A DNA stretch of 64,000 bases from Mediterraneibacter gnavus ATCC 29149 (GTDB taxonomy: Bacteria; Bacillota; Clostridia; Lachnospirales; Lachnospiraceae), in contig NZ_CP043051.1 in assembly GCF_008121495.1 (NCBI RefSeq), positions 3,057,001 to 3,121,000 on the forward strand, in the 5' to 3' direction. The notes beneath the pieces are model-generated. The model made no database searches. It saw nothing but the letters and a program-made list of their open reading frames with translations, and was not told the origin of the DNA. A program made the position numbers and the translations under genes. Every line of letters begins with the position of its first letter. The stretch's first letter is position 1. Of this stretch, positions 1 to 64,000 are shown piece by piece.

Positions 1-31
1 AAGAAAGTGTTAAAATTTTGTAAAAAATGAA

Positions 32-60
32 TTGACACCCGGCATGATATAACGTATAGT
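32..60 (+). promoter_or_regulatory. Promoter of the NCS2 purine permease gene
   Basis: TTGACA at 32-37 and TATAGT at 55-60 are separated by exactly 17 bases, giving a near-consensus sigma-A promoter. The transcript would have a leader of only about 45 bases before the ATG at 112, which is too short for a purine riboswitch. Confidence 0.75.
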
Positions 61-111
61 TGACTTGTGTACATAATTCTGTGTCAAAAATAAAAAAGGG
101 AGGGAAAATTT

Positions 112-1515
112 ATGAATCTTGACAAAATTTTTCACTTGAAAGAAAACAACACAAATGTCAAAACCGAGATTCTTGCGGGTGTCACAACATTTATGACAAT
201 GGCCTATATTCTGGCTGTAAACCCGAATATTCTGGCAGAGGCAGGAATGGATCACGGAGCGGTCTTCACAGCGACAGCTCTGGCAGCGTTCATCGGTACG
301 TTATGTATGGCAATCTTTGCAAACTATCCGTTTGCACTGGCGCCGGGAATGGGACTGAATGCGTACTTTGCATACACGGTTGTACTCCAGATGGGGTATT
401 CCTGGAAGGTCGCGCTGGCAGCAGTACTGGTAGAGGGTATTATCTTTATTCTGTTATCACTGCTGAGTGTGCGCGAGGCAATCTTTGATGCAATCCCGTA
501 TAATCTGAAAAAGGCGGTGTCGGTCGGAATCGGCCTGTTTATCGCATTTATCGGATTGCAAAATGCGAAGGTTGTGATCGGAGGCTCTACGCTTTTAAGT
601 TTGTTCTCTTTAGATGGATACAATAAGAATCTGGCTGCGGCAGCAGGGGGCAAAGATTTCGTAGCGGCAAGCATGAATGATGTGGGGATCACAGTGCTGC
701 TGGCAATCATCGGAATTATCATTACCGGAATCATGGTAGTCAAAAATGTAAAAGGAAATATTTTATGGGGAATTCTGATTACATGGGTATTAGGAATTAT
801 CTGTCAGTTTGCCGGACTGTATGTTCCGAATCCGGAGCTTGGATTTTATTCACTGCTTCCTGATTTCAGTGCAGGAATCAGCATTCCAAGTCTTTCTCCG
901 ATCTTTGCAAAATTCAGTTTAGAAGGCGTGCCGATTCTGGAATTTGTTGTGATCGTATTTGCATTCTTGTTTGTAGATTTGTTTGATACACTGGGAACTT
1001 TGATCGGAGTTTCTTCTAAGGCAAATATGCTGGATAAAGACGGAAAGCTTCCAAGGATCAAAGGAGCGCTCCTGGCGGATGCAGTTGGAACAACAGCAGG
1101 AGCAGTACTCGGAACCTCTACAACAACGACATTTGTAGAAAGCTCTTCCGGTGTTGCAGAAGGAGGACGCACAGGATTGACTGCAGTAACGACTGCTGTT
1201 TTATTTGGTCTGTCCTTGTTCTTGTCACCGATCTTTCTGGCAATTCCATCCTTCGCCACAGCGCCGGCGCTTGTGATTGTAGGATTTTACATGCTGAGTG
1301 CAGTGACAGATATTAATTTTGCAGATGCAGCCGAGGGAATCCCGGCATTTATCTGTATCGCAGCAATGCCGTTTTTCTATAGCATTTCTGAAGGAATCTC
1401 TATGGGAGTTCTCTCCTATGTATTCCTGAATCTGCTGACAGGAAAAGCGAAAAAGATCAGTCCGGTTATGTATGTACTGGCAGTCTTGTTTGTATTGAAA
1501 TATCTGTTGATTTAG
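112..1515 (+). CDS. NCS2 family purine (guanine/hypoxanthine-type) permease
   Basis: A 467-residue polytopic membrane protein with about a dozen hydrophobic segments. The N-terminal region (TEILAGVTTFMTMAYILAVNP, around residues 18-38) and the later DLFDTLGTLIGVSSKA stretch are characteristic of the AzgA/PbuG-like branch of the NCS2 nucleobase:cation symporters, which import hypoxanthine, guanine or adenine across the cytoplasmic membrane. Length matches the family. GGGAGGG lies just upstream of the ATG. It is monocistronic, with a good promoter at 32-60 and a hairpin terminator directly after the stop. The exact base transported cannot be read from sequence. Confidence 0.9.
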   Translation: MNLDKIFHLKENNTNVKTEILAGVTTFMTMAYILAVNPNILAEAGMDHGAVFTATALAAFIGTLCMAIFANYPFALAPGMGLNAYFAYTVVLQMGYSWKVALAAVLVEGIIFILLSLLSVREAIFDAIPYNLKKAVSVGIGLFIAFIGLQNAKVVIGGSTLLSLFSLDGYNKNLAAAAGGKDFVAASMNDVGITVLLAIIGIIITGIMVVKNVKGNILWGILITWVLGIICQFAGLYVPNPELGFYSLLPDFSAGISIPSLSPIFAKFSLEGVPILEFVVIVFAFLFVDLFDTLGTLIGVSSKANMLDKDGKLPRIKGALLADAVGTTAGAVLGTSTTTTFVESSSGVAEGGRTGLTAVTTAVLFGLSLFLSPIFLAIPSFATAPALVIVGFYMLSAVTDINFADAAEGIPAFICIAAMPFFYSISEGISMGVLSYVFLNLLTGKAKKISPVMYVLAVLFVLKYLLI

Positions 1516-1531
1516 CATCAGAGAGAATTTT

Positions 1532-1577
1532 AAATGTCCGAATAACCTTGTTGAAAGGTTGTTCGGACATTTTATTT
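1532..1577. terminator. Bidirectional hairpin terminator between convergent genes
   Basis: A long stem pairs AATGTCCGAATAACCTT with AAGGTTGTTCGGACATT (one bulge) and is followed by TTTATTTT. It sits between the permease (+) and the convergent small membrane protein gene, whose stop codon it overlaps, and could serve both strands. Confidence 0.8.
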
Positions 1578-1925
1578 TCGAATCATATAATATGTTTGAT
1601 GGTTCTGGCGGATTTCAGATATCAGATGCTGCCGGAGCATATAAGGCAGCAGAGAATCTAAAAATTGTTTTGGATCGGTGATCTGGATACGTTCACTGGA
1701 AAATGGCTGTTTTGCGTACAGATCTTTGACTGCTTCTTCTAATTCCTGACGTGACAGTTGTTTTTGTTTTTTCAGAGCTTTCTGAATTCTGGAGACACCC
1801 TTTGAAAAGAGCAGGTTGGATAAGTCCTGCTGCTGTCTCTGACTGCGCCAGAGTCCCCAGCCGTAAATAAGAGCGGTGGCAGCGGCGAATAACAGAACAA
1901 AGGGAATATATTGAAGAAAAGACAT
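1572..1925 (-). CDS. Small membrane-anchored protein of the OPT-PqqD cassette
   Basis: This 117-residue protein has one N-terminal transmembrane segment (about residues 5-24) followed by a charged, helical cytoplasmic part with repeated Lys/Gln/Glu heptads. I do not recognise a family. The start has AAAGGAGG inside the end of the preceding PqqD-like gene, with only one base between the two genes, so they are surely co-translated. Its constant partners here are a PqqD-like protein and an OPT peptide transporter, so a helper or sensor role at the membrane for that transporter is a reasonable inference only. Confidence 0.7.
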   Translation of the reverse strand: MSFLQYIPFVLLFAAATALIYGWGLWRSQRQQQDLSNLLFSKGVSRIQKALKKQKQLSRQELEEAVKDLYAKQPFSSERIQITDPKQFLDSLLPYMLRQHLISEIRQNHQTYYMIRK

Positions 1926-1926
1926 A

Positions 1927-2283
1927 TCAATAAACCTCCTTTAGCTCGATCAGATGATGATCCTTTAAAATCTCCAGAAACCGGATCAGACGGGCAAGTG
2001 GTTTTTCCATTTTTGGAAACTGTGACTGCAGATCCAGTGAGAGCTGATGTACGGTTTTCTGATCATTGATTGACTGCCAGAGAAAGCTGCCGTAGTCATC
2101 CAGCTTGATCGCGCTTACCTTTGGACGTTTGAAAAAGCGCTGTGCGATCCGGTGATAAAATCCTCTCCATTCGATCATGACCGTAACCTGACCTTTGTCG
2201 TTTGTTTCATACTCGATCTCAGGATTTTTGACGACAATAAAATCCATATAATTCTGATTTGAAATCTTCTTTTTCTTTGACAT
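1927..2283 (-). CDS. PqqD-like (RiPP recognition element) family protein
   Basis: A 118-residue soluble protein. The segment from about residue 58 to 115 (AIKLDDYGSFLWQSIND, then QLSLDLQSQF, then RFLEILKDHHLIEL) has the order and spacing of the PqqD fold: a Leu/Asn-rich strand, a helix ending in W, a short acidic helix and a final FL..L...LIE helix. Classical PqqD domains bind a precursor peptide and hand it to a radical SAM maturase. No radical SAM gene or precursor gene is adjacent here. It follows the OPT transporter gene by 96 bases and has a good SD (AAAGGAG). Family assignment is fairly secure; function is unknown. Confidence 0.75.
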   Translation of the reverse strand: MSKKKKISNQNYMDFIVVKNPEIEYETNDKGQVTVMIEWRGFYHRIAQRFFKRPKVSAIKLDDYGSFLWQSINDQKTVHQLSLDLQSQFPKMEKPLARLIRFLEILKDHHLIELKEVY

Positions 2284-2319
2284 AATGTCTCCTTTTTAAA
2301 ATAATAAAGAATAAGTACA

Positions 2320-2337
2320 GCCTGTCTTTCGACAGGC
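2320..2337 (-). promoter_or_regulatory. Intercistronic hairpin between OPT and PqqD-like genes
   Basis: GCCTGTC and GACAGGC form a perfect 7-bp stem with a GAAA tetraloop on the minus-strand RNA. No proper T-run follows (tgtacttattcttt), so it looks like an mRNA-stabilising hairpin or a weak partial terminator that sets the relative level of the downstream genes. Confidence 0.5.
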
Positions 2338-2379
2338 CGTATCTTCTGTTTTCTGCTGTTTCAGTGAATGGAATAAAAA

Positions 2380-4275
2380 TTATTCGCTTTTCTTTCCGCC
2401 TTTGATACATACTCTTGCGAGATATAATAAAAGCAGGATAAATACAATTAAGCTTCCGATTTCTCCGATTGAGAATTTTTTGGAGAGATCGATGATCTTA
2501 TCTAATTTTGCAACGGCAAAGATTGCGAGGATGACACCCATCAATCCTTCTCCGGCGATCAGACCGGATGTGAAGAGGATTCCGTGATCCACGCTTGCCT
2601 TTTTCTCTTTTTCAGAGACGTTTCGTTTGTCCATGAACAGACGGACAAGTCCGCCGGCCATAATTCCGGCATTTAAGCTGAATGGAAGGTACATACCGAC
2701 TGCAAACGGCATTACCGGAACTTTCAGGATTTCCATGACGATTGCTACACAGACACCAATCAGGATCAGTGACCATGGAAGTTCTGCGCTCATGATACCT
2801 TCTACCAGCATTTTCATCATCGTTGCCTGTGGAGCAGGGATCGCTTCAGATCCATATCCCCATGCATTGTCCAGAAGCTGCAATACAAATCCGATCGCAG
2901 CAGCAGAAACAACGACACCGATCATCTCACCGATCTGCTGTTTCTTTGGAGTTGCACCGACAATAAATCCGGTCTTCAAATCCTGTGAACAGTCTCCGGC
3001 AATCGCTGCGATGACACAGATAATACCACCAATTGCGATGGCACCAGTCATACCTTTCACTCCGGTTGTACCGGTAGCTTTCAGAAGTAATGTGGCGATC
3101 AGAAGTGTTGCGATCGCCATACCGGATACCGGGTTGTTGGAAGATCCGATGAGTCCTACCATACGGGAAGAAACGGTTGCAAAGAAGAATCCAAATACAA
3201 TAACGATCAGAGCGCCGATTGGATTAACCGGGAATGCCGGCACCAGCCAGATGGCAATTCCGATCACCAGGATCATAACAAGTAAGAATGGCATCGGAAT
3301 GTCCTGCTCTGTACGCAGTGCTGAAGCACTGCTTTTCTTTTTCATACTCTGCATTGCCTGTTTAAAGGTCTTCGCAATGAGCGGAAGGCTCTTGATCAGA
3401 CTGATCACACCACCGGTTGCAACAGCACCTGCACCGATATATTTGATGTAAGTTCCCCAGAGATCACTTGGAGCCATCTGGGCAATCGGATCGGTCCCAG
3501 GGAAAATTGCCTGTGCATCTGCACCGAACAGTGCGATGGCAGGCATCAGTACAAACCAGCTCAATGTACTTCCGGCCAGCATATAGCTGGAAATCTTCGG
3601 TCCGCAGATGTAACCGACACCTGCCAGTGCAGGGAGTACCTGGACTCCAACGGAAGAACCGGCATAGGCTTTGATGTCATATCCAATCTCACTTGGGAAG
3701 ACTTTCAGTCCGTCTGCGATAAATTTGTAAGCGGCAGCGATTCCCAGACCGGAGAATACCGTACCTGCTTTGCTTCCGCCTTCTTCTCCGGCAAGAAGAA
3801 CTTCTGCACAGGCAGTACCTTCCGGAAACGGAAGTGTGCCGTGTTCTTCTACGATCAGTGCCTGACGCAGAGGAACCATAAAAGCAACACCGAGAAGACC
3901 ACCTACTAATGCAACAAGAAAGATTGTGATCATACTCGGAGAATCGATCGTTCCTTCTTTTGCCCACAGGAACAGGGCAGGGAGCGTAAAGATTGCTCCG
4001 GCTGCAACGGATTCACCGGCAGAACCGATCGTCTGGACAAGGTTGTTTTCCAGAATGGAGTCTCTGCGAAGGATGACGCGGATGATTCCCATGGAAATAA
4101 CCGCCGCCGGAATAGAGGCGGAGATCGTCATACCGACACGCAGACCCAGATATGCATTCGCCGCACCGAAAACGATGGCGAGCAGAATACCAATCAGGAG
4201 AGAGGTTACCGTGAACTCCGGTACGACACGGTCGGCCGGGATATACGGCTTGAAATTATTTTTGTTATCAGACAT
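2380..4275 (-). CDS. OPT family oligopeptide transporter
   Basis: A very hydrophobic protein of 631 residues with roughly 15 membrane segments. The N-terminal YIPADRVVPEFTVTSLLIGI and GAANAYLGLRVGMTISASIP motifs and the internal LPFPEGTACAEVL motif are diagnostic of the prokaryotic branch of the OPT family, which imports small peptides or metal-peptide chelates with protons. The start is placed at ATG 4275, where AAAGGA lies upstream; an in-frame ATG 27 bases earlier lacks such a site. It heads a cassette with a PqqD-like protein and a small membrane protein. The pepD dipeptidase gene lies immediately upstream on the same strand, which suits a peptide-use theme. Confidence 0.92.
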   Translation of the reverse strand: MSDNKNNFKPYIPADRVVPEFTVTSLLIGILLAIVFGAANAYLGLRVGMTISASIPAAVISMGIIRVILRRDSILENNLVQTIGSAGESVAAGAIFTLPALFLWAKEGTIDSPSMITIFLVALVGGLLGVAFMVPLRQALIVEEHGTLPFPEGTACAEVLLAGEEGGSKAGTVFSGLGIAAAYKFIADGLKVFPSEIGYDIKAYAGSSVGVQVLPALAGVGYICGPKISSYMLAGSTLSWFVLMPAIALFGADAQAIFPGTDPIAQMAPSDLWGTYIKYIGAGAVATGGVISLIKSLPLIAKTFKQAMQSMKKKSSASALRTEQDIPMPFLLVMILVIGIAIWLVPAFPVNPIGALIVIVFGFFFATVSSRMVGLIGSSNNPVSGMAIATLLIATLLLKATGTTGVKGMTGAIAIGGIICVIAAIAGDCSQDLKTGFIVGATPKKQQIGEMIGVVVSAAAIGFVLQLLDNAWGYGSEAIPAPQATMMKMLVEGIMSAELPWSLILIGVCVAIVMEILKVPVMPFAVGMYLPFSLNAGIMAGGLVRLFMDKRNVSEKEKKASVDHGILFTSGLIAGEGLMGVILAIFAVAKLDKIIDLSKKFSIGEIGSLIVFILLLLYLARVCIKGGKKSE

Positions 4276-4341
4276 GTATAAATTTTTCCTTTCTTTTCTC
4301 AAAATCTCTTTCCCAATCCATCTGAAATTACAGCAAAATCT

Positions 4342-4385
4342 ATTATATCAGAGCATCCCTGCATTCCCCAGAGAACGCGGGGATG
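4342..4385 (-). promoter_or_regulatory. Probable OPT promoter with overlapping dyad
   Basis: On the minus strand TATAAT (4342-4347) precedes the OPT gene; the -35 region (TGGGGA at 4365-4370) is poor. An inverted repeat, CATCCCTGC at 4354-4362 and GCGGGGATG at 4377-4385, spans the -35 region. A poor -35 overlapped by a dyad suggests regulator control, but the arms could equally form an RNA hairpin at the end of pepD read-through transcripts. Confidence 0.45.
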
Positions 4386-4395
4386 TCATAATATC

Positions 4396-4427
4396 AAAAA
4401 TAAGGATATGTTACTGGTTACAGTAAC
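4396..4427 (-). terminator. Weak hairpin terminator after pepD
   Basis: On the minus strand GTTACTG and CAGTAAC form a 7-bp stem with a TAAC loop (4410-4427), followed by ATATCCTTATTTTT. It starts a few bases after the pepD stop codon. The T-run is interrupted, so efficiency is doubtful. Confidence 0.4.
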
Positions 4428-4431
4428 AAGT

Positions 4432-5883
4432 CTATGCAAGCTTTTTTAAGACATCTGTCAAGAGCTCATAGAACCGTTCGAAAGAATCCAGCGGCAGATG
4501 TTCATCCGGTGTGTGGCATCCGCGGATCGTAGGGCCGACTGCAATGGCATCTAGTCCAGGGATCGCATCAGAGAAAAGTCCACATTCCAGACCTGCATGG
4601 ATGGCTTCGATCTTCAGATCATCGTGGAACAGTTCTTTGTAGCTTTGCACAAAAACATCGCGGATCGGAGAAACTTCTGCAAAACTCCAGCCCGGATACT
4701 CGCCGTGCATGCTGACTTCGAAACCGAAGGTTTCTGCCAGAAGGCAGAGCTTTTCTTTGAGTGCGCTCATCAGTGTGGCAACAGAAGAACGTGGTGCAAA
4801 TACAAGGGATGCACTTGTCTCATCAGTTGCTGCAATTCCGAGATTTAACGAAGTGACTGTAAAACCGTCCAGGTTCATGTTGCGGAATTGTACACCGTTT
4901 GGCGCAAGACACATTGCCGTGATAAAGGCTTTTCCATCCTCGGCAGAGATCACATCTGCAGTTCCGTTTTCTGTGCTTACAAGGAACTGAAATGCCGGCT
5001 CATACGGACAGATCTCGGATGAAAAGTCAGCAGAGAGTGCCAAAGCCAGATTTTCCGCATTTTTTGCAGCAACTTCATCAGAATAGAACAGAGTTGCGGA
5101 TGTCTCACGAGGGATGGCATTGTCCTTTGTACCGCCGTTAAAATCAACTAAAAGGGCATCGGTATTGTGGAACAGATGATTGATCATACGAGCCATCAAC
5201 AGATTGGCATTCTGATGTTCTTTGTTGATATCTGTTCCGGAATGTCCGCCCAGAAGTCCGGTCGCCTCCAGATGGAGCAGCATCCCTTCTTTTTTACTGC
5301 GGGTGATTGGACGGGTGAGACCGAAACGAAGTCCTCCTGCACAGCTGACTGTGGCAACTCCCTCGTCCTCGGAATCCAGATTGATCATGGTACGAGCTGA
5401 AAGAAGGGATTTATCCAGTGCTTCTGCTCCGTTCAATCCGATCTCTTCCTGTGTAGTGAACACACATTCCAGTGCCGGATGTGTCAGTGTATCGTCATCT
5501 AGGATCGCAAGCATGCATGCAACGGCAGCTCCGTTGTCCCCGCCAAGGGTAGTGCCGTTTGCGGAGAGTACGCCGTCTTTTATGATCAGATCCAGAGGGT
5601 CTGTTGTAAAATCATGTGCAACGCCTGCGAGTTTTTCACATACCATGTCCGTATGCCCCTGCAGCATAACGGCCGGTTTTTCTTTAGCCCCTGCGCTTGC
5701 AGGCTTTTTGATGATCACATTGAAAAGTGCATCCCGGTGATACCACAGATTTCGTTCTTCGGCAAATGCCACGAGATAGTCACTGATTGCTTTCTCGTTG
5801 GCAGAGCCACGAGGAATGGCACTGATGTCTTCGAAAAAGTGAAATAATTTTTCTGGTTTGTATCCTGTGATTTTATAATTCAT
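4432..5883 (-). CDS. pepD: Aminoacyl-histidine dipeptidase (peptidase D, M20 family)
   Basis: A cytosolic zinc dipeptidase of 483 residues, the usual PepD length. Metal-site signatures are visible in order: LQGHTDMVCEK (first His and catalytic Asp), GADNGAA-like TLGGDNGAAVACMLA (bridging Asp), TTQEEIGLNGA (catalytic Glu and metal Glu) and a C-terminal IRGCHTPDEHL with the last metal His. It hydrolyses Xaa-His and other dipeptides. It has its own promoter and ends just ahead of the OPT transporter gene on the same strand, so the two are functionally coherent neighbours: uptake followed by hydrolysis. Confidence 0.93.
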   Translation of the reverse strand: MNYKITGYKPEKLFHFFEDISAIPRGSANEKAISDYLVAFAEERNLWYHRDALFNVIIKKPASAGAKEKPAVMLQGHTDMVCEKLAGVAHDFTTDPLDLIIKDGVLSANGTTLGGDNGAAVACMLAILDDDTLTHPALECVFTTQEEIGLNGAEALDKSLLSARTMINLDSEDEGVATVSCAGGLRFGLTRPITRSKKEGMLLHLEATGLLGGHSGTDINKEHQNANLLMARMINHLFHNTDALLVDFNGGTKDNAIPRETSATLFYSDEVAAKNAENLALALSADFSSEICPYEPAFQFLVSTENGTADVISAEDGKAFITAMCLAPNGVQFRNMNLDGFTVTSLNLGIAATDETSASLVFAPRSSVATLMSALKEKLCLLAETFGFEVSMHGEYPGWSFAEVSPIRDVFVQSYKELFHDDLKIEAIHAGLECGLFSDAIPGLDAIAVGPTIRGCHTPDEHLPLDSFERFYELLTDVLKKLA

Positions 5884-5922
5884 AGATCATACCTCTTTTC
5901 TAATATAAATATCGTTCGTTCT

Positions 5923-5951
5923 ATTCTAGCATTTTTAGCGTGGTAAAGCAA
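5923..5951 (-). promoter_or_regulatory. pepD promoter
   Basis: Read on the minus strand: TTGCTT (5946-5951), 17 bases, then TAGAAT (5923-5928), with TGC directly before the -10 (extended -10). The leader is about 35 bases. Confidence 0.65.
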
Positions 5952-6043
5952 GAAAATCTTAGAAAATGAAAGTGGTTCAGCGGAAAATCAAAAAATCCGG
6001 GAAAGACAGGAAACGAATAGGAAGAGGAGGTTCTGCATACATT

Positions 6044-6361
6044 TTGGATAAGAGGCGTATAACGGCAGTGCAGAATATGAAAAGAGAAGCAGAAAAAGAA
6101 AAGTTAAGAGAACGGTTTGCGGCGGCTGCAAATATGCCAAAGGATGTGGTGTTAGGGGCATCTGTCGTGACTGTGATCGGAAACGGGGAAATCAGTATTG
6201 AAAATTACCGCGGAATTTTAGAATATACAGGAGAGCTGATCCGGGTACAGACGAAAAAAGGGCAGATCCAGGTACACGGAAAGGGACTGCAGATTGAGTA
6301 CTATCTGAATGATGAGATGAAAATAACAGGGAAGATCCATACCCTTGAATATGAAATGTGA
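6044..6361 (+). CDS. yqfC: YabP/YqfC family sporulation protein
   Basis: A small basic protein. The core from MPKDVVLGASVVTVIGNGEI to the end (IQVHGKGLQIEYYLNDEMKITGKI) is the YabP/YqfC fold, needed at engulfment in Bacillus and always next to yqfD as here. The reading frame is open from 5966 with an ATG that has no SD. An ATG at 6077 would give the usual length of about 94 residues but also has no SD. The only strong SD (AGGAGG, 6025-6030) points to ATT 6041 or TTG 6044, so I chose TTG. The start is therefore uncertain, the identity is not. It is separated from yqfD by 11 bases. Confidence 0.8.
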   Translation: MDKRRITAVQNMKREAEKEKLRERFAAAANMPKDVVLGASVVTVIGNGEISIENYRGILEYTGELIRVQTKKGQIQVHGKGLQIEYYLNDEMKITGKIHTLEYEM

Positions 6362-6372
6362 GGTAAACAGCA

Positions 6373-7614
6373 ATGCAGAGAATCCTGCGTTTTTTGAGAG
6401 GATATGTAAAAATCAGAATAAAGGGATACTCCCCGGAGCGTTTTTTAAATCTGTGCAGTCATCATCAGATCGATATCTGGGGACTTCAGCCCTGTAAAAA
6501 TTCTTATGAGATGTATGTAAAGCTGAAGGATTTTCGGAAAATCCGTCCGATCGTGAGAAAAACGCGCACGAAGGTCGTTTTAGTGGAACGCTTCGGCATG
6601 CCATTTTTTCTAACAAGATGTCAGAGCAGAACATGGTTTCTCGCAGGAGCTGTGCTCTGTATACTCCTGTTGATGTTCTACACTTCGTTTATCTGGGATA
6701 TCCATTTTGAAGGAAATGAAAAATGGACGGATGAAGTACTGCTTCAATTTCTGGAGCAGGAGAAGATCACACCTGCCATGCCAAAAGGGAAGGTAGACTG
6801 CGCGGATATCGTGCGGAAGATTCGGCAGAAATATGATGATATTGTGTGGGTCTCAGCCTCCATCGATGGAAGCAGGCTGAAAATACAGATCAAGGAGAAT
6901 GAAGATACGTTTCAGGAGGTGCAAAAGGAAGAAAAACCCTGTGATCTGATCGCAGAACAGGACGGGGTGATCACAAAGATGGTGACACGTTCCGGAGTTC
7001 CCATGGTGCATGTCGGGGATCAGGTGAAAAAGGGGGATATCCTTGTGTCAGGCAGAATCGAGGTGTGCAATGATGCAAAAGAGGTGGTAGAATATCAGTA
7101 TGAGCAGGCAGATGCGGATATTAGGGCAGACACGCAGACAGAATATGAGGATGAAATCAGCACATACTATGAAGAAAAGAGGTATCAGAACCAAAAACGG
7201 ATGCAGGTTTTTGTGGAATTTAAAAACTGGGAATGTCATCTTGGAAGTGTGAAAAATTCTTTTCCGAAAAGTGAACAATATGTGATGAAACGTCAGGTGA
7301 CCCTGGGAGAAAATTTTCATCTTCCACTATTTTATGGGGTAAAAGTTGCAAAATCATACCAGATAAAAGAAAAAAGATATACAAATGAAGAAATTCAAAA
7401 GAAATTGAGCGAAAACTTCAAACAATTTTCAAAGGAATTGAAGGAAAAAGGTATTCAAATACAGGGAAATAGTGTTAAAATACACATAGGCAAAAAATCT
7501 GCGGTTGCAAAAGGGAGCTTATACCTGAATGAAGACATTGCAAAAAAAGCAGATACAGAAATATTAGAGATTGAAAGGAATAAGAAGGATGAGTCTTTCA
7601 GAACTGATGATTGA
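6373..7614 (+). CDS. yqfD: Sporulation protein YqfD
   Basis: 413 residues with a short N-terminal cytoplasmic domain (including YSPERFLNLCSHHQIDIW), one transmembrane segment at about residues 91-112 and a long extracytoplasmic part. That part contains the IWDIHFEGNEKWTDEVLLQF and QDGVITKMVTRSGVPMVHVGDQVKKGDILVSG segments typical of YqfD; the second resembles a biotinyl/HlyD-type beta barrel. It is a mother-cell membrane protein of endosporulation in Bacillus. Directly downstream of yqfC and overlapping phoH by 26 bases, so the three genes are one transcription unit. Confidence 0.9.
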   Translation: MQRILRFLRGYVKIRIKGYSPERFLNLCSHHQIDIWGLQPCKNSYEMYVKLKDFRKIRPIVRKTRTKVVLVERFGMPFFLTRCQSRTWFLAGAVLCILLLMFYTSFIWDIHFEGNEKWTDEVLLQFLEQEKITPAMPKGKVDCADIVRKIRQKYDDIVWVSASIDGSRLKIQIKENEDTFQEVQKEEKPCDLIAEQDGVITKMVTRSGVPMVHVGDQVKKGDILVSGRIEVCNDAKEVVEYQYEQADADIRADTQTEYEDEISTYYEEKRYQNQKRMQVFVEFKNWECHLGSVKNSFPKSEQYVMKRQVTLGENFHLPLFYGVKVAKSYQIKEKRYTNEEIQKKLSENFKQFSKELKEKGIQIQGNSVKIHIGKKSAVAKGSLYLNEDIAKKADTEILEIERNKKDESFRTDD

Positions 7615-8584
7615 TATACCGGCGGAGCACGAGAGAAATGTGTTCGGGCAGTTTGATGCGTATGCAAAAAAGCTGGAGCGGACGTTTCATGTGACACTGA
7701 TCGCCAGAGAAGGCAAAGTGAAGATATTAGGTGAAGATAAAAATGCAGAGAAGGCAAGGCGGGTATTGGATCAGCTTGCTGCTCTGTCAAAAAGAGGAAA
7801 TGAGATTACGGAACAGAATGTAGATTATGCCATGTCACTGGTCTATGAGGATCAGGAGGAGGCGATGGTGGAGATGGATCGGGAATTGATCTGTCACACA
7901 TTGCAGGGAAAACCGATCAAACCGAAGACGCTGGGACAGAAGCGTTATGTAGATGCCATTCGGGAAGGAATGATCACGTTTGGGCTGGGACCTGCGGGAA
8001 CCGGAAAGACCTATCTTGCCATGGCTATGGCAATCACAGCGTTTCAGAGAAATGAAGTGAGCCGTATTATCCTTACCAGGCCGGCGATAGAGGCAGGAGA
8101 AAAACTGGGATTTCTTCCGGGAGATCTTCAGAGCAAGATCGATCCCTATCTGCGTCCTCTTTATGATGCATTGTATCAGATCATGGGAGCGGAAAGTTTT
8201 GCAAAAAATTCAGAAAAAGGTCTGATCGAGGTTGCACCTCTTGCTTATATGAGAGGAAGAACACTGGACAATGCGTTTATCATTCTGGATGAGGCACAGA
8301 ATACGACGCCGGCACAGATGAAAATGTTTCTGACAAGGATCGGATTTGGTTCCAAAGTCGTGATCACCGGAGATGCCACCCAAAAGGACCTTCCGGCAGG
8401 AACGGTTTCCGGTCTGGATGTAGCAGTCAAGGTGGTAAAAAATCTGGAGGGGATCAGCATCTGCACACTGACGAGCAAGGATGTGGTGCGGCACCCGCTT
8501 GTACAGAAGATCGTAAAGGCATATGAAGAGTATGAAAAGAAGAGCACCCGTACAAAGGGCGGTACAAAAAGGAGAAAATCATGA
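7589..8584 (+). CDS. phoH: PhoH family ATPase
   Basis: 331 residues. An N-terminal KH-like region is followed by a P-loop NTPase domain: GLGPAGTGKTYLA is the Walker A motif, FIILDEAQNTTPAQMKMFLTRIG is the Walker B and RNA-helicase-like motif, and VITGDATQKDLP is motif III. PhoH proteins are cytosolic ATPases linked to RNA metabolism and are typically encoded next to ybeY, as here. The ATG at 7589 is preferred because AAAGGA lies 9 bases upstream; the frame extends further back to a TTG at 7571. The stop overlaps the ybeY start (ATGA). Confidence 0.93.
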   Translation: MSLSELMIDIPAEHERNVFGQFDAYAKKLERTFHVTLIAREGKVKILGEDKNAEKARRVLDQLAALSKRGNEITEQNVDYAMSLVYEDQEEAMVEMDRELICHTLQGKPIKPKTLGQKRYVDAIREGMITFGLGPAGTGKTYLAMAMAITAFQRNEVSRIILTRPAIEAGEKLGFLPGDLQSKIDPYLRPLYDALYQIMGAESFAKNSEKGLIEVAPLAYMRGRTLDNAFIILDEAQNTTPAQMKMFLTRIGFGSKVVITGDATQKDLPAGTVSGLDVAVKVVKNLEGISICTLTSKDVVRHPLVQKIVKAYEEYEKKSTRTKGGTKRRKS

Positions 8585-9078
8585 GTTTGTATTTAGAAGA
8601 AGAAGGAGAAATCACACTTCCGTTTGAAACGAAAGAAGTGGCAGATCTGGTGGTGGAAGCCGCATTGGAATATGAGGGATGTCCTTATGAAGCAGAGATC
8701 AATCTGCTGCTGACCACAGACGATGAGATCCACCGGATGAACGAGGAGTTTCGTCAGATCGACCGGGCAACGGATGTTTTGTCGTTTCCGATGCTGGAAT
8801 ATGAGACTCCGGGAGATTTCTCGTTTGTGGAAGAGGAGGCCGAAGCATTTAATCCGGAATCTGGAGAACTGATGCTTGGTGACATTGTTATTTCCAAGGA
8901 GAAGGTACTTGCACAGGCAGAGGCCTATGGACACTCACCGAAACGGGAATTTGCATTTCTGATCGCACACAGTATGCTTCATTTGTTCGGATATGATCAT
9001 ATGGAAGAAGAGGAGCGTCTGGTCATGGAAGAAAGACAGCGTGAGATCATGGAAAAAGTCCAGATTTTAAGGGCGTGA
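8581..9078 (+). CDS. ybeY: Endoribonuclease YbeY (16S rRNA 3'-end maturation)
   Basis: 165 residues. The C-terminal HSMLHLFGYDH motif is the three-histidine zinc site of the YbeY family, and the FRQIDRATDVLSFPM segment is the conserved upstream signature. YbeY is a metallo-RNase acting in 16S rRNA maturation and ribosome quality control. Translation is coupled to phoH by an ATGA overlap, and the next gene starts 12 bases later. Confidence 0.95.
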   Translation: MSLYLEEEGEITLPFETKEVADLVVEAALEYEGCPYEAEINLLLTTDDEIHRMNEEFRQIDRATDVLSFPMLEYETPGDFSFVEEEAEAFNPESGELMLGDIVISKEKVLAQAEAYGHSPKREFAFLIAHSMLHLFGYDHMEEEERLVMEERQREIMEKVQILRA

Positions 9079-9090
9079 CGGAGGAGACGG

Positions 9091-10815
9091 ATGGCAGATA
9101 TACAGAAGAACAAAAGAAGAAAAAAACAGTCGAAAGAGAATGAATTTTTGATACAGGGAGCAATCCTTGCAGCGGCGGCAGTGATTGTAAAGATCATCGG
9201 GGCATTGTACCGGATTCCGCTGACCAATATTATCGGAGATGAGGGAAACGGATTTCTCGGATATGCATATGAGATTTATGCGATGGCACTGATGCTGTCC
9301 TCCTTCAGTCTTCCGATCGCGGTATCCAAGCTGGTCTCCACAAAGATGGCGATGCACCAGCCAAGAAACGCCTTTCGAATTTTTAAATGTGCAATGATGT
9401 TTGCGGTTTCCGTGGGGGCAGTTGTGGCACTGGCAATCTTTCTGGGGGCAGATATGATCTCCAGACATCTGATGGAATCGCCGCTTAGTGTCTATACACT
9501 CAAGGTGCTGGCTCCGGCGCTGTTTATCGTGGCAGTGCTCGGTGTAATGCGCGGATATTTTCAGGGAATGGGAACTATGGTTCCGACTGCGATCTCCCAG
9601 GTTTTGGAGCAGATCATCAATGCAACAGTCAATATCGTAGGAGCCAGCATCATGATCAAAGTGGGGATGGCAGCTGCGAAAAAGCAGGACAATCCTTTGC
9701 TTGAACCGGCCTATGGGGCAGCGGGAGGAACGGCGGGAACGGCTACGGGAGCACTGGTCGCACTGTTGTTTTTGATGTTTGTGTTTGTACTGTTTCAAAA
9801 AGTGATGATGCGGCAGATGAGAAGAGACCGCACGAAACATCAGGATGGATATGGGCAGATTTTGAAGGTTCTTCTTTTGACGATCGCCCCGATCCTGTTC
9901 AGTACGGCAATCTATAATATCAATCAGATTATTGACCTGACCTTGTTTGCAAAGATCATGGCAGCACAGGGAGTTACCTTGAAAGAATATATCATTCCAC
10001 AGGGAATTTACACAGGAAAATACAATACGTTGATCAACATCCCGCTTGCGATGGCGAACGGACTTGCAGCATCTGTTATTCCGGCACTGACAGCGGCAGT
10101 TGCCTCCAGAAACCGGACGCAGATGCAGAATAAGATCAATCAGACGATCCGTCTTACCATGCTGATCGCGATTCCTTGTTTTGTGGGATTTGTGGTACTG
10201 GCATCGCCGATCATGCAGTTCCTTTACGGAGATTCCAGAACGGAGCCTGCACTGATGCTGGCATCCGGGGCGATCACAGTTGTGTTGTACAGTTCCTCAA
10301 CAGTTACAAACTCGATTCTGCAGGGACTGGACCGGCTGACTGCACCGGCAAAGAATGCGCTGATTTCACTGGGGATCCATCTTGTGGCAGTCCTTTTGAT
10401 GCTGGTTGTTTTCAAATGGGGGATTTATTCTCTCGTATTCAGTAATGTGATCTTCAGTTTTTGTATGTGTGTACTGAATATGAAGGATGTATATAAGGCA
10501 AGTGGATTCAGACAGGATTTCAAGACCTGTTATATCAAGCCGTTTCTGGCAGCTTTGATCATGGGAGTGGCGGCATTTGTGTCCAATAAGCTTCTTAGCG
10601 CCCTGATGCCGGGAAGATTTCTGGCAAATGGACTTTCTATCATCATTGCCATGCTGGTGTACGCAGTGGCGGTGATCCGGGTAGGAACGCTTTCCGAGTC
10701 AGATATGCTGGCACTTCCAATGGGCGGACGGATCTTAAGAGTCTGCAAACGTTTTAAGATTTTTCCACAGGAGAGAGACCTGGACGATGATGATGACATT
10801 GAATATCTGGATTGA
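9091..10815 (+). CDS. Polysaccharide/lipid II flippase-like membrane protein (SpoVB/YtgP, MATE-like fold)
   Basis: 574 residues with a basic N-terminus, then about 14 transmembrane segments. The opening FLIQGAILAAAAVIVKIIGALYRIPL and the repeated inverted-topology segments match the SpoVB/YtgP/MurJ group of the MOP superfamily, which flip undecaprenyl-linked precursors, including lipid II, across the membrane. The C-terminus is strikingly acidic (five Asp in a row before IEYLD). It follows ybeY by 12 bases with a strong SD (GGAGGAG). Its place after yqfCD suggests a role in sporulation or cell-wall synthesis. Exact substrate is not readable. Confidence 0.85.
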   Translation: MADIQKNKRRKKQSKENEFLIQGAILAAAAVIVKIIGALYRIPLTNIIGDEGNGFLGYAYEIYAMALMLSSFSLPIAVSKLVSTKMAMHQPRNAFRIFKCAMMFAVSVGAVVALAIFLGADMISRHLMESPLSVYTLKVLAPALFIVAVLGVMRGYFQGMGTMVPTAISQVLEQIINATVNIVGASIMIKVGMAAAKKQDNPLLEPAYGAAGGTAGTATGALVALLFLMFVFVLFQKVMMRQMRRDRTKHQDGYGQILKVLLLTIAPILFSTAIYNINQIIDLTLFAKIMAAQGVTLKEYIIPQGIYTGKYNTLINIPLAMANGLAASVIPALTAAVASRNRTQMQNKINQTIRLTMLIAIPCFVGFVVLASPIMQFLYGDSRTEPALMLASGAITVVLYSSSTVTNSILQGLDRLTAPAKNALISLGIHLVAVLLMLVVFKWGIYSLVFSNVIFSFCMCVLNMKDVYKASGFRQDFKTCYIKPFLAALIMGVAAFVSNKLLSALMPGRFLANGLSIIIAMLVYAVAVIRVGTLSESDMLALPMGGRILRVCKRFKIFPQERDLDDDDDIEYLD

Positions 10816-10840
10816 CAAAATCAAGTGAACTGAATAAAAC
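10812..10840 (+). promoter_or_regulatory. Promoter of the BofC-like gene
   Basis: TTGACA (10812-10817, overlapping the flippase stop codon), 17 bases, then TAAAAC (10835-10840). Transcription would begin near 10847, just before the left arm of the hairpin at 10851. Confidence 0.65.
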
Positions 10841-10850
10841 CGGTACAAAG

Positions 10851-10915
10851 AGCCAATACTGTATGAAAAAAGGAGTCGGACTTTTATGAAGAAGAAATAC
10901 TGTATTGGCTTTTTT
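10851..10915 (+). promoter_or_regulatory. Terminator-like hairpin whose loop holds the SD and start codon
   Basis: AGCCAATACTGTAT (10851-10864) pairs with ATACTGTATTGGCT (10897-10910) at 13 of 14 positions and is followed by six T (10910-10915). The 32-base loop contains AAAAGGAG (10868-10875) and the ATG at 10886. The right arm is coding (codons 4-9). The structure has the form of an intrinsic terminator or attenuator that a translating ribosome would disrupt. Confidence 0.7.
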
Positions 10916-11242
10916 GTGGTCTTGTTTGTGTTTGTCAGTCTGCTCGGAATCGGATATCAGGTGAGTTACCAGTATGTGATGGACAGGCAGATGGCGCGGC
11001 AGCAGGATAAACAGCAAAGAAGTGTTGCCGTGAAAGGGGAAGCAGAAAAAAATGAAGGATATTATCTGGCAGAGCTGCATGGCTATGTGGTCGTCTATCT
11101 GTTTGATCAATCTACAATTTATGAATTTACAGACATTCCGTTTGAAGAACTGCCGAAAGAAGTGCAGACAAATGTAAAGCAAAAAAAATATGTTGAAACA
11201 GAGGAGGAACTTTACGCATTTCTGGAAAATTATTCCAGCTAA
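10886..11242 (+). CDS. Small membrane protein with BofC C-terminal-like domain
   Basis: 118 residues: an N-terminal membrane segment (about residues 5-26), a short basic linker and a domain from about residue 50 reading YYLAELHGYVVVYLFDQSTI, then YEFTDIPFEELP. This resembles the C-terminal domain of BofC, the forespore protein that restrains the sigma-K checkpoint protease in Bacillus; similar stand-alone membrane-anchored versions occur in clostridia. The assignment rests on pattern only. The gene has its own promoter and an unusual terminator-like hairpin around its start codon. It follows a probable sporulation/cell-wall operon. Confidence 0.6.
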   Translation: MKKKYCIGFFVVLFVFVSLLGIGYQVSYQYVMDRQMARQQDKQQRSVAVKGEAEKNEGYYLAELHGYVVVYLFDQSTIYEFTDIPFEELPKEVQTNVKQKKYVETEEELYAFLENYSS

Positions 11243-11314
11243 AAAACAGCGGGGTAGACGAAAATCGAGAAATAGTGTAAGATGGAGAAAGAATTTTTGG
11301 GAAAGGATAAGATT

Positions 11315-11536
11315 ATGGACGAACAAAAGGTAAAAAGAATCAATGAACTGTATAGAAAATCAAAAGCAGAAGGACTGACTGATGCGGAAAAGAAAGAACA
11401 AAAGATTCTCAGGCAGGAATATATTGATGCATTCAAACGCAATTTGAGAAGTCAGCTCAATAATATTGATGTGGAAGAAAAAGACGGTACAATCGTCAAT
11501 CTGGGAGAGAAATTTGGAAACAAAGCGGGACATTAG
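11315..11536 (+). CDS. DUF896 family protein (YnzC-like)
   Basis: 73 residues, entirely helical and charged. The pattern KRINELYRKSKAEGLTDAEK followed by KEQKILRQEYIDAFKRNLR is the DUF896 signature; its Bacillus members YnzC and YneB are small cytosolic proteins of unclear function, one of them in the SOS operon with yneA. The ATG at 11315 follows AAAGGAT; an upstream in-frame ATG has no SD. Its 3' end overlaps the next gene by 23 bases. Confidence 0.85.
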   Translation: MDEQKVKRINELYRKSKAEGLTDAEKKEQKILRQEYIDAFKRNLRSQLNNIDVEEKDGTIVNLGEKFGNKAGH

Positions 11537-12083
11537 AAAACAGATGTTATGCGCCAGAGACCGGCTGACAGACAGAGAGTGGGAGACATACAGTGACAGG
11601 ATCACAGAGCAGGTTGTCTCCCATCCTTTATTTGTGCAGGCGAAAGAAATCTGGTGTTATGTATCTATGGGAAAAGAAGTGTGTACAGAACAAATTCTGG
11701 TAAGTGCGTGGAGAGCGGGAAAAAGAACCGCAGTGCCTAAAGTGACCGGAAAACGGGAGATGAAGTTTTACTACATAGAATCGTTGAATGATCTGGAAAC
11801 AGGAGCGTTTGGAATTTTGGAGCCGAAAGAAGAGAAAAAAGGGGCAGACTGCTGCCTGGAAAAATCGGATCTCTTGATGCTTGTTCCCGGCGTTTCGTTC
11901 GATCCGGCGGGAAGAAGGATCGGATATGGAGGAGGATTTTACGACACGTATCTTCAGAAAATGGAAGGATGCCATACGTTTGGACTTGCGTTTGAGGTGC
12001 AGATGGCAGATCAGATTCCTGCTGAGGCACATGACATTCGGATGGAATATGTGATGACAGAAAAGAGGTGCTGGAAATGCTGA
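11514..12083 (+). CDS. 5-formyltetrahydrofolate cyclo-ligase
   Basis: 189 residues. ETKRDIRKQMLCARDRLTD at the N-terminus and GRRIGYGGGFYDTYL near the C-terminus (the ATP/folate-binding loop) identify the enzyme that converts 5-formyl-THF to 5,10-methenyl-THF using ATP. The start is best placed at TTG 11514, with GGGAGAG at 11503-11509; longer ATG starts at 11466 and 11469 would add residues with no family resemblance. The gene therefore begins inside DUF896 in another frame and ends inside DUF4250, forming a tight translationally coupled trio. Confidence 0.9.
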   Translation: METKRDIRKQMLCARDRLTDREWETYSDRITEQVVSHPLFVQAKEIWCYVSMGKEVCTEQILVSAWRAGKRTAVPKVTGKREMKFYYIESLNDLETGAFGILEPKEEKKGADCCLEKSDLLMLVPGVSFDPAGRRIGYGGGFYDTYLQKMEGCHTFGLAFEVQMADQIPAEAHDIRMEYVMTEKRCWKC

Positions 12084-12259
12084 CAGGATTACCGAAAGAT
12101 CCGATACTTCTTCTAAGCGTGGTAAATACAAAACTGAGAGATTATTATCCAAGCCTGGATGCTCTCTGTGATGATATGGACGTTTCAAGAGAAGTGCTGG
12201 AGGAAAAACTCGGCATGATCGACTACAGATACGATGCAGAAAAAAATCAGTTTGAATAG
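12077..12259 (+). CDS. DUF4250 domain protein
   Basis: 60 residues. LPKDPILLLSVVNTKLRDYY, then LDALCDDMDVSREVLEEKL and DYRYDAEKNQF, is the DUF4250 pattern, a short protein family of unknown function in Firmicutes and some Bacteroidetes. GAGG at 12065-12068 supports ATG 12077, which lies 7 bases before the end of the cyclo-ligase gene. A hairpin terminator follows. Confidence 0.8.
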   Translation: MLTGLPKDPILLLSVVNTKLRDYYPSLDALCDDMDVSREVLEEKLGMIDYRYDAEKNQFE

Positions 12260-12271
12260 TGGATGAAAGGT

Positions 12272-12297
12272 AAGGCAGGGAAATATCCCTGTCTTTT
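12272..12297 (+). terminator. Terminator after DUF4250
   Basis: AAGGCAGGGA and TCCCTGTCTT form a 10-bp stem (one G.T pair) around an AATA loop, with T residues at the end and an AT-rich tail. It closes the DUF896/cyclo-ligase/DUF4250 unit ahead of the riboswitch region. Confidence 0.65.
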
Positions 12298-12346
12298 GAA
12301 ATTTTATAAACTTAGAAGGTTTTACTGGATAAATGCAGGAAATTAA

Positions 12347-12355
12347 TGCTATAAT
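12347..12355 (+). promoter_or_regulatory. Extended -10 promoter of the corrinoid importer operon
   Basis: TGCTATAAT is a perfect extended -10; no good -35 lies 17 bases upstream. The start point would be near 12362, about 20 bases before the first riboswitch stem. Confidence 0.6.
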
Positions 12356-12380
12356 ATTTCGGACTGCATGCAATGTGCAG

Positions 12381-12535
12381 ACGGCTTCAGTGTTTTGGCT
12401 TAATAAGGAACAATGTGCAATTCATTGGCAGCTTATCCCTGAGGTAAGGCGGACAAAATTTCAGATACCATTGCAGAGAATTCTGTGAGAAGGTGAAATG
12501 GCGGGAGATGCCAAGCCCTAAGACTTGCTGAAGTC
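12381..12535 (+). ncRNA. Cobalamin riboswitch aptamer
   Basis: The B12-box consensus (rAGYCMGgAgaCCkGCC) is matched at 13 of 17 positions at 12513-12529. It pairs through AAGCC (12513-12517) with GGCTT at 12397-12401. An outer stem joins CTTCAG (12385-12390) to CTGAAG (12528-12533). Between them AAGGAA is followed by a CAAT...ATTG hairpin containing GTGCAATTC, the usual P4-P5 arrangement (AGGGAA...GGTGcAAatC). The gene downstream is a BtuF-type binding protein, which fits. The sequence is divergent in the CCACTG region, so this may be a variant subclass. Confidence 0.8.
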
Positions 12536-12597
12536 ATCTTACGATTTCTTGATAAGAAGAAAGAGAAAGGGGACGAGGTAGATGAAGACCTGATCAT

Positions 12598-12645
12598 GAC
12601 CTTTTATCAATAGAGCAACTGGGATAAAATTGATAAAGAAAGGTC
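12598..12645 (+). promoter_or_regulatory. SD-sequestering hairpin (riboswitch expression platform)
   Basis: GACCTTT (12598-12604) pairs with AAAGGTC (12639-12645), and TATCAAT (12605-12611) with ATTGATA (12629-12635), with a 3-base bulge. The SD of the next gene (AAAGG, 12639-12643) is inside the stem. TTGATAAG at 12549-12556 repeats the right arm and could pair with the left arm instead, acting as an anti-sequestor. This implies control of translation. Confidence 0.7.
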
Positions 12646-12652
12646 AAAGTTT

Positions 12653-13696
12653 ATGAAAAAGAAAATAGTAAGCTGCATCCTGTGTGCAGCAGCGACGATA
12701 TCTCTTGTTTCCGGATGTGGAAGCAATAAGGAGACAGAAACTGATAAAAAAGAAGCTCATGCAGAAAAATCGGTACAATCAGAAGATCGTAATTATGAAC
12801 CGGTTACAATTCAGCTGAATCTGGAGCGATCCGGGCTGGGAAAAAATGTAGAGTATACCTTTAAGCAAAAACCGGATCATGTGGTTGCTTCCGGAGATCA
12901 GATGGCAGATTTGTTTTTTGATCTGGGCTTAGAGGAGCAGATGGCCGGATACACGAAAGGGAGTTGCTGGAGTCTTGTCTCGGAATATCCTGCAAGAGAT
13001 TCTGTACCACAGATCGCAGAACCCGGAGTGAACCTGTCATCTGTTTCAAAGGAAGAACTGCTTGCTACAGGCTGTGATTTTCTGATCGGCTGGGATTCCG
13101 TATTTTCAGATAAAAATTTCAGTACAGAATTCTGTGACGAAAATGGAATTGCCATGTATTTCCCATATGTATGCTCAGACAGTGCCACATTTGAAGATTT
13201 GTACAAAGACTATGAGACACTGGGCAAGATTTTTCAAGTGGAAGAAACTGCAGAGCAGAAAATACAAAAAATGAAGGATACACTTCAGGATGTGAAAGAG
13301 GCGCTTGGAGAAGATGCATACAAGAACCCGAAAAAAGTGTTTGTCTATGATTCGGGAGAAGATGCCCCTTTTACAGCATGCCAGGGGATGCCGGGAGATA
13401 TTTTGAAATCGGCAGGCGCCATCTCTATTTTTAATGACATTGAAGCCGGGTGGGCAACCCCTTCCTGGGAAGAAGTGGTAGAACGTGATCCGGATGCAAT
13501 CCTCCTTTTAGACTATGATGGAGATGTAGAAGAAAAGGCAGAATTTCTTCGCACCAATGCTGCAACAAAAGATTTAAGGGCAATCAAAGAAGGAAAAATC
13601 TATTCTGCATGCTGTGCAGACATGCAGGGCTCTGCCGGATCAGCAGCTGCAGTTGAAGAAATTGCAAAGCAGTTATATCCAGATTGTTTTCAATAG
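12653..13696 (+). CDS. btuF: Corrinoid (cobalamin) ABC transporter, substrate-binding lipoprotein
   Basis: 347 residues with a lipoprotein signal peptide ending in LVSGC (lipidated Cys22), then an acidic linker and a class III periplasmic-binding fold. VVASGDQMADLFFDLGLEEQMAGY and the later DPDAILLLDYDG and YSACCADMQG segments follow the BtuF/FhuD pattern of two lobes joined by a long helix. The sequence alone cannot separate iron-siderophore from vitamin B12 binding. The cobalamin riboswitch directly upstream and the FecCD permease and ATPase downstream make corrinoid uptake the best call. Expressed from the promoter at 12347 under translational riboswitch control. Confidence 0.8.
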   Translation: MKKKIVSCILCAAATISLVSGCGSNKETETDKKEAHAEKSVQSEDRNYEPVTIQLNLERSGLGKNVEYTFKQKPDHVVASGDQMADLFFDLGLEEQMAGYTKGSCWSLVSEYPARDSVPQIAEPGVNLSSVSKEELLATGCDFLIGWDSVFSDKNFSTEFCDENGIAMYFPYVCSDSATFEDLYKDYETLGKIFQVEETAEQKIQKMKDTLQDVKEALGEDAYKNPKKVFVYDSGEDAPFTACQGMPGDILKSAGAISIFNDIEAGWATPSWEEVVERDPDAILLLDYDGDVEEKAEFLRTNAATKDLRAIKEGKIYSACCADMQGSAGSAAAVEEIAKQLYPDCFQ

Positions 13697-13717
13697 GAAA
13701 GGGAGTTCTTCTATTAC

Positions 13718-14779
13718 ATGAAAGAATTAAATAAAAGACAGAAAAGAGTAAGGCACCTGTCCCTGTTTTGCGCTGTATTTGTGTGCAGTGTTTTAGCGGT
13801 AGGTTGTTCCGTTTCCTTTGGAGCTGTCAAGATTCACCCTTTTGAAGTATTTCGTATTATTATGAACCATCTGTCAGGGCGGGAGATATTTTTCCCGACA
13901 TGGGAAACCAATATGGAAACAATTATCTGGAATATCCGACTTCCAAGAGTTGTGCTTGCGTGGTTTGTAGGTGCCGGACTTTCTGTGTGTGGAGTACTGA
14001 TGCAGGCGTTGACAAAAAATGCTCTGGCAGATCCTTATGTACTTGGTATTTCTTCCGGAGCTTCAGCAGGAGCGGTATGTGCCATCATCACAGGCTGTTT
14101 TCATTTTGCAGGCGGATACGGAACCATGTTTGGAGCAATTTGCGGAGCGGCCCTGGCAATTGTATTATCCATGGCGATTGCAACATATAAGGGAACCGTT
14201 ACTTCGACACAGCTGATCCTGGCGGGGATTGCGACTTCTGCGTTGTTTAGCGGGATCACCAATCTGATCATTTACGGGTATCATACCGGATCGGATAAGA
14301 CAAAGACAGCACAATACTGGATGGTAGGTTCTTTGAGTGGCGCAAGCTGGGAGAAAGTCAAATATGTTGCAGCTGCTTTTCTGATTACAGTCTGCATCAT
14401 TCTTCTTTTTACAAGAGAACTGGATATGCTGCTTTTGGGAGATGGCACTGCTGAGAATCTGGGAGTCAATGTAACAAGAATCAAAATGGTTGTGATCATC
14501 ATGGCTGCCGTATTGACCGGAATTGTGGTCTCTGTCAGTGGAGTGATCGGCTTTATCGGGCTTGTTGTTCCACATATTGCGAGAAGAATGGTAGGATCAC
14601 GGCATACGATAGTATTACCGTTTGTAATTGTTTTGGGCGGATTGTTTACTGTACTGGCAGATTTTCTCTCGCGGGTGATCGTTGCACCGGAGGAGCTCCC
14701 AATCGGAATTATTGCGGCTTTGTCCGGCGCACCGTTTTTCCTGTATCTGATCCGCAGGGGAAGGAGGAAGAGCACATGA
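13718..14779 (+). CDS. btuC: Corrinoid ABC transporter permease (BtuC/FecCD family)
   Basis: 353 residues with about ten membrane segments. NIRLPRVVLAWFVGAGLSVCGVLMQALTKNALADPYVLGISSGAS is the N-terminal FecCD signature, and GVIGFIGLVVPHIARRMVG contains the cytoplasmic coupling helix that contacts the ATPase. It follows btuF by 21 bases and overlaps btuD by four (ATGA). Length and motifs match the BtuC/FhuB-half/FepD group. Confidence 0.88.
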   Translation: MKELNKRQKRVRHLSLFCAVFVCSVLAVGCSVSFGAVKIHPFEVFRIIMNHLSGREIFFPTWETNMETIIWNIRLPRVVLAWFVGAGLSVCGVLMQALTKNALADPYVLGISSGASAGAVCAIITGCFHFAGGYGTMFGAICGAALAIVLSMAIATYKGTVTSTQLILAGIATSALFSGITNLIIYGYHTGSDKTKTAQYWMVGSLSGASWEKVKYVAAAFLITVCIILLFTRELDMLLLGDGTAENLGVNVTRIKMVVIIMAAVLTGIVVSVSGVIGFIGLVVPHIARRMVGSRHTIVLPFVIVLGGLFTVLADFLSRVIVAPEELPIGIIAALSGAPFFLYLIRRGRRKST

Positions 14780-15552
14780 ACCATAGCTTTTTGACAGTTC
14801 GCGGATTGGACTACAGTATTGATGGAACCGAGATTCTGCAGGATGTTTCTCTGGAAGTACCGGAAGGCACTTTTGTCGGGCTGATTGGTCCCAATGGCTG
14901 CGGAAAATCAACGTTGCTGAAAAACATATACAAAACGTACAGACCACAGAAAGATACCGTTTATATCGACGGGAAGGATGTTGTTTCGCTGTCAGCGAAA
15001 GAGATGGCAAGACAAGCAGCAGTTGTCGCACAGGAAAATCAGACCGAATTTGATCTGGAAGTGCTTGATATGGTTATGTATGGACGCTATGCACATCGTA
15101 GGTTTTTAGAAAAGGAAACAGAAGAGGATCTTGCAATCTGCAGGCGTTTTTTAGAAGAAGTGGGACTGAAAGGATACGAAAACCGCTCTTTTTTCAGCTT
15201 GTCCGGAGGAGAAAAACAAAGGGTGCTCATGGCAAGAACGCTTGCTCAGGAGAGCAGACTGATTCTCCTGGATGAGCCGACGAATCATCTGGATATCCGG
15301 TTTCAATATCTGTTGATGGAGATCTTAAAGAAACAGGATGCGACGATTTTTTCTTCCGTTCATGATCTGAATATTGCAGCCATGTACTGCGACAGAATTT
15401 TACTTATGGATCGGGGGAGGATCATCAAAGCGGGAACACCCGAAGAGATTCTTACCGAGGAAAATATTTTACAAATTTTTGGAATCCATGCGCAGATCAC
15501 GAAAAATCCGATTACGCAAAAGATACAAGTGTATTATATTCCGAAAGGATAA
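14776..15552 (+). CDS. btuD: Corrinoid ABC transporter ATP-binding protein
   Basis: 258 residues with all nucleotide-binding motifs in order: Walker A GPNGCGKST (about residue 38), Q-loop AAVVAQENQ, signature LSGGEKQR, Walker B LILLDEPTNHLD and the switch histidine in SSVHDLN. It belongs to the FecE/FhuC/BtuD subfamily and would drive the importer from the cytoplasmic face. It is the last gene of the btuFCD operon; miaB has its own promoter 18 bases after the stop. Confidence 0.88.
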   Translation: MNHSFLTVRGLDYSIDGTEILQDVSLEVPEGTFVGLIGPNGCGKSTLLKNIYKTYRPQKDTVYIDGKDVVSLSAKEMARQAAVVAQENQTEFDLEVLDMVMYGRYAHRRFLEKETEEDLAICRRFLEEVGLKGYENRSFFSLSGGEKQRVLMARTLAQESRLILLDEPTNHLDIRFQYLLMEILKKQDATIFSSVHDLNIAAMYCDRILLMDRGRIIKAGTPEEILTEENILQIFGIHAQITKNPITQKIQVYYIPKG

Positions 15553-15569
15553 CAGAGGATTGTTTTATC

Positions 15570-15598
15570 TTGAAAAACCAAATGGATTCGATTATAAT
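15570..15598 (+). promoter_or_regulatory. miaB promoter
   Basis: TTGAAA (15570-15575), 17 bases, TATAAT (15593-15598): a near-consensus promoter immediately after btuD. The leader is about 50 bases. Confidence 0.75.
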
Positions 15599-15652
15599 GA
15601 AAGCTCATATGGAATGCTAAGATATACGAAGAGATAGAGAGGAAGACAATTC

Positions 15653-17137
15653 ATGTTGGAGAAGAAACAAACGAAGAAGATAGAAGAGATTTTAACTGAA
15701 ATCGATCTGGAACAGCCGGCTCCGGCAGAGGAACCTATGCGCCAGTATTATTTTATGGAAAAAGCACGTCGTCTTGTCAAGACCCAGGCGGAAACCCTGG
15801 GACGTCCGCTGACCTTTCATGTAACAACATTTGGCTGCCAGATGAACGCAAGGGATTCGGAGAAGCTGACCGGAATTCTGGAGCAGATTGGATATGTGGA
15901 AGAGGAAGAAGAGAATCAGGCAGATTTCGTAATCTACAATACCTGTACGGTGCGTGAAAATGCCAATCAGAAGGTATATGGACATTTGGGACAGCTCAAC
16001 CGTGTGAAAAAGAAAAATCCGCATATGCTGATCGGACTCTGCGGATGTATGATGCAGGAGCCGGAAGTAGTCGAGAAGTTAAAGAAAAGCTATCGGTTTG
16101 TGGATCTGATCTTCGGAACGCACAATATTTTTAAATTCGCAGAGCTGGTTGCCACAAGACTGGAATCTGATCGGATGGTGATCGATATTTGGAAGGACAC
16201 AGACAAGATCGTAGAAGATCTTCCGAGTGAGCGGAAGTTCTCATTCAAATCAGGGGTCAATATCATGTTTGGATGCAACAATTTCTGCAGCTACTGTATC
16301 GTGCCGTATGTGCGCGGACGGGAGCGCAGCCGGAATCCGAAAGATATTATCCGGGAGATCGAGAGCCTGGTTGCAGACGGAGTGGTGGAAGTGATGCTTC
16401 TGGGACAGAATGTCAATTCTTATGGAAAGACGCTGGAAGAACCGATGACATTTGCACAGCTTTTACAGGAAATCGAGAAAATCGAAGGACTGGAGCGTAT
16501 CCGTTTTATGACCTCCCATCCGAAGGATCTCTCCGATGAATTGATCGAGGTGATGGCGCAGTCCCAAAAAATCTGCAAGCATCTGCATCTTCCGGTGCAG
16601 TCCGGAAGCACGCGGATCCTGGAAAAGATGAACCGGCGCTATACAAAGGAACACTATCTTGGACTGGTGGAGAAGATCAAAGCAGCAGTTCCGGATATTT
16701 CCCTGACAACGGATATCATTGTCGGATTTCCGGGAGAGACAGAAGAAGATTTTCAGGAGACGCTGGATGTGGTGCGAAAGGTTCGCTATGACAGCGCATT
16801 TACCTTTATTTATTCAAAACGGACCGGAACTCCGGCAGCAGTGCTGGAGGAACAGGTTCCGGAAGAGATTGTCAAAGACCGCTTTGACCGTCTGTTAAAA
16901 GAAGTACAGAGTATTTCCGCCGAAGTGTGCAGTGTGCATACCAAAACGGTACAGCGTGTGCTTGTAGAGTCAGTCAATGATCATGATGATTCACTTGTGA
17001 CAGGAAGAATGAGCAATAATCTCCTGGTTCATTTCCCGGGAGAGAAAGATCTGGTTGGAAAACTGGTGGATGTCCGTCTTGATACTTGCAAAGGATTTTA
17101 TTATCTCGGTGAAATGGTAGCATCCATCCGGGTATAA
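15653..17137 (+). CDS. miaB: tRNA-2-methylthio-N6-dimethylallyladenosine synthase
   Basis: 494 residues, a little longer than usual because of a roughly 60-residue N-terminal extension. The UPF0004 domain begins at TFGCQMNARDSE and holds the three cysteines of the auxiliary cluster. The radical SAM motif is CNNFCSYC (CxxxCxxC), and the C-terminal part is a TRAM domain. The enzyme adds a methylthio group to i6A37 of tRNAs, downstream of MiaA, whose gene is 5 kb away in this window. It has its own promoter and a hairpin terminator. Confidence 0.95.
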   Translation: MLEKKQTKKIEEILTEIDLEQPAPAEEPMRQYYFMEKARRLVKTQAETLGRPLTFHVTTFGCQMNARDSEKLTGILEQIGYVEEEEENQADFVIYNTCTVRENANQKVYGHLGQLNRVKKKNPHMLIGLCGCMMQEPEVVEKLKKSYRFVDLIFGTHNIFKFAELVATRLESDRMVIDIWKDTDKIVEDLPSERKFSFKSGVNIMFGCNNFCSYCIVPYVRGRERSRNPKDIIREIESLVADGVVEVMLLGQNVNSYGKTLEEPMTFAQLLQEIEKIEGLERIRFMTSHPKDLSDELIEVMAQSQKICKHLHLPVQSGSTRILEKMNRRYTKEHYLGLVEKIKAAVPDISLTTDIIVGFPGETEEDFQETLDVVRKVRYDSAFTFIYSKRTGTPAAVLEEQVPEEIVKDRFDRLLKEVQSISAEVCSVHTKTVQRVLVESVNDHDDSLVTGRMSNNLLVHFPGEKDLVGKLVDVRLDTCKGFYYLGEMVASIRV

Positions 17138-17143
17138 TCTGGC

Positions 17144-17204
17144 AAAAAACGCCCAAACTATCTGTATGAGTCGAAAAGACCTGCAGACAGGGAGGGCGCT
17201 TTTT
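17144..17204 (+). terminator. miaB terminator overlapping the next gene's ribosome site
   Basis: AAAAAACGCCC (17144-17154) pairs with GGGCG and TTTTT at 17194-17204, with inner stems CTGT/ACAG and GTC/GAC. The 3' arm contains the GGGAGGG SD (17190-17196) of the membrane protein that starts at 17205, and the T-run touches its start codon. It may work as an attenuator rather than a simple terminator. Confidence 0.65.
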
Positions 17205-17621
17205 GTGAAAAAATGGAGCGAAAATTTATTTTTATGGGCTTTGGGAGGCAGTCTTTATTATGGATTTGAAGTTTTCTTCCGGGGATTTTCTCACTGGAGT
17301 ATGTTCGTGCTTGGAGGAATCTGTCTTTTATTTTGTGCCAAACAGGGACTTTGGACCGGATGGAGGGAGCCGTTATGGAAACAGGTGCTCTGGTGTACAA
17401 TCTTTGTGACAGCAGCGGAATTTATCACGGGAATGATCGTGAATCAGTGGCTTGGATGGAATGTATGGGATTATACAGGAAGAAAATGGCAGCTGTTCGG
17501 TCAGATCTGTCTGCCGTTTACCATTATTTTTTCCGCACTGTGCGTGATCGGCATTCTGCTCTCCGGGTATCTTCTTTATTGGTTATACGGGGAAGAAAAA
17601 CCACATTTTCACGTGCTTTAG
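17205..17621 (+). CDS. Small polytopic membrane protein (putative ABC-transporter type IV / CmpB-like family)
   Basis: 138 residues with four to five membrane segments. The WNVWDYTGRKWQLFGQICLPF stretch is the hallmark of the family annotated as putative ABC transporter permease (CmpB-like), found widely in Lachnospiraceae; no ATPase partner is adjacent, so a transport role is unproven. The GTG at 17205 is chosen because GGGAGGG ends 8 bases upstream; an ATG at 17166 would sit inside the terminator stem with no SD. Expression should depend on read-through of that hairpin. Confidence 0.7.
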   Translation: MKKWSENLFLWALGGSLYYGFEVFFRGFSHWSMFVLGGICLLFCAKQGLWTGWREPLWKQVLWCTIFVTAAEFITGMIVNQWLGWNVWDYTGRKWQLFGQICLPFTIIFSALCVIGILLSGYLLYWLYGEEKPHFHVL

Positions 17622-17656
17622 GAAGTTGGAAGGCGGACAAAATTGGATCTGGTACA

Positions 17657-17685
17657 TTGAACTGAATTTCCAAAGATGCTATAAT
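17657..17685 (+). promoter_or_regulatory. mutS promoter
   Basis: TTGAAC (17657-17662), 17 bases, TATAAT (17680-17685). The -10 overlaps an in-frame ATG (17684) that would otherwise extend mutS, showing that the true start is downstream. Confidence 0.75.
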
Positions 17686-17719
17686 GGCAAAGAAAAAAAT
17701 ACACAAAGGAGAAAAACGT

Positions 17720-20371
17720 GTGGCAGAATTAACACCAATGATGCAGCAGTATATCGAGACAAAAAAACAGTATCAGGACTGCATCTTATTTTATAGATTA
17801 GGCGATTTTTATGAAATGTTTTTTGAGGATGCCCTGACTGCATCCAGGGAACTGGAGATTACACTGACCGGAAAAAACTGCGGGCAGGAAGAAAAAGCTC
17901 CCATGTGCGGAGTTCCATATCATGCAGTGGAAGGATATCTGAACAAGCTGGTGTCTAAAGGGTATAAAGTGGCGATCTGCGAACAGGTGGAAGATCCAAA
18001 ACAGGCGAAAGGAATCGTAAAGCGTGAGGTTGTACGGATCGTGACACCGGGGACAAATCTGGACACCCAGGCACTGGATGAGACAAAGAACAATTATATC
18101 ATGTGTATTGTCTACATTGCAGACCGGTATGGGCTTTCCATCGCGGATGTAACGACCGGAGATTATTTTGTAACAGAGCTGGAGGAAAGTGCAAAGCTTT
18201 TGGATGAGATCTATCGTTTTATGCCGTCTGAGATCATCTGTAACGAGTCTTATTATATGAGCGGCATGGATCTGGATGATTTAAAAGACCGCCTGGGAAT
18301 TACAATCTACTCTCTGGATTCGTGGTATTTTGATGATGCGGTCTGCAGACAGAAACTGCTGGAGCATTTCAAAGTAGCATCTTTTGCCGGGCTTGGGCTC
18401 GAAGATTATGACTGTGGGATCATCAGTGCCGGGGCGCTTCTGCAGTATTTATACGAAACTCAGAAAAATTCCCTGGCTCAGCTGACACATATTACGGCAT
18501 ATACGACAGGAAAATATATGATGCTGGACAGTTCCACAAGAAGAAACCTGGAACTGTGTGAAACACTGCGCGAAAAGCAGAAGAGAGGCTCTCTTCTCTG
18601 GGTGCTTGATAAGACAAAAACAGCAATGGGTGCGCGTATGCTGCGAAAGTACGTGGAGCAGCCGCTGATTGAGAAAAAAGAAATCCTTCGGCGGCTGGAT
18701 GCTGTGGAGGAATTGAAAGAGCAGGCGATCTGCAGAGAAGAGATCCGGGAATATCTCTCACCGGTTTACGATCTGGAGCGTCTGGTGACGAAGATTACAT
18801 ATGGTTCTGCGAACCCGAGGGATCTGACTGCATTTGGAAGCTCTCTGACGATGCTTCCGCCGATCTGCTGTATTATGGAGGATCTGCGTGCCCCTCTTTT
18901 GGAGGAGATAAAAGAAGAACTGGATCCGCTGGAGGATATTTCTGCGCTGATCAAAGAAGCGATTGCAGAAGAGCCGCCTCTTGCGATGAAAGAAGGCGGG
19001 ATTATCCGGGATGGCTATAGCGAAGAGGTGGATACTCTGCGCCGCGCAAAATCAGAAGGAAAGGACTGGCTTGCAAAGCTGGAATCAGAAGAACGGGAAA
19101 AGACCGGGATCAAAAATCTGAAGATCAAGTACAACAAAGTGTTTGGATATTATCTGGAAGTGACGAATTCATTTAAGGATATGGTTCCGGATTATTATAC
19201 GAGGAAACAGACACTTGCCAACGCAGAGCGTTACATTATCCCGGAATTAAAAGAACTGGAAGATACCATTCTTGGTGCAGAAGACAAACTGTATGCGCTG
19301 GAATATGAGATTTATTGTGATGTCCGCAATCAGATCGCTGCCCAGGTGGAGCGCATCCAGACGACTGCGAAAGCGATCGCAAAAGTGGATGTGTTTGCAT
19401 CGCTTGCTCTGGTGGCAGAACGCAGCAATTATGTGCGTCCGAAGATCAATGAACAAGGTGTGATCGATATCAAGGACGGACGGCATCCTGTGGTGGAAAA
19501 GATGATCCCAAACGATATGTTTATCAGCAACGATACCTATCTGGATGATAAAAAACAGCGGATTTCCATTATCACGGGACCGAATATGGCTGGAAAGTCT
19601 ACGTATATGAGACAGGCGGCGCTGATCGTTTTAATGGCACAGCTTGGATCTTTTGTTCCGGCATCCAGTGCTAATATCGGTCTGGTGGATCGCATTTTCA
19701 CCCGTGTGGGGGCATCCGATGATCTGGCATCCGGACAGAGTACCTTTATGGTAGAGATGACAGAGGTTGCCAATATTCTCAGAAATGCCACATCTAAGAG
19801 CCTTCTGATCCTGGATGAGATCGGAAGAGGAACCAGTACCTTTGACGGATTGTCCATTGCCTGGGCAGTCGTGGAGTATATCAGCGACAACAAACTGCTT
19901 GGTGCGAAGACACTTTTTGCGACACACTACCATGAGCTGACAGAGCTGGAGGGCAAGATTCACAATGTCAACAATTACTGTATTGCGGTAAAGGAAAAGG
20001 GAGACGATATTGTGTTCCTTCGCAAGATCGTAAAAGGCGGAGCGGATAAGAGCTATGGAATCCAGGTGGCAAAGCTGGCGGGAGTTCCGGATGTTGTGAT
20101 CACACGCGCAAAAGAGATCGTGGAAGAGCTGAGTGATGAGGATATTACGACCAGAGTCAGTGAGATCGCATCCAGAGAAAAAGAGCAGAAGAAAAAACAG
20201 AAGACGAAAAAATATGACGAGGTGGATATGGCGCAGATGTCATTGTTTGATACGGTAAAAGACGATGACGTTCTGGAAGAATTAAAGAGCATTGATGTGG
20301 GAAATCTGACGCCTGTCGATGCACTCAATACCATTTATCGTCTGCAGAATAAACTAAAGAACCGCTGGTAG
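17720..20371 (+). CDS. mutS: DNA mismatch recognition ATPase MutS
   Basis: 883 residues. The mismatch-reading motif FYRLGDFYEMFFEDA (Phe and Glu of the F-x-E wedge) is near the N-terminus; Walker A GPNMAGKST, Walker B LLILDEIGRGTST and FATHYHELTEL (H-loop) lie in the C-terminal ATPase, and a dimerisation tail follows a Lys/Gln-rich linker. The start is set at GTG 17720, 8 bases after AAAGGAG, because the upstream ATG falls within the -10 box. MutS finds mismatches and recruits MutL, encoded next, 19 bases downstream. Confidence 0.96.
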   Translation: MAELTPMMQQYIETKKQYQDCILFYRLGDFYEMFFEDALTASRELEITLTGKNCGQEEKAPMCGVPYHAVEGYLNKLVSKGYKVAICEQVEDPKQAKGIVKREVVRIVTPGTNLDTQALDETKNNYIMCIVYIADRYGLSIADVTTGDYFVTELEESAKLLDEIYRFMPSEIICNESYYMSGMDLDDLKDRLGITIYSLDSWYFDDAVCRQKLLEHFKVASFAGLGLEDYDCGIISAGALLQYLYETQKNSLAQLTHITAYTTGKYMMLDSSTRRNLELCETLREKQKRGSLLWVLDKTKTAMGARMLRKYVEQPLIEKKEILRRLDAVEELKEQAICREEIREYLSPVYDLERLVTKITYGSANPRDLTAFGSSLTMLPPICCIMEDLRAPLLEEIKEELDPLEDISALIKEAIAEEPPLAMKEGGIIRDGYSEEVDTLRRAKSEGKDWLAKLESEEREKTGIKNLKIKYNKVFGYYLEVTNSFKDMVPDYYTRKQTLANAERYIIPELKELEDTILGAEDKLYALEYEIYCDVRNQIAAQVERIQTTAKAIAKVDVFASLALVAERSNYVRPKINEQGVIDIKDGRHPVVEKMIPNDMFISNDTYLDDKKQRISIITGPNMAGKSTYMRQAALIVLMAQLGSFVPASSANIGLVDRIFTRVGASDDLASGQSTFMVEMTEVANILRNATSKSLLILDEIGRGTSTFDGLSIAWAVVEYISDNKLLGAKTLFATHYHELTELEGKIHNVNNYCIAVKEKGDDIVFLRKIVKGGADKSYGIQVAKLAGVPDVVITRAKEIVEELSDEDITTRVSEIASREKEQKKKQKTKKYDEVDMAQMSLFDTVKDDDVLEELKSIDVGNLTPVDALNTIYRLQNKLKNRW

Positions 20372-20390
20372 AAAGTAAAGGAGAACACAG

Positions 20391-22385
20391 ATGCCGCAGA
20401 TTCAGGTTTTAGATCAGATTACAATAGATAAGATCGCCGCAGGTGAAGTGATTGAGCGGCCGGCGTCGATCGTCAAAGAACTCGTAGAAAATTCCATTGA
20501 TGCAAAAGCTGCCTCCGTTACCGTGGAGATTCAGGATGGAGGGATTTCTTTGATCCGCGTCACGGACAATGGAAGCGGGATTGAACGGGAAGATATCCGC
20601 AATGCATTTTTGCGTCATTCCACGAGCAAGATCCGCAAAGTGGAAGATCTGGCACATATTGCATCACTCGGATTTCGGGGAGAAGCACTTTCCAGTATCT
20701 CTGCGGTGACCAGGACGGAGCTGATCACCAAGACGAAGGAGGATACATTTGGAACCCGCTATGTGATCGAAGGCGGAGTGGAGCAGAGTCTGGAGGATGC
20801 CGGGGCACCGGACGGGACGACCTTCCTTGTGCGGCAGTTGTTTTATAATGTGCCTGCCAGACGGAAGTTTCTAAAAACACCGATGACAGAGGCCGGGCAT
20901 GTACAGGATCTGCTCATGCGCCTTGCACTTTCTCACCCGGAGGTTGCATTTACTTTTATCAATAACGGACAGACAAAAATGCGGACATCTGGAAATGGAA
21001 AATTAAAGGATGTAATCTACAGCATTTACGGGAGAGAGGCCGCGGCAAATCTGATCGAACTGGATTATTCCATGGATGGTCTGGTGATGAAAGGATATCT
21101 TGGAAAACCGGTGATCACCAGAGGAAACCGGAATTTTGAAAATTATTTTGTAAACGGGCGGTATGTGAAAAATGCGATGCTCTCCAAAGCAATCGAAGAT
21201 GCATACAAGGACTTTCTCATGCAGCACAAGTTTCCGTTCGTAGTCATCCACTTTCAGGTGGATGGTGAGAAAATCGATGTAAATGTGCATCCGACCAAAA
21301 TGGAAATGCGGTTTCAGAGGCAGCAGGATGTCTATAATATTGTGTATGAGGGGGTTCATAGAACCCTTCTGGAGCCGGAACTCATTCCTCAGGTGGAGGC
21401 GCCGGCTCCAAAAGTAATTTCACAGCCAAAGAGCGAAAGTCCGTTTTTATTAAAGCCCAAAACAGCACCGCAGCCAATGGAGAAAAAGCCAGAAGAAAAA
21501 GAAGAGCCCCATGACGAAGCATATTTCATGAAGAAGATGAAGGAGAGAGTGCTTTCCTATCATCAGCGCAATTCTTCGGCAGAAGTCGCAAAAAAAGAGC
21601 AGATCTTCCGGCCGCAGGCTCAGGCGGAGAGAATCAAAGATGCACTTGCCCGTGCAAAGGAAGTGGAGAAGCAGCCGCAAAAGCAGGCAGAAGAACAGCC
21701 GGAATTGATCCGGGAAACACCTGTCTATGAAACGAAGCCTGTAACAGAAGAAAAAGCAGAGCAGTTAAATTTGTTTGAGGAGCATCTTCTGAAACGGGAG
21801 AAGAAAGCAGAGTACAAGCTGATCGGGCAGGTATTTGAGACATACTGGCTGGTGGAATTTGAGAACAGTCTGTATATCATTGATCAACATGCTGCTCATG
21901 AGCGGGTGTTATATGAACGCACGTTAAAAGAGATGAAGAACAGAGAATTTACCGCTCAGTATTTAAGTCCGCCGATCATCCTGAGCCTGTCTATGCAGGA
22001 GGCGCAGGTGCTGAATGAAAATATGGACCGGTTTACAAGGATCGGATTTGAGATCGAACCGTTTGGCGGAGAGGAATATGCAGTGCGCGCCATTCCGGAC
22101 AATTTGTTTGGAATCGCCAAAAAAGAGCTGCTGTTGGAAATGCTGGACGATCTGACAGATGGGATCAGCACCTCCATGACACCGGAGCTTATTGATGAGA
22201 AAGTGGCATCTATGTCATGTAAAGCAGCGGTGAAAGGCAATAACCGGCTTTCCGCGCAGGAGGCGGACGCACTGATCGGGGAACTGTTATTGCTGGAGAA
22301 TCCATATCACTGCCCGCATGGACGTCCGACGATCATCGCAATGACACAGCGGGAACTGGAAAAGAAATTTAAGAGGATTGTATAG
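20391..22385 (+). CDS. mutL: DNA mismatch repair protein MutL
   Basis: 664 residues. The GHKL ATPase motifs are clear: ELVENSIDAKA, VTDNGSGI, FRGEALSSIS and the strand with NVHPTKMEMRF. A variable acidic/basic linker follows (about residues 335-470). The C-terminal domain has the endonuclease DQHAAHERVLYE motif, and SMSCKAAVKGNNRLS and CPHGRPT provide the other metal-site residues, so this is a nicking MutL, as expected where MutH is absent. It is co-transcribed with mutS and is directly followed by miaA with no gap. Confidence 0.96.
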   Translation: MPQIQVLDQITIDKIAAGEVIERPASIVKELVENSIDAKAASVTVEIQDGGISLIRVTDNGSGIEREDIRNAFLRHSTSKIRKVEDLAHIASLGFRGEALSSISAVTRTELITKTKEDTFGTRYVIEGGVEQSLEDAGAPDGTTFLVRQLFYNVPARRKFLKTPMTEAGHVQDLLMRLALSHPEVAFTFINNGQTKMRTSGNGKLKDVIYSIYGREAAANLIELDYSMDGLVMKGYLGKPVITRGNRNFENYFVNGRYVKNAMLSKAIEDAYKDFLMQHKFPFVVIHFQVDGEKIDVNVHPTKMEMRFQRQQDVYNIVYEGVHRTLLEPELIPQVEAPAPKVISQPKSESPFLLKPKTAPQPMEKKPEEKEEPHDEAYFMKKMKERVLSYHQRNSSAEVAKKEQIFRPQAQAERIKDALARAKEVEKQPQKQAEEQPELIRETPVYETKPVTEEKAEQLNLFEEHLLKREKKAEYKLIGQVFETYWLVEFENSLYIIDQHAAHERVLYERTLKEMKNREFTAQYLSPPIILSLSMQEAQVLNENMDRFTRIGFEIEPFGGEEYAVRAIPDNLFGIAKKELLLEMLDDLTDGISTSMTPELIDEKVASMSCKAAVKGNNRLSAQEADALIGELLLLENPYHCPHGRPTIIAMTQRELEKKFKRIV

Positions 22386-23354
22386 ATGAAGAAACCATTG
22401 ATTATATTGACCGGTCCTACAGCGGTTGGAAAAACCGCTGCTTCAATCGGACTTGCCAAAGCGATTGGCGGAGAAATCATTTCCGCAGATTCCATGCAGG
22501 TCTACCGGCATATGGATATCGGATCTGCAAAGATTCGGTCAAAAGAGATGCAAGGGATCTCGCACCATCTGATCGATGTGCTGGAGCCGGAGGAAGAGTT
22601 CCATGTGGTGAAATTCCAGCAGATGGCAAAAGAAGCGCTGGATGGGATCTATCAGAGAGGACATATCCCTATTGTTGTAGGTGGAACCGGGTTTTATATC
22701 CAGGCTCTGTTGTATGACATTTCGTTTGAAGACAATGAGGAGGATCATTCCTACCGGAAAGAGCTGGAAGAACTGGCACAGGAAGAAGGTGCAGAAAAGC
22801 TGCATCAGATGCTGCGGCAGGTGGATGAAAAGGCGGCGCTTGAAATTCATGCCAACAATGTAAAACGTGTGATCCGTGCCCTGGAATTCTATCATCAGAC
22901 CGGTGAAAAGATTTCCGAACACAATGCCAAAGAACGGGAAAAAGAATCTGCCTATAATTCTGCCTATTTTGTGTTGAATGATGACCGGGCCAATCTTTAT
23001 GAGCGAATCAACAAAAGAGTGGATGCTATGTTTGAGGAGGGACTTGTAGAAGAAGTTACGGCGCTTCAAGAACGTGGCTATACAAGAGGGATGGTGTCCA
23101 TGCAGGGGCTGGGATACAAAGAGATTTTTGCTTATCTGGACGGGGAATGTACGCTGGAAGAGGCAAAAGAAATTATCAAAAGAGATACCAGACATTTTGC
23201 AAAACGTCAGATCACCTGGTTTAAACGGGAACGGGATGTGATCTGGATCAACAAGCAGGAATATGGATATCAGGAAGAAAAGATACTGGAGAGAATTCTG
23301 AAAGAATTAAAGGTTCAGGAGATCTTTCCACAGAAAGAAGAGGAAATAAAATGA
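22386..23354 (+). CDS. miaA: tRNA dimethylallyltransferase
   Basis: 322 residues. The P-loop GPTAVGKTAAS, then SADSMQVYRHMDIGSAK and GGTGFYIQALL are the substrate and dimethylallyl-diphosphate binding motifs. It prenylates A37 of tRNAs reading UNN codons; MiaB then thiomethylates the product. It starts one base after the mutL stop and overlaps the next gene by ATGA, continuing the mutS operon. Confidence 0.95.
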   Translation: MKKPLIILTGPTAVGKTAASIGLAKAIGGEIISADSMQVYRHMDIGSAKIRSKEMQGISHHLIDVLEPEEEFHVVKFQQMAKEALDGIYQRGHIPIVVGGTGFYIQALLYDISFEDNEEDHSYRKELEELAQEEGAEKLHQMLRQVDEKAALEIHANNVKRVIRALEFYHQTGEKISEHNAKEREKESAYNSAYFVLNDDRANLYERINKRVDAMFEEGLVEEVTALQERGYTRGMVSMQGLGYKEIFAYLDGECTLEEAKEIIKRDTRHFAKRQITWFKRERDVIWINKQEYGYQEEKILERILKELKVQEIFPQKEEEIK

Positions 23355-24652
23355 GAGAGTGTATGACAGAGACGATGTATGAGAAGCTGGGGATTTCGAA
23401 GGAAGTTTACGAGTTTGGACAGACAATAGAGGCGGGATTAAAGGAACGGTTCTCACAGATGGATGAAGTGGCAGAGTACAATCAGTTAAAGGTGCTCCAT
23501 GCCATGCAGGAAAATAAGGTCAGTGAGGGGTGTTTCAACTACGCCAGCGGGTATGGCTACAACGATATGGGAAGAGACACACTGGAGCAGGTATACGCCA
23601 GTACATTCCATACAGAAGCGGCATTGGTTCGTCCGCAGATTACCTGTGGAACGCACGCCCTTGCCCTTGCCCTTGCAGCAAACTTACGTCCGGGAGACGA
23701 ACTGCTCTCGCCGGTGGGAAAACCATATGATACGCTGGAGGAAGTGATCGGGATTCGCCCGTCAAAAGGTTCTCTGGCAGAGTATGGGATCACATACCGT
23801 CAGGTGGAGCTTTTGGAAGACGGTTATTTTGATTATCCTGCAATCAGGGAGGCAATCAATGAGCGGACGAAACTGGTGACGATCCAGCGATCCAAGGGAT
23901 ATCAGACAAGACCAAGCTATTCCGTGGAGAAGATCGGAGAGCTGATCGCCTTTATCAAGGAGATCAAGCCGGATGTGATCTGTATGGTGGACAACTGTTA
24001 TGGAGAATTTGTAGAAAAGATTGAACCAAGTGATGTGGGAGCGGACATGATCGTTGGTTCCCTGATCAAAAATCCTGGAGGCGGTCTGGCGCCGATCGGG
24101 GGCTATATTGCGGGAAGAGAAGATCTGATCGAGAACTGCGGATACCGTCTGACTTCTCCGGGACTCGGAAAAGAGGTGGGAGCATCTCTCGGTGTCATGC
24201 AGTCGTTCTATCAGGGATTTTTCCTGGCGCCGACTGTAGTCAACAGTGCGGTAAAAGGTGCGGTGTTTGCGGCAAATATTTATGAAAGACTGGGATATGG
24301 AGTGATTCCGAACGGAACAGAGTCCAGACATGATATTATCCAGGCCGTGGAGCTTGGCAGTGCAGAGGGTGTGATCGCATTCTGTAAGGGAATTCAGGCG
24401 GCGGCGCCTGTGGACAGCTATGTCAGTCCGGAACCGTGGGCAATGCCGGGATATGACAGTGATGTGATCATGGCGGCAGGTGCGTTCGTGCAGGGTTCTT
24501 CTATTGAATTAAGTGCAGATGGACCGATTAAACCACCGTATGCAGTTTATTTCCAGGGCGGACTGACCTGGCCGCATGCAAAGCTTGGAATTTTAAAATC
24601 ACTGCAGAATATGATCGATGCAGGAGTGATTGAACTGGAACGATTAAAATAA
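23351..24652 (+). CDS. PLP-dependent enzyme, methionine gamma-lyase-like (aluminium resistance family, YnbB)
   Basis: 433 residues. The family signature FNYASGYGYNDMGRDTLEQVYA and the PLP-lysine region TIQRSKGYQTRPS are both present, with the Asp partner in ICMVDNCYGEF. Proteins of this COG4100 family are cystathionine gamma-synthase-like fold-type I enzymes, often encoded beside miaA or hfq in Firmicutes; their physiological substrate is not settled. The start overlaps miaA (ATGA), and the next gene follows after 17 bases. Confidence 0.85.
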   Translation: MRECMTETMYEKLGISKEVYEFGQTIEAGLKERFSQMDEVAEYNQLKVLHAMQENKVSEGCFNYASGYGYNDMGRDTLEQVYASTFHTEAALVRPQITCGTHALALALAANLRPGDELLSPVGKPYDTLEEVIGIRPSKGSLAEYGITYRQVELLEDGYFDYPAIREAINERTKLVTIQRSKGYQTRPSYSVEKIGELIAFIKEIKPDVICMVDNCYGEFVEKIEPSDVGADMIVGSLIKNPGGGLAPIGGYIAGREDLIENCGYRLTSPGLGKEVGASLGVMQSFYQGFFLAPTVVNSAVKGAVFAANIYERLGYGVIPNGTESRHDIIQAVELGSAEGVIAFCKGIQAAAPVDSYVSPEPWAMPGYDSDVIMAAGAFVQGSSIELSADGPIKPPYAVYFQGGLTWPHAKLGILKSLQNMIDAGVIELERLK

Positions 24653-24669
24653 AACCAAAAGGAGAGACC

Positions 24670-25896
24670 ATGAGAAAAGTTGTTGTGATCGGCGCAGGAG
24701 CAGCCGGGATGATGGCGGCTATTTCGGCAGCAGAGCACGGCGCACATACAGTTGTGCTGGAGCATAAAGACCGGGTGGGAAAGAAGATCCTTTCCACCGG
24801 GAACGGAAGATGCAATTTTACAAATCTTGTACAGACACCTCAGTGTTATCGCAGTGATGATCCTAAGTTTCCGTGGCGGGTCATCACACAGTTTGATGAG
24901 AAAAAGACAGTGGAGTTTTTCCAGAACATCGGTGTATATGCGAAAAACAGAAACGGATATCTCTATCCAAACTCGGATCAGGCCGGTGCGGTTTTAGATT
25001 CCCTTCGCATGGAGATGGAGCGGCTTTGTGTGGAAGTGCACACAGAGACAGAAGTTCTGGAAATCATTCCGAAAAAGAACCGGTTTGTCATCCGAACCGG
25101 AAATGGGAATGTGACCGCAGACCGGGTGATCCTGGCAGCAGGATCCAAGGCGGCTCCTGTTACAGGTTCTGATGGTTCCGGATATGCGATCGCAAAAAAA
25201 ATGGGACACCGGATCGTCCCGGTACTTCCGGCGTTGGTACAGCTTAAATGCAAGGGAAAATTCTTTCAGAGTATCGCCGGAGTGCGCATACAGGGATGTG
25301 TATCTTTATATGTGGATGGGGACTGTGTTTGTCGGGATACCGGAGAAATTCAGCTGACGCAGTATGGTATTTCCGGGATTCCGGTATTTCAGGTCAGTCG
25401 TTTTGCAGCAAAGGCGCTTTACAACAAACAGGAAGTAACAGCGGTCTTAAATTTTATGCCTCAGATGTCTGAGGAAGAGTTTACAGTATTTCTGGCAGAG
25501 CGTGCGAGACTTCGGCCGCAAAAGACGGCAGAAGAATTCTTAACCGGGCTGTTTCACAAAAAAATGATTGCTCTGTGGGTCAAATGTAGTCGCATTTCCA
25601 AAGAAAAGCCGGTGGGAACATATTCTGAGGAAGAACTAAGAACGCTTGTCCGTCTGATTCAGCAGTTTGAGGTGAATGTGGAAGGGACAAATTCGTTTGA
25701 ACAGGCTCAGGTATGCTGCGGCGGAGTCTCTACAGAAGAAGTGAAGGAAGATACCCTGGAGTCAAGTTATGTACCGGGCGTTTATTTTGCCGGAGAGATA
25801 CTGGATGTGGATGGGATCTGCGGCGGATATAATCTGCAGTGGGCATGGTCCAGCGGATGGATTGCAGGAAGAGAGGCAGCAGATGTTACGAATTAA
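24670..25896 (+). CDS. HI0933/BaiN-like FAD-dependent oxidoreductase
   Basis: 408 residues. The FAD Rossmann fingerprint VVVIGAGAAGMMAAISAAEHG opens the protein, followed by KKILSTGNGRCNFTN and, at the end, GVYFAGEILDVDGICGGYNLQWAWSSG, all characteristic of the HI0933/YhiN/BaiN flavoprotein family. One gut-bacterial member (BaiN) is reported to act on bile-acid intermediates, but the family is widespread and that activity should not be assumed. Its end overlaps the start of the next flavoprotein by 14 bases. Confidence 0.88.
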   Translation: MRKVVVIGAGAAGMMAAISAAEHGAHTVVLEHKDRVGKKILSTGNGRCNFTNLVQTPQCYRSDDPKFPWRVITQFDEKKTVEFFQNIGVYAKNRNGYLYPNSDQAGAVLDSLRMEMERLCVEVHTETEVLEIIPKKNRFVIRTGNGNVTADRVILAAGSKAAPVTGSDGSGYAIAKKMGHRIVPVLPALVQLKCKGKFFQSIAGVRIQGCVSLYVDGDCVCRDTGEIQLTQYGISGIPVFQVSRFAAKALYNKQEVTAVLNFMPQMSEEEFTVFLAERARLRPQKTAEEFLTGLFHKKMIALWVKCSRISKEKPVGTYSEEELRTLVRLIQQFEVNVEGTNSFEQAQVCCGGVSTEEVKEDTLESSYVPGVYFAGEILDVDGICGGYNLQWAWSSGWIAGREAADVTN

Positions 25897-27475
25897 TCAG
25901 TTAAAATTAAAAGTAGGACACAGCGAAGAACAGCTAAAGAAAAAACTGGTACGGGAATTGAAGATCCGTCCGGAAGAGCTGCAGAAATTTGAAATCCGCA
26001 GACAGTCCATAGATGCGCGGAAAAAGCCGGAACTGTACTATGTATACAGTATCGATGTACAGGTGAAAAAAGAAAAAGAGGTACTCAAAAAACATCCAAA
26101 GAATGTTCAGAAGACACAGGATGTGTACTATCAGATGCCAAAACTGGAAGGAGAAACACCGAAAAAGCGTCCGGTTGTTGTAGGAAGCGGCCCTGCAGGT
26201 CTGTTTTGTGCATGGATCCTTGCCTTGGCAGGATGTAGACCAATCCTTCTGGAGCGGGGTGCCTGTGTAGAGGAAAGACAGCGTGATGTAGAGGAATTCT
26301 GGAAAAGCGGGATTTTAAATCCAATGTCGAATGTACAGTTCGGAGAGGGAGGCGCCGGAACTTTTTCGGATGGAAAGCTCAACACATTGGTCAAAGATAC
26401 ATCCGGGCGAAATCGTTTTGTGTTGGAAACCTTTGTAAGATTCGGGGCACCGCCGGAGATTTTATACGAACAGAAGCCCCACATCGGAACGGATATTCTG
26501 ATCCGGGTGGTAAAAAATATGCGGCTTGCGATCTGTGGAGCCGGAGGAGAAGTACGGTTTCACAGTCAGGTGACGGATATTGTTCTTGATGAGACATCAC
26601 TTGTCGGAGTGCAGGTCAATCAGGAGGAAGAGCTGGAGACCGATACCGTGATCTTTGCAGTGGGACACAGCGCAAGAGATACATTTGAGATGCTCTATGA
26701 AAAGAATCTTCCAATGCAGGCAAAATCATTTGCGGTAGGTGTGCGCGCCGAGCATCCGCAGAAAATGATCAATGCCTCTCAATATGGAGCAGAGTCTGTG
26801 CCGGGACTTCCTGCAGCGCCTTATAAAGTGACAGCAAAACTGGAAAATGGAAGAGGCGTATACTCTTTCTGCATGTGTCCGGGAGGATATGTAGTCAATG
26901 CATCCTCCGAAGAAGGACGTCTGGCTGTCAACGGAATGAGTTATCATGCAAGAGCAGGAGAAAATGCGAACAGCGCCATTATCGTGACGGTGACTCCGGA
27001 AGATTACGGAAGTGAACATCCGCTTGCAGGAATGGAATTTCAGCGAAAGCTCGAAGAACGTGCCTTTCGAGCGGGAGGCGGAAAAATCCCGGTTCAGAGA
27101 CTGGAAGATTTCTGCAAAAATCAGATCAGCACTTCGTTTGGAAACGTAGAGCCTCAGATGAAAGGGGCATATGCGTTTGGAGATGTGCGTGGAATTTTCC
27201 CGCAAGTGCTGGCAGAATCCATTGAGGAGGGAATGCGGCAGTTTGAACATAAGATCACAGGATTCTCAGATGGAGATACGCTTTTGTCAGGTGTAGAAAG
27301 CCGTACGTCTTCTCCAGTGAAAATTCCAAGAGATGAGAATATGGAGAGTGAGATCAAGGGGATTTTCCCATGCGGAGAAGGCGCAGGATTTGCAGGAGGA
27401 ATCACCTCGGCTGCCATGGATGGAATGAAAGTGGCAGAGGCGGTGCTGAAAAAATATAACAAGATCGGGTCATAG
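25883..27475 (+). CDS. FAD-dependent dehydrogenase (COG2509 family)
   Basis: 530 residues with an unusual N-terminal domain (about residues 1-95) that starts LRINQLKLKVGHSEEQLKKK and resembles a small alpha/beta fold, then a dinucleotide fold with PVVVGSGPAGLFCAW. NVQFGEGGAGTFSDGKLNT and the C-terminal FPCGEGAGFAGGITSAAMDG are the COG2509 family marks. The substrate is unknown. The ATG at 25883 is supported by GAGAGG and overlaps the preceding flavoprotein gene; a longer frame from 25769 is spurious. It is the last gene of the mutS operon. Confidence 0.88.
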   Translation: MLRINQLKLKVGHSEEQLKKKLVRELKIRPEELQKFEIRRQSIDARKKPELYYVYSIDVQVKKEKEVLKKHPKNVQKTQDVYYQMPKLEGETPKKRPVVVGSGPAGLFCAWILALAGCRPILLERGACVEERQRDVEEFWKSGILNPMSNVQFGEGGAGTFSDGKLNTLVKDTSGRNRFVLETFVRFGAPPEILYEQKPHIGTDILIRVVKNMRLAICGAGGEVRFHSQVTDIVLDETSLVGVQVNQEEELETDTVIFAVGHSARDTFEMLYEKNLPMQAKSFAVGVRAEHPQKMINASQYGAESVPGLPAAPYKVTAKLENGRGVYSFCMCPGGYVVNASSEEGRLAVNGMSYHARAGENANSAIIVTVTPEDYGSEHPLAGMEFQRKLEERAFRAGGGKIPVQRLEDFCKNQISTSFGNVEPQMKGAYAFGDVRGIFPQVLAESIEEGMRQFEHKITGFSDGDTLLSGVESRTSSPVKIPRDENMESEIKGIFPCGEGAGFAGGITSAAMDGMKVAEAVLKKYNKIGS

Positions 27476-27505
27476 AATCTTCATAAAAATTTAAGAGGTC
27501 AGACC

Positions 27506-27534
27506 TATACATGATTTTTAAATTGTGCTAAAAT
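27506..27534 (+). promoter_or_regulatory. Promoter of radC and the mre/min operon
   Basis: TAAAAT (27529-27534) with TGC directly before it (extended -10), and TATACA (27506-27511) 17 bases upstream. The leader to the radC ATG is about 27 bases and carries no recognisable SD. Confidence 0.55.
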
Positions 27535-27567
27535 AAATCACTGTATTGTGTTATCATTCATATTTTT

Positions 27568-28263
27568 ATGAAAAAAGCAAATATGAAAGAAATGGCATGT
27601 GAAGAGCGCCCTTATGAAAGATGTGAGCGGTTCGGAGCAAGTAATTTGACGGACAGCGAATTACTTGCTGTTTTGCTACGTACAGGTACCAGAGGAGAGA
27701 ATGCGCTTCAGCTGGCGGATAAGATCTTACATCCTGTATTTTCGCAGAAGGGTGTGCTGAATCTTCACCAGTGGACGTACGAACAGCTGATGCAGATCAA
27801 AGGAATCGGGAAGGTAAAGGCTATCCAGATTTTGTGTCTGGCGGAGCTTAGCAGACGTCTTGCAAAAGCAACCGCACAGGAGGGACTGAATTTTTCAAAC
27901 CCGGCGTCCATTGCCAGATATTATATGGAAGATTTAAGACATGCAAATCAGGAACAGATGAAACTGCTGCTTTTGAATACAAAATCCAGACTGATCGGGG
28001 AGACGGATATCTCGAAGGGAACCGTGAATTCAGCAGTGATTTCACCGAGGGAGCTGTTTGTGGAGGCACTGCAGAAGAATGCAGTGTCCATTGTGCTTTT
28101 GCATAACCATCCGAGTGGAGATCCGACACCGAGTAAAGAGGATGTGCTGATCACCAGACGGATTCAGGAGGCGGGGCGGCTGATCGGTGTGGAACTGTTA
28201 GATCATATCGTGATCGGGGATAATTGTTATGTCAGTCTCAGAGAAAAGGGACTGGTACGATAA
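27568..28263 (+). CDS. radC: RadC family JAB-domain protein
   Basis: 231 residues. An N-terminal helix-hairpin-helix region (GIGKVKAIQILCLAELSRR) is followed by the JAB/MPN metalloprotease-like domain with HNHPSGDPTPSKEDV. Despite the name, a repair role for RadC is not established. The start is uncertain: neither ATG 27568 nor the in-frame ATG codons at 27583 and 27592 has a visible SD, and the family usually begins shortly before the ERPYE motif. It lies just before mreB, a common clostridial arrangement. Confidence 0.9.
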   Translation: MKKANMKEMACEERPYERCERFGASNLTDSELLAVLLRTGTRGENALQLADKILHPVFSQKGVLNLHQWTYEQLMQIKGIGKVKAIQILCLAELSRRLAKATAQEGLNFSNPASIARYYMEDLRHANQEQMKLLLLNTKSRLIGETDISKGTVNSAVISPRELFVEALQKNAVSIVLLHNHPSGDPTPSKEDVLITRRIQEAGRLIGVELLDHIVIGDNCYVSLREKGLVR

Positions 28264-28288
28264 GAACTGCAATAAGGGGACAAGACGC

Positions 28289-29311
28289 ATGTTCAGAAAT
28301 ATATATGGCCTGGATCTGGGCACATATGAGATCAAGATATATGATAAGAGAAGAGACCGGATCCGCAGTGCCAAAAATGTGATTGCAATCCGGGATGAAA
28401 AAGATATTTTTGCGGTCGGAAATGCGGCCTATGCAATGTATGAGAAGGCACCTGAGAATATTCAGGTGGTATTTCCCATGCATCACGGCGTGATTGCCCG
28501 CTTTCATGAGATGCAGTATCTTCTGCGCGCATTGCTGAAGCGGGAAGGGAGATACCCAAACGGAGCAGAGTATGTGATCGCAGCGCCAACGGATGTGACA
28601 GAAGTGGAAAAGAAAGCGTTTTATGATCTGGTGCATCATTCAGCTGCACGGGCAAAAACAGTCCGGATTGTCGATCGTGCAATTGCGGATGCAGTGGGGA
28701 TAGGACTGGATGTCTTTTCGGCAAAAGGCATATTTGTGGTCAATTTTGGCGGTGAGACAACTGAGCTTTCGGTTCTTTCGGGCGGAAAAACGGTGCTGAG
28801 CCGTCTGCTGCCTGTGGGAGGTGCGGCTTTAGATGAAGCAATCGTGGGCAGTGTGCGGCACAATAAGGAGTTTCTGATCGGACGGATTACAGCAGAACAG
28901 CTCAGATGGCAGTGCGGTATTTTAAAAAACACAAACCGAAGGAAGCTGACAGTGGCGGGAAGAGATCTGGCAATGGGAGTTCCAGGGGCCAGGCAGATCT
29001 CGGATGGTCTGGTTCGGGCTGCAATGAAAGATTCTCTTTCGGAGATTGTAAGAGCGATCCAGTCCATGATCGAGCGTACACCGCCGGATGTCCGGAGTGA
29101 GATTTTAAAATCAGGGATTTATCTGACAGGAGGTCTTGCACGTTCGCATGGTCTCCCGGCATATCTGCGACAGAGTACCGGCCTTCTTGTGACTGCACAC
29201 AAGAATCCTGAATTATGTGCAGTGAAGGGACTGCGCACGATCATTTCCGATAAACATTACAGAAACCTGGCATACGAGATGTCAGATGAAGATTATAGGT
29301 GGTTGAGATAA
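28289..29311 (+). CDS. mreB: MreB-like rod-shape actin homologue
   Basis: 340 residues. The actin-fold motifs are recognisable but divergent: YGLDLGTYEIKIYDK (phosphate 1), FVVNFGGETTELSVL (phosphate 2) and IYLTGGLARSHGLPAYLR (adenosine). Canonical MreB has DLGTANTLV and a stricter NEPSVVA strand, which here reads SAKNVIAI. MreB filaments guide lateral wall synthesis at the inner membrane. The ATG at 28289 is chosen for its AAGGGG site; an upstream in-frame start lies inside radC. It is followed by mreC after one base. Confidence 0.85.
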   Translation: MFRNIYGLDLGTYEIKIYDKRRDRIRSAKNVIAIRDEKDIFAVGNAAYAMYEKAPENIQVVFPMHHGVIARFHEMQYLLRALLKREGRYPNGAEYVIAAPTDVTEVEKKAFYDLVHHSAARAKTVRIVDRAIADAVGIGLDVFSAKGIFVVNFGGETTELSVLSGGKTVLSRLLPVGGAALDEAIVGSVRHNKEFLIGRITAEQLRWQCGILKNTNRRKLTVAGRDLAMGVPGARQISDGLVRAAMKDSLSEIVRAIQSMIERTPPDVRSEILKSGIYLTGGLARSHGLPAYLRQSTGLLVTAHKNPELCAVKGLRTIISDKHYRNLAYEMSDEDYRWLR

Positions 29312-29312
29312 T

Positions 29313-30182
29313 ATGAAGAAAAAAAATCAAAAATCCAGGTCAAATAAGTACTGGCTTCTGGGAACGAGTCTGGTTTGCGTTTTACTGATGATTTTTTCTG
29401 TGTTTGCAGAGAAGGTAGAAGGGCCCTTCCGGGGAGTGGCTGATATCACGGTGATTCCCATGCAGAAAGGCATCAGTCAGATCGGCACATGGATCGGAGA
29501 TGTCAGTGAAAATTTTGAGACATTGAAACAGCTGAAAAAAGAAAATAAAAAACTTCAGAAGCAGGTGGATCAGCTGACCACGGAAAACAGTAATCTTCAG
29601 GAGGAAAAATACGAACTGGACCGTCTTCAGGATCTGTACAAGCTGGATCAGACTTATGCAGAATATCCGAAAGTGGGAGCCCGTGTGATCGGGAAGGACT
29701 CCGGAAACTGGTTTAGTACATTTACGATTGATAAGGGAAGTAATGACGGCATCAAAGTAGATCAGAATGTGCTGGCAGGAAGTGGACTCGTCGGGATCGT
29801 GACTCAGACAGGTCCGACCTGGGCAACGGTACGTGCGATTATTGATGATTCCAGCAACGTCAGCGGTATGGCACTTTCTACTTCTGACAAATGTATCGTA
29901 AGAGGAGACCTTTCTTTGATCGGAGAAGGGAAGATCCGGTTTGAACAGATGGAAAATAATGATCATGATGTAGAGGTAGGGGAGCAGATCGTCACTTCTC
30001 ACATCAGTGATAAATATCTGCAGGGACTTTTGATCGGTTATGTCAGCGAGATCAATGTAGATGCAAACAATCTGACCCGTTCCGGCTATATCACTCCTGT
30101 GGTAGATTTTAAAAATCTGCAGGAGGTGCTTGTCATTACAACGACAAAGGCGGAAATGACAGGAACAGATCAGAGTGAGTAG
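29313..30182 (+). CDS. mreC: Rod shape-determining protein MreC
   Basis: 289 residues: one N-terminal membrane segment (residues 13-31), a coiled coil (about residues 64-110, with Leu/Lys/Gln heptads) and the double beta-barrel extracytoplasmic domain containing ARVIGKDSGNWFSTFTIDKG and VLAGSGLVGIVTQTGPTWA. MreC links MreB to PBP2 and RodA outside the membrane. Its start lies one base after the mreB stop. Confidence 0.93.
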   Translation: MKKKNQKSRSNKYWLLGTSLVCVLLMIFSVFAEKVEGPFRGVADITVIPMQKGISQIGTWIGDVSENFETLKQLKKENKKLQKQVDQLTTENSNLQEEKYELDRLQDLYKLDQTYAEYPKVGARVIGKDSGNWFSTFTIDKGSNDGIKVDQNVLAGSGLVGIVTQTGPTWATVRAIIDDSSNVSGMALSTSDKCIVRGDLSLIGEGKIRFEQMENNDHDVEVGEQIVTSHISDKYLQGLLIGYVSEINVDANNLTRSGYITPVVDFKNLQEVLVITTTKAEMTGTDQSE

Positions 30183-30200
30183 AGAAAGGAGCCTGCCAAG

Positions 30201-30734
30201 ATGAAAAAGATCAAATTAAAACGATTTGTGATCACGGTTGTGATCATGCTGGCATGTTATCTTCTTCAATGTACCTTATTTCCATCTCTGGAACTGGCAT
30301 CTGTGAAGCCGAATCTGCTGTTGATTGTGACAGCTGCCTATGGTTTTATGCGCGGGCCGAAAACAGGAATGTGGATCGGATTTTTTTCGGGACTTCTGAT
30401 CGATATTCAGTTTGGAACGGTGCTGGGGCTGTATGCACTGATCTATCTGATGATCGGCTATGTGAATGGCCTGTTCAGTGAAACTTATTTTGACGAAGAC
30501 ATCAAGCTTCCGTTACTGCTGATCGCAGGAAGCGAGTTTGTATACGGGCTGTTGATCTACTTTTTGATGTTCATGCTCAGAGGTGAATTTGATTTTGTTT
30601 ATTATCTGATGCATGTAATCATTCCGGAACTGATCTATACAGTTGGGGTTACGCTCATTTTGTATCAGCTGATCCTGTGGATCAACCAGAAACTGGAAGC
30701 AGAAGAAAAAAGGAGTGCAAGTAAATTTGTTTGA
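30201..30734 (+). CDS. mreD: Rod shape-determining protein MreD
   Basis: 177 residues with five to six membrane helices. LQCTLFPSLELASVKPNLLL and GFMRGPKTGMWIGFFSGLLIDIQFG are typical MreD segments. It is an integral membrane partner of MreC. A good SD (AAAGGAG) precedes the ATG, and its 3' end overlaps the PBP2 start by a few bases. Confidence 0.92.
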   Translation: MKKIKLKRFVITVVIMLACYLLQCTLFPSLELASVKPNLLLIVTAAYGFMRGPKTGMWIGFFSGLLIDIQFGTVLGLYALIYLMIGYVNGLFSETYFDEDIKLPLLLIAGSEFVYGLLIYFLMFMLRGEFDFVYYLMHVIIPELIYTVGVTLILYQLILWINQKLEAEEKRSASKFV

Positions 30735-33582
30735 GAAAATCAAAGAAGTGTTTCATCGTATCGTAAATTCCCGGCTGACTGTTCTGATCCTTGCATTCTG
30801 CGTAATGTTTGCGATCCTGGTGAACAGACTGTTTTATCTTCAGATCGTAAAGGGAGACTACTATCTGAACAACTACAAGCTGCAGATCAAAAAGACAAGA
30901 GAACTGTCAGGAACAAGAGGCAATATTTATGACAGGAACGGCAATCTTCTGGCATATAATGAGCTTGCCTATTCCGTCACATTTGAGGACAATATTACCA
31001 ATGATTCCAAGAAAAATGATACGATCAACGGAATTCTGGAGAAAGTTATGCAGATTGTAGAAGCGCATGGCGATTCTGTGATCAGTGACTTTGGCGTTGT
31101 TCTGGATTCTGCGGGAAACTATCAGTTTCTGCAGACGGATGAGACATTAAAACTGCGGTTTATTGCAGATGTTTATGGAAAGAAAACAATTGATGAACTT
31201 TCAGACGCGCAGAAACAGCAGTCTGCGGAAGATGTGATCCATTATCTTTGTACAGATGATACGTACGGGTATGGGATCGATGATAAAAATCTGGACAAGA
31301 GTCATGTTTTAAAGCTTGTGACCATGCGTTATGCCATCGGACTCAACAGTTTCCAGAAGTATATTCCGACAGTGCTCGCATCCGATGTCAGCGATGAGAC
31401 GGTGGCGGCGATCATGGAAAATCTGGATCAGATGGATGGGGTAGATATTGCAGAGGACTCCCTGCGCCGGTATACGGACAGCAAGTATTTTGCGTCGATC
31501 ATCGGCTATACCGGAAAGATTTCCCAGGAGGAATATGATGCGCTGACAAAAGAGCAGAAGAAAAAGTATTCACTTTCTGATATTGTCGGAAAATCTGGAC
31601 TGGAGCAGACCATGGATGAGGTGCTTCAGGGAACGAAAGGTGAGATCAGCTATTATACGGATAATGTCGGGAAAGTAACGGATACGGTAAGCAAAAAAGA
31701 TCCCGGAGCAGGAAATGATGTATATCTGACAATTGATAAGGATCTTCAGGAGCAGACCTATAAACTGCTGGAGGAAAAGCTGGCAGGAATCGTAAGGTCA
31801 AAACTTCGTAATGTAATGAATTACGATCCGAGTACAACAAATGATTCAAGTGAGATTATCATTCCGGTAGATGATGCCTACAATGCATTTATTGCGAACG
31901 AGATTCTGGATGAGACGCATTTCGGTGCGGCAGATGCAAAAGCAGTGGAAAAAACAGTGTATGAAATTTTTACCAACCGTAAGGCAAGTGTGATCCAAGA
32001 GATTCTGGCAGAATTGAATAATGCGGGTGCAACAGCCTACAAGGACTTGTCAAAAGAAATGCAGGCCTATATGGATTATGTATGTGATACCGTGCTTGCT
32101 AAGAACACTGGGATTTTAAATATGGATCTGGTGGATACAAAAGATGAGACGTATCTTGCGTGGGCAAAAGAGGAAACGATCAATCTGAACCAGTATTTAA
32201 ATTATGCCATTTCGAAGAATTGGATCGATACATCCAAGCTGTCAGAGGAAGTGGCAGAGCAGAAATATTCTGATTCCGGAGAGATTTATCAGGGAATTTT
32301 GAAATTTTTAGAAGAATATTTGAATTCAGATGCAGATTTCGACAAACTTCTCTATAAATATCTTATAAAATCAGAGGGTATCAGTGGGGCACAGATCTGT
32401 GCCATGGTATATGAGCAGGGGGTACTTCCGATGGATGAGGCTGCGTACAATGGTCTGAATAACGGAAGTGTCAATCCGTATACCTGGCTGTGTCAGAAAA
32501 TTGAAAATCTGGAGATTACTCCGGGACAGCTGGCTCTGGAGCCTTGTACGGGATCCGCGGTAGTCAGTGATCCCAATACCGGTGAGGTGCTGGCATGTGT
32601 TTCTTATCCGGGCTATGACAATAACCGATTGTCCAATACCATGGACTCGAAATACTACAATCAGCTGGTTACCGGTCTGTCCAGACCATTCTATAACAAT
32701 GCCACGCAGGAGCGTACTGCGCCGGGATCTACGTACAAGATGCTGACAGCAGCGGCAGGACTTACAGAAGGGATTGTGACAGCAGATACGACATTTTATT
32801 GTACCGGAGTTTTCGATAAAATCACACCGAACCCAAAATGCTGGATATATCCGGGTGCTCATGGCTATGAGAATGTTGTGACTGCACTTCGTGATTCCTG
32901 TAACGATTATTTTTATAACATCGGATACGAGCTTGGCATGAACGGGCAAGAATACGACAGCAATAAAGGCACAGACACACTTGCAAAATACGCAAAAGAA
33001 TTTGGACTGGGTGAAAAATCCGGAGTAGAGATTCCGGAGAGCGAACCGCAGATATCGGATGAATATTCGGTACAGAGTGCGATCGGTCAGGGAACAAACA
33101 ACTTTACAGTCAGTCAGCTGAACCGCTATGTGGCTGCAGTTGCAAACAGAGGAACTGTATATAAGCTGACATTGCTTGATAAGACCACAGATGTGAACGG
33201 TAAAGTGATCAAAGAATATGAGCCGGAAGTGACAAACACGATCGATGATATCAGTGACAATACATGGAATCTGCTTCATCAGGGAATGATCGCCATGGTT
33301 CAGGATATGTCCCAGTTCAACGGAATGGAGATTTCCATGGCAGGTAAGACAGGTACTGCACAGCAGAGTGAGATCCATCCGGACCATGTACTTTTTGTCG
33401 GATTTGCACCGGCAGAAAACCCTGAGATCGCAGTTGCCGTGCGAATTGCAAATGGATATAGTTCCGCTTATACAGCAGAAATCGGAAGAGATATTGTCAA
33501 GAGCTATTACAAGATATCAGATTCCGATAAACTTGTTACCGGAAAGGCAGCACAGCTTGGCGCTGTTACAGCCGGTGACTAA
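30727..33582 (+). CDS. Class B penicillin-binding protein 2 with large insertion
   Basis: 951 residues, well above the 600-700 typical of PBP2/MrdA. One membrane segment (about residues 16-38) is followed by the dimerisation domain with RGNIYDRNGNLLAYNELAYSV. The transpeptidase motifs are intact: STYK with Ser668, SCN at 724-726 and KTG at 874-876. About 245 residues (roughly 357-600), hydrophilic and acidic, are inserted within the start of the transpeptidase domain. It should cross-link peptidoglycan with RodA during elongation. The TTG at 30727 is preferred, 11 bases after AAGGAG; GTG 30715 would overlap the SD. Confidence 0.9.
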   Translation: MFEKIKEVFHRIVNSRLTVLILAFCVMFAILVNRLFYLQIVKGDYYLNNYKLQIKKTRELSGTRGNIYDRNGNLLAYNELAYSVTFEDNITNDSKKNDTINGILEKVMQIVEAHGDSVISDFGVVLDSAGNYQFLQTDETLKLRFIADVYGKKTIDELSDAQKQQSAEDVIHYLCTDDTYGYGIDDKNLDKSHVLKLVTMRYAIGLNSFQKYIPTVLASDVSDETVAAIMENLDQMDGVDIAEDSLRRYTDSKYFASIIGYTGKISQEEYDALTKEQKKKYSLSDIVGKSGLEQTMDEVLQGTKGEISYYTDNVGKVTDTVSKKDPGAGNDVYLTIDKDLQEQTYKLLEEKLAGIVRSKLRNVMNYDPSTTNDSSEIIIPVDDAYNAFIANEILDETHFGAADAKAVEKTVYEIFTNRKASVIQEILAELNNAGATAYKDLSKEMQAYMDYVCDTVLAKNTGILNMDLVDTKDETYLAWAKEETINLNQYLNYAISKNWIDTSKLSEEVAEQKYSDSGEIYQGILKFLEEYLNSDADFDKLLYKYLIKSEGISGAQICAMVYEQGVLPMDEAAYNGLNNGSVNPYTWLCQKIENLEITPGQLALEPCTGSAVVSDPNTGEVLACVSYPGYDNNRLSNTMDSKYYNQLVTGLSRPFYNNATQERTAPGSTYKMLTAAAGLTEGIVTADTTFYCTGVFDKITPNPKCWIYPGAHGYENVVTALRDSCNDYFYNIGYELGMNGQEYDSNKGTDTLAKYAKEFGLGEKSGVEIPESEPQISDEYSVQSAIGQGTNNFTVSQLNRYVAAVANRGTVYKLTLLDKTTDVNGKVIKEYEPEVTNTIDDISDNTWNLLHQGMIAMVQDMSQFNGMEISMAGKTGTAQQSEIHPDHVLFVGFAPAENPEIAVAVRIANGYSSAYTAEIGRDIVKSYYKISDSDKLVTGKAAQLGAVTAGD

Positions 33583-33599
33583 AAAAGGATGTGAGGTGT

Positions 33600-34238
33600 A
33601 TGGACAAGCTGGTAATGCTCAAAAGCAGCCGGTACGGTCTGGAGATCCATCTGAATCCACAGGCGGAATTTTCCAAACTGCTTCGGGAGATGGAACGGAA
33701 GCTGAAGGCTTCGATCAAATTTTTTGAAGGAGCAAAGATGGCGGTCGAATTTAAAGACCGCCTGCTTTCACAGGCAGAAGAGGATCAGTTATTAGAGTTG
33801 ATCTCGAAAACAGCCGGGATTGATGTGGTCTGTATCATAGACCGGAATCAGACAAAAGAAATGGCATACAAAAGCGTGATAGAACACACAATGACGAATG
33901 TTCGGCAAAAGGACGGGCAGTTCTATCGGGGAACTCTCAGAAAAAGGCAGATTCTGGAATCAGATACCAGTGTTCTTATACTCGGAGATGTGGAGTATGG
34001 GGCAAAAGTGATCGCAAAGGGCAGCGTTGTGATTCTTGGCAGACTGGAAGGATCTGTTCATGCAGGAGCCTGCGGGGATGACAAAGCCTATGTGGCCGCG
34101 TTATCCATGAAACCTGCATATATGCGTATCGGAGATGTCAAAGCAGGCAGATCGCTGCTTGCCATCTGCAGACAGTCTTTTAAGCACCCGCAGATAGCAG
34201 TCATGGGTGAAAACAGACTTGTTCTGGATTCGCTGTAG
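33600..34238 (+). CDS. minC: Septum site-determining protein MinC
   Basis: 212 residues. The N-terminal domain (VMLKSSRYGLEIHL) is followed by the C-terminal beta-helix with YRGTLRKRQILESDTSVLILGDVEYGA, then the glycine-turn repeat VIAKGSVVILGRLEGSVHAGA, as in MinC. It inhibits FtsZ polymerisation and is delivered to the membrane by MinD. ATG 33600 is chosen; a GTG nine bases upstream directly abuts the SD. It follows the PBP2 gene by 17 bases. Confidence 0.9.
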   Translation: MDKLVMLKSSRYGLEIHLNPQAEFSKLLREMERKLKASIKFFEGAKMAVEFKDRLLSQAEEDQLLELISKTAGIDVVCIIDRNQTKEMAYKSVIEHTMTNVRQKDGQFYRGTLRKRQILESDTSVLILGDVEYGAKVIAKGSVVILGRLEGSVHAGACGDDKAYVAALSMKPAYMRIGDVKAGRSLLAICRQSFKHPQIAVMGENRLVLDSL

Positions 34239-34274
34239 ACAAATATGAACTTAAGTGTGAAAGGGAGAATAGAC

Positions 34275-35066
34275 ATGGGAGAAGTGATTGTCATTACATC
34301 GGGAAAAGGCGGTGTTGGAAAAACGACGACAACAGCAAATATAGGGATTGGGTTATCGCAGCTGCAGAAAAAAGTAGTGGTGATCGATACCGATCTCGGA
34401 CTTCGCAATCTGGATGTGGTTATGGGCCTGGAAAACCGGATCGTATATAATCTTGTGGATGTGATCGAAGGCGGATGCCGTCTGAAACAGGCACTGATTA
34501 AGGATAAGCGTTTTCCGGAACTGTATCTGCTGCCGTCGGCACAGACAAAGGATAAGACCGCAGTTTCTCCGGAACAGATGAAAAAACTGATCGAAGAGCT
34601 GAAAACGGAGTTTGATTATATTTTGCTGGATTGCCCGGCAGGAATCGAGCAGGGGTTCCAAAATGCGATTGCCGGAGCTGACAGAGGGATTGTAGTGACA
34701 ACACCGGAAGTGTCTGCGATCCGGGATGCAGACCGCATCATCGGTCTGCTGGAAGCGCACGGGATTAAAAACAATGATCTGATCATCAATCGTCTGCGGA
34801 TCGACATGGTGAAGCGGGGAGACATGATGTCCGTGGAGGATGTGACAGAGATTCTGGCGATTCATCTGCTTGGTGTGATCCCGGATGATGAGCAGGTTGT
34901 GATCGCGACAAATCAGGGTGAGCCGATCGTGGGAGAGGACTGCATGTCAGGAAAAGCATATGCAAATATCTGCCGCAGGCTTCTCGGGGAGGAAATTCCG
35001 ATTACTGACTTTGGAAGATCAGAAGGACTGTTCTCGAAATTCAGAGATCTGTTCAAAAAGAATTAG
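34275..35066 (+). CDS. minD: Septum site-determining ATPase MinD
   Basis: 263 residues. The deviant Walker A motif is SGKGGVGKTTTTANIG, followed by VVVIDTDLGLRNLDVVMGLENR and the switch LLDCPAGIEQGF. The C-terminus ends in SKFRDLFKKN, an amphipathic membrane-targeting helix of the usual MinD type. AAAGGGAG supports ATG 34275; an upstream in-frame ATG at 34245 lacks an SD. It forms ATP-dependent dimers that recruit MinC and MinE. Confidence 0.95.
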   Translation: MGEVIVITSGKGGVGKTTTTANIGIGLSQLQKKVVVIDTDLGLRNLDVVMGLENRIVYNLVDVIEGGCRLKQALIKDKRFPELYLLPSAQTKDKTAVSPEQMKKLIEELKTEFDYILLDCPAGIEQGFQNAIAGADRGIVVTTPEVSAIRDADRIIGLLEAHGIKNNDLIINRLRIDMVKRGDMMSVEDVTEILAIHLLGVIPDDEQVVIATNQGEPIVGEDCMSGKAYANICRRLLGEEIPITDFGRSEGLFSKFRDLFKKN

Positions 35067-35077
35067 GAGGGGCAGAT

Positions 35078-35287
35078 ATGAGTGTACCATCTGTTCACAT
35101 TGCGAAAGACAGACTCCGGAATCTGCTCATTGCGGATCGGCTTATGTGTACACCCGATATGTCTGAGAGAATGACTTCAGACATTTACTATACGATTTCA
35201 AAATACATAGAACTAAAACCGGAAGCGGTTCAGATAGAGATAACACATTCAGATATACATATTAAAATAACAGGAGAAAATAATTGA
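35078..35287 (+). CDS. minE: Short MinE-like topological specificity factor
   Basis: 69 residues. IAKDRLRNLLIADRL and DIYYTISKYIELKPEAVQIEI correspond to the MinE anti-MinCD helix region and the dimerisation strand/helix (compare AKERLQLVLVHDR and KVISKYI in the family). The first 10-12 residues that normally form an amphipathic membrane-targeting helix (MALFDFF-like) are replaced by SVPSVH, which is not amphipathic. The position directly after minD supports the identity. The TGA overlaps the rodA TTG start. Confidence 0.8.
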   Translation: MSVPSVHIAKDRLRNLLIADRLMCTPDMSERMTSDIYYTISKYIELKPEAVQIEITHSDIHIKITGENN

Positions 35288-36414
35288 AACTTCAATTTTT
35301 AAATCTTAAACAGCGATACAATTTGAAAGATTATAAATTCACTCTGATCTTGCTGGTACTGGCAGTTTCTGTGATCGGCGTATTTATGGTGGGGAGTGCA
35401 AATGCAGAGTATCAGCCCAGACAGATCATGGGCGTGGGATTAGGTCTGCTTGCCATGGGTGTGATCTCACTGATCGATTACAAGTGGATCCTGAATTTCT
35501 ACTGGCTGATGTATGTGGTAAATATTGCCTTACTTCTGGCTGTTATTTTTCTTGGGACAGAGGCAAATGGTGCGACAAGATGGCTGGATCTTGGATTTGT
35601 GCAGTTTCAGCCTTCAGATCTGACAAAATTGATCACGATCTTGTTTTTTGCCAGATTTTTGGCTGACAGGGAAGAACAGATCAATAAGAAAAAGACGATT
35701 CTGGAAGCAATCGGTCTGATCATACCATCTTTGCTCCTTGTATATAAGCAGCCGAGTCTTTCGGCAACGATCTGTATTGCAGCATTGTTCTGTGTGATCA
35801 TGTTTATGGCCGGTCTGAGCTATAAATTCATTGGCACAGTGCTGGCGATCACAATTCCTACGATCGCTTTGGTGATCGGAATTGTGGTGCAGCCGAATCA
35901 ACCGTTTTTAAAGGATTACCAGCAGAAGCGTATTCTGGCATGGCTGGAACCGGAGGCATATGCCACGGAGGAAGCATATCAGCAGCTGAATTCCGTGATG
36001 GCGATCGGATCCGGGCAGTTGAACGGGAAAGGATACAACAGCGATGCTACAACATCAGTAAAAAACGGAAATTTTATTTTGGAACCGCAGACAGACTTTA
36101 TTTTTGCAATTATTGGTGAAGAATTAGGATTTGTGGGTTGTTGTGTGGTCATAATTTTGTTATTATTGATTGTGATAGAATGTATTGTGATAGGTTTAAG
36201 GGCAAAAGACACCGGAGGGCGCATCATCTGCGGGGGTGTTGGCGCACTGGTAGGGATTCAGACATTTATCAATATCAGTGTGGCGACAGGAATTTTTCCG
36301 AATACAGGAATATCCCTTCCGTTTGTAAGTTATGGACTGACATCCCTTGTCTGCTTTTTTGCAGGAATCGGGTTGGTTCTGAATGTCGGCCTGCAGCCTA
36401 AAAAATATCAATAG
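35284..36414 (+). CDS. rodA: SEDS peptidoglycan glycosyltransferase, RodA-like
   Basis: 376 residues and about ten membrane helices. LDLGFVQFQPSDLTKL and LEPEAYATEEAYQQLNSVMAIGSG with NFILEPQTDFIFAIIGEELGF are SEDS signatures; the last carries the catalytic region Asp. RodA polymerises lipid II together with a class B PBP, here the PBP2 encoded three genes upstream. The start is TTG 35284, overlapping the minE stop by four bases with AGGAG upstream. Confidence 0.9.
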   Translation: MKLQFLNLKQRYNLKDYKFTLILLVLAVSVIGVFMVGSANAEYQPRQIMGVGLGLLAMGVISLIDYKWILNFYWLMYVVNIALLLAVIFLGTEANGATRWLDLGFVQFQPSDLTKLITILFFARFLADREEQINKKKTILEAIGLIIPSLLLVYKQPSLSATICIAALFCVIMFMAGLSYKFIGTVLAITIPTIALVIGIVVQPNQPFLKDYQQKRILAWLEPEAYATEEAYQQLNSVMAIGSGQLNGKGYNSDATTSVKNGNFILEPQTDFIFAIIGEELGFVGCCVVIILLLLIVIECIVIGLRAKDTGGRIICGGVGALVGIQTFINISVATGIFPNTGISLPFVSYGLTSLVCFFAGIGLVLNVGLQPKKYQ

Positions 36415-36429
36415 AGGAGACGAAAGTGT

Positions 36430-36825
36430 ATGAACATAGGATTAGTGGCACATGATGCAAAAAAGAAACTGATGCAGAACTTCTGCATTGCATACAGAGG
36501 AATATTGTGTAAGCATAACCTGTATGCGACAGAGACAACTGGAAGACTGGTAGAAAGTGTTACCAATCTGAGCATTCATAAGTTTCTGCCGGGACATCTT
36601 GGCGGAAATCAGCAGCTGGGAGCACAGATCGAGCATAATGAGATCGATCTTCTGATCTTTTTCAGGGATCCGCTTGCACCAAAGAAGCATGAACCGAATG
36701 TAAATGATATTGTAAAACTGTGTGATATGTATAACATTCCGATGGCTACGAACATTGCTACAGCAGAGGCATTGGTTCTGGCCCTGGACAGAGGAGATTT
36801 GGACTGGCGTGAAATCTACAAGTAA
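36430..36825 (+). CDS. mgsA: Methylglyoxal synthase
   Basis: 131 residues. IGLVAHDAKKKLMQNFC, HLGGNQQLGAQI and DLLIFFRDPLAPKKHEPNV are the phosphate-binding and catalytic-Asp motifs of methylglyoxal synthase, a DHAP-consuming bypass of lower glycolysis. The gene lies 15 bases after rodA and overlaps dacF by 17 bases, so it travels with cell-shape genes, an arrangement common in this family of bacteria without an obvious functional reason. Confidence 0.93.
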   Translation: MNIGLVAHDAKKKLMQNFCIAYRGILCKHNLYATETTGRLVESVTNLSIHKFLPGHLGGNQQLGAQIEHNEIDLLIFFRDPLAPKKHEPNVNDIVKLCDMYNIPMATNIATAEALVLALDRGDLDWREIYK

Positions 36826-37846
36826 AAAGCGAAGCAGGAGTAAAAAAGTACAAAAAAGAACCGGAATTGGAAAAGGCGCAATTGCAGGAATTGTTGTGGC
36901 AGTTTTACTGTTTCTGGCATTGATCGGTACTCTGATGCTGATCCTGCATGACAACGCGAAGGATTTTGTTTCGGAATATGAGAAGACACATTATCGCAAG
37001 AGTCTTTACAAAGCGGAAACGTTTGCTTCCCAGCTGTGTGTGACGGATGCAGATGTGGCAATGGAAGGATACACACAGGATGCATCCCTTCATGCCGTTG
37101 GTCTGTTTGATGTGCAGGGGAAGAATGTGCTCTATGCAGATCAGATTTTTGAACCGTTATATCCGGCCAGTACAACAAAGATCATGACAGCGTATGTGGC
37201 ATTAAAATATGGGAATCTGGATGATATAGTCACGGTCAGTGAGCGTGCGACTGATTTTGCCGAAGATGAGCAGGTATGCGGACTTCAGGCAGGAGATCAG
37301 CTTTCTTTGAGAGATTTGCTGAATGGATTGCTTCTTTATTCGGGGAATGACTGTGCCGTTGCAATCGCAGAGCATGTATCCGGAAGTGTGGAGGCATTCG
37401 TGGATAAGATGAATGAAGAGGCACGGAACCTTGGGGCGACCGGGACACATTTTGTAAATCCTCACGGACTGCAGAACGAAGATCATTACACAACGGCATA
37501 TGATTTATATCTGATGTTCAATGCCTGTCTGCAGAATCCGCAGTTTGTAGAGATGATTTCGCAGACATCCTATACTGCGAATCTTACATCGGCATCCGGA
37601 GTACCGTATACGATGACCTGGGAGCCTACCAATTATTATGCATCCGGAGACGCTGCAGCGCCGGAAGGAGTCAAGGTGATTGGCGGGAAGACCGGGACAA
37701 CGGATGAAGCAGGGTCTTGTCTGGTGCTGTATGAGCAGGATCAGCAGGGGCGTCCATATATTTCGATTGTGATGGGAGCGTCTCAGAAATCGATTCTCTA
37801 TGACAATATGACAAGATTAATGAGTTCGGGAATTAATGGAAAATAA
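36809..37846 (+). CDS. D-alanyl-D-alanine carboxypeptidase (DacF/PBP5-type, S11)
   Basis: 345 residues. A very basic N-terminus (KSTSKKRSRSKK) precedes one membrane segment (about residues 28-50), then the S11 serine peptidase domain with SxxK at Ser121 (ASTTK), SGN at 178-180 and KTG at 294-296. It trims the terminal D-Ala of peptidoglycan stem peptides. The start is placed at GTG 36809, 12 bases after GGAG within mgsA; longer frames are out of character. It is the final gene of the operon and is followed by a strong terminator. No C-terminal PBP5 anchor is seen, so the N-terminal helix is the anchor. Confidence 0.9.
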   Translation: MKSTSKKRSRSKKVQKRTGIGKGAIAGIVVAVLLFLALIGTLMLILHDNAKDFVSEYEKTHYRKSLYKAETFASQLCVTDADVAMEGYTQDASLHAVGLFDVQGKNVLYADQIFEPLYPASTTKIMTAYVALKYGNLDDIVTVSERATDFAEDEQVCGLQAGDQLSLRDLLNGLLLYSGNDCAVAIAEHVSGSVEAFVDKMNEEARNLGATGTHFVNPHGLQNEDHYTTAYDLYLMFNACLQNPQFVEMISQTSYTANLTSASGVPYTMTWEPTNYYASGDAAAPEGVKVIGGKTGTTDEAGSCLVLYEQDQQGRPYISIVMGASQKSILYDNMTRLMSSGINGK

Positions 37847-37851
37847 AGACT

Positions 37852-37886
37852 TGAAACGGCAGTTCGCATGGAACTGCCGTTTTTAT
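37852..37886 (+). terminator. Terminator of the mre/min/rodA/dacF operon
   Basis: ACGGCAGTTC and GAACTGCCGT form a perfect 10-bp stem with a five-base loop, followed by TTTTTAT. Confidence 0.9.
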
Positions 37887-37909
37887 ATAAAGTCGTAAGA
37901 GGGTGAAAC

Positions 37910-38119
37910 TTACACATCACTTGCTGAATTCCCGATTCTGCCAAAAAAGCTGATCAGATAGAGTCCGCACAAGCCGACAAGAGTGTAAATGATTCTGGAA
38001 AGCCAGCTTAAATTTCCAAAAAGGAACGCCACCAGATCAAATTGGAAGATTCCGACAAGCAGCCAGTTCACTGCTCCGATGATGACAATTACAAGAGCTG
38101 TATTATCGAGCCATTTCAT
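37910..38119 (-). CDS. DUF378 small membrane protein (YuzA-like)
   Basis: 69 residues with two membrane segments. NTALVIVIIGAVNWLLVGIF then LVAFLFG and RIIYTLVGLCGLYLI is the DUF378 pattern: two helices with a conserved GxxNW in the first. Function unknown. It has a very strong SD (AAAGGAGGG) and is divergent from the HlyD-like gene. Confidence 0.88.
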   Translation of the reverse strand: MKWLDNTALVIVIIGAVNWLLVGIFQFDLVAFLFGNLSWLSRIIYTLVGLCGLYLISFFGRIGNSASDV

Positions 38120-38153
38120 ACTGTTCCCTCCTTTTCTATGGGATAATTTTATT

Positions 38154-38174
38154 ATTTCCGCAAAAACTGGAAAT
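38154..38174. promoter_or_regulatory. Inverted repeat between DUF378 and HlyD-like genes
   Basis: ATTTCC (38154-38159) and GGAAAT (38169-38174) flank nine bases. The right arm overlaps the -35 of the rightward promoter. It may be an operator; the arms are short, so chance is possible. Confidence 0.35.
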
Positions 38175-38196
38175 ATACATACAGAAATGTTATAAT
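38168..38196 (+). promoter_or_regulatory. Promoter of the HlyD-like/yggS/sepF cluster
   Basis: TATAAT (38191-38196) with TGT before it (extended -10); TGGAAA lies 17 bases upstream as a weak -35. Confidence 0.6.
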
Positions 38197-38247
38197 TAAC
38201 AAGTTATTTAAGAGGGGATTAAGACTGATTTCAAGGAGGTATCAAGT

Positions 38248-39627
38248 TTGCCAGAAAAACAAAAAAAGAATTCAATCAGTATTAATAAATATAAAACAAA
38301 GAGAGAATTGAATATCGGAACGCTGATTTTCGCACTGATTTTTATTTATCTGGTCGTTGCGGTGGTGGCGTATGCCACAGAGAAACGGATCACGGTGTAT
38401 GAAGTACGGGAAGGCAGTATTTTGAAGGATCATTCATATACGGGGTTGATTCTCAGAGAGGAAACCCTGGTAAATGCGGAAAGTGACGGGTATGTCAATT
38501 ACTATCAGAGTGGACAGAGTAAAATCAGGACAGGCATGAACATTTGCGCGATTTCGCCGCAGAAGTTGGATGTTTCAGAGTCTCAGGAGCAGAGTGAGAC
38601 GACATTGAGCGCAGAGGAGCAGGAAACGATTGTTCTGAAAGCACAGGATTTTAATGAAAATTTCACATCACAGAAATTCTCTTCTGTCTACAGTCTGAAA
38701 AGAGATGTTGCAGAAACTCTTCAGAATGCATCCGACCAGACGAAAACAGCACAGCTTGACGCAGTGATCGCTGCGAGTGGGCAGGATGTAAAAACATATC
38801 CGGCTGCAAGGGACGGTGTGATGGTTCTGACATATGACGGCGAAGAAGGTCTGACAAAAGACAATTTTACGGATGCAGATTTTGATAAAAGCAATTACAA
38901 GAGTACAAATCTGGAAGACAACATGGAAATAGCAAGCGGAGAACCGATTTATAAGCTTGTCACCAGTGAAGACTGGTCGGTTGTGATTCCATTGGAGGAT
39001 CAAACAGCAAAAGAGCTGTCTGAGACAGATTCTGTGAAAGTGCGGCTTGATAATGAGAATGACACGGTATGGGCAGATTTTTCAATTTTGAAAAAAGGAA
39101 AACAATATTATGGGTGTCTCGATTTTGATAAATCCATGATCCGGTATGCAGATAAGCGCTACTTGAATGTAGAGTTGATACTGGAAGATCAGAGCGGACT
39201 GAAGATTCCGAAAAGCTCGGTGATCAAAAAATCATGTTATGCGATACCTCAGGATTATATTACAACCGGAGGCAACAGCTCGGACTCCGGAGTGATGATA
39301 CAGGATAAGGACAGCGCGGTATTTCAGCAGATTGAGATTTATTATGTATCAGATGACGGGACAAACTATGTGAATCCGGAGAGTCTGAAAGCAGGAACTA
39401 CCTTAATCAAACCGGAGTCATCAGAGACAATGACAGTAGAAAAAACGGCAGAGTTGAGTGGCGTTTATAATATCAATCAGGGATACGCGGTATTCAATGC
39501 AGTTGAGATCCTGTGTGAGAGTGATGAGTATTATATTATTAAAGAAGGTAATTCTTACGGCTTGTCAAATTATGATCATATCGTACAGGATGGAGAAGAC
39601 GTAAAAGAGGATGAAGTGGTATTTTAA
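38248..39627 (+). CDS. HlyD-like membrane fusion protein in a division gene cluster
   Basis: 459 residues. A basic N-terminus, one membrane helix (about residues 28-46), then ITVYEVREGSILKDHSYTGLILREETLVNAESDGYVNYY, which reads as the first half of a HlyD/biotinyl-lipoyl sandwich; the matching second half lies after about residue 185 (NMEIASGEPIYKLV). No exporter or outer-membrane partner is nearby. Lachnospiraceae carry such a gene beside yggS and sepF, so a wall or division role is more likely than export; this is inference. TTG 38248 is chosen for the AAGGAGG SD. Confidence 0.75.
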   Translation: MPEKQKKNSISINKYKTKRELNIGTLIFALIFIYLVVAVVAYATEKRITVYEVREGSILKDHSYTGLILREETLVNAESDGYVNYYQSGQSKIRTGMNICAISPQKLDVSESQEQSETTLSAEEQETIVLKAQDFNENFTSQKFSSVYSLKRDVAETLQNASDQTKTAQLDAVIAASGQDVKTYPAARDGVMVLTYDGEEGLTKDNFTDADFDKSNYKSTNLEDNMEIASGEPIYKLVTSEDWSVVIPLEDQTAKELSETDSVKVRLDNENDTVWADFSILKKGKQYYGCLDFDKSMIRYADKRYLNVELILEDQSGLKIPKSSVIKKSCYAIPQDYITTGGNSSDSGVMIQDKDSAVFQQIEIYYVSDDGTNYVNPESLKAGTTLIKPESSETMTVEKTAELSGVYNINQGYAVFNAVEILCESDEYYIIKEGNSYGLSNYDHIVQDGEDVKEDEVVF

Positions 39628-39648
39628 AGTGGGAAAGGAGCTTGAAAC

Positions 39649-40341
39649 ATGTTGAAAGAACAACTGAAAGAGGTGGAACGCCGTATACAGGCGGCATGTG
39701 ACCGTGCAGGGAGAAAACGGGAGGAAGTGACTCTGATCGCTGTAAGCAAAACAAAGCCTGTATCAATGATCGAAGAGACATATCAACTTGGTATACATGT
39801 ATACGGTGAGAATAAAGTGCAGGAACTGACAGAAAAATATGAGATTCTGCCAAAGGATATAGAGTGGCACATGATCGGCCATCTTCAGACAAATAAAGTA
39901 AAATATATTGTCGGAAAAACGGCACTGATCCATTCCGTGGATTCTTTGAAGCTGGCAGAAACAATCGAAAAAGAGGCTGCAAAGAAGAATTGTATCCAGG
40001 ATATTCTGGTAGAAGTAAATGTTGCACAGGAAGAAAGTAAGTTTGGGCTGAAAGTTGACGAAGTCATTCCCTTCATTGAAAAAATTTCACAATTTCAACA
40101 TATTTGCGTAAAAGGGCTGATGACAATCGCACCATTTGTGGAAAATCCAGATGACAATCGTCCTGTTTTTGCAAATTTACATAAATTATCTGTTGACATT
40201 ATGAATAAAAACATTGATAATGTTAACGTAAGCATACTTTCAATGGGGATGACCAATGATTACGAAGTTGCGATCGAAGAAGGCGCGACTATGGTGCGTG
40301 TAGGCACTGGAATCTTTGGTGCCAGAAATTATCAGATTTAA
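39649..40341 (+). CDS. YggS family pyridoxal phosphate homeostasis protein
   Basis: 230 residues. LIAVSKTKPVSMIEE contains the PLP-binding lysine (Lys34), and YGENKVQEL, WHMIGHLQTNKVKYIV and the C-terminal SMGMTNDYEVAIEEGATMVRVGTGIFG complete the alanine-racemase-like barrel of the YggS/YlmE family. It holds PLP and affects vitamin B6 and amino-acid balance. As in Bacillus (ylmE-sepF-ylmH), it precedes sepF. Confidence 0.93.
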   Translation: MLKEQLKEVERRIQAACDRAGRKREEVTLIAVSKTKPVSMIEETYQLGIHVYGENKVQELTEKYEILPKDIEWHMIGHLQTNKVKYIVGKTALIHSVDSLKLAETIEKEAAKKNCIQDILVEVNVAQEESKFGLKVDEVIPFIEKISQFQHICVKGLMTIAPFVENPDDNRPVFANLHKLSVDIMNKNIDNVNVSILSMGMTNDYEVAIEEGATMVRVGTGIFGARNYQI

Positions 40342-40420
40342 TTTCCGGATAAGAAGGTACGTTTTCAATTTTAAAATAACTTTATGCAAAAAGGGTACGG
40401 CATAAGATAGGAGTGTAAAC

Positions 40421-40960
40421 ATGGGTGTATTTGATAAATTCTTGGATATCATGAAATTGAATGATGACGAATACGATGATGATGATTTTTATGATGATGA
40501 TTTTGAAGATGATGATTTCGATGAAAAACCGCATCGTTCAATTTTCGGAAACAAGAAGAGCAGAAGTGATGATTTTGATGATTTCGATATGGACGAGGAC
40601 AAGCATCTTGCCCCATCCTCTGGAAATAAAGTGACACCAATGCGTCAGCCTGCAGCCAGAAGAGGTGTGAATATGGAGGTCTGTGTTGTAAAACCGACTT
40701 CTGTAGATGATTCTCGTGAGATTACCGAGACACTGCTTGCAGGACGTACTGTGATCCTGAATCTGGAAGGTATGGATCTTGAGATTGCACAGCGTATCAT
40801 TGATTTCATTTCAGGAGCGACTTTTGCGATCAGCGGAAATCTGCAGAAGATTTCTAATTACATCTTCCTTGTGACACCGACGAATGTAGATATTTCCGGA
40901 GATCTGCAGGATCTTCTCGGCGGTTCCATGGAAAAACCAAGCATGAGAGGCAGATACTAG
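40421..40960 (+). CDS. sepF: Cell division protein SepF
   Basis: 179 residues. A short N-terminal amphipathic segment (GVFDKFLDIMKL) for membrane binding is followed by a very acidic low-complexity linker (Asp/Glu/Phe/Tyr repeats, residues 14-35), then the SepF core: VCVVKPTSVDDSREITETLLAGRTVILNLEG and AQRIIDFISGATFAISGNLQKIS. SepF bundles FtsZ at the septum. It is preceded by TAGGAG and followed after 11 bases by ylmH. Confidence 0.93.
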   Translation: MGVFDKFLDIMKLNDDEYDDDDFYDDDFEDDDFDEKPHRSIFGNKKSRSDDFDDFDMDEDKHLAPSSGNKVTPMRQPAARRGVNMEVCVVKPTSVDDSREITETLLAGRTVILNLEGMDLEIAQRIIDFISGATFAISGNLQKISNYIFLVTPTNVDISGDLQDLLGGSMEKPSMRGRY

Positions 40961-40971
40961 GATTTATTCAT

Positions 40972-41760
40972 ATGCAGAAGGAAGAACAACAGTTGGAGAA
41001 GCGGCTGTCAGAGCTGTCAAATCTGGCATATAGTCGCGATATCGTTACATATTCGGATTTTTTGAATTTGAATGAACTGAATATTTTACATTCGATGCCA
41101 AAGGACAGACTTTACACAAAGTTTGTCACTTTTGGCGGATATGGCTTGGCAGAGCGTCAGATGGCGGCATTTCTCCCTGATGCTCTTTCTTTGCGTGGAG
41201 AAATGTCATGGTGCAGCGAGGAGGAATGGGGTGACTATCCATTTGATATTCTAAGGATTTCTCCGTTGCATGCGAAATATGCAGAGCAGCTGACTCACAG
41301 AGACTATCTGGGGACGATCTTAGGACTGGGTATCGAACGTGCAAAGATAGGTGATATCCTTGTAGATGGAACTGATGCGGTTGTTTTTGTACATCGCACA
41401 TTACAGTCTTTTTTGATGGAGGAATTGACCAGAGTCCGGCATACACAGGTTCTGGTAAAAGAGATTTCAAGAGAGGATTTTCAGTATGAACCCAAATATG
41501 AGGAAATCCGGGGAACGGTGGCGTCTGTTCGTCTGGACAGTCTGCTTTCGCTTGCATTTTCTGCATCACGGACAAAGCTTTCGGGTCTCATAGAAGGGGC
41601 AAAAGTGTTTGTGAACGGAAAACTGATCACAACGAACAGTTATCAATTAAAAGAAAATGATGTGATATCCGTCAGAGGATATGGCAAATTCCGTTATAAT
41701 GGAACGGGAGCAAAGACGAAAAAGAACAGAATTTATGTATCTGTTTATAAATATATTTAA
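40972..41760 (+). CDS. YlmH family S4-domain RNA-binding protein
   Basis: 262 residues. An N-terminal domain typical of YlmH (LPDALSLRGEMSWCSEEEWGDYPFDILRISPLHAKYA region) is followed by a C-terminal S4 domain (VRLDSLLSLAFSASRTKLSGLI). YlmH proteins bind the ribosome, and in Bacillus act in rescue of obstructed 50S subunits. The gene belongs to the yggS-sepF-ylmH division cluster; lspA follows after 25 bases. Confidence 0.9.
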   Translation: MQKEEQQLEKRLSELSNLAYSRDIVTYSDFLNLNELNILHSMPKDRLYTKFVTFGGYGLAERQMAAFLPDALSLRGEMSWCSEEEWGDYPFDILRISPLHAKYAEQLTHRDYLGTILGLGIERAKIGDILVDGTDAVVFVHRTLQSFLMEELTRVRHTQVLVKEISREDFQYEPKYEEIRGTVASVRLDSLLSLAFSASRTKLSGLIEGAKVFVNGKLITTNSYQLKENDVISVRGYGKFRYNGTGAKTKKNRIYVSVYKYI

Positions 41761-41785
41761 CAAAGACAGAGGCAGGAGTAATACA

Positions 41786-42310
41786 ATGGAGGAAAGAAAA
41801 AAAACAGGGAAAAGTTATCTGTGGGCACTATTTGCATTTCTTCTGGCAGTGGCCGCAGATCAATTTACAAAATGGCTGGCGGTTACCTATCTGAAAGATC
41901 AGGATCCTTTGATTATAATACCGGGAGTATTTCAGTTTCGGTATCTGGAAAACCGTGGGGCTGCATTTGGAATCCTGCAGAATCGGCAGATTGTATTTGC
42001 AGTTGGAGCATTGTTGATTTTTTTTGCGGTCGTCTTCATTTACGGGAGAATTCCGCAGAAAAGAAGATTTGTTCCGTTAAGAGTATGTGCGATCCTTCTG
42101 GCATCCGGCGCCATCGGAAATCTGATCGATCGTCTGGCAAGGAATTACGTAGTGGATTTCTGCTATTTCAACCTGATTGATTTTCCGATTTTTAATGTGG
42201 CAGACTGTTATGTGGTAATTGGCTGCATCCTTTTTGGAATCCTGATTCTTTTCTATTATAAAGATCAGGAATTTGACTGGGTACTGCAAAAGAAAGGCTC
42301 CAGATCATGA
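41786..42310 (+). CDS. lspA: Lipoprotein signal peptidase (signal peptidase II)
   Basis: 174 residues and four membrane helices. The catalytic aspartates lie in the two signature boxes GAIGNLIDRLARNYVVDF and FNVADCYV; FRYLENRGAAFGIL is the conserved N-terminal box. It cleaves the signal peptide of lipoproteins such as the BtuF-like and nuclease lipoproteins of this window. ATG 41786 follows GGAG; the frame extends upstream into ylmH without an SD. It overlaps the next gene by ATGA. Confidence 0.94.
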   Translation: MEERKKTGKSYLWALFAFLLAVAADQFTKWLAVTYLKDQDPLIIIPGVFQFRYLENRGAAFGILQNRQIVFAVGALLIFFAVVFIYGRIPQKRRFVPLRVCAILLASGAIGNLIDRLARNYVVDFCYFNLIDFPIFNVADCYVVIGCILFGILILFYYKDQEFDWVLQKKGSRS

Positions 42311-43236
42311 GAGAAGAACGTTTTTTTACAGCAGAAGAGACAGTGACAAATGAGCGGATCGACAAATTTTTGTCTGCGCAGATGCCGGACAGATCCCGTT
42401 CCTATATTCAGAAACTGATCAAAGATGGATTGGTTGAAGTCAATGGAAAGCAGGTAAAAACAAATTATAAGCTGGGCAGTGAGGATGAGGTGAAGCTGCA
42501 GATTCCGGAACTGGAAGTGCCGGATATTCTGCCAGAGGAGATTCCTCTTGACATCCTTTATGAGGACACCGATTTGCTTGTGGTAAACAAACCTAAGGGG
42601 ATGGTCGTACATCCGGCGCCAGGGCATTATACAGGGACTCTGGTCAATGCTTTGATGTATCACTGCAGGGAAAATCTTTCCGGGATCAATGGTGTGATGC
42701 GTCCAGGGATCGTACATCGGATCGATATGGATACGACAGGCTCTCTTTTGGTCTGTAAAAATGACAGGGCACATCAGATTCTGGCCGAGCAGCTCAAAGA
42801 CCATTCGATCACCCGAAGATATGAAGCAATCGTTCATGGAAACTTAAAGGAGGATAGCGGCACGGTCAATGCACCGATCGGGAGACATCCGACGGACCGC
42901 AAGAAGATGAGCGTCCATGCACCCCATGGAAGAGAGGCAGTGACGCACTATCGGGTGCTGGAACGTTTTGGAAACTACACGCATATCGAATGTGAACTGG
43001 AAACAGGAAGGACACATCAGATCCGTGTTCATATGGCAAGCATCGGACATCCGATATTGGGAGACTTGGTTTACGGACCGACGAAGTGTCCGTTCAGACT
43101 GCAGGGACAGACGCTGCATGCAAGGATCCTTGGCTTTGTACACCCTTCTACGGGAGCGTATGTGCAGTTTGATGCCCCGTTGCCGGAGTATTTTGAAGAA
43201 CTCTTAAAAAAATTGAGAAAGCAGACAGGAAATTAG
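42307..43236 (+). CDS. RluD-type 23S rRNA pseudouridine synthase
   Basis: 309 residues. An N-terminal S4 domain (ERIDKFLSAQMPDRSRSYIQKLIKDG region) precedes the catalytic domain, where the conserved HRIDMDTTGSLLV box holds the catalytic Asp. GRTHQIRVHMASIGHPILGD is the second signature. It isomerises uridines in large-subunit rRNA; the precise position is not readable. Translation is coupled to lspA, the standard Firmicute pairing. Confidence 0.92.
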   Translation: MREERFFTAEETVTNERIDKFLSAQMPDRSRSYIQKLIKDGLVEVNGKQVKTNYKLGSEDEVKLQIPELEVPDILPEEIPLDILYEDTDLLVVNKPKGMVVHPAPGHYTGTLVNALMYHCRENLSGINGVMRPGIVHRIDMDTTGSLLVCKNDRAHQILAEQLKDHSITRRYEAIVHGNLKEDSGTVNAPIGRHPTDRKKMSVHAPHGREAVTHYRVLERFGNYTHIECELETGRTHQIRVHMASIGHPILGDLVYGPTKCPFRLQGQTLHARILGFVHPSTGAYVQFDAPLPEYFEELLKKLRKQTGN

Positions 43237-43237
43237 G

Positions 43238-43291
43238 AAAAAAGGAAACGGATATGTCAGAAATGTGCACATTCGATTCCTTTTTTGATTT
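43238..43291 (+). terminator. Terminator after the rluD-like gene
   Basis: AAAAAAGGAA (43238-43247) pairs with TTCCTTTTTT (43277-43286), with inner ATGT/ACAT pairing and a perfect AATGTGCACATT palindrome inside; a T-rich tail follows. Confidence 0.7.
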
Positions 43292-43296
43292 TTAGG

Positions 43297-43325
43297 GAGA
43301 CAAACACATGTTTGTGTTATATAAT
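43297..43325 (+). promoter_or_regulatory. Promoter of the phosphatidyltransferase gene with spacer dyad
   Basis: GAGACA (43297-43302), 17 bases, TATAAT (43320-43325). The inverted repeat ACAAAC-ACAT-GTTTGT (43300-43315) lies between the two hexamers and could be an operator. Confidence 0.55.
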
Positions 43326-43357
43326 AAAAAAATAAATACATATGAGGTGAGAAGAGA

Positions 43358-43936
43358 ATGAAACGATTCAGTAAAAAAGAAATTTTTTCGATTCCGAATC
43401 TGATGGGATATTTTCGGATTCTGTTAATTCCGGTGTTTTGTTACCTGTATATCACGGCAGAAACGGAACGCGAATATTTGTATGCAGCGCTGGTTGTTCT
43501 GCTCTCCAGCCTGACAGATCTGTTTGACGGGAAGATTGCAAGGCGCTTTCATATGGTGACAGAGCTGGGAAAGGCATTGGATCCGATCGCTGATAAGCTT
43601 ACGCATGCAGCACTGGCAATCTGCCTTGCAACCCGCTATCCTATGATGTGGGCGCTGATTGCATTGATGCTGGTCAAGGAAGGTTACATGGGGGTTATGG
43701 GGCTCATATTCCTGAAGAAAGGAAAGATGCTGGATGGAGCGATGTGGTTTGGCAAGGTCTGTACTGCAGTTCTGTTTGCAGGACTTCTTGTCCTGTTTTT
43801 GTTTTCACAGCTTGAGGCTGCTGTAGTCAATGGAATCATTATGATAATGATGGGCATTATGATCGTGACACTGTGCATGTATGTGCCGGTATTTCAAAAA
43901 ATGAAACATAAGGAGAAAAAAGATGGCGAAGAATAA
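43358..43936 (+). CDS. CDP-alcohol phosphatidyltransferase (PgsA-like)
   Basis: 192 residues with about five membrane helices. The family motif D-G-x2-A-R-x8-G-x3-D-x3-D is seen as DLFDGKIARRFHMVTELGKALDPIADK. Such enzymes join CDP-diacylglycerol to glycerol phosphate (PgsA) or to other alcohols or lipids; whether this is the phosphatidylglycerophosphate synthase or a cardiolipin-type enzyme cannot be told here. Its stop lies 14 bases inside the RNase H gene. Confidence 0.85.
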   Translation: MKRFSKKEIFSIPNLMGYFRILLIPVFCYLYITAETEREYLYAALVVLLSSLTDLFDGKIARRFHMVTELGKALDPIADKLTHAALAICLATRYPMMWALIALMLVKEGYMGVMGLIFLKKGKMLDGAMWFGKVCTAVLFAGLLVLFLFSQLEAAVVNGIIMIMMGIMIVTLCMYVPVFQKMKHKEKKDGEE

Positions 43937-44552
43937 GTATTATGCAGTAAGAAAAGGAAGGATACCGGGAATTTATCGTACCTGGAGCGAATGTCAGAAA
44001 CAAGTGACGGGTTATCCGGGGGCGGTCTTTAAAGGGTTTGTGACAGAAGAGGAGGCACAGTCTTTTCTTCATCCGGGGCAGAGCGCGAAGGCAAAAGAGA
44101 CACATATTTCTCATACTGCCTATCCATATGCCTATGTGGATGGATCTTATTTTCAGGGGGTTTACGGGTTTGGGGGTTTTTTAAAACTGTCTGACGAGGA
44201 GGAAGTTGTTCTGCAGGGGTCAGGAGATCATCCGGATCTTGCGAAAATGCACAATGTGGCAGGAGAGCTTCTGGGATGTATCAAAGCAGTAAAAGAAGCG
44301 GAAAAAAGGAAAATTGCAGAGCTTTCGATATTTTACGATTATCAGGGCATTGAATCCTGGGTGACCGGAGATTGGGCGGCAAAACAGGCAGGAACACAGA
44401 AATATCGCGATTTTATGAATGGCACATCCGTGAAGCTTCATTTTATCAAAGTAAAAGGACATACCGGCGTAGAGGGAAATGAACGTGCAGACAGTCTTGC
44501 CAAAGAGGCTGTCAGTGAAAAGATTTCATTCAATCAGCTTGTGATCGAATAG
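43923..44552 (+). CDS. rnhA: Ribonuclease HI with N-terminal hybrid-binding domain
   Basis: 209 residues. The N-terminal domain (KYYAVRKGRIPGIYRTW, then YPGAVFKGFVTEEEAQSFL) is the viroplasmin-like RNA/DNA hybrid-binding domain of eukaryote-type RNase H1. The catalytic domain follows with YVDGSY (Asp), GELLGCIKAVK (Glu), IFYDYQGI (Asp) and ERADSLAKEA (Asp). It removes RNA from RNA-DNA hybrids. AAGGAG precedes the ATG inside the end of the preceding gene. Confidence 0.93.
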   Translation: MAKNKYYAVRKGRIPGIYRTWSECQKQVTGYPGAVFKGFVTEEEAQSFLHPGQSAKAKETHISHTAYPYAYVDGSYFQGVYGFGGFLKLSDEEEVVLQGSGDHPDLAKMHNVAGELLGCIKAVKEAEKRKIAELSIFYDYQGIESWVTGDWAAKQAGTQKYRDFMNGTSVKLHFIKVKGHTGVEGNERADSLAKEAVSEKISFNQLVIE

Positions 44553-44583
44553 GTATGAAAAGAGAAAGAAAGGAATTTAAGTT

Positions 44584-45474
44584 ATGCAGATAAAGAAATT
44601 GCTGCTTCCGATTCTTGCGACAGTGATGCTCATATGTGGATGTCAGCAAAATAATGCTGTCTCCGGGCAAGATCAATTGGTTACGGCAAGTGAAAATAAG
44701 ACAACCTATACGGCACAGAATATTCCGGAATATACAGGCTCACCTTATGTGGAGCTAAACAATAACATACCTGATTTTCAGGAGTCAGAGTATACGACGG
44801 AAGTTTTTGAACAATACAGCGATCTGGATGCACTGGGGCGTTGTCAGGCTGCTTATGCCAATATCTGTCAGGAGATCATGCCGACTCAGGAACGGGGGAA
44901 AATAGGCATGATCAAGCCTTCTGGATGGCATACAGTGAAATATGACTGTGTAGATGGGAAATATTTGTATAATCGTGCGCATCTGATCGGATTTCAGCTT
45001 GCCGAAGAGAATGCGAATGAAAAAAATCTTATCACAGGAACACGATATTTTAATGTGGAGGGAATGCTCCCGTTTGAGAATCAGGTGGCAGATTATGTCC
45101 ATGAGACGAATCATCATGTCCTGTACCGTGTGACACCGGTTTATGAAGGCGATAATCTGGTAGCCAGTGGAGTCATTATGGAGGCAGCTTCTGTGGAAGA
45201 TGAAGAAATTCGTTTTCATGTGTTTGTCTACAATGTGCAGCCGGGGATTTGGATTGATTATGCAACAGGAGAAAGCAGGGAGAGTGAAACTGCAGAAAGC
45301 GAAAAAAAGGATGAAGAAGTTACCTATGTAGTCAACACAAATACAAAAAAATTCCATAAACCAGACTGTAGCAGTATCCGCGATACAAAGCAGCAGAATC
45401 GAAAAGAAACATCAGAAACAAGGGAAGAATTGATCGATCAGGGGTACTCTCCGTGTAATCGCTGCAACCCCTGA
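44584..45474 (+). CDS. Secreted DNA/RNA non-specific endonuclease lipoprotein
   Basis: 296 residues. A signal peptide ends in LICGC (lipidated Cys20). The nuclease domain holds LYNRAHLIGFQLAEEN (the DRGH-like box here reads NRAH, with the general-base His) and KNLITGTRYFNVEGMLPFE (metal-binding Asn). The last 45 residues are a separate small domain, NTNTKKFHKPDCSSIRD with CNRCNP at the end: a Cys/His pattern like the Ada-type metal-binding domain often attached to secreted nucleases in Firmicutes. Probably degrades extracellular DNA for nutrients. The neighbouring genes suggest no competence operon. Confidence 0.85.
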   Translation: MQIKKLLLPILATVMLICGCQQNNAVSGQDQLVTASENKTTYTAQNIPEYTGSPYVELNNNIPDFQESEYTTEVFEQYSDLDALGRCQAAYANICQEIMPTQERGKIGMIKPSGWHTVKYDCVDGKYLYNRAHLIGFQLAEENANEKNLITGTRYFNVEGMLPFENQVADYVHETNHHVLYRVTPVYEGDNLVASGVIMEAASVEDEEIRFHVFVYNVQPGIWIDYATGESRESETAESEKKDEEVTYVVNTNTKKFHKPDCSSIRDTKQQNRKETSETREELIDQGYSPCNRCNP

Positions 45475-45530
45475 AAATGAAAGCTCTGTTTGAAAATTGT
45501 ATTGAATGACGGATAAATGCAGTCTTTTTA

Positions 45531-45559
45531 TTGTTATTTAGTGCAGATTGTTGTATAAT
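45531..45559 (+). promoter_or_regulatory. Promoter of the cytidylate-kinase-like gene
   Basis: TTGTTA (45531-45536), 17 bases, TATAAT (45554-45559). Confidence 0.65.
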
Positions 45560-45610
45560 GAGCGTATAGAAACTTCAAGAATATGACAGGCAAAAGGAGC
45601 GTGGAGTAAT

Positions 45611-46258
45611 ATGAAGACGAACACGATTATTACAATAGGAAGACAATTCGGAAGTGCAGGACGGGAGATCGGGTATCAGATCGCAGATTATTTCGGAATC
45701 AAGCTGTATGATAAAGAGATGCTCAGCAGAGCAGCGAAAGAAAGTGGTATCTGTGAGGAAATTTTTGAAACACATGATGAAAAGCCGACGAACAGCTTTT
45801 TGTATTCTCTCGTGATGGATACGTATTCTATGGGGTATTCGGGCGGATCCTACTCCGATATGCCAATCAACCATAAAGTATTTCTTGCACAGTTTGATGC
45901 GATTAAAAAGATTGCGGATGAAGGACCTTGTATTCTGGTAGGACGCTGCGCAGATTATGCTCTGGAATCTTATGATAATGTGGTGAACGTATTTATCCAT
46001 GCTGATCTGGATGCACGTATCCGCAGGATCGCAAGAATTTATAATCTTACGGATGCCAAGGCAAAAGATATGATCATTAAAACCGATAAAAAGCGTGCAA
46101 GTTATTATAATTATTACACGAATAAAAAATGGTCAGACTCTGAAAGCTATGAATTGTGTCTCTCAAGTTCAGAACTTGGAATTGAAGGGACAGCAAAAGC
46201 AATCGAGCAGTATGTAATGCTGAAAGAGCAGATTCAAAGAGATGACAAAATTCTTTAG
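45611..46258 (+). CDS. Cytidylate kinase-like family protein
   Basis: 215 residues. A P-loop variant, TIGRQFGSAGREIGYQIAD, opens the protein and YDKEMLSRAAKESG follows, as in the cytidylate-kinase-2 family (PF13189); DEGPCILVGRCADYAL is another common box. The family is widespread in Clostridia in one or more copies beside a bona fide cmk, and its substrate is not established. Monocistronic: own promoter, strong SD and a following terminator. Confidence 0.88.
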   Translation: MKTNTIITIGRQFGSAGREIGYQIADYFGIKLYDKEMLSRAAKESGICEEIFETHDEKPTNSFLYSLVMDTYSMGYSGGSYSDMPINHKVFLAQFDAIKKIADEGPCILVGRCADYALESYDNVVNVFIHADLDARIRRIARIYNLTDAKAKDMIIKTDKKRASYYNYYTNKKWSDSESYELCLSSSELGIEGTAKAIEQYVMLKEQIQRDDKIL

Positions 46259-46263
46259 AAGTT

Positions 46264-46319
46264 AAAAAACAGTTCCCCTTGCAGAAAAGATAAAGACTTT
46301 TACTGCAGGGGGACTTTTT
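46264..46319. terminator. Bidirectional terminator between kinase-like gene and ttcA
   Basis: GTTCCCCTTGCAG pairs with CTGCAGGGGGAC (one bulge), flanked by A-run on the left and TTTTT on the right, between convergent genes. Confidence 0.85.
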
Positions 46320-47055
46320 ATGCTCTTGGATGAATGATCCGTTCGGGCCAGCCTTCGATATTTCCATCAAGGATTGCATGAAACATCCTTTCGCGGACAC
46401 CTGGATTTTCGTGATTTAACTGACGGAGAAGTTCTTTGACATATTGACGTTTTGTATATCCGTCAACAGGACACTTGCTTTTCACTACCGGAAGCTGATA
46501 CTTGTTTTTAAAACCGATGACGTCTTTTTCATCTACAAACATCATTGGACGAATAACAGTCAGATCAGTACGGTCCAGATAGGTTTTCGGAGAAAATGAA
46601 TAAAAACGTCCTTCGAAGATCAAGGAGAGCAGCATTGTCTCTATAATGTCATCTTTATGGTGGGCATAGGCAATTTTATTGCATCCCATTTCTTTAATTG
46701 CCTGATTTAAGGCGCCTTTTCTCATTTTGGCACAAAGAGAGCAGGGATTGGATTCTTTACGGACATGAAAAAGAATCTCATAAATATCAGAAGATTCGAT
46801 TCGGTAGGGGATATTCAGTTCCTGACATAGTGCCTGAATCGGAGAAAGATCAAAATCTTCAAATCCCAGATCTACGGTGATTGCACTGAGTTCAAATTTC
46901 TTCGGATAGAAGCGCTTGAGTCCATGTAGTGCATAGAGCAGAGTGAGGCTGTCTTTTCCGCCGGAAATTCCGACCGCAATATGATCGCCTTCTTCAATCA
47001 TTCTGTATTCATCAACCGCTTTTCGGGTATAGCTTAATAACTTCTGTAGTTCCAT
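46318..47055 (-). CDS. ttcA: tRNA 2-thiocytidine biosynthesis-type ATPase (TtcA/TilS PP-loop family)
   Basis: 245 residues. The PP-loop motif GISGGKDSLTLLYAL is near the N-terminus. PCSLCAKMRKGAL (CxxC) and the later VKSKCPVDG give the cysteines that in TtcA bind an iron-sulfur cluster; IAYAHHKDDIIETMLLSL is the second PP-loop signature. TtcA thiolates C32 of some tRNAs. The short C-terminus and the cysteine set favour TtcA over the lysidine synthetase TilS. It ends at the bidirectional terminator. Confidence 0.85.
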   Translation of the reverse strand: MELQKLLSYTRKAVDEYRMIEEGDHIAVGISGGKDSLTLLYALHGLKRFYPKKFELSAITVDLGFEDFDLSPIQALCQELNIPYRIESSDIYEILFHVRKESNPCSLCAKMRKGALNQAIKEMGCNKIAYAHHKDDIIETMLLSLIFEGRFYSFSPKTYLDRTDLTVIRPMMFVDEKDVIGFKNKYQLPVVKSKCPVDGYTKRQYVKELLRQLNHENPGVRERMFHAILDGNIEGWPERIIHPRA

Positions 47056-47087
47056 GGTAAAGGTCCTTTCTTTGGGTTTATGTTCCT

Positions 47088-47116
47088 ATTATAAGGTGAA
47101 AGAGATGGAATTACAA
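47088..47116 (-). promoter_or_regulatory. ttcA promoter
   Basis: On the minus strand TTGTAA (47111-47116), 17 bases, TATAAT (47088-47093); leader about 25 bases. Confidence 0.6.
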
Positions 47117-47159
47117 TGAAGGAGTATGATTTGTCGGCATTTTCCTTTAAAACAGAATG

Positions 47160-47205
47160 TAGTACGCTGTACTATAAATAGAAAAATAAATAGTACTATG
47201 TACTA
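47160..47205. promoter_or_regulatory. Twin palindromic operators upstream of the TetR gene
   Basis: Two copies of the 15-bp palindrome T-AGTAC-N3-GTACT-A lie at 47160-47174 and 47191-47205, with centres 31 bp apart (about three helical turns), in the divergent ttcA/TetR intergenic region. Perfect repeated palindromes next to a TetR-family gene are most easily explained as its binding sites. Confidence 0.7.
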
Positions 47206-47223
47206 ATTCGAGAAATGAGAAAT

Positions 47224-47252
47224 TTGCGTTTTACAAAGGAGTATGTTATAGT
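47224..47252 (+). promoter_or_regulatory. Promoter of the TetR-family gene
   Basis: TTGCGT (47224-47229), 17 bases, TATAGT (47247-47252), with TGT before the -10. The predicted start, near 47259, lies downstream of GTG 47251, supporting translation from ATG 47293. Confidence 0.55.
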
Positions 47253-47292
47253 GGCTTTGACAAAAAAGGAATCAACCAGAGAGGGTAGTAGA

Positions 47293-48006
47293 ATGAAAGC
47301 ACAGGATCAAAAAGAGCTAATGCGGGAAAGAATCTGCGATTGTGCAAAGAGGCTATTTGAAAGAGAGGGATATGAACAGGTATCTATGCGGCAGATTGCA
47401 GCGGAGGCAGGAATTGCAGTGGGAAATTTGACATATTACTTTTCGAAAAAGGAAGATCTGCTGAAGGAGCGTTTAAACGATATTCAGGAAACTTTTTCAG
47501 AGAGCATCCAGCTGTTTGAAATCGATCTGGAAAGAGGAGAGATTTCAGGAAAGCCGTTCTGGGAATATGAGAATCGAACACTTTTGGAATTGCTGCTTCG
47601 ATTTTTGAAAGCAGTGGAACAGTTTCAGAAGAATGCAGCTATTGTGTATGAAAATTATAGCAGACTTCAAAAAACAGTACCCGTATTTCAAGAAATGAGC
47701 AGAGAATGGACGGAGAAGATCATGACGATATACAATGGTCTTATAAAGCAGTTGTGGGAACGAAGAGTTTTCAGAAAAGAACTGGAGTGGGACGAGTATG
47801 AAAATCTGATCTATCTTATAAAGCTGCTGACTTTTTTCGGGCAGGAAATGCATGGAGATCAGGAGTATGAAAAAAAACGGTTTACAGAAAGAATCTGCAG
47901 ACTTTTGATTCCTTATATATCATGGGAATGGAAAGACACCTATACAGTCTTGTGTAAAGAAATCTGCGAGGTCTCTTTCCATCGTATGACATTAAAATTT
48001 ATCTGA
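47293..48006 (+). CDS. TetR/AcrR family transcriptional regulator
   Basis: 237 residues. The N-terminal helix-turn-helix VSMRQIAAEAGIAVGNLTYYFSKKEDLLKE is a textbook TetR DNA-binding domain; the C-terminal ligand domain is not assignable. ATG 47293 is preferred, with GAGGG 7 bases upstream; GTG 47251 has a strong SD but lies inside or before the likely transcription start. Two perfect palindromes upstream are candidate operators. It is convergent with an aldo/keto reductase gene and overlaps it by eight bases, so their regulation may be linked. Confidence 0.88.
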   Translation: MKAQDQKELMRERICDCAKRLFEREGYEQVSMRQIAAEAGIAVGNLTYYFSKKEDLLKERLNDIQETFSESIQLFEIDLERGEISGKPFWEYENRTLLELLLRFLKAVEQFQKNAAIVYENYSRLQKTVPVFQEMSREWTEKIMTIYNGLIKQLWERRVFRKELEWDEYENLIYLIKLLTFFGQEMHGDQEYEKKRFTERICRLLIPYISWEWKDTYTVLCKEICEVSFHRMTLKFI

Positions 48007-48994
48007 TAGAGTTTCGAAGCTGTTCAAATAACTGACTCATTTCTGACAGGTCAGCTTCTTCCAGATTCAGGGAGAGTGTTTTTACATTGTCGATGATCTG
48101 TTCCGGTTTCCTTGCGCCGCAGAGGACATGCAAGTCCGGAAGAGAAGCTGCAGTCAGATAGATGATCAGGTTGCTGAGGGAACAACTATATTTTTCAGTA
48201 TACGGGGTTAATTTCTGTAAAACGTTCAATATGTGCAGACGGGACTTTTGTGCCCAGAATTTATTTTTGTTGCGCACATCTGTCGGAGAAAGCACCGTGT
48301 CTTGTGTCACTTTTCCTGTGAGTAGTCCCTGTTCCAGAGGCGAGTACGCCTGGATGGAAACATGATGTTTCTGGCATACAGGTAACAATTCATCCGCAAT
48401 ATGTGTATCCAGAAGGCTGTATTTTTCCTGAATTACATCCAGCTGTCCAAGAGAGCAGTACTTTTCGATGATTTTGGCAGTAACGTTGGAGGCTCCGATG
48501 GCACGGATCTTCCCTTCTTTTTTCAACTGGAGAAGAGTATCCATCGTTTCTTCCAGCGGATAGAGGGAAAAGTCAGGAGTCTGCCAGTGTGTATAGTAAA
48601 TATCGATATAGTCTGTCTGCAGACGTCGGAGGCTGTCTTCCAGATTTTTACGAATTGCAGCGGCGGAAAGATCACGGTAAACATTGCGTCCTTCCATGAC
48701 TTTATGAAAGCAAGGTGTCTCATGATCCCATTCCAGCCCGCATTTGGTGGAGAGCAGGATCCTGGAACGATTTTGCTTTATGGCTTTGCCAACTACGTTC
48801 TCACTGTGTCCGATCCCGTAGACCGGAGCAGTGTCGAACCATACGATTCCCCGATCAATTGCTTCCTCGATGGTGCGAATGGAGAGTGCATCATCATTTT
48901 CTCCCCACCAGGTGCCTCCGCCAATTGCCCAGGTACCCATTCCGATATATGGAGTTTTTAAAGTTGTTGTTCCGATTGTACGTTCTTTTTGCAT
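47999..48994 (-). CDS. Aldo/keto reductase
   Basis: 331 residues. The catalytic tetrad is visible: WFDTAPVYGIGHSE (Asp and Tyr), ILLSTKCG (Lys) and IYYTHWQ (His). The N-terminus (PYIGMGTWAIGGGTWWG) and the late IPLCGARKPEQ-like region (VLCGARKPEQIIDN) form the NADP(H) site. It reduces carbonyl compounds in the cytosol; substrate unknown. ATG 48994 follows AAAGGAT. It lies 29 bases downstream of the recombinase gene on the same strand and overlaps the convergent TetR gene. Confidence 0.9.
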   Translation of the reverse strand: MQKERTIGTTTLKTPYIGMGTWAIGGGTWWGENDDALSIRTIEEAIDRGIVWFDTAPVYGIGHSENVVGKAIKQNRSRILLSTKCGLEWDHETPCFHKVMEGRNVYRDLSAAAIRKNLEDSLRRLQTDYIDIYYTHWQTPDFSLYPLEETMDTLLQLKKEGKIRAIGASNVTAKIIEKYCSLGQLDVIQEKYSLLDTHIADELLPVCQKHHVSIQAYSPLEQGLLTGKVTQDTVLSPTDVRNKNKFWAQKSRLHILNVLQKLTPYTEKYSCSLSNLIIYLTAASLPDLHVLCGARKPEQIIDNVKTLSLNLEEADLSEMSQLFEQLRNSIR

Positions 48995-49023
48995 AAGATT
49001 TATCCTTTCTTTTGTCAATTCTC

Positions 49024-50100
49024 TTAGGGTTCCCGCAAAGTGACAGCTTTTGCAGCCATGCGTCGGCGGTCCTCATCTATTGCTGCATAGTGTTTTTTGG
49101 TTGTATTGACATCCTTGTGTCCGAGTACGTCTGCGACGAGATAGATGTCACCGGTCTCTTTGTAAAGTGTAGTTCCATAAGTACTCCGCAGTTTATGAGG
49201 GGTGATTTTTTTATTTGGCGTCACCTGGCGGGCATACTTTTTCACCATATTTTCAACTGCCTGGACTCCCATACGGCGGCGCTGCGTGGATAAAAACAGT
49301 GCGTTTTCATGTCCCGGAAGAGGAGTGGCAGCTTCCCGCGTTGTATACAAGTATTGTTTCAGGGCATGTTCGACTTCCTCGCCAAAATAGATGACCATTT
49401 CATTTCCACCTTTTCGGACGACCGTAATCCCGTTATTTTTAAAATCAACATCCTGGATATCAAGTCCCACACATTCTGATACACGGATTCCGGTACCAAG
49501 GAGCAATGTGATAATCGCCAGATCCCGGTTTTTAGTCTTTTCATAGTAAACTTTTTTCTGTCCGGTGAGCTCATCGCCACCGTGTTCTACAAAGTCCAGA
49601 AGAGAAGCCACCTCGTCCGTATCCAGACGGACGATTGCTTTTTCGTGCAGCTTTGGCATATCGACAAACAGTGTTGGATTTTTCTCGATGATCTGATGCT
49701 TGAAATAGTAGCCGTAAAAGCTGCGTAGGGCAGACATCTTTCTGGCAAGTCCTTTTTCCGTGTTGGTAATTTGTTTTTCCTCCGGATTTTGGTAAACCTT
49801 TAAATATTCCTGATATTCTTCGATATCGACAGGAGAGAGCTGCTCCAGATCCTGCGGGGTAAACTGATCGATGGTATAATCCTTGTATACAGGATTGTTT
49901 TCCATCAGAAAGTGAAAGAATACTCGGATATCATATGCATAAGAAATTCTTGTTTTTGCAGAGGTGGTAGGTTCTGCAGCACGGAAATAATCTTTTGCAA
50001 AAGCCGGAAGTGTTTTTAAGATTTCCCGCAGACGCAACGTATTGTCAATATATTTTTGTTCATGATAAGTTTTTCGCTCAGTTGTCTGATTTGATTCCAT
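49024..50100 (-). CDS. Tyrosine recombinase, XerS-like
   Basis: 358 residues. An N-terminal SAM-like core-binding domain (about residues 35-150, AYDIRVFFHFLMENNP) is followed by the catalytic domain with Arg in LLGTGIRVSECVGLD, HKLRSTYGTTLY and the terminal LGHKDVNTTKKHYA with the nucleophile Tyr. Length and the RDLAIITLLLGTGIRVSE...VVRKGGN block resemble the single-recombinase XerS of streptococci more than 300-residue XerC/D. No phage genes or att repeats are adjacent, so a chromosome-dimer or house-keeping role is inferred. Confidence 0.85.
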   Translation of the reverse strand: MESNQTTERKTYHEQKYIDNTLRLREILKTLPAFAKDYFRAAEPTTSAKTRISYAYDIRVFFHFLMENNPVYKDYTIDQFTPQDLEQLSPVDIEEYQEYLKVYQNPEEKQITNTEKGLARKMSALRSFYGYYFKHQIIEKNPTLFVDMPKLHEKAIVRLDTDEVASLLDFVEHGGDELTGQKKVYYEKTKNRDLAIITLLLGTGIRVSECVGLDIQDVDFKNNGITVVRKGGNEMVIYFGEEVEHALKQYLYTTREAATPLPGHENALFLSTQRRRMGVQAVENMVKKYARQVTPNKKITPHKLRSTYGTTLYKETGDIYLVADVLGHKDVNTTKKHYAAIDEDRRRMAAKAVTLREP

Positions 50101-50137
50101 AAAATAAAACGCCTCGTTCTTTTTTATTTATGAAGTT

Positions 50138-50176
50138 ATTATAACATATTGAAAGATAGGCAACAATGATATCTTT
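50138..50176 (-). promoter_or_regulatory. Recombinase promoter with overlapping inverted repeat
   Basis: On the minus strand TTGTTG (50161-50166), 17 bases, TATAAT (50138-50143), extended by TGT. The repeat AAAGATA (50152-50158) and TATCTTT (50170-50176) straddles the -35 and could bind a repressor or the recombinase itself. Confidence 0.55.
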
Positions 50177-50293
50177 GAATGGCCATTGCAGAACCCACAA
50201 CAGGTTCAAAACAGGATCATTCTGGAGTAGTTGTTAAAAAAACGCTAATCTTTTGGAAAAATCAGTATTTGTCGTATAGATTGAAACGACTGA

Positions 50294-50314
50294 AAACACT
50301 GCTGTTTTGAGCAG
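50294..50314 (-). terminator. Weak terminator after the ferredoxin gene
   Basis: On the minus strand CTGCT and AGCAG form a five-bp stem followed by TGTTTTC, directly after the ferredoxin stop codon. Confidence 0.4.
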
Positions 50315-50560
50315 TTAATTGGGAATTTCTACTGTAAGCGGTTCTTTTGCATATACATGGCAACCTAACCGATAACCGGCAAGAAGCTGCTCTTCTGAGA
50401 ACCATATTTGATCCATTGTATTTACTGTGGCGTGTCCCTTTATAATCCGGACAACGCATTTTGCACAGTTTCCGCGACCGCCGCAGGCCGTCAAAATGTG
50501 GATATCGTTTTGTAAGAGATAATCTTGTAATCGTGTATTTGCCGGACATTCTATTAACAT
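50315..50560 (-). CDS. Stand-alone plant-type [2Fe-2S] ferredoxin
   Basis: 81 residues. The cluster motif is CGGRGNCAKC, with the fourth ligand in YRLGCHVYA; this CGGxGxCxxC form, together with the LQDYLLQNDIHILTA lead-in and the LTVEIP end, is that of the N-terminal ferredoxin domain of corrinoid-activating RACE-type proteins (DUF4445) and related ferredoxins. Here the protein ends after the cluster domain. ATG 50560 follows GAAGGT; longer frames lack an SD. It has its own promoter with a perfect operator-like repeat. Redox partner unknown. Confidence 0.8.
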   Translation of the reverse strand: MLIECPANTRLQDYLLQNDIHILTACGGRGNCAKCVVRIIKGHATVNTMDQIWFSEEQLLAGYRLGCHVYAKEPLTVEIPN

Positions 50561-50611
50561 TTGTTTACCTTCTTTCTGTTCCTGTTTTGATCTTTTTTGT
50601 TTAATGGATAT

Positions 50612-50640
50612 ATTATAAAGTATGTGATTCATACTTTCAA
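50612..50640 (-). promoter_or_regulatory. Ferredoxin promoter with perfect operator in the spacer
   Basis: On the minus strand TTGAAA (50635-50640), 17 bases, TATAAT (50612-50617). The spacer is filled by the perfect inverted repeat AAGTATG-N5-CATACTT (50618-50636), so a bound regulator would block polymerase. Confidence 0.7.
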
Positions 50641-50649
50641 TGCTTTTAT

Positions 50650-50706
50650 AAAAAAGGAATGCTGCAGTACAGATAAGCTCTATCTGCCTGACAGCATTCC
50701 TTTTTG
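50650..50706. terminator. Strong bidirectional cruciform-like terminator
   Basis: AAAAAGGAATGCTG pairs perfectly with CAGCATTCCTTTTT, and an inner CAGATA/TATCTG stem extends the structure. It ends transcription of the LysM protein gene and insulates the ferredoxin promoter. Confidence 0.9.
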
Positions 50707-50764
50707 GAGTGAATTTATATCAATTACATGGGGTGTAAATGATATCTGTATGATATAAAAACAA

Positions 50765-51082
50765 TTATTGTGGAAATTCTGTTGTGTAATACGGGATGAT
50801 CAAATGTTCTCCGGTTTGTATGGTTTCAGATTCCAGCTGATTGATCTGTTTCAATTCTTTGATGTATTCTTTCACAGCTGTTTCAGATTCTGAGTCTATA
50901 TGGCGTTCTGCAAGGCTCCACAAAGAGTCTCCCTCCTGGATTACAATGCTTTTGTAGCATTTGAATTGCACAGGCTCTTCCGTTCTTGAATTCTGTGCAA
51001 AAGACAGAAAGCTTCCAAATAAAAAGCACCCGCAAAATAAAATAAGTGTAATAACTGCTGACATCTTTTTCTTTTTTCTCAT
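50765..51082 (-). CDS. yneA: YneA-like SOS cell-division suppressor (membrane-anchored LysM protein)
   Basis: 105 residues, the same size and plan as Bacillus YneA: a basic start (RKKKK), one membrane helix (about residues 7-28), a short extracellular linker and a LysM domain (KSIVIQEGDSLWSLAERHI, then INQLESETIQTGEHLIIPYY). YneA halts division after DNA damage. The promoter carries two LexA-type boxes, and lexA lies 3.8 kb away, beyond an ABC transporter pair. ATG 51082 follows AGGGGG; a longer frame lacks an SD and would begin near the SOS box. Sequence identity to YneA is low by eye; the regulation is the stronger argument. Confidence 0.8.
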   Translation of the reverse strand: MRKKKKMSAVITLILFCGCFLFGSFLSFAQNSRTEEPVQFKCYKSIVIQEGDSLWSLAERHIDSESETAVKEYIKELKQINQLESETIQTGEHLIIPYYTTEFPQ

Positions 51083-51118
51083 TGTAAAATCCCCCTGAAC
51101 ATAATGAAACAAGCAAAA

Positions 51119-51174
51119 AGAACATACGTTCTTACTACACAAAGAAGTATATCACCAGAACGTATGTTTGTCAA
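51119..51174 (-). promoter_or_regulatory. SOS promoter with two LexA boxes
   Basis: On the minus strand TTGACA (51169-51174), 17 bases, TATACT (51146-51151). One box, AAACATACGTTC (51158-51169 complement), fills the spacer. A perfect one, AGAACATACGTTCT (51119-51132), lies just after the transcription start. Both match the Gram-positive GAAC-N4-GTTC LexA motif; centres are 38 bp apart. Confidence 0.85.
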
Positions 51175-51203
51175 CTAGGTTATTATCTGTTTTTTTGGAA
51201 AGA

Positions 51204-53006
51204 CTACTCTTCTGCTGTTATGGTTTCCAGGTTTGCAAATTGGGAGTGATACAGCTTCTGATAGGTACCGTTTTTTCTTAAGAGTTCTTCATGCGTTCCC
51301 TGCTCAATGATATTTCCGTTATCTACGACCAGGATCAGTTCGGCATTGCGTATCGTTGAAAGCCGGTGGGCAATGACAAAAGAGGTTCGCCCTGCCATGA
51401 CTTTCTGCATTGCGTCCTGGAGCATCCGTTCCAGACGGGTATCGACTGCTGATGTAGCTTCGTCGAGAATCAGAATCCTCGGGTTTTTTAAAATAGCTCT
51501 TGCGATTGTGAGAAGCTGTTTTTCTCCCTGAGAAATATTGTTGGACTCTTCATTGATCATAGAGTCATAGCCATGGCTCAGCGTAGAAATATAATGGTGG
51601 ATATTTGCCATTTTTGCTGCGTCAACTACTTCGTCTTTTCGGGCAGTCAAAGATCCGTAACGGATGTTTTCAAAAATACTGCCGGAAAACAGCCAGGTAT
51701 CCTGAAGAACGAGAGAAAACAGGCTGCGAAGATCACTTCGGTCCATGTCCCGGATATCAATTCCGTCAATTTTGATGGATCCGCCGTTCACATCGTAGAA
51801 ACGAAGCAGCAGATTCATCAGCGTGGTCTTTCCGGCACCGGTAGGCCCGACAATCGCAACCATTTGTCCGGACTGTACCCAGAAGCTGACATCTTTCATC
51901 AAAAGTTCATCTGTGTAACCAAACTGCACGTGGTCAAATGTTACGTTTCCCTGAATTTGGGAGACATCAATCTTAACACTGCCTTTTTGTACCTCTTCTG
52001 TTTCATTTAACAGCGTAAAAATCCGGTTCATGGCAGCATAGGCGGACTGTACCTGGGAAGACAGCTGAGATACCTGGGATAACGGATCATTGATCTGCCA
52101 GATATAACGGATAAATGCCTGCAGATTCCCTACGGTGACAGAACCGTTTATGACAAAAAAGCTTCCCATGACGGCAATGCTTCCAATCGTCAGATAGGTG
52201 ACGAGGGATACAAACGGCGAAATCAAGGAAGAAAGGAACTGAGCCTTAAATGCGGCATCTGCCATCTTTTGATTGACTGCAGAAAATCTGTTGCAGGAAT
52301 CTTTCTGTCGGTTGAAAAGGAGAATTTCGTTAAATCCGCCGTATAATTCTGTAATCGTTCCGTTCAACTCTCCTACCATCTCCTGCTGCAGATCAAACAG
52401 TTTTTGTGAACGTTTTACAAATCCAAATGTGATCAGTATGGTCAGAGGAATAATCAAAAGTGCTGTCAGTGCCATCCAGACATTGATGGAAAACATCATG
52501 AAGATGACAAACAGGAAGGTGAGGATTGCTGCAAATACGCGGGAAAGCGTTTGCTGGAGTGCATTACTCAGTGTATCGACGTCGTTTGTAACACTGCTTA
52601 AAATATCTCCAAATGCGTGGTCATCAAAATATTTGACCGGGAGACGCTGGATTTTTTTCTGCAGTGCATTGCGGATGTCATGCATAGTTTTCTGAATGGC
52701 GTCTGTGAGGAAAACTGATGTAATCAGCTGTGAGATCGTCTTTAGGATGTACAGACACAACAGAATCCCCATAAAACGGAACAGGATTGAAAATTGAACG
52801 TGCGCTCCCGGGACTCCCTGCAGGATTTTCGCACCGTCACTGGCAAGCTGCGTGGTGATCTTTCCTTCCATCATAGGATTCAGGGCAAATGTCAGATTGG
52901 TCACTATGATCATAAACAGTGCGATCGACAACCTGATACGGTATGGACGGACGAACCCGAGCAGTTCACGGATACAGTTTCGAAAGGTCAGTTTATTCTC
53001 AGGCAT
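51204..53006 (-). CDS. ABC exporter half-transporter, subunit 2 (ABCB/multidrug type)
   Basis: 600 residues: six membrane helices (about residues 18-310) then an ATPase domain with Walker A GPTGAGKTT, Q-loop LVLQDTWLF, signature NISQGEKQ, Walker B ILILDEATSAVD and the switch His in VIAHRLST. The signature motif reads SQGEK in place of SGGQK, consistent with one degenerate half of a heterodimer. Its ATG lies inside the end of the preceding half-transporter (eight-base overlap). Likely drug or lipid/peptide export; substrate unknown. Confidence 0.9.
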   Translation of the reverse strand: MPENKLTFRNCIRELLGFVRPYRIRLSIALFMIIVTNLTFALNPMMEGKITTQLASDGAKILQGVPGAHVQFSILFRFMGILLCLYILKTISQLITSVFLTDAIQKTMHDIRNALQKKIQRLPVKYFDDHAFGDILSSVTNDVDTLSNALQQTLSRVFAAILTFLFVIFMMFSINVWMALTALLIIPLTILITFGFVKRSQKLFDLQQEMVGELNGTITELYGGFNEILLFNRQKDSCNRFSAVNQKMADAAFKAQFLSSLISPFVSLVTYLTIGSIAVMGSFFVINGSVTVGNLQAFIRYIWQINDPLSQVSQLSSQVQSAYAAMNRIFTLLNETEEVQKGSVKIDVSQIQGNVTFDHVQFGYTDELLMKDVSFWVQSGQMVAIVGPTGAGKTTLMNLLLRFYDVNGGSIKIDGIDIRDMDRSDLRSLFSLVLQDTWLFSGSIFENIRYGSLTARKDEVVDAAKMANIHHYISTLSHGYDSMINEESNNISQGEKQLLTIARAILKNPRILILDEATSAVDTRLERMLQDAMQKVMAGRTSFVIAHRLSTIRNAELILVVDNGNIIEQGTHEELLRKNGTYQKLYHSQFANLETITAEE

Positions 53007-54738
53007 AAGTCAATTCCTCCTTGCTCAGCTGGGAAGCTGCAATTTCGTAATAAATCGGACAGGATGCAAGCAGCTCCCTGTGAGTTCCGATTCCGGCAAT
53101 TTTGCCTTCATCCAGAACTACGATCTTATCTGCGTCCAGAATCGTAGAAACCCGTTGTGCCACAAGAAAGACGATGGCGTTTTTAATCTCCGGTTTCAGA
53201 GCTTTTCTAAGTCGGGCATCTGTCTTAAAATCCAGAGCAGAAAAGGAATCGTCATAGATGTAGATCTCCGGCTTTCGGATCAAAGCACGGGCGATCGACA
53301 GACGCTGTTTCTGACCGCCGGAGACATTGGTTGCTCCTTCAACGATCTGTTCCTGGAACTGATGTGGTTTTTCCATAATAAAATCATATGCCTGGGCAAT
53401 CTTTGCGGCATGAATGATTTCATCCATTGTGGCATCCGGTTTTCCAAAGCGGATATTTTCTTCGATTGTTCCGGAAAACAGGTGTGCTTTCTGCGGAACA
53501 AATCCGATTTTACTTCGAAGAGCATTGATATCCAGATCTTCGATTTTTTGACCGTCAATGTAAATATTTCCAGAAGCGCGGTCATAAAATCTTGGAATTA
53601 GCTGGATCAGGGAGCTTTTTCCGGAACCTGTGCTTCCGATAAAGGCAACGGTCTCTCCGCTTTTTGCGGAAAAAGAAATATCTTTCAGTACAGCTTCCTC
53701 TCCATCCGGGTAAACGAAATCCACATGCTCGAAGATCACGCTGTGTTCACCGGACCCAGAATCTGTCTGAGCATTCCCGGGATGATTTTCAATTGAAGTT
53801 TCTGTATTCAATACGGCCATAATTCGCTTTGCAGAGATGCTGGCTCTCGGATACAGCATAAAAACCATACAGAAAAGCATGACAGAAAACATAGCATGAA
53901 ACAGATATTCCATGAAAGCCACCAGCTTTCCGACCTGCAGAGTCTGTGCATCGATCATGTTTGCTGCTGTCAGATAGATACACAAAGCGGCCAGATTCAT
54001 CAAAAGGAAAAAGACCGGTTCTGTGGAAGACATCAGCTTGAACAGATTTTGAGATTGTTTCATGAAGTAGCTGTTTTCACTGTCAAAGCGTTCGGATTCG
54101 TAGCCATCATTGTTAAAAGAGCGAATCACACGGATTCCGGTGAGATTTTCACGGAAGATGCGATTGATACGATCCAGAGAATTCTGTTGTCTGTCACTGA
54201 GCGGTCCCGATATTTTTCCTACGATCACAACGCCCAGGATGATTACAGGGACGGTGGATGCAATGATCAAAGAGAGATTCAAAGAGGAACGGATCGTCAG
54301 AGTGAAGCTGACAATGATCATGATCGGTGTCAAAAGTGCGGTCCGTAAAATCACATTCAAAAACGTCATGATCTGAAATGCATCATTGTTTGTCCGGGTG
54401 ATCAAAGAAGCGATACCAAACTGATTCATCTCATTGTGTGAGAATGTCTGTACTTTCTGAAATACATCTTCTCTGATATCCCGTGTTACAGATGTGGAAA
54501 TTTTGGCACAGCAGTATCCAAGCAGGATCGTTCCGGATACACCGATCAAAGAAATCACTGCGATCACGATTCCCATGCGGATTAAATACTGTTTGTCCTG
54601 ATTCATGATCCCATTATCGATCATTTCAGATACGATCGTCGGAATGCCAAGCTCTACAAGTGCAAATCCGAATACGGAAATAATATTTAAAACAAACAGC
54701 TTCTTGTATCGCTTCAGGTAGTGAAGAATAAGTTGCAT
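52999..54738 (-). CDS. ABC exporter half-transporter, subunit 1 (ABCB/multidrug type)
   Basis: 579 residues: six membrane helices then an ATPase domain with Walker A GSTGSGKSS, Q-loop FVPQKAHLF, signature NVSGGQKQR and switch region LVAQRVST. The Walker B region reads IYIYDDSFSALD, where the usual catalytic Glu after the Asp is Asp, and the switch His is Gln; both are typical of the non-canonical site of heterodimeric exporters such as TM287/BmrC. ATG 54738 follows a perfect AGGAGGT; the frame extends upstream without support. It is the first gene of the pair. Confidence 0.9.
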   Translation of the reverse strand: MQLILHYLKRYKKLFVLNIISVFGFALVELGIPTIVSEMIDNGIMNQDKQYLIRMGIVIAVISLIGVSGTILLGYCCAKISTSVTRDIREDVFQKVQTFSHNEMNQFGIASLITRTNNDAFQIMTFLNVILRTALLTPIMIIVSFTLTIRSSLNLSLIIASTVPVIILGVVIVGKISGPLSDRQQNSLDRINRIFRENLTGIRVIRSFNNDGYESERFDSENSYFMKQSQNLFKLMSSTEPVFFLLMNLAALCIYLTAANMIDAQTLQVGKLVAFMEYLFHAMFSVMLFCMVFMLYPRASISAKRIMAVLNTETSIENHPGNAQTDSGSGEHSVIFEHVDFVYPDGEEAVLKDISFSAKSGETVAFIGSTGSGKSSLIQLIPRFYDRASGNIYIDGQKIEDLDINALRSKIGFVPQKAHLFSGTIEENIRFGKPDATMDEIIHAAKIAQAYDFIMEKPHQFQEQIVEGATNVSGGQKQRLSIARALIRKPEIYIYDDSFSALDFKTDARLRKALKPEIKNAIVFLVAQRVSTILDADKIVVLDEGKIAGIGTHRELLASCPIYYEIAASQLSKEELTYA

Positions 54739-54780
54739 AAGTAGATTACCTCCTAAAAAAAGTATGTCTGTTTTAGTCAC

Positions 54781-54807
54781 CTTATCTACAATAAACTATA
54801 GAGTAAG
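54781..54807. promoter_or_regulatory. Imperfect dyad upstream of the ABC exporter
   Basis: CTTATCTA and TAGAGTAAG (one extra base) face each other around ten bases, next to a TTGACC on the minus strand. I cannot place a convincing -10, so this is a candidate operator only. Confidence 0.35.
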
Positions 54808-54854
54808 ACGATGGTCAAGCAGAAAACAAAAAATCATAAGAAAATATAGAAATC

Positions 54855-54880
54855 GAACATAGTTTCCAAACAAATGTTTG
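54855..54880 (+). promoter_or_regulatory. Two LexA boxes upstream of lexA
   Basis: GAACATAGTTTC (54855-54866) is an imperfect GAAC-N4-GTTC box, and CAAACAAATGTTTG (54867-54880) is a perfect palindrome with AAAC/GTTT half-sites. They are adjacent, and the second overlaps the -35 of lexA, as expected for autorepression. Confidence 0.7.
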
Positions 54881-54906
54881 ATTTTTGCAGTGTGCTATGA
54901 TAAAAT
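54878..54906 (+). promoter_or_regulatory. lexA promoter
   Basis: TTGATT (54878-54883), 17 bases, TAAAAT (54901-54906), with TGA before the -10. Confidence 0.65.
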
Positions 54907-54948
54907 GAACTAAATAATGAGTCGGAAAGAACTTGCAGGAGGGTTATT

Positions 54949-55566
54949 ATGTCAAAAGGAACGATTACAGATAAGCAGAGAGAGATTTTAGAATATATCA
55001 AATCACAGATATTAGAGCGCGGGTTTCCACCGGCAGTACGTGAGATTTGTGAGGCAGTGAATCTGAAGTCCACGTCTTCCGTACATTCTCATCTGGAGAC
55101 ACTGGAGAGAAACGGGTATATCCACAGAGATCCTACGAAGCCAAGAGCGATTGAGATTCTGGACGATGAATTTAATCTTCTCAGAAGAGAGGTTGTCAAT
55201 GTCCCTCTGATCGGGCGTGTGGCTGCCGGGGAGCCGCTTCTGGCACAGGAGAATATTGAGAACTACTTCCCGATACCGGTAGAGATGATGCCAAATAAGC
55301 AGACGTTTCTTCTGGAGGTAAAAGGAGAAAGCATGGTCAATGCCGGCATTCTGGATGGAGATATGGTTCTTGTTCAGGAAGAACATACGGCAGAAAATGG
55401 AGATATGGTGGTTGCATTGATTGAGGATGGTGCGACTGTGAAGACCTTCTATCGGGAAGAAGGAATCATCCGCCTTCAGCCGGAGAATGATTTTATGGAT
55501 CCAATCATCGTAAAAGATGTTTCCATTATCGGAAAAGTCATTGGAGTATTTCGCTTCTTCCGGTAG
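54949..55566 (+). CDS. lexA: SOS repressor LexA
   Basis: 205 residues. The winged helix-turn-helix (REICEAVNLKSTSSVHSHLE) is followed by the autocleavage site in GRVAAGEP, between Ala93 and Gly94. The catalytic dyad is Ser128 in GESMVNAG and Lys165 in GATVKTFY. LexA represses DNA-damage genes and is cleaved with RecA. The ATG follows GCAGGAGGG. LexA boxes are present in front of itself and of the YneA-like gene, and a good terminator follows. Confidence 0.97.
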   Translation: MSKGTITDKQREILEYIKSQILERGFPPAVREICEAVNLKSTSSVHSHLETLERNGYIHRDPTKPRAIEILDDEFNLLRREVVNVPLIGRVAAGEPLLAQENIENYFPIPVEMMPNKQTFLLEVKGESMVNAGILDGDMVLVQEEHTAENGDMVVALIEDGATVKTFYREEGIIRLQPENDFMDPIIVKDVSIIGKVIGVFRFFR

Positions 55567-55582
55567 ACGGATACATTATTAT

Positions 55583-55631
55583 AAAAGCGGGAATCAGACG
55601 ACGCTTACATCAGACTGATTCCCGCTTTTTT
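55583..55631. terminator. Bidirectional terminator between lexA and rsfS
   Basis: AAAAGCGGGAATCAG pairs with CTGATTCCCGCTTTT around a 17-base loop, with T-runs on both strands, between convergent genes. Confidence 0.9.
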
Positions 55632-55649
55632 ACTGATCTTCTATTCTTT

Positions 55650-56000
55650 TTACAACTCAGAAAAATCTACATGCTTTCCGTCTCTCCAGATACGTTCCAG
55701 ATCATAAAACAGACGGTTTTCTTTGTCGAAAACATGGACGATGATCTCGCCGAAATCCATCAGCACCCAGTTTCCGGAGCCATATCCTTCTCTCTGTTTC
55801 ATTTCATATCCGGCTTTTGAAAGTTCTTCTTCCACGTTGTCTACCAGTGCACGTACCTGGCTTTCACTGTTTCCGTTTGCAATGATAAAATAATCTGCAA
55901 GGACGGAAACCTGAGAGATATCAATTACCTGGATATCCTCGCCTTTTTTATCGTCCAGTGCCTGATAAGCAAGACGTGCCATAAGTTTTGACTGTTCCAT
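55650..56000 (-). CDS. rsfS: Ribosomal silencing factor RsfS
   Basis: 116 residues. KKGEDIQVIDISQVSVLADYFIIANG and NWVLMDFGEIIVHVFD are the family signatures. RsfS binds ribosomal protein L14 and blocks subunit joining in starvation. It is the last gene of the obgE-yhbY-nadD-yqeK-rsfS run, the typical Firmicute order. Confidence 0.95.
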   Translation of the reverse strand: MEQSKLMARLAYQALDDKKGEDIQVIDISQVSVLADYFIIANGNSESQVRALVDNVEEELSKAGYEMKQREGYGSGNWVLMDFGEIIVHVFDKENRLFYDLERIWRDGKHVDFSEL

Positions 56001-56035
56001 AATTTGTTCTCCTTTCCGGATTGTCCGATATCCCT

Positions 56036-56620
56036 TTACAGGGATATTGCGGCTTTATTTTTATAATACTGACAGGTTTTTTCTGTCATAGGATCTACTT
56101 TTCTTCCGGCTCTTTTTAAGAATGCCAGAGTTGATTCTGCTGTCATGCAGACAGCGGTGTCGATGTCATCAAATGCGGCAGTTCGCACTTCGGCCAGCCC
56201 CGGAATCTTTTTTCTTCCGGGTTCGATATAATCTGCCAGATAGACGATTTTTTCAATCATGGTCATGGCCGGACGCCCGGTTGTGTGATAGGTGATCGCA
56301 TCCAGGATCTCCGAATCTGTGATGCCGTATTCGTATTCTGCAAAATAGGCACCCAATCTGGCATGGATCAGCGCAGGAACCTCCAGTTCGGCATCTGACA
56401 GTTTAATGTGATGCTTCCTGCAGAGCAGGATTTGTTCATTGACGTCGCAATATTTTCCACAATCATGCAAAAGACCGGCAGTCATGGCTTTTTGGACATC
56501 CGCTCCATGGCGCATAGCCATGGAAGCAGCGGTGTACATGACGCCGAGAGTGTGGATATAACGTTCTTCTTTCAGCTTCTTTTCAAGCTTTTTGCGGATG
56601 GCAGTTAATTCAGTTGTCAT
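56036..56620 (-). CDS. yqeK: HD-domain hydrolase YqeK (symmetrical Ap4A hydrolase type)
   Basis: 194 residues. HTLGVMYTAASMAMRHGAD then LLHDCGKYCDVNEQI supply the HD metal motif, with further metal histidines at ALIHARLGAYFAE and ITYHTTGR. Members of this family cleave diadenosine tetraphosphate to two ADP. The start overlaps nadD by four bases. Confidence 0.93.
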   Translation of the reverse strand: MTTELTAIRKKLEKKLKEERYIHTLGVMYTAASMAMRHGADVQKAMTAGLLHDCGKYCDVNEQILLCRKHHIKLSDAELEVPALIHARLGAYFAEYEYGITDSEILDAITYHTTGRPAMTMIEKIVYLADYIEPGRKKIPGLAEVRTAAFDDIDTAVCMTAESTLAFLKRAGRKVDPMTEKTCQYYKNKAAISL

Positions 56621-57240
56621 GACCTCTCCTCTTCTCTTTTGGTATATAATTGCAGTTTTTGAATATAATCTGCAACAGAATCCGGAACCATATAGCGGAT
56701 CGAACGATTTTGGGCAGCACGATTTCGGATCGTTGTCGATGAAATCTCCAGAAGCGGTGCCTGTAAAAGTTCGATCTTTGCCTGGTAATTCGTTTCCAGA
56801 TACTGAATCTGACGCTGCATATCAAAAGAATCTTTATCATCCCGCATTGCTGCCAGAATGGTACAGGATGGAAAAATCTCTTTGAAATATTTCCATTGTT
56901 CGATGGAAAAGAGAGAATCCGCTCCAAGAATAAAGAAATATTCATTCTCAGGATACAGCGCATGAAATTCCTGCAGAGTTTTATACGTGTAAGAATGACA
57001 GTCTTTTTTTGCCTCGTGAAGGGAAAGTTGAAAATGCGGGTTTTCTCTCACAGCAAGCCGCACCATTTCAACCCGGTGTGCAAGCGCTTCTTCTGTATCT
57101 TCCACTTCTTTGTGAGGCGGATTTCCGTTGGGCAGAAACCAGACTTCATCCAGATGGAACTGCTCATAGGCAAATTCACCAAGCAGCAGATGTCCGATAT
57201 GAATCGGGTCAAAGGTTCCGCCCATAATTCCGATTCTCAT
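56617..57240 (-). CDS. nadD: Nicotinate-nucleotide adenylyltransferase
   Basis: 207 residues. The nucleotidyltransferase motifs GIMGGTFDPIHIGHL and LEISSTTIRNRAAQNRSIRYMVP are intact. It forms deamido-NAD from nicotinate mononucleotide and ATP in NAD synthesis. Translation is coupled to yqeK, and yhbY lies 9 bases upstream. Confidence 0.95.
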   Translation of the reverse strand: MRIGIMGGTFDPIHIGHLLLGEFAYEQFHLDEVWFLPNGNPPHKEVEDTEEALAHRVEMVRLAVRENPHFQLSLHEAKKDCHSYTYKTLQEFHALYPENEYFFILGADSLFSIEQWKYFKEIFPSCTILAAMRDDKDSFDMQRQIQYLETNYQAKIELLQAPLLEISSTTIRNRAAQNRSIRYMVPDSVADYIQKLQLYTKREEERS

Positions 57241-57249
57241 AGAAATCTC

Positions 57250-57540
57250 CTACGGAAGTACGATTTTTTTCTTATCGTCTTTTCCTTCTTTGTACAATAC
57301 AATTTTTTTGCCGATGACCTGTACGACCTGAGAACGGGTGCGCTCAGCCACCATTTCTGCCAAAGCTCTCGGATCATCCGCACAGTTCTGCAATACACTG
57401 ATCTTGATCAGTTCACGTGCATCCAAAGCCTCGCTGATCGCCTGTGTAAGGCTTGGAGTCATGCTGGATTTTCCAATCTGAAAGATCGGATCCATGGTCA
57501 TGGCAAGACTTTTTAAATAGGCTCTCTGTTTTGTTGTCAT
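57250..57540 (-). CDS. yhbY: Ribosome assembly RNA-binding protein YhbY (CRM domain)
   Basis: 96 residues. TTKQRAYLKSLAMTMDPIFQIGKSSMTPSLTQAI and HELIKISVLQN-like LIKISVLQNC form the CRM fold, whose GxxG loop appears here as IGKSS. It associates with pre-50S particles. ATG 57540 follows AGGAGA; three more residues upstream lack support. Confidence 0.92.
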   Translation of the reverse strand: MTTKQRAYLKSLAMTMDPIFQIGKSSMTPSLTQAISEALDARELIKISVLQNCADDPRALAEMVAERTRSQVVQVIGKKIVLYKEGKDDKKKIVLP

Positions 57541-57572
57541 GATATTCAATCTCCTGTTAAAATATATGAAAT

Positions 57573-58856
57573 TTATTTATAGTAATCAAACTGCAGGCCG
57601 TACATTTTCACGGTATCGCCTTCCTGAATACCTGCTTCTTCCAATTTGTCCAGAATACCGGTTTCTTTTAAGAATTTCTGGAAGAAAGCGAATCCCTTTT
57701 CGGAATCCAGATTGGTGTAACCAAGCATCTTTTCAATTTTCGGACCTTCTACCACATAGACATCTTTTTCTTTTTCTACTGTGTAAGGAAGCTCTTCATA
57801 AATCAGTTCGTCCTCCGGGAAGAATTCCTGTTCAAATACGATCGGAGGTACATCCATAGTCTGAATCTGTTCACTTACATAGTAGAGCAGTTCTTTTAAG
57901 CCCTGTCCGGATACTCCGGAGATTGGGAATACTTTGATGCCCTGTGGCTCAAACTCCTCCTTCAGGCGCTGAATCGGATCGTCATCTTCACTGTAGATCA
58001 GATCTGTTTTATTTGCTGCGATCACCTGCGGGCGCTTTGCAATTTCAGGATTGTAGGCCTGAAGTTCAGCGTTGATCTTATAGATGTCATCTACCGGATC
58101 ACGTCCTTCTGTTCCGGCTGCGTCTACGACATGGATCATCATTTTTGTCCGCTCAATGTGACGTAAAAATTCATGTCCAAGTCCGACACCCTCGGAAGCT
58201 CCTTCGATCAGTCCCGGGATATCGGCAACGACAAATCCCTTTGCTCCCTCCAGGTCTACCACTCCAAGATTTGGATTCAGTGTTGTGAAGTGGTAGTTGG
58301 CAATCTTCGGCTGTGCATTTGTGACTCTGGAAAGGAAGGTGGATTTTCCGACATTTGGAAATCCGATCAATCCGACGTCAGCAATGACTTTCAGTTCCAG
58401 ATTGACTTCCAGTTCCATGGCAGGCTGTCCAGGCTGCGCGTATTTCGGAACCTGCATAGTAGCAGTTGCAAAATGCTGATTTCCAAGTCCGCCTTTTCCG
58501 CCTTTTAACACGATCTGTCTGCGGTTGTCTCCTGACATATCTGCAATGACTTTTCCGGTCTTGGATTCTTTGATCACGGTCCCTTCCGGAACACGAAGAA
58601 CCAGATCTTTGCCGTCCTTTCCGTGGCATTTTCTCTTGCCGCCTTCTTCTCCATCTCCGGCAGCATATTTTCGTTTGTGACGGTAATCAATCAGTGTGTT
58701 GAGTCCTTCATCTACTTCAAAAATCAGATCACCGCCTCTTCCGCCGTCTCCGCCGTCCGGACCTCCGTTTGGCACGTAAAGTTCCCGGCGGAAGCTGCAG
58801 TGTCCGTCCCCGCCTTTGCCGGAACGGATGAATATTTTCGCTCTGTCTGCAAACAT
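57573..58856 (-). CDS. obgE: GTPase Obg/CgtA
   Basis: 427 residues with three domains: the glycine-rich Obg fold (FIRSGKGGDGHCSFRRELYVPNGGPDGGDGGRGG region), the G domain with GFPNVGKST, switch region DIPGLIEGASEGVGLG and NKTDL, and the C-terminal OCT domain. It acts in 50S assembly and stress control. ATG 58856 follows GAGGA; the frame extends 15 codons further without an SD. Confidence 0.95.
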   Translation of the reverse strand: MFADRAKIFIRSGKGGDGHCSFRRELYVPNGGPDGGDGGRGGDLIFEVDEGLNTLIDYRHKRKYAAGDGEEGGKRKCHGKDGKDLVLRVPEGTVIKESKTGKVIADMSGDNRRQIVLKGGKGGLGNQHFATATMQVPKYAQPGQPAMELEVNLELKVIADVGLIGFPNVGKSTFLSRVTNAQPKIANYHFTTLNPNLGVVDLEGAKGFVVADIPGLIEGASEGVGLGHEFLRHIERTKMMIHVVDAAGTEGRDPVDDIYKINAELQAYNPEIAKRPQVIAANKTDLIYSEDDDPIQRLKEEFEPQGIKVFPISGVSGQGLKELLYYVSEQIQTMDVPPIVFEQEFFPEDELIYEELPYTVEKEKDVYVVEGPKIEKMLGYTNLDSEKGFAFFQKFLKETGILDKLEEAGIQEGDTVKMYGLQFDYYK

Positions 58857-58889
58857 TGTTTTTTCCTCTTCAAAAATTAGAATCAATTG

Positions 58890-58903
58890 TTTTGGTACCA
58901 AAA
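58890..58903. promoter_or_regulatory. Perfect 14-bp palindrome upstream of obgE
   Basis: TTTTGGTACCAAAA lies in the 110-base gap between the rpmA terminator and obgE. Its place suggests an operator for an obgE promoter, but I see no clear -10, so function is open. Confidence 0.35.
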
Positions 58904-58922
58904 TGTGTGTGGTGTTTTACGA

Positions 58923-58956
58923 AAAAGAAGCCTCAGACTAAGAAGTCTGAGGCTTT
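58923..58956 (-). terminator. Terminator between rpmA and obgE
   Basis: AAGCCTCAGACT and AGTCTGAGGCTT form a perfect 12-bp stem with a four-base loop; on the minus strand CTTTTTC follows. It separates the ribosomal-protein unit from obgE. Confidence 0.85.
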
Positions 58957-58966
58957 CTCACGGTAA

Positions 58967-59251
58967 TTATTCAGCTACCGGATAGATAGAAACCTGTTTT
59001 TTGTCTCTTCCTTTTCTTTCGAATCTGACAACACCGTCAACTAATGCGAACAATGTGTCATCTCCTCCGCGTCCTACGTTCACACCTGGGTGAATCTTTG
59101 TTCCGCGCTGTCTGTAAAGGATATTTCCGGCTTTTACGAACTGTCCGTCAGCTCTCTTTGCACCTAATCTCTTAGCTTCAGAGTCACGTCCGTTTCGTGT
59201 GGAACCAACTCCTTTTTTATGAGCAAAATACTGAAGGTTTAATTTCATCAT
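58967..59251 (-). CDS. rpmA: 50S ribosomal protein L27
   Basis: 94 residues. [19 protein letters not shown] and [15 protein letters not shown] are invariant L27 segments. The N-terminus carries the Firmicute extension KLNLQYFA, which must be removed by the Prp protease so that the mature HKKG start reaches the peptidyl-transferase centre. It follows prp after five bases. Confidence 0.97.
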
Positions 59252-59256
59252 GGTTG

Positions 59257-59589
59257 TTACACCTCCTTGAAAATGATATCAATGTATGGTTCATATTCGC
59301 TGTCTTCTTCTATCTCCTGTAATCCAAGAACCATAGATTTGAACAGCAGCTTGGCATCATGAGAAGGTTTTCGGATGAATCGAAATTCAATCATCCCGGT
59401 CTCTTCATCAGAAACAAGAGAAATCTTATCTGATGTGAAACGTTCAATCGAATTGAGTGTGTTGATGACCAGTACAGACACTGCCGCACAGACCACATCA
59501 CTTCCCGCTTCCGAATACCCCGCATGTCCGAGTACATCCAGACCTGCATAGTCATGATTTACTGTCTTATAAACGGTTACCTTGATCAT
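59257..59589 (-). CDS. prp: Ribosomal-processing cysteine protease Prp
   Basis: 110 residues. [20 protein letters not shown] contains the catalytic His22 and Cys34, the same numbering as in Staphylococcus. It trims the N-terminus of L27, encoded next. There is no SD before its ATG; the region after the rplU stop (TAA, then ctgtcat) is not purine-rich, so translation is probably coupled to rplU. Confidence 0.93.
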
Positions 59590-59597
59590 ATGACAGA

Positions 59598-59906
59598 TTA
59601 AGCGTTGATTTTTTCAATCTTAACTGCTGTGTACTGCTGTCTGTGACCATTTTTCTTATGGTATCCAGTTTTTCTCTTATACTTGTAAACGATCACTTTT
59701 TTAGCTTTTCCGTCACCGATTACAGAAGCTGTAACTGTTGCACCTGCTACTGTAGGCTCTCCAACAACTAATTTGTCATTGCTTACTGCCAGCACCTGGT
59801 CAAATGTATAAGTCTCTCCAGCTTCTACACCAAGTTTTTCTACTTTAATGATATCGCCTTCTGCTACTTTGTACTGTTTACCACCTGTTGCTATAATTGC
59901 GTACAT
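59598..59906 (-). CDS. rplU: 50S ribosomal protein L21
   Basis: 102 residues. [17 protein letters not shown] at the start and [21 protein letters not shown] near the end are L21 signatures. ATG 59906 is preceded by AGGAGGTG; a longer frame runs into the leader. It is first in the rplU-prp-rpmA operon. Confidence 0.97.
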
Positions 59907-59982
59907 ATGGCACCTCCTATTATCATTACTCGCCAGCTTCGGTGTCTGAATCAGAACTTGAAAACCTCGCTGTGCGGCATAC
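59907..59982 (-). promoter_or_regulatory. Probable L21 leader RNA
   Basis: The 75-base leader before rplU ends CACCGAAGCTGGCGAG, TAATGATAAT, then AGGAGGTG. CACC can pair with the GGTG of the SD, giving a possible translational switch, and the GCTGGCGAGTAAT stretch resembles the known L21 leader motif of Firmicutes. A feedback role by L21 is inference. Confidence 0.5.
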
Positions 59983-59988
59983 CGTGTT

Positions 59989-60018
59989 AGTATAGCACGC
60001 ATATTCCATATAAGTCAA
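59989..60018 (-). promoter_or_regulatory. rplU operon promoter
   Basis: On the minus strand TTGACT (60013-60018), 18 bases, TATACT (59989-59994), with TGC before the -10. Confidence 0.7.
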
Positions 60019-60050
60019 TAGGAAGCAGAAAAATATTTTAAAAATATGTA

Positions 60051-60464
60051 TTATTTGTCGCATTCATTCAATTTGTCATAGCAATATTCGATGATGCTGC
60101 GCCTTGTGATAATACCGATAAATTTGTTCTGGTCATCTACGACCGGAACAAAATTCTGGCTCATTGCCCGGCTGATCAAATCTTTCATATCGGAATCTGC
60201 AGCCACTGCGATATAATCTGCTTTTCGCTCAAAATCATGAATAAAGATATGTTCTGCTTCTTTCAGATTCAGATTGGTATATTTTTTCATCCCCCAGAGC
60301 AGATCACCTTCTGTAATCGTTCCAACATACTCTCCCTGACGGTTCAGCATGGGGATTGAAGCATATTTGTGATGTTCCATTGTCTCCAGAACCTGACGGA
60401 GTGTGCAGTCATCATAGACATATGCAACCTCCTGTTTTGGATGTAAAAAGAACAAAATGTTCAT
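60051..60464 (-). CDS. CBS-pair domain protein
   Basis: 137 residues consisting of two CBS domains: TLRQVLETMEHHKYASIPMLNRQGEYVGTITEGDLL and then SDMKDLISRAMSQNFVPVVDDQNKFIGIITRRSIIEY. Such proteins bind adenine nucleotides or cyclic di-AMP and act as sensors. It lies 16 bases after the aspartate kinase gene on the same strand and is probably co-transcribed; a regulatory link to it is speculative. Confidence 0.9.
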   Translation of the reverse strand: MNILFFLHPKQEVAYVYDDCTLRQVLETMEHHKYASIPMLNRQGEYVGTITEGDLLWGMKKYTNLNLKEAEHIFIHDFERKADYIAVAADSDMKDLISRAMSQNFVPVVDDQNKFIGIITRRSIIEYCYDKLNECDK

Positions 60465-60480
60465 CGTGTCACCTCTGTCT

Positions 60481-61800
60481 TTAAATCTGTGTTTCTACAA
60501 AAATCTGGTACAGTGCACGGATGGCGTTTTTGAAGTCATCGTGTCTTACACCGACAATGATATTCAGCTCGCTGGATCCCTGGTCGATCATCTTGACATT
60601 GATATGGGCATGGGCAAGGGCGGAGAAAATTCTTCCGGCAGTGCCGCGTGTGGAACGCATTCCTCTTCCGACGATAGCGATCAGAGCAAGATCAGACTCC
60701 AGTTCAATGTGGTCCGGATTCACAGCTTTATGGATTCCGGCCAGTACCTGCTGTTCTTTCTCTTCGAACTCATCTTTATGTACAAAAATTGTCATTGTAT
60801 CGATGCCGGAAGGCATATGCTCGATGGAAATACCGTTTTTATCAAACTCTTCCAGTACCTTGCGGCAGAATCCGATCTCGGAGTTCATCATTGCTTTTTC
60901 AATGGTCACGGCAGCAAATCCATCTGTCCCGGCAATTCCGGTAATGGTATATTTTGGCTGTCTGCAGGTACTCTCTACGATCAGTGTGCCCTTGTCCTGT
61001 GGAGCATTGGTGTTGCGGATATTGATCGGGATGCCGACTTTACGGACAGGGAAGATCGCATCCTCATGAAGTACAGTTGCCCCCATATAAGAAAGTTCAC
61101 GAAGTTCACGGTAGGTGATCGTCTCGATGGATTTTGGATTTGTAACAATGCGTGGATCTGCGATCAGAAATCCGGATACATCGGTCCAGTTTTCATACAG
61201 GTCAGCCATAGCTGCACGGGCAACCAGAGAGCCTGTGATATCAGAACCGCCGCGGGAAAAAGTGACAATGGTTCCGTCTTCTTTCGCACCGTAGAATCCA
61301 GGGATGACAGCAAATTCTTCCCCTTCAAGACGAAGGGAGAGCAATTCGTTTGTTTTCTCGTCATCCAGACTGCCGTCTTCATGAAAGCGGATCACTTCAG
61401 CTGCATCGATAAAACAAAATCCCAGATAATTTGCCATAATGATACCATTTAAATATTCTCCCCGGGATGCAGCATAATCTCTTCCGATTTTTTTGCCAAA
61501 ATTTTCACGGATCATATCGAATTCATGATCCAGTGAAAGTTCCAGATTCAGACCGTCGATGATCTCGTTATATCTTGCATGGATCTCATCCAGAAGGCTT
61601 GTGAATTTCTTTTCACGGATCGCAAGATTGTAGCAGCTGTAAAGCATATCTGTGACCTTTGTGTCGCTGGAACTGCGTTTTCCCGGAGCAGAAGGTACTA
61701 CATAGCGTCTGGACTTGTCTGCCCGGATGATATCTCCTACTTTTTTGAATTGTTCGGCACTGGCGAGAGAACTTCCACCGAATTTTACTACTTTCTTCAT
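60481..61800 (-). CDS. Aspartate kinase
   Basis: 439 residues. KFGGSSLASAEQFKKVGDI opens the kinase domain; SRGGSDITGSLVARAAMADLYENWTDVSGF is the ATP/aspartate site. Two ACT domains follow (GFAAVTIEKAMMNSEIGF region and LALIAIVGRGMRSTRGTAGRIF), which usually sense lysine or threonine. It makes aspartyl phosphate for lysine, methionine and threonine. It has its own consensus-like promoter; the leader of about 75 bases is too short for a lysine riboswitch. Confidence 0.94.
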   Translation of the reverse strand: MKKVVKFGGSSLASAEQFKKVGDIIRADKSRRYVVPSAPGKRSSSDTKVTDMLYSCYNLAIREKKFTSLLDEIHARYNEIIDGLNLELSLDHEFDMIRENFGKKIGRDYAASRGEYLNGIIMANYLGFCFIDAAEVIRFHEDGSLDDEKTNELLSLRLEGEEFAVIPGFYGAKEDGTIVTFSRGGSDITGSLVARAAMADLYENWTDVSGFLIADPRIVTNPKSIETITYRELRELSYMGATVLHEDAIFPVRKVGIPINIRNTNAPQDKGTLIVESTCRQPKYTITGIAGTDGFAAVTIEKAMMNSEIGFCRKVLEEFDKNGISIEHMPSGIDTMTIFVHKDEFEEKEQQVLAGIHKAVNPDHIELESDLALIAIVGRGMRSTRGTAGRIFSALAHAHINVKMIDQGSSELNIIVGVRHDDFKNAIRALYQIFVETQI

Positions 61801-61881
61801 CTTCTTTCCTCCAACTGTATATTATTTCAAATTAGATGCATAGATGTTTGTAAAACGCACGCTCTATCATTTCGCTTTCCT

Positions 61882-61910
61882 ATTATACAGGGTATTTTCA
61901 GGATTGTAAA
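61882..61910 (-). promoter_or_regulatory. Aspartate kinase promoter
   Basis: On the minus strand TTTACA (61905-61910), 17 bases, TATAAT (61882-61887), with TG one base before the -10 region. Confidence 0.75.
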
Positions 61911-61947
61911 TCATAGATTTCAAAAAAACCGAGTGTACTCCGAAATG

Positions 61948-62427
61948 TTAAAAAGTAACATCAGCATATTGTGCCTGTGTCACGTTCTTTAAGTCATCCG
62001 GAGAAAGCTTCAGCTGCATTCCAAGCTTTCCGCCGCTGACATAGATATAATCCAGCGTTTGGGCGTTCTCCTGAATGGTTGTCGGAAATGCTTTTTTCAT
62101 ACCGATCGCGGTACAGCCGCCCCGTACATACCCGGTCACAGTTGTGATCTCTCTGACAGGGAGCATTTCCACAGACTTTTCTCCTACTGCCCGGGCTGCT
62201 TTTTTCAGATCCAGCTCTGCTTCAATGGGGATGACAAACACATAATGGGAACCGCTCTTTCCGGTTGTGACCAAGGTTTTATACACCCGTTCATGAGGCA
62301 GCCCCAGTGTGTCGGCTGTACTGATCCCATCGGTAAAATTGTCACATTCATAAGTCTGGTATTCGTAGGAAATCTTGCTGCGGTCCAAAATGCGCATGGC
62401 GTTTGTTTTTAATTCTTTTTTACTCAA
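61948..62427 (-). CDS. ybaK: YbaK/EbsC-type Cys-tRNA(Pro) deacylase
   Basis: 159 residues. KTNAMRILDRSKISYEYQTYE, VYKTLVTTGKSGSHYVFVIP and GGCTAIGMKKAFPTTI are the YbaK signatures, the last with the conserved Lys and Gly-rich loop. It removes mischarged Cys from tRNA(Pro). The TTG at 62427, overlapping the RNase G stop by eight bases, gives the usual N-terminus SKKELKTNA; an ATG 39 bases upstream adds residues of no family likeness. Confidence 0.9.
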   Translation of the reverse strand: MSKKELKTNAMRILDRSKISYEYQTYECDNFTDGISTADTLGLPHERVYKTLVTTGKSGSHYVFVIPIEAELDLKKAARAVGEKSVEMLPVREITTVTGYVRGGCTAIGMKKAFPTTIQENAQTLDYIYVSGGKLGMQLKLSPDDLKNVTQAQYADVTF

Positions 62428-63661
62428 CGTGTTCACTTCTTTCTGGTGATTTTTCGGCTTTGTCACGGACGCATTCGTGAAGCGGACGCCGTACTTTTTT
62501 ACGGGTTACTTCTACTAACTGGAGTGCTGTGACATCCACAACGGACGTCTGAATCGGGTCTTCTCCAAGAAAACGGCGGAATTGTTTTAATAGCTCCTGC
62601 ATCATGTCCGGATCATCCATGTTGATAAAGTCAATCAGGATAATTCCGGAAATATTGCGCAGGCGGATCTGCCGTGCTGTTTCCTTTGCCGCTTCCAGAT
62701 TGATCTTTAAATACGTTTCCGCACTTTTCTTTTTTGTCTTCGCAGAATATTTTCCGGAATTGACATCTACCACGGTCAGTGCTTCTGTCGGTTGAATGAC
62801 AAGATAAGCGCCGTTTTTCAGCCAGACGTATTCTTTGAGTGCGCGTTCCACGGCAATGTCGGTACTGTAAAGTTTGGAAAGCGGCAGAAGCTGTTCCTCA
62901 TAAAACTGAAGTTTGGAGAGATCTTCCGGCTGCTCTGCCTGCAAAAATCCGTGAATCTGCTGATACAGCTTGGGATCATCGGTAATGATTGCTGACAATC
63001 CGTCTGCGTATACATTTTTCAAATCTGTAATATAAGACGGAGGGGCCTCCTGCAGACAGGAAAAGCAAGTCCGAAACGGAGCAGTTTCTTTTAACTTGAC
63101 ACAGGCATTCTCCAGTTTCTGAATCTCCTCAAGTACCGTCTCAAAGGGAACGTCCTTTGCATTCGTACGAATGATCAGCCCGTAGTCCTCATTTTTGAGA
63201 TGACTCAGTTTTTCTTTGTACGTATCCCGAAGAGAACGGGGAAGCTTCCCGGAAGTACCGATCCTGGTATTTCCGGTTGTCAGTACTGCATACCGCCCGG
63301 TAAAATTGATATTGCTGCTGACAGTCGGCGCTTTTGTCTTGACTGCTTCCCTGCTGATCTGAACGACCAGCTCGTCTCCGATACAAAGCGGTTTTTTCCC
63401 GATTTTATGGGTAAAGATCGCCTGAGGCGCCTGACTTAGGTCGTAGTAGCATTCTTTTCCCGGAGCGATCTCGATAAAAGCGGCTCCGATATTCGCCGCG
63501 ATATTTTTTACTTTTCCGATGTAAATATCTCCGAGTACAGGTTGTCTGTGCTGATCAGAGTCCGGAAGACTGCAGTGGATCTCTGCGATTACATCATTTT
63601 CAAGAAGAAAAGTCCAGATCTTCCCTTCTTTTTTCAGCATTAAAATTTTTCGTACTGCCAT
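62420..63661 (-). CDS. rng: Ribonuclease G/E family endoribonuclease
   Basis: 413 residues. An S1-like RNA-binding part (LGDIYIGKVKNIAANIGAAFIEI) is followed by the RNase G/E catalytic core: GLIIRTNA, VERALKEYVWLKNGAYLVIQPTEALTVVDVNSGKYS (first metal Asp) and GIILIDFINMDDPDMM (second). It is the short RNase G type, without the degradosome scaffold, and acts in rRNA processing and mRNA decay. The neighbouring radical-SAM-associated gene is its standard clostridial partner, and rplU follows further along. Confidence 0.93.
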   Translation of the reverse strand: MAVRKILMLKKEGKIWTFLLENDVIAEIHCSLPDSDQHRQPVLGDIYIGKVKNIAANIGAAFIEIAPGKECYYDLSQAPQAIFTHKIGKKPLCIGDELVVQISREAVKTKAPTVSSNINFTGRYAVLTTGNTRIGTSGKLPRSLRDTYKEKLSHLKNEDYGLIIRTNAKDVPFETVLEEIQKLENACVKLKETAPFRTCFSCLQEAPPSYITDLKNVYADGLSAIITDDPKLYQQIHGFLQAEQPEDLSKLQFYEEQLLPLSKLYSTDIAVERALKEYVWLKNGAYLVIQPTEALTVVDVNSGKYSAKTKKKSAETYLKINLEAAKETARQIRLRNISGIILIDFINMDDPDMMQELLKQFRRFLGEDPIQTSVVDVTALQLVEVTRKKVRRPLHECVRDKAEKSPERSEHVE

Positions 63662-63707
63662 TTATTATGATACCTCTCTTTTTTGTACTGTCCAAACACA
63701 GCAGGAT

Positions 63708-64000
63708 TTATTCGATCACTGAACCGAGAGATTCTAAGGTTACCAGATTTCGTGCGTTCTCATCCCCGGAATCAGCATACATTTCCAGACGGCACAGTGC
63801 AAATTTTAACTGTGTGGCATCTGCATCTAAAAACCGGCAGAATGCTTCCATGACAAGCCCCGGTTTTAAATTCTCCACACTTCCGGCAGCGAGCTGCATA
63901 AAGAGCTTGTGATCCTGCACTTCCATCCGGTAGATCAAAGGTTTGATGTCCACTTCTTTTTCGCTGCGTTTTGTCTGTTTTAAGATGCGGATCTCAGACT
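63708..64000 (-). CDS. C-terminal part of TIGR03936-type radical-SAM-associated protein (gene runs off the window)
   Basis: The last 97 codons of a minus-strand gene; the frame is open to the window edge with no stop, so the start lies beyond 64000. KEVDIKPLIYRMEVQ then LQLAAGSVENLKP-like QLAAGSVENLKPGLVMEAF and the ending resemble the DUF2344 protein encoded between a B12-binding radical SAM enzyme and RNase G in many Clostridia. The upstream partner is outside the window. The GTG at 63951-63953 is internal, not the start. Confidence 0.75.
   Translation of the reverse strand, partial: SEIRILKQTKRSEKEVDIKPLIYRMEVQDHKLFMQLAAGSVENLKPGLVMEAFCRFLDADATQLKFALCRLEMYADSGDENARNLVTLESLGSVIE

Follow-up and report, generated by a model that had tools for sequence, protein, structure and literature searches.

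A promoter-spanning hairpin as a candidate read-through insulator of a bofC-like forespore gene in Mediterraneibacter gnavus

What is the role of a terminator-like hairpin that encloses the start of a gene? This is the question raised by the 5' end of a bofC-like gene in the window, i.e., the whole 64,000-nucleotide stretch of Mediterraneibacter gnavus ATCC 29149 DNA that was analysed. Our answer, to which we give a probability of about 0.82, is that the hairpin would serve as an insulator, keeping the bofC-like gene, as a forespore gene, from read-through of the operon that lies upstream.

A sequence-only reading of this DNA had described pairing arms at 10851-10864 and 10897-10910, a loop carrying the Shine-Dalgarno sequence and start codon, and a right arm within codons 4-9 of the bofC-like gene (Table 1). 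These descriptions hold, with 13 of 14 positions pairing, with AAGGAG (10870-10875) and the ATG (10886) both found within a 32-nt loop, and with the right arm falling on just those codons. Six T had been noted as well after the stem. The T-run indeed is present (10910-10915), but T10910 is also where the right arm ends, leaving five T beyond the stem. As RNA, 10845-10915 folds at -19.9 kcal/mol (z -4.9), which none of 200 shuffles equals, and among 3000 random recodings that preserve the peptide, 30 pair as well as the native sequence. Coming from one genome alone, these statistics are suggestive and no proof. The pattern AATACTGTAT...AATACTGTAT has a single occurrence in the 3.55-Mb genome.

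Table 1. Features at and upstream of the start of the bofC-like gene (window positions)
Feature	Position	Strand	Remarks
yqfC, yqfD, phoH, ybeY	5966..9078	+	tightly spaced, upstream of spoVB-like gene
spoVB/murJ-like flippase gene	9091..10815	+	taken as read-through source
-35 element TGAATA, forespore (sigma F/G) type	10831..10836	+	GHATA spacing conserved in relatives
Hairpin left (5') arm	10851..10864	+	AGCCAATACTGTAT; predicted to occur solely in read-through RNA; covariation
-10 element AATACTG	10855..10861	+	within hairpin left arm; 18 nt after TGAATA
Inferred start region, gene's own promoter	10866..10870	+	about 7 nt downstream of -10
Shine-Dalgarno AAGGAG	10870..10875	+	inside hairpin loop
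bofC-like gene	10886..11242	+	118 aa; one N-terminal membrane anchor, MKKKYCIGFF...
Hairpin right (3') arm	10897..10910	+	ATACTGTATTGGCT; N-terminal coding sequence, YCIG and flanking bases
U-run TTTTTT	10910..10915	+	first T paired; T excess after stem vs codon expectation in relatives

As with intrinsic (Rho-independent) terminators, a stem here is followed by a U-run. The short-loop, GC-rich stem of such terminators is not what is found, however, as the loop is 32 nt long and holds the start codon, the 3' arm and U-run are coding, and the 5' arm is, by prediction, a promoter. A terminator pattern scanner makes no call at the site because it permits loops of 3-8 nt only. In an Rfam search the hairpin matches no known family, with weak chance matches seen elsewhere only.

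The protein of the bofC-like gene in the window has no above-cut-off match to the BofC_C profile (PF08955); weak matches are seen in 11 of 24 relatives (best E 0.0018). Within the genus the gene is carried by 56 of 58 genomes, and in a family sample by about half (221/397). Upstream and co-oriented, both in the window and in 151 of 198 relatives, is the spoVB-like gene, which ends 35 nt before the hairpin left arm and thus is placed so as to be able to supply read-through RNA. The operon to which it belongs contains homologues of mother-cell (sigma E) genes and, going by B. subtilis, would be expressed in the mother cell.

From where, then, does the gene's own transcript start? The sequence-only reading had placed a promoter at 10812-10840, with a transcript start just before the left arm. 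Such a sigma-A promoter would depend on the TTGACA at 10813, which shares bases with the stop codon of the gene before it and has no conserved counterpart at the corresponding distance in relatives; we have rejected this promoter. What is conserved is TGAATA, 18 nt and AATACTG, which puts the start downstream of the left arm instead. Sigma F and sigma G recognize GHATR, a spacer of 15-18 nt, and GG..A.A.T / CAT..TA, with CATACTA or CATACTG being the sigma G consensus form of the -10. The TGAATA-N18-AATACTG of the window fits a forespore promoter of this description. Among 144 anchored loci, GHATA lies 17 nt (73 loci) or 18 nt (63 loci) from RATAC in 136, a count leaning slightly towards the motif as, given several candidate -10 sites, anchoring preferred one near GHATR; at any other spacing GHATA is seen in at most 3 of the 144. 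Nearly all relatives share a common 5' layout consisting of T-G-[ACT]-ATAAA, 17-18 nt, RATACTR in the left arm, AAAAAGGAG, and ATG, with the right arm, in the 5' regions that were read, made up of codons about 4-10. Forespore promoter forms are likened to those of B. subtilis, and to each other, in PMC3789822.

Judged by its conserved form, the element is a forespore (sigma F/G) promoter, its -10 being the hairpin left arm. The start at about 10866-10870, as well as the use of sigma F or G, we infer from the consensus; genes for both sigma factors are present in the genome. As this predicted start is downstream of the left arm, the gene's own mRNA would lack that arm and therefore could not fold the hairpin. 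It is the conservation of the -35 and -10 that points to an own promoter starting RNA downstream of the 5' arm. In relatives with shifted or lost hairpins the -10 often is CATACTA or CATACTG (rough counts). A genome-wide scan for the same promoter pattern returned 13 hits versus 11 in a reversed control, i.e., no excess, and the pattern alone therefore does not find forespore genes. Upstream of a second gene of the small acid-soluble spore protein (SASP) family in the genus (L151, L185, L188, L190) there is, by eye, a conserved GHATR-N17/18-GGCAATACTY, which probably is a sigma F/G promoter, while the upstream region of the first SASP gene has no clear promoter of this form.

Folding of both RNA forms across relatives distinguishes them clearly. 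Read-through RNAs have a mean fold z of -4.36, with 138 of 144 below -2; for own-promoter RNAs the mean is 0.11, with 3 of 144 below -2. A stem spanning the Shine-Dalgarno sequence and start thus is found in the long RNA only. Pairing was assessed as well against synonymous recoding, using, at 208 loci, the best pairing of the upstream region with codons 3-15. The 204 co-oriented Lachnospiraceae loci score 31.3 versus 22.5 for recoded sequences, with 191 exceeding their own synonymous null and 150 doing so at p<=0.05.

Across Lachnospiraceae loci the stem is conserved and compensatory changes are found, which is the outcome that the sequence-only reading had named as support for selection on the RNA. 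The noncoding left arm covaries with the third base of the Ile codon (60/12/5/53, p 1.5e-18), of the Gly codon (76/11/0/17) and of the Tyr codon (56/23/0/29). All four Watson-Crick pairs occur between the left arm and the first position of the codon that follows Ile (CG 102, TA 17, AT 8, GC 5), so that the residue at that position, i.e., Gly, Ser, Cys or Arg, changes along with the left arm. Examples are GAAGGCCGATACTATAAC / GTTATAGTATCGGCCTT (L206), AAAATGCGAATAC / GTATTCGCATTTT (L212) and TGAATACTGTA / TACAGTATTCA (L195). In a sample drawn mostly as a single species from each genus, pairing is seen in 81% of cells; exchanging partners among species lowers this to 71%, and sliding them to 35-47%. 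Left-arm bases change at least 9, 6 and 4 times on the tree, and among tree-corrected independent pairs none goes in the wrong direction, with just 2, 1 and 1 on well-supported branches. The pairing, on this comparative evidence, is under selection as RNA, with part of the covariation being shared descent and with relatedness inflating the counts.

Another reading of the arms is as a DNA-level inverted repeat, serving as paired operators or as an additional promoter that is read from the opposite strand. In the window ATACTGTAT itself is palindromic, which makes the arms direct repeats as well. Relatives do not retain this palindrome, however, and paired operators were rejected for that reason; no matching -35 is seen, by eye, behind the right arm; and G-U pairs (174 observed, 261 with swapped partners) are tolerated over A-C mismatches (43 observed, 130 with swapped partners), from which + strand RNA is the likely carrier of the pairing. 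We consider a DNA-level role exceedingly improbable.

Natural rearrangements serve as an experiment on the hairpin. At four loci (L113, L134, L253, L254) the bofC-like gene is oriented away from the gene upstream of it, these four species perhaps representing two or three rearrangements. In L113 and L134 the gene is inverted, with DUF896 and formyl-THF cyclo-ligase genes divergent upstream and the spoVB-like gene convergent downstream, and in L253 and L254 it is divergent to proB. All four are without the stem, pairing being 16.6 versus a null of 18.1 (0/4) and fold z being -0.45 (L113), -0.24 (L134), 0.94 (L253) and 1.12 (L254). Both L113 and L134 nevertheless retain the peptide KYGIGF, with synonymous and -10 changes breaking the pairs. 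Protein constraint alone as an explanation of the pairing is rejected by this retention of peptide without pairing, together with the synonymous null. In all, inversion or relocation of the bofC-like gene has happened at least twice in the family, once to beside proB.

Elsewhere the hairpin has been relocated. In L147, AATGCCAA pairs with TTGGCATT adjoining the ATG; in L318 and L261 the Shine-Dalgarno sequence pairs with a pyrimidine arm that precedes the -10; and in L277 a compact terminator lies across the -10, downstream of a cytidine deaminase gene. In each of these four the 5' arm is at or upstream of the -10. What is constant among relatives, as predicted from these arrangements, is a structure formable by read-through RNA only, with L259 a possible exception in that both arms may lie downstream of its -10. 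Pairing of a pyrimidine arm with the Shine-Dalgarno sequence, around or beside a CATACTA -10, is seen in L318, L261, L259 and L216.

These comparisons bear as well on the mechanism that the sequence-only reading had proposed, which was a ribosome-gated attenuator: RNA starting from the promoter at 10812-10840 would contain both arms, and polymerase would proceed only upon prompt loading of a ribosome, with gene output thereby sensing ribosome availability. The stem, the Shine-Dalgarno sequence and ATG in the loop, and the U-run are all real, and a sigma-A-like TTGACA does occur in the window. Both arms would have to be part of the gene's own transcript, however, whereas the conserved promoter spans the left arm, with GHATA at 17 or 18 nt from RATAC setting the start inside the loop, and TTGACA is the unconserved element. 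Nor would loss of the stem be expected of such a sensor in the four species lacking a co-oriented neighbour, and in several relatives the right arm is on the Shine-Dalgarno sequence or just behind it. The ribosome-sensing mechanism probably is wrong, and we view it as very unlikely.

Under the insulator reading, polymerase entering from the yqfC-yqfD-phoH-ybeY-spoVB-like operon would make RNA with both arms, and that RNA would fold and then end at about 10915 and/or conceal the translation start. No BofC-like protein would be made from read-through RNA, be it during growth or in the mother cell. Sigma F or G polymerase, on the other hand, would initiate within the loop region, and its RNA, being without the 5' arm, would stay unfolded and be translated in the forespore.

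Termination may have a part in this. At least six T among the eight bases after the stem are found at 108 loci, versus 71 expected from codons, and the U-run excess is seen also without an A-run opposite (13 versus 6.4 expected). Some relatives, though, are without a U-run, and efficient terminators tend to have shorter loops than the 32 nt seen here; termination therefore may not be the general mode. The hairpin may act by termination, by hiding the translation start, or both. A narrower possibility is that it is the terminator of the upstream operon only, placed over the next start for lack of space and with no selected silencing of the bofC-like gene. The U-run excess and the compact form behind the cytidine deaminase gene in L277 are in line with this, as is a pattern scan of the window, which found no other terminator-like site between the spoVB-like gene and the hairpin. 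In L147 and L261, however, the stem covers the Shine-Dalgarno region without a long U-run behind it, some distant relatives retain the stem with a weak U-run, and long loops make poor terminators. A terminator and nothing more is, in our estimation, unlikely.

An insulator of this kind has precedent in its logic. In B. subtilis a hairpin is predicted to block translation of spoIIIG (sigG) from RNA reading through from the spoIIG operon (PMC5942855 Fig. 1D, its refs 9 and 52), and it cannot form in RNA from sigG's own sigma F/G promoter (PMC5942855). There too a forespore gene lies behind an operon used elsewhere, with the structure found in read-through RNA only. The bofC-like case differs in gene and family, in its -10 being the 5' arm, in its mostly coding 3' arm followed by a U-run, and in having covarying conservation over some 200 loci along with natural loss. 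The sigG gene of the M. gnavus genome (L033) itself has a hairpin covering the Shine-Dalgarno sequence in a longer RNA, GGTGAATTCTTTT / GGAGGATTCAC (z -3.0), which is absent from the shorter RNA, as for B. subtilis sigG.

With phage T4 gene e (lysozyme) the translation start is folded away in the long early RNA; late RNA, whose promoters are situated in the 5'-strand region, escapes folding; and the structured RNA gives 100-fold less lysozyme synthesis (PMC3014915). As here, a promoter is found in the 5' strand of a start-covering hairpin. That system, however, is of a phage, concerns timing and not cell compartment, and for it no terminator-like U-run has been described. In the open-access literature we found no description of this arrangement at bofC or at other forespore genes. 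What would be new is the gene, the use of the -10 as an arm, a coding arm that carries the peptide with it, the presence of a U-run, and the comparative evidence; the logic was already known.

One short stretch of DNA thus may be promoter, terminator-like insulator, ribosome site and coding sequence together. This suggests a simple guard of cell-type specificity against read-through in spore formers. It warns as well that N-terminal protein conservation may stem from RNA pairing and not from protein function. Going further, the residue that follows Ile (Gly, Ser, Cys or Arg) and nearby codons might, across the family, follow the noncoding promoter arm, i.e., the anchor peptide would be 'written' by the gene's own promoter because the RNA must pair to silence a compartment-specific gene in the other cell. 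Were this general, insulators of this sort would be expected regularly wherever mother-cell genes border on forespore genes. We offer this tentatively, as a possibility about which we are rather doubtful.

A last observation concerns the region 3' of the bofC-like gene. In relatives the DUF896 gene has a shared sigma-A-like promoter, TGGACGAA...GTGTATAATA, at the place of 11255-11300, where the window has TAGACG and TAAGAT.
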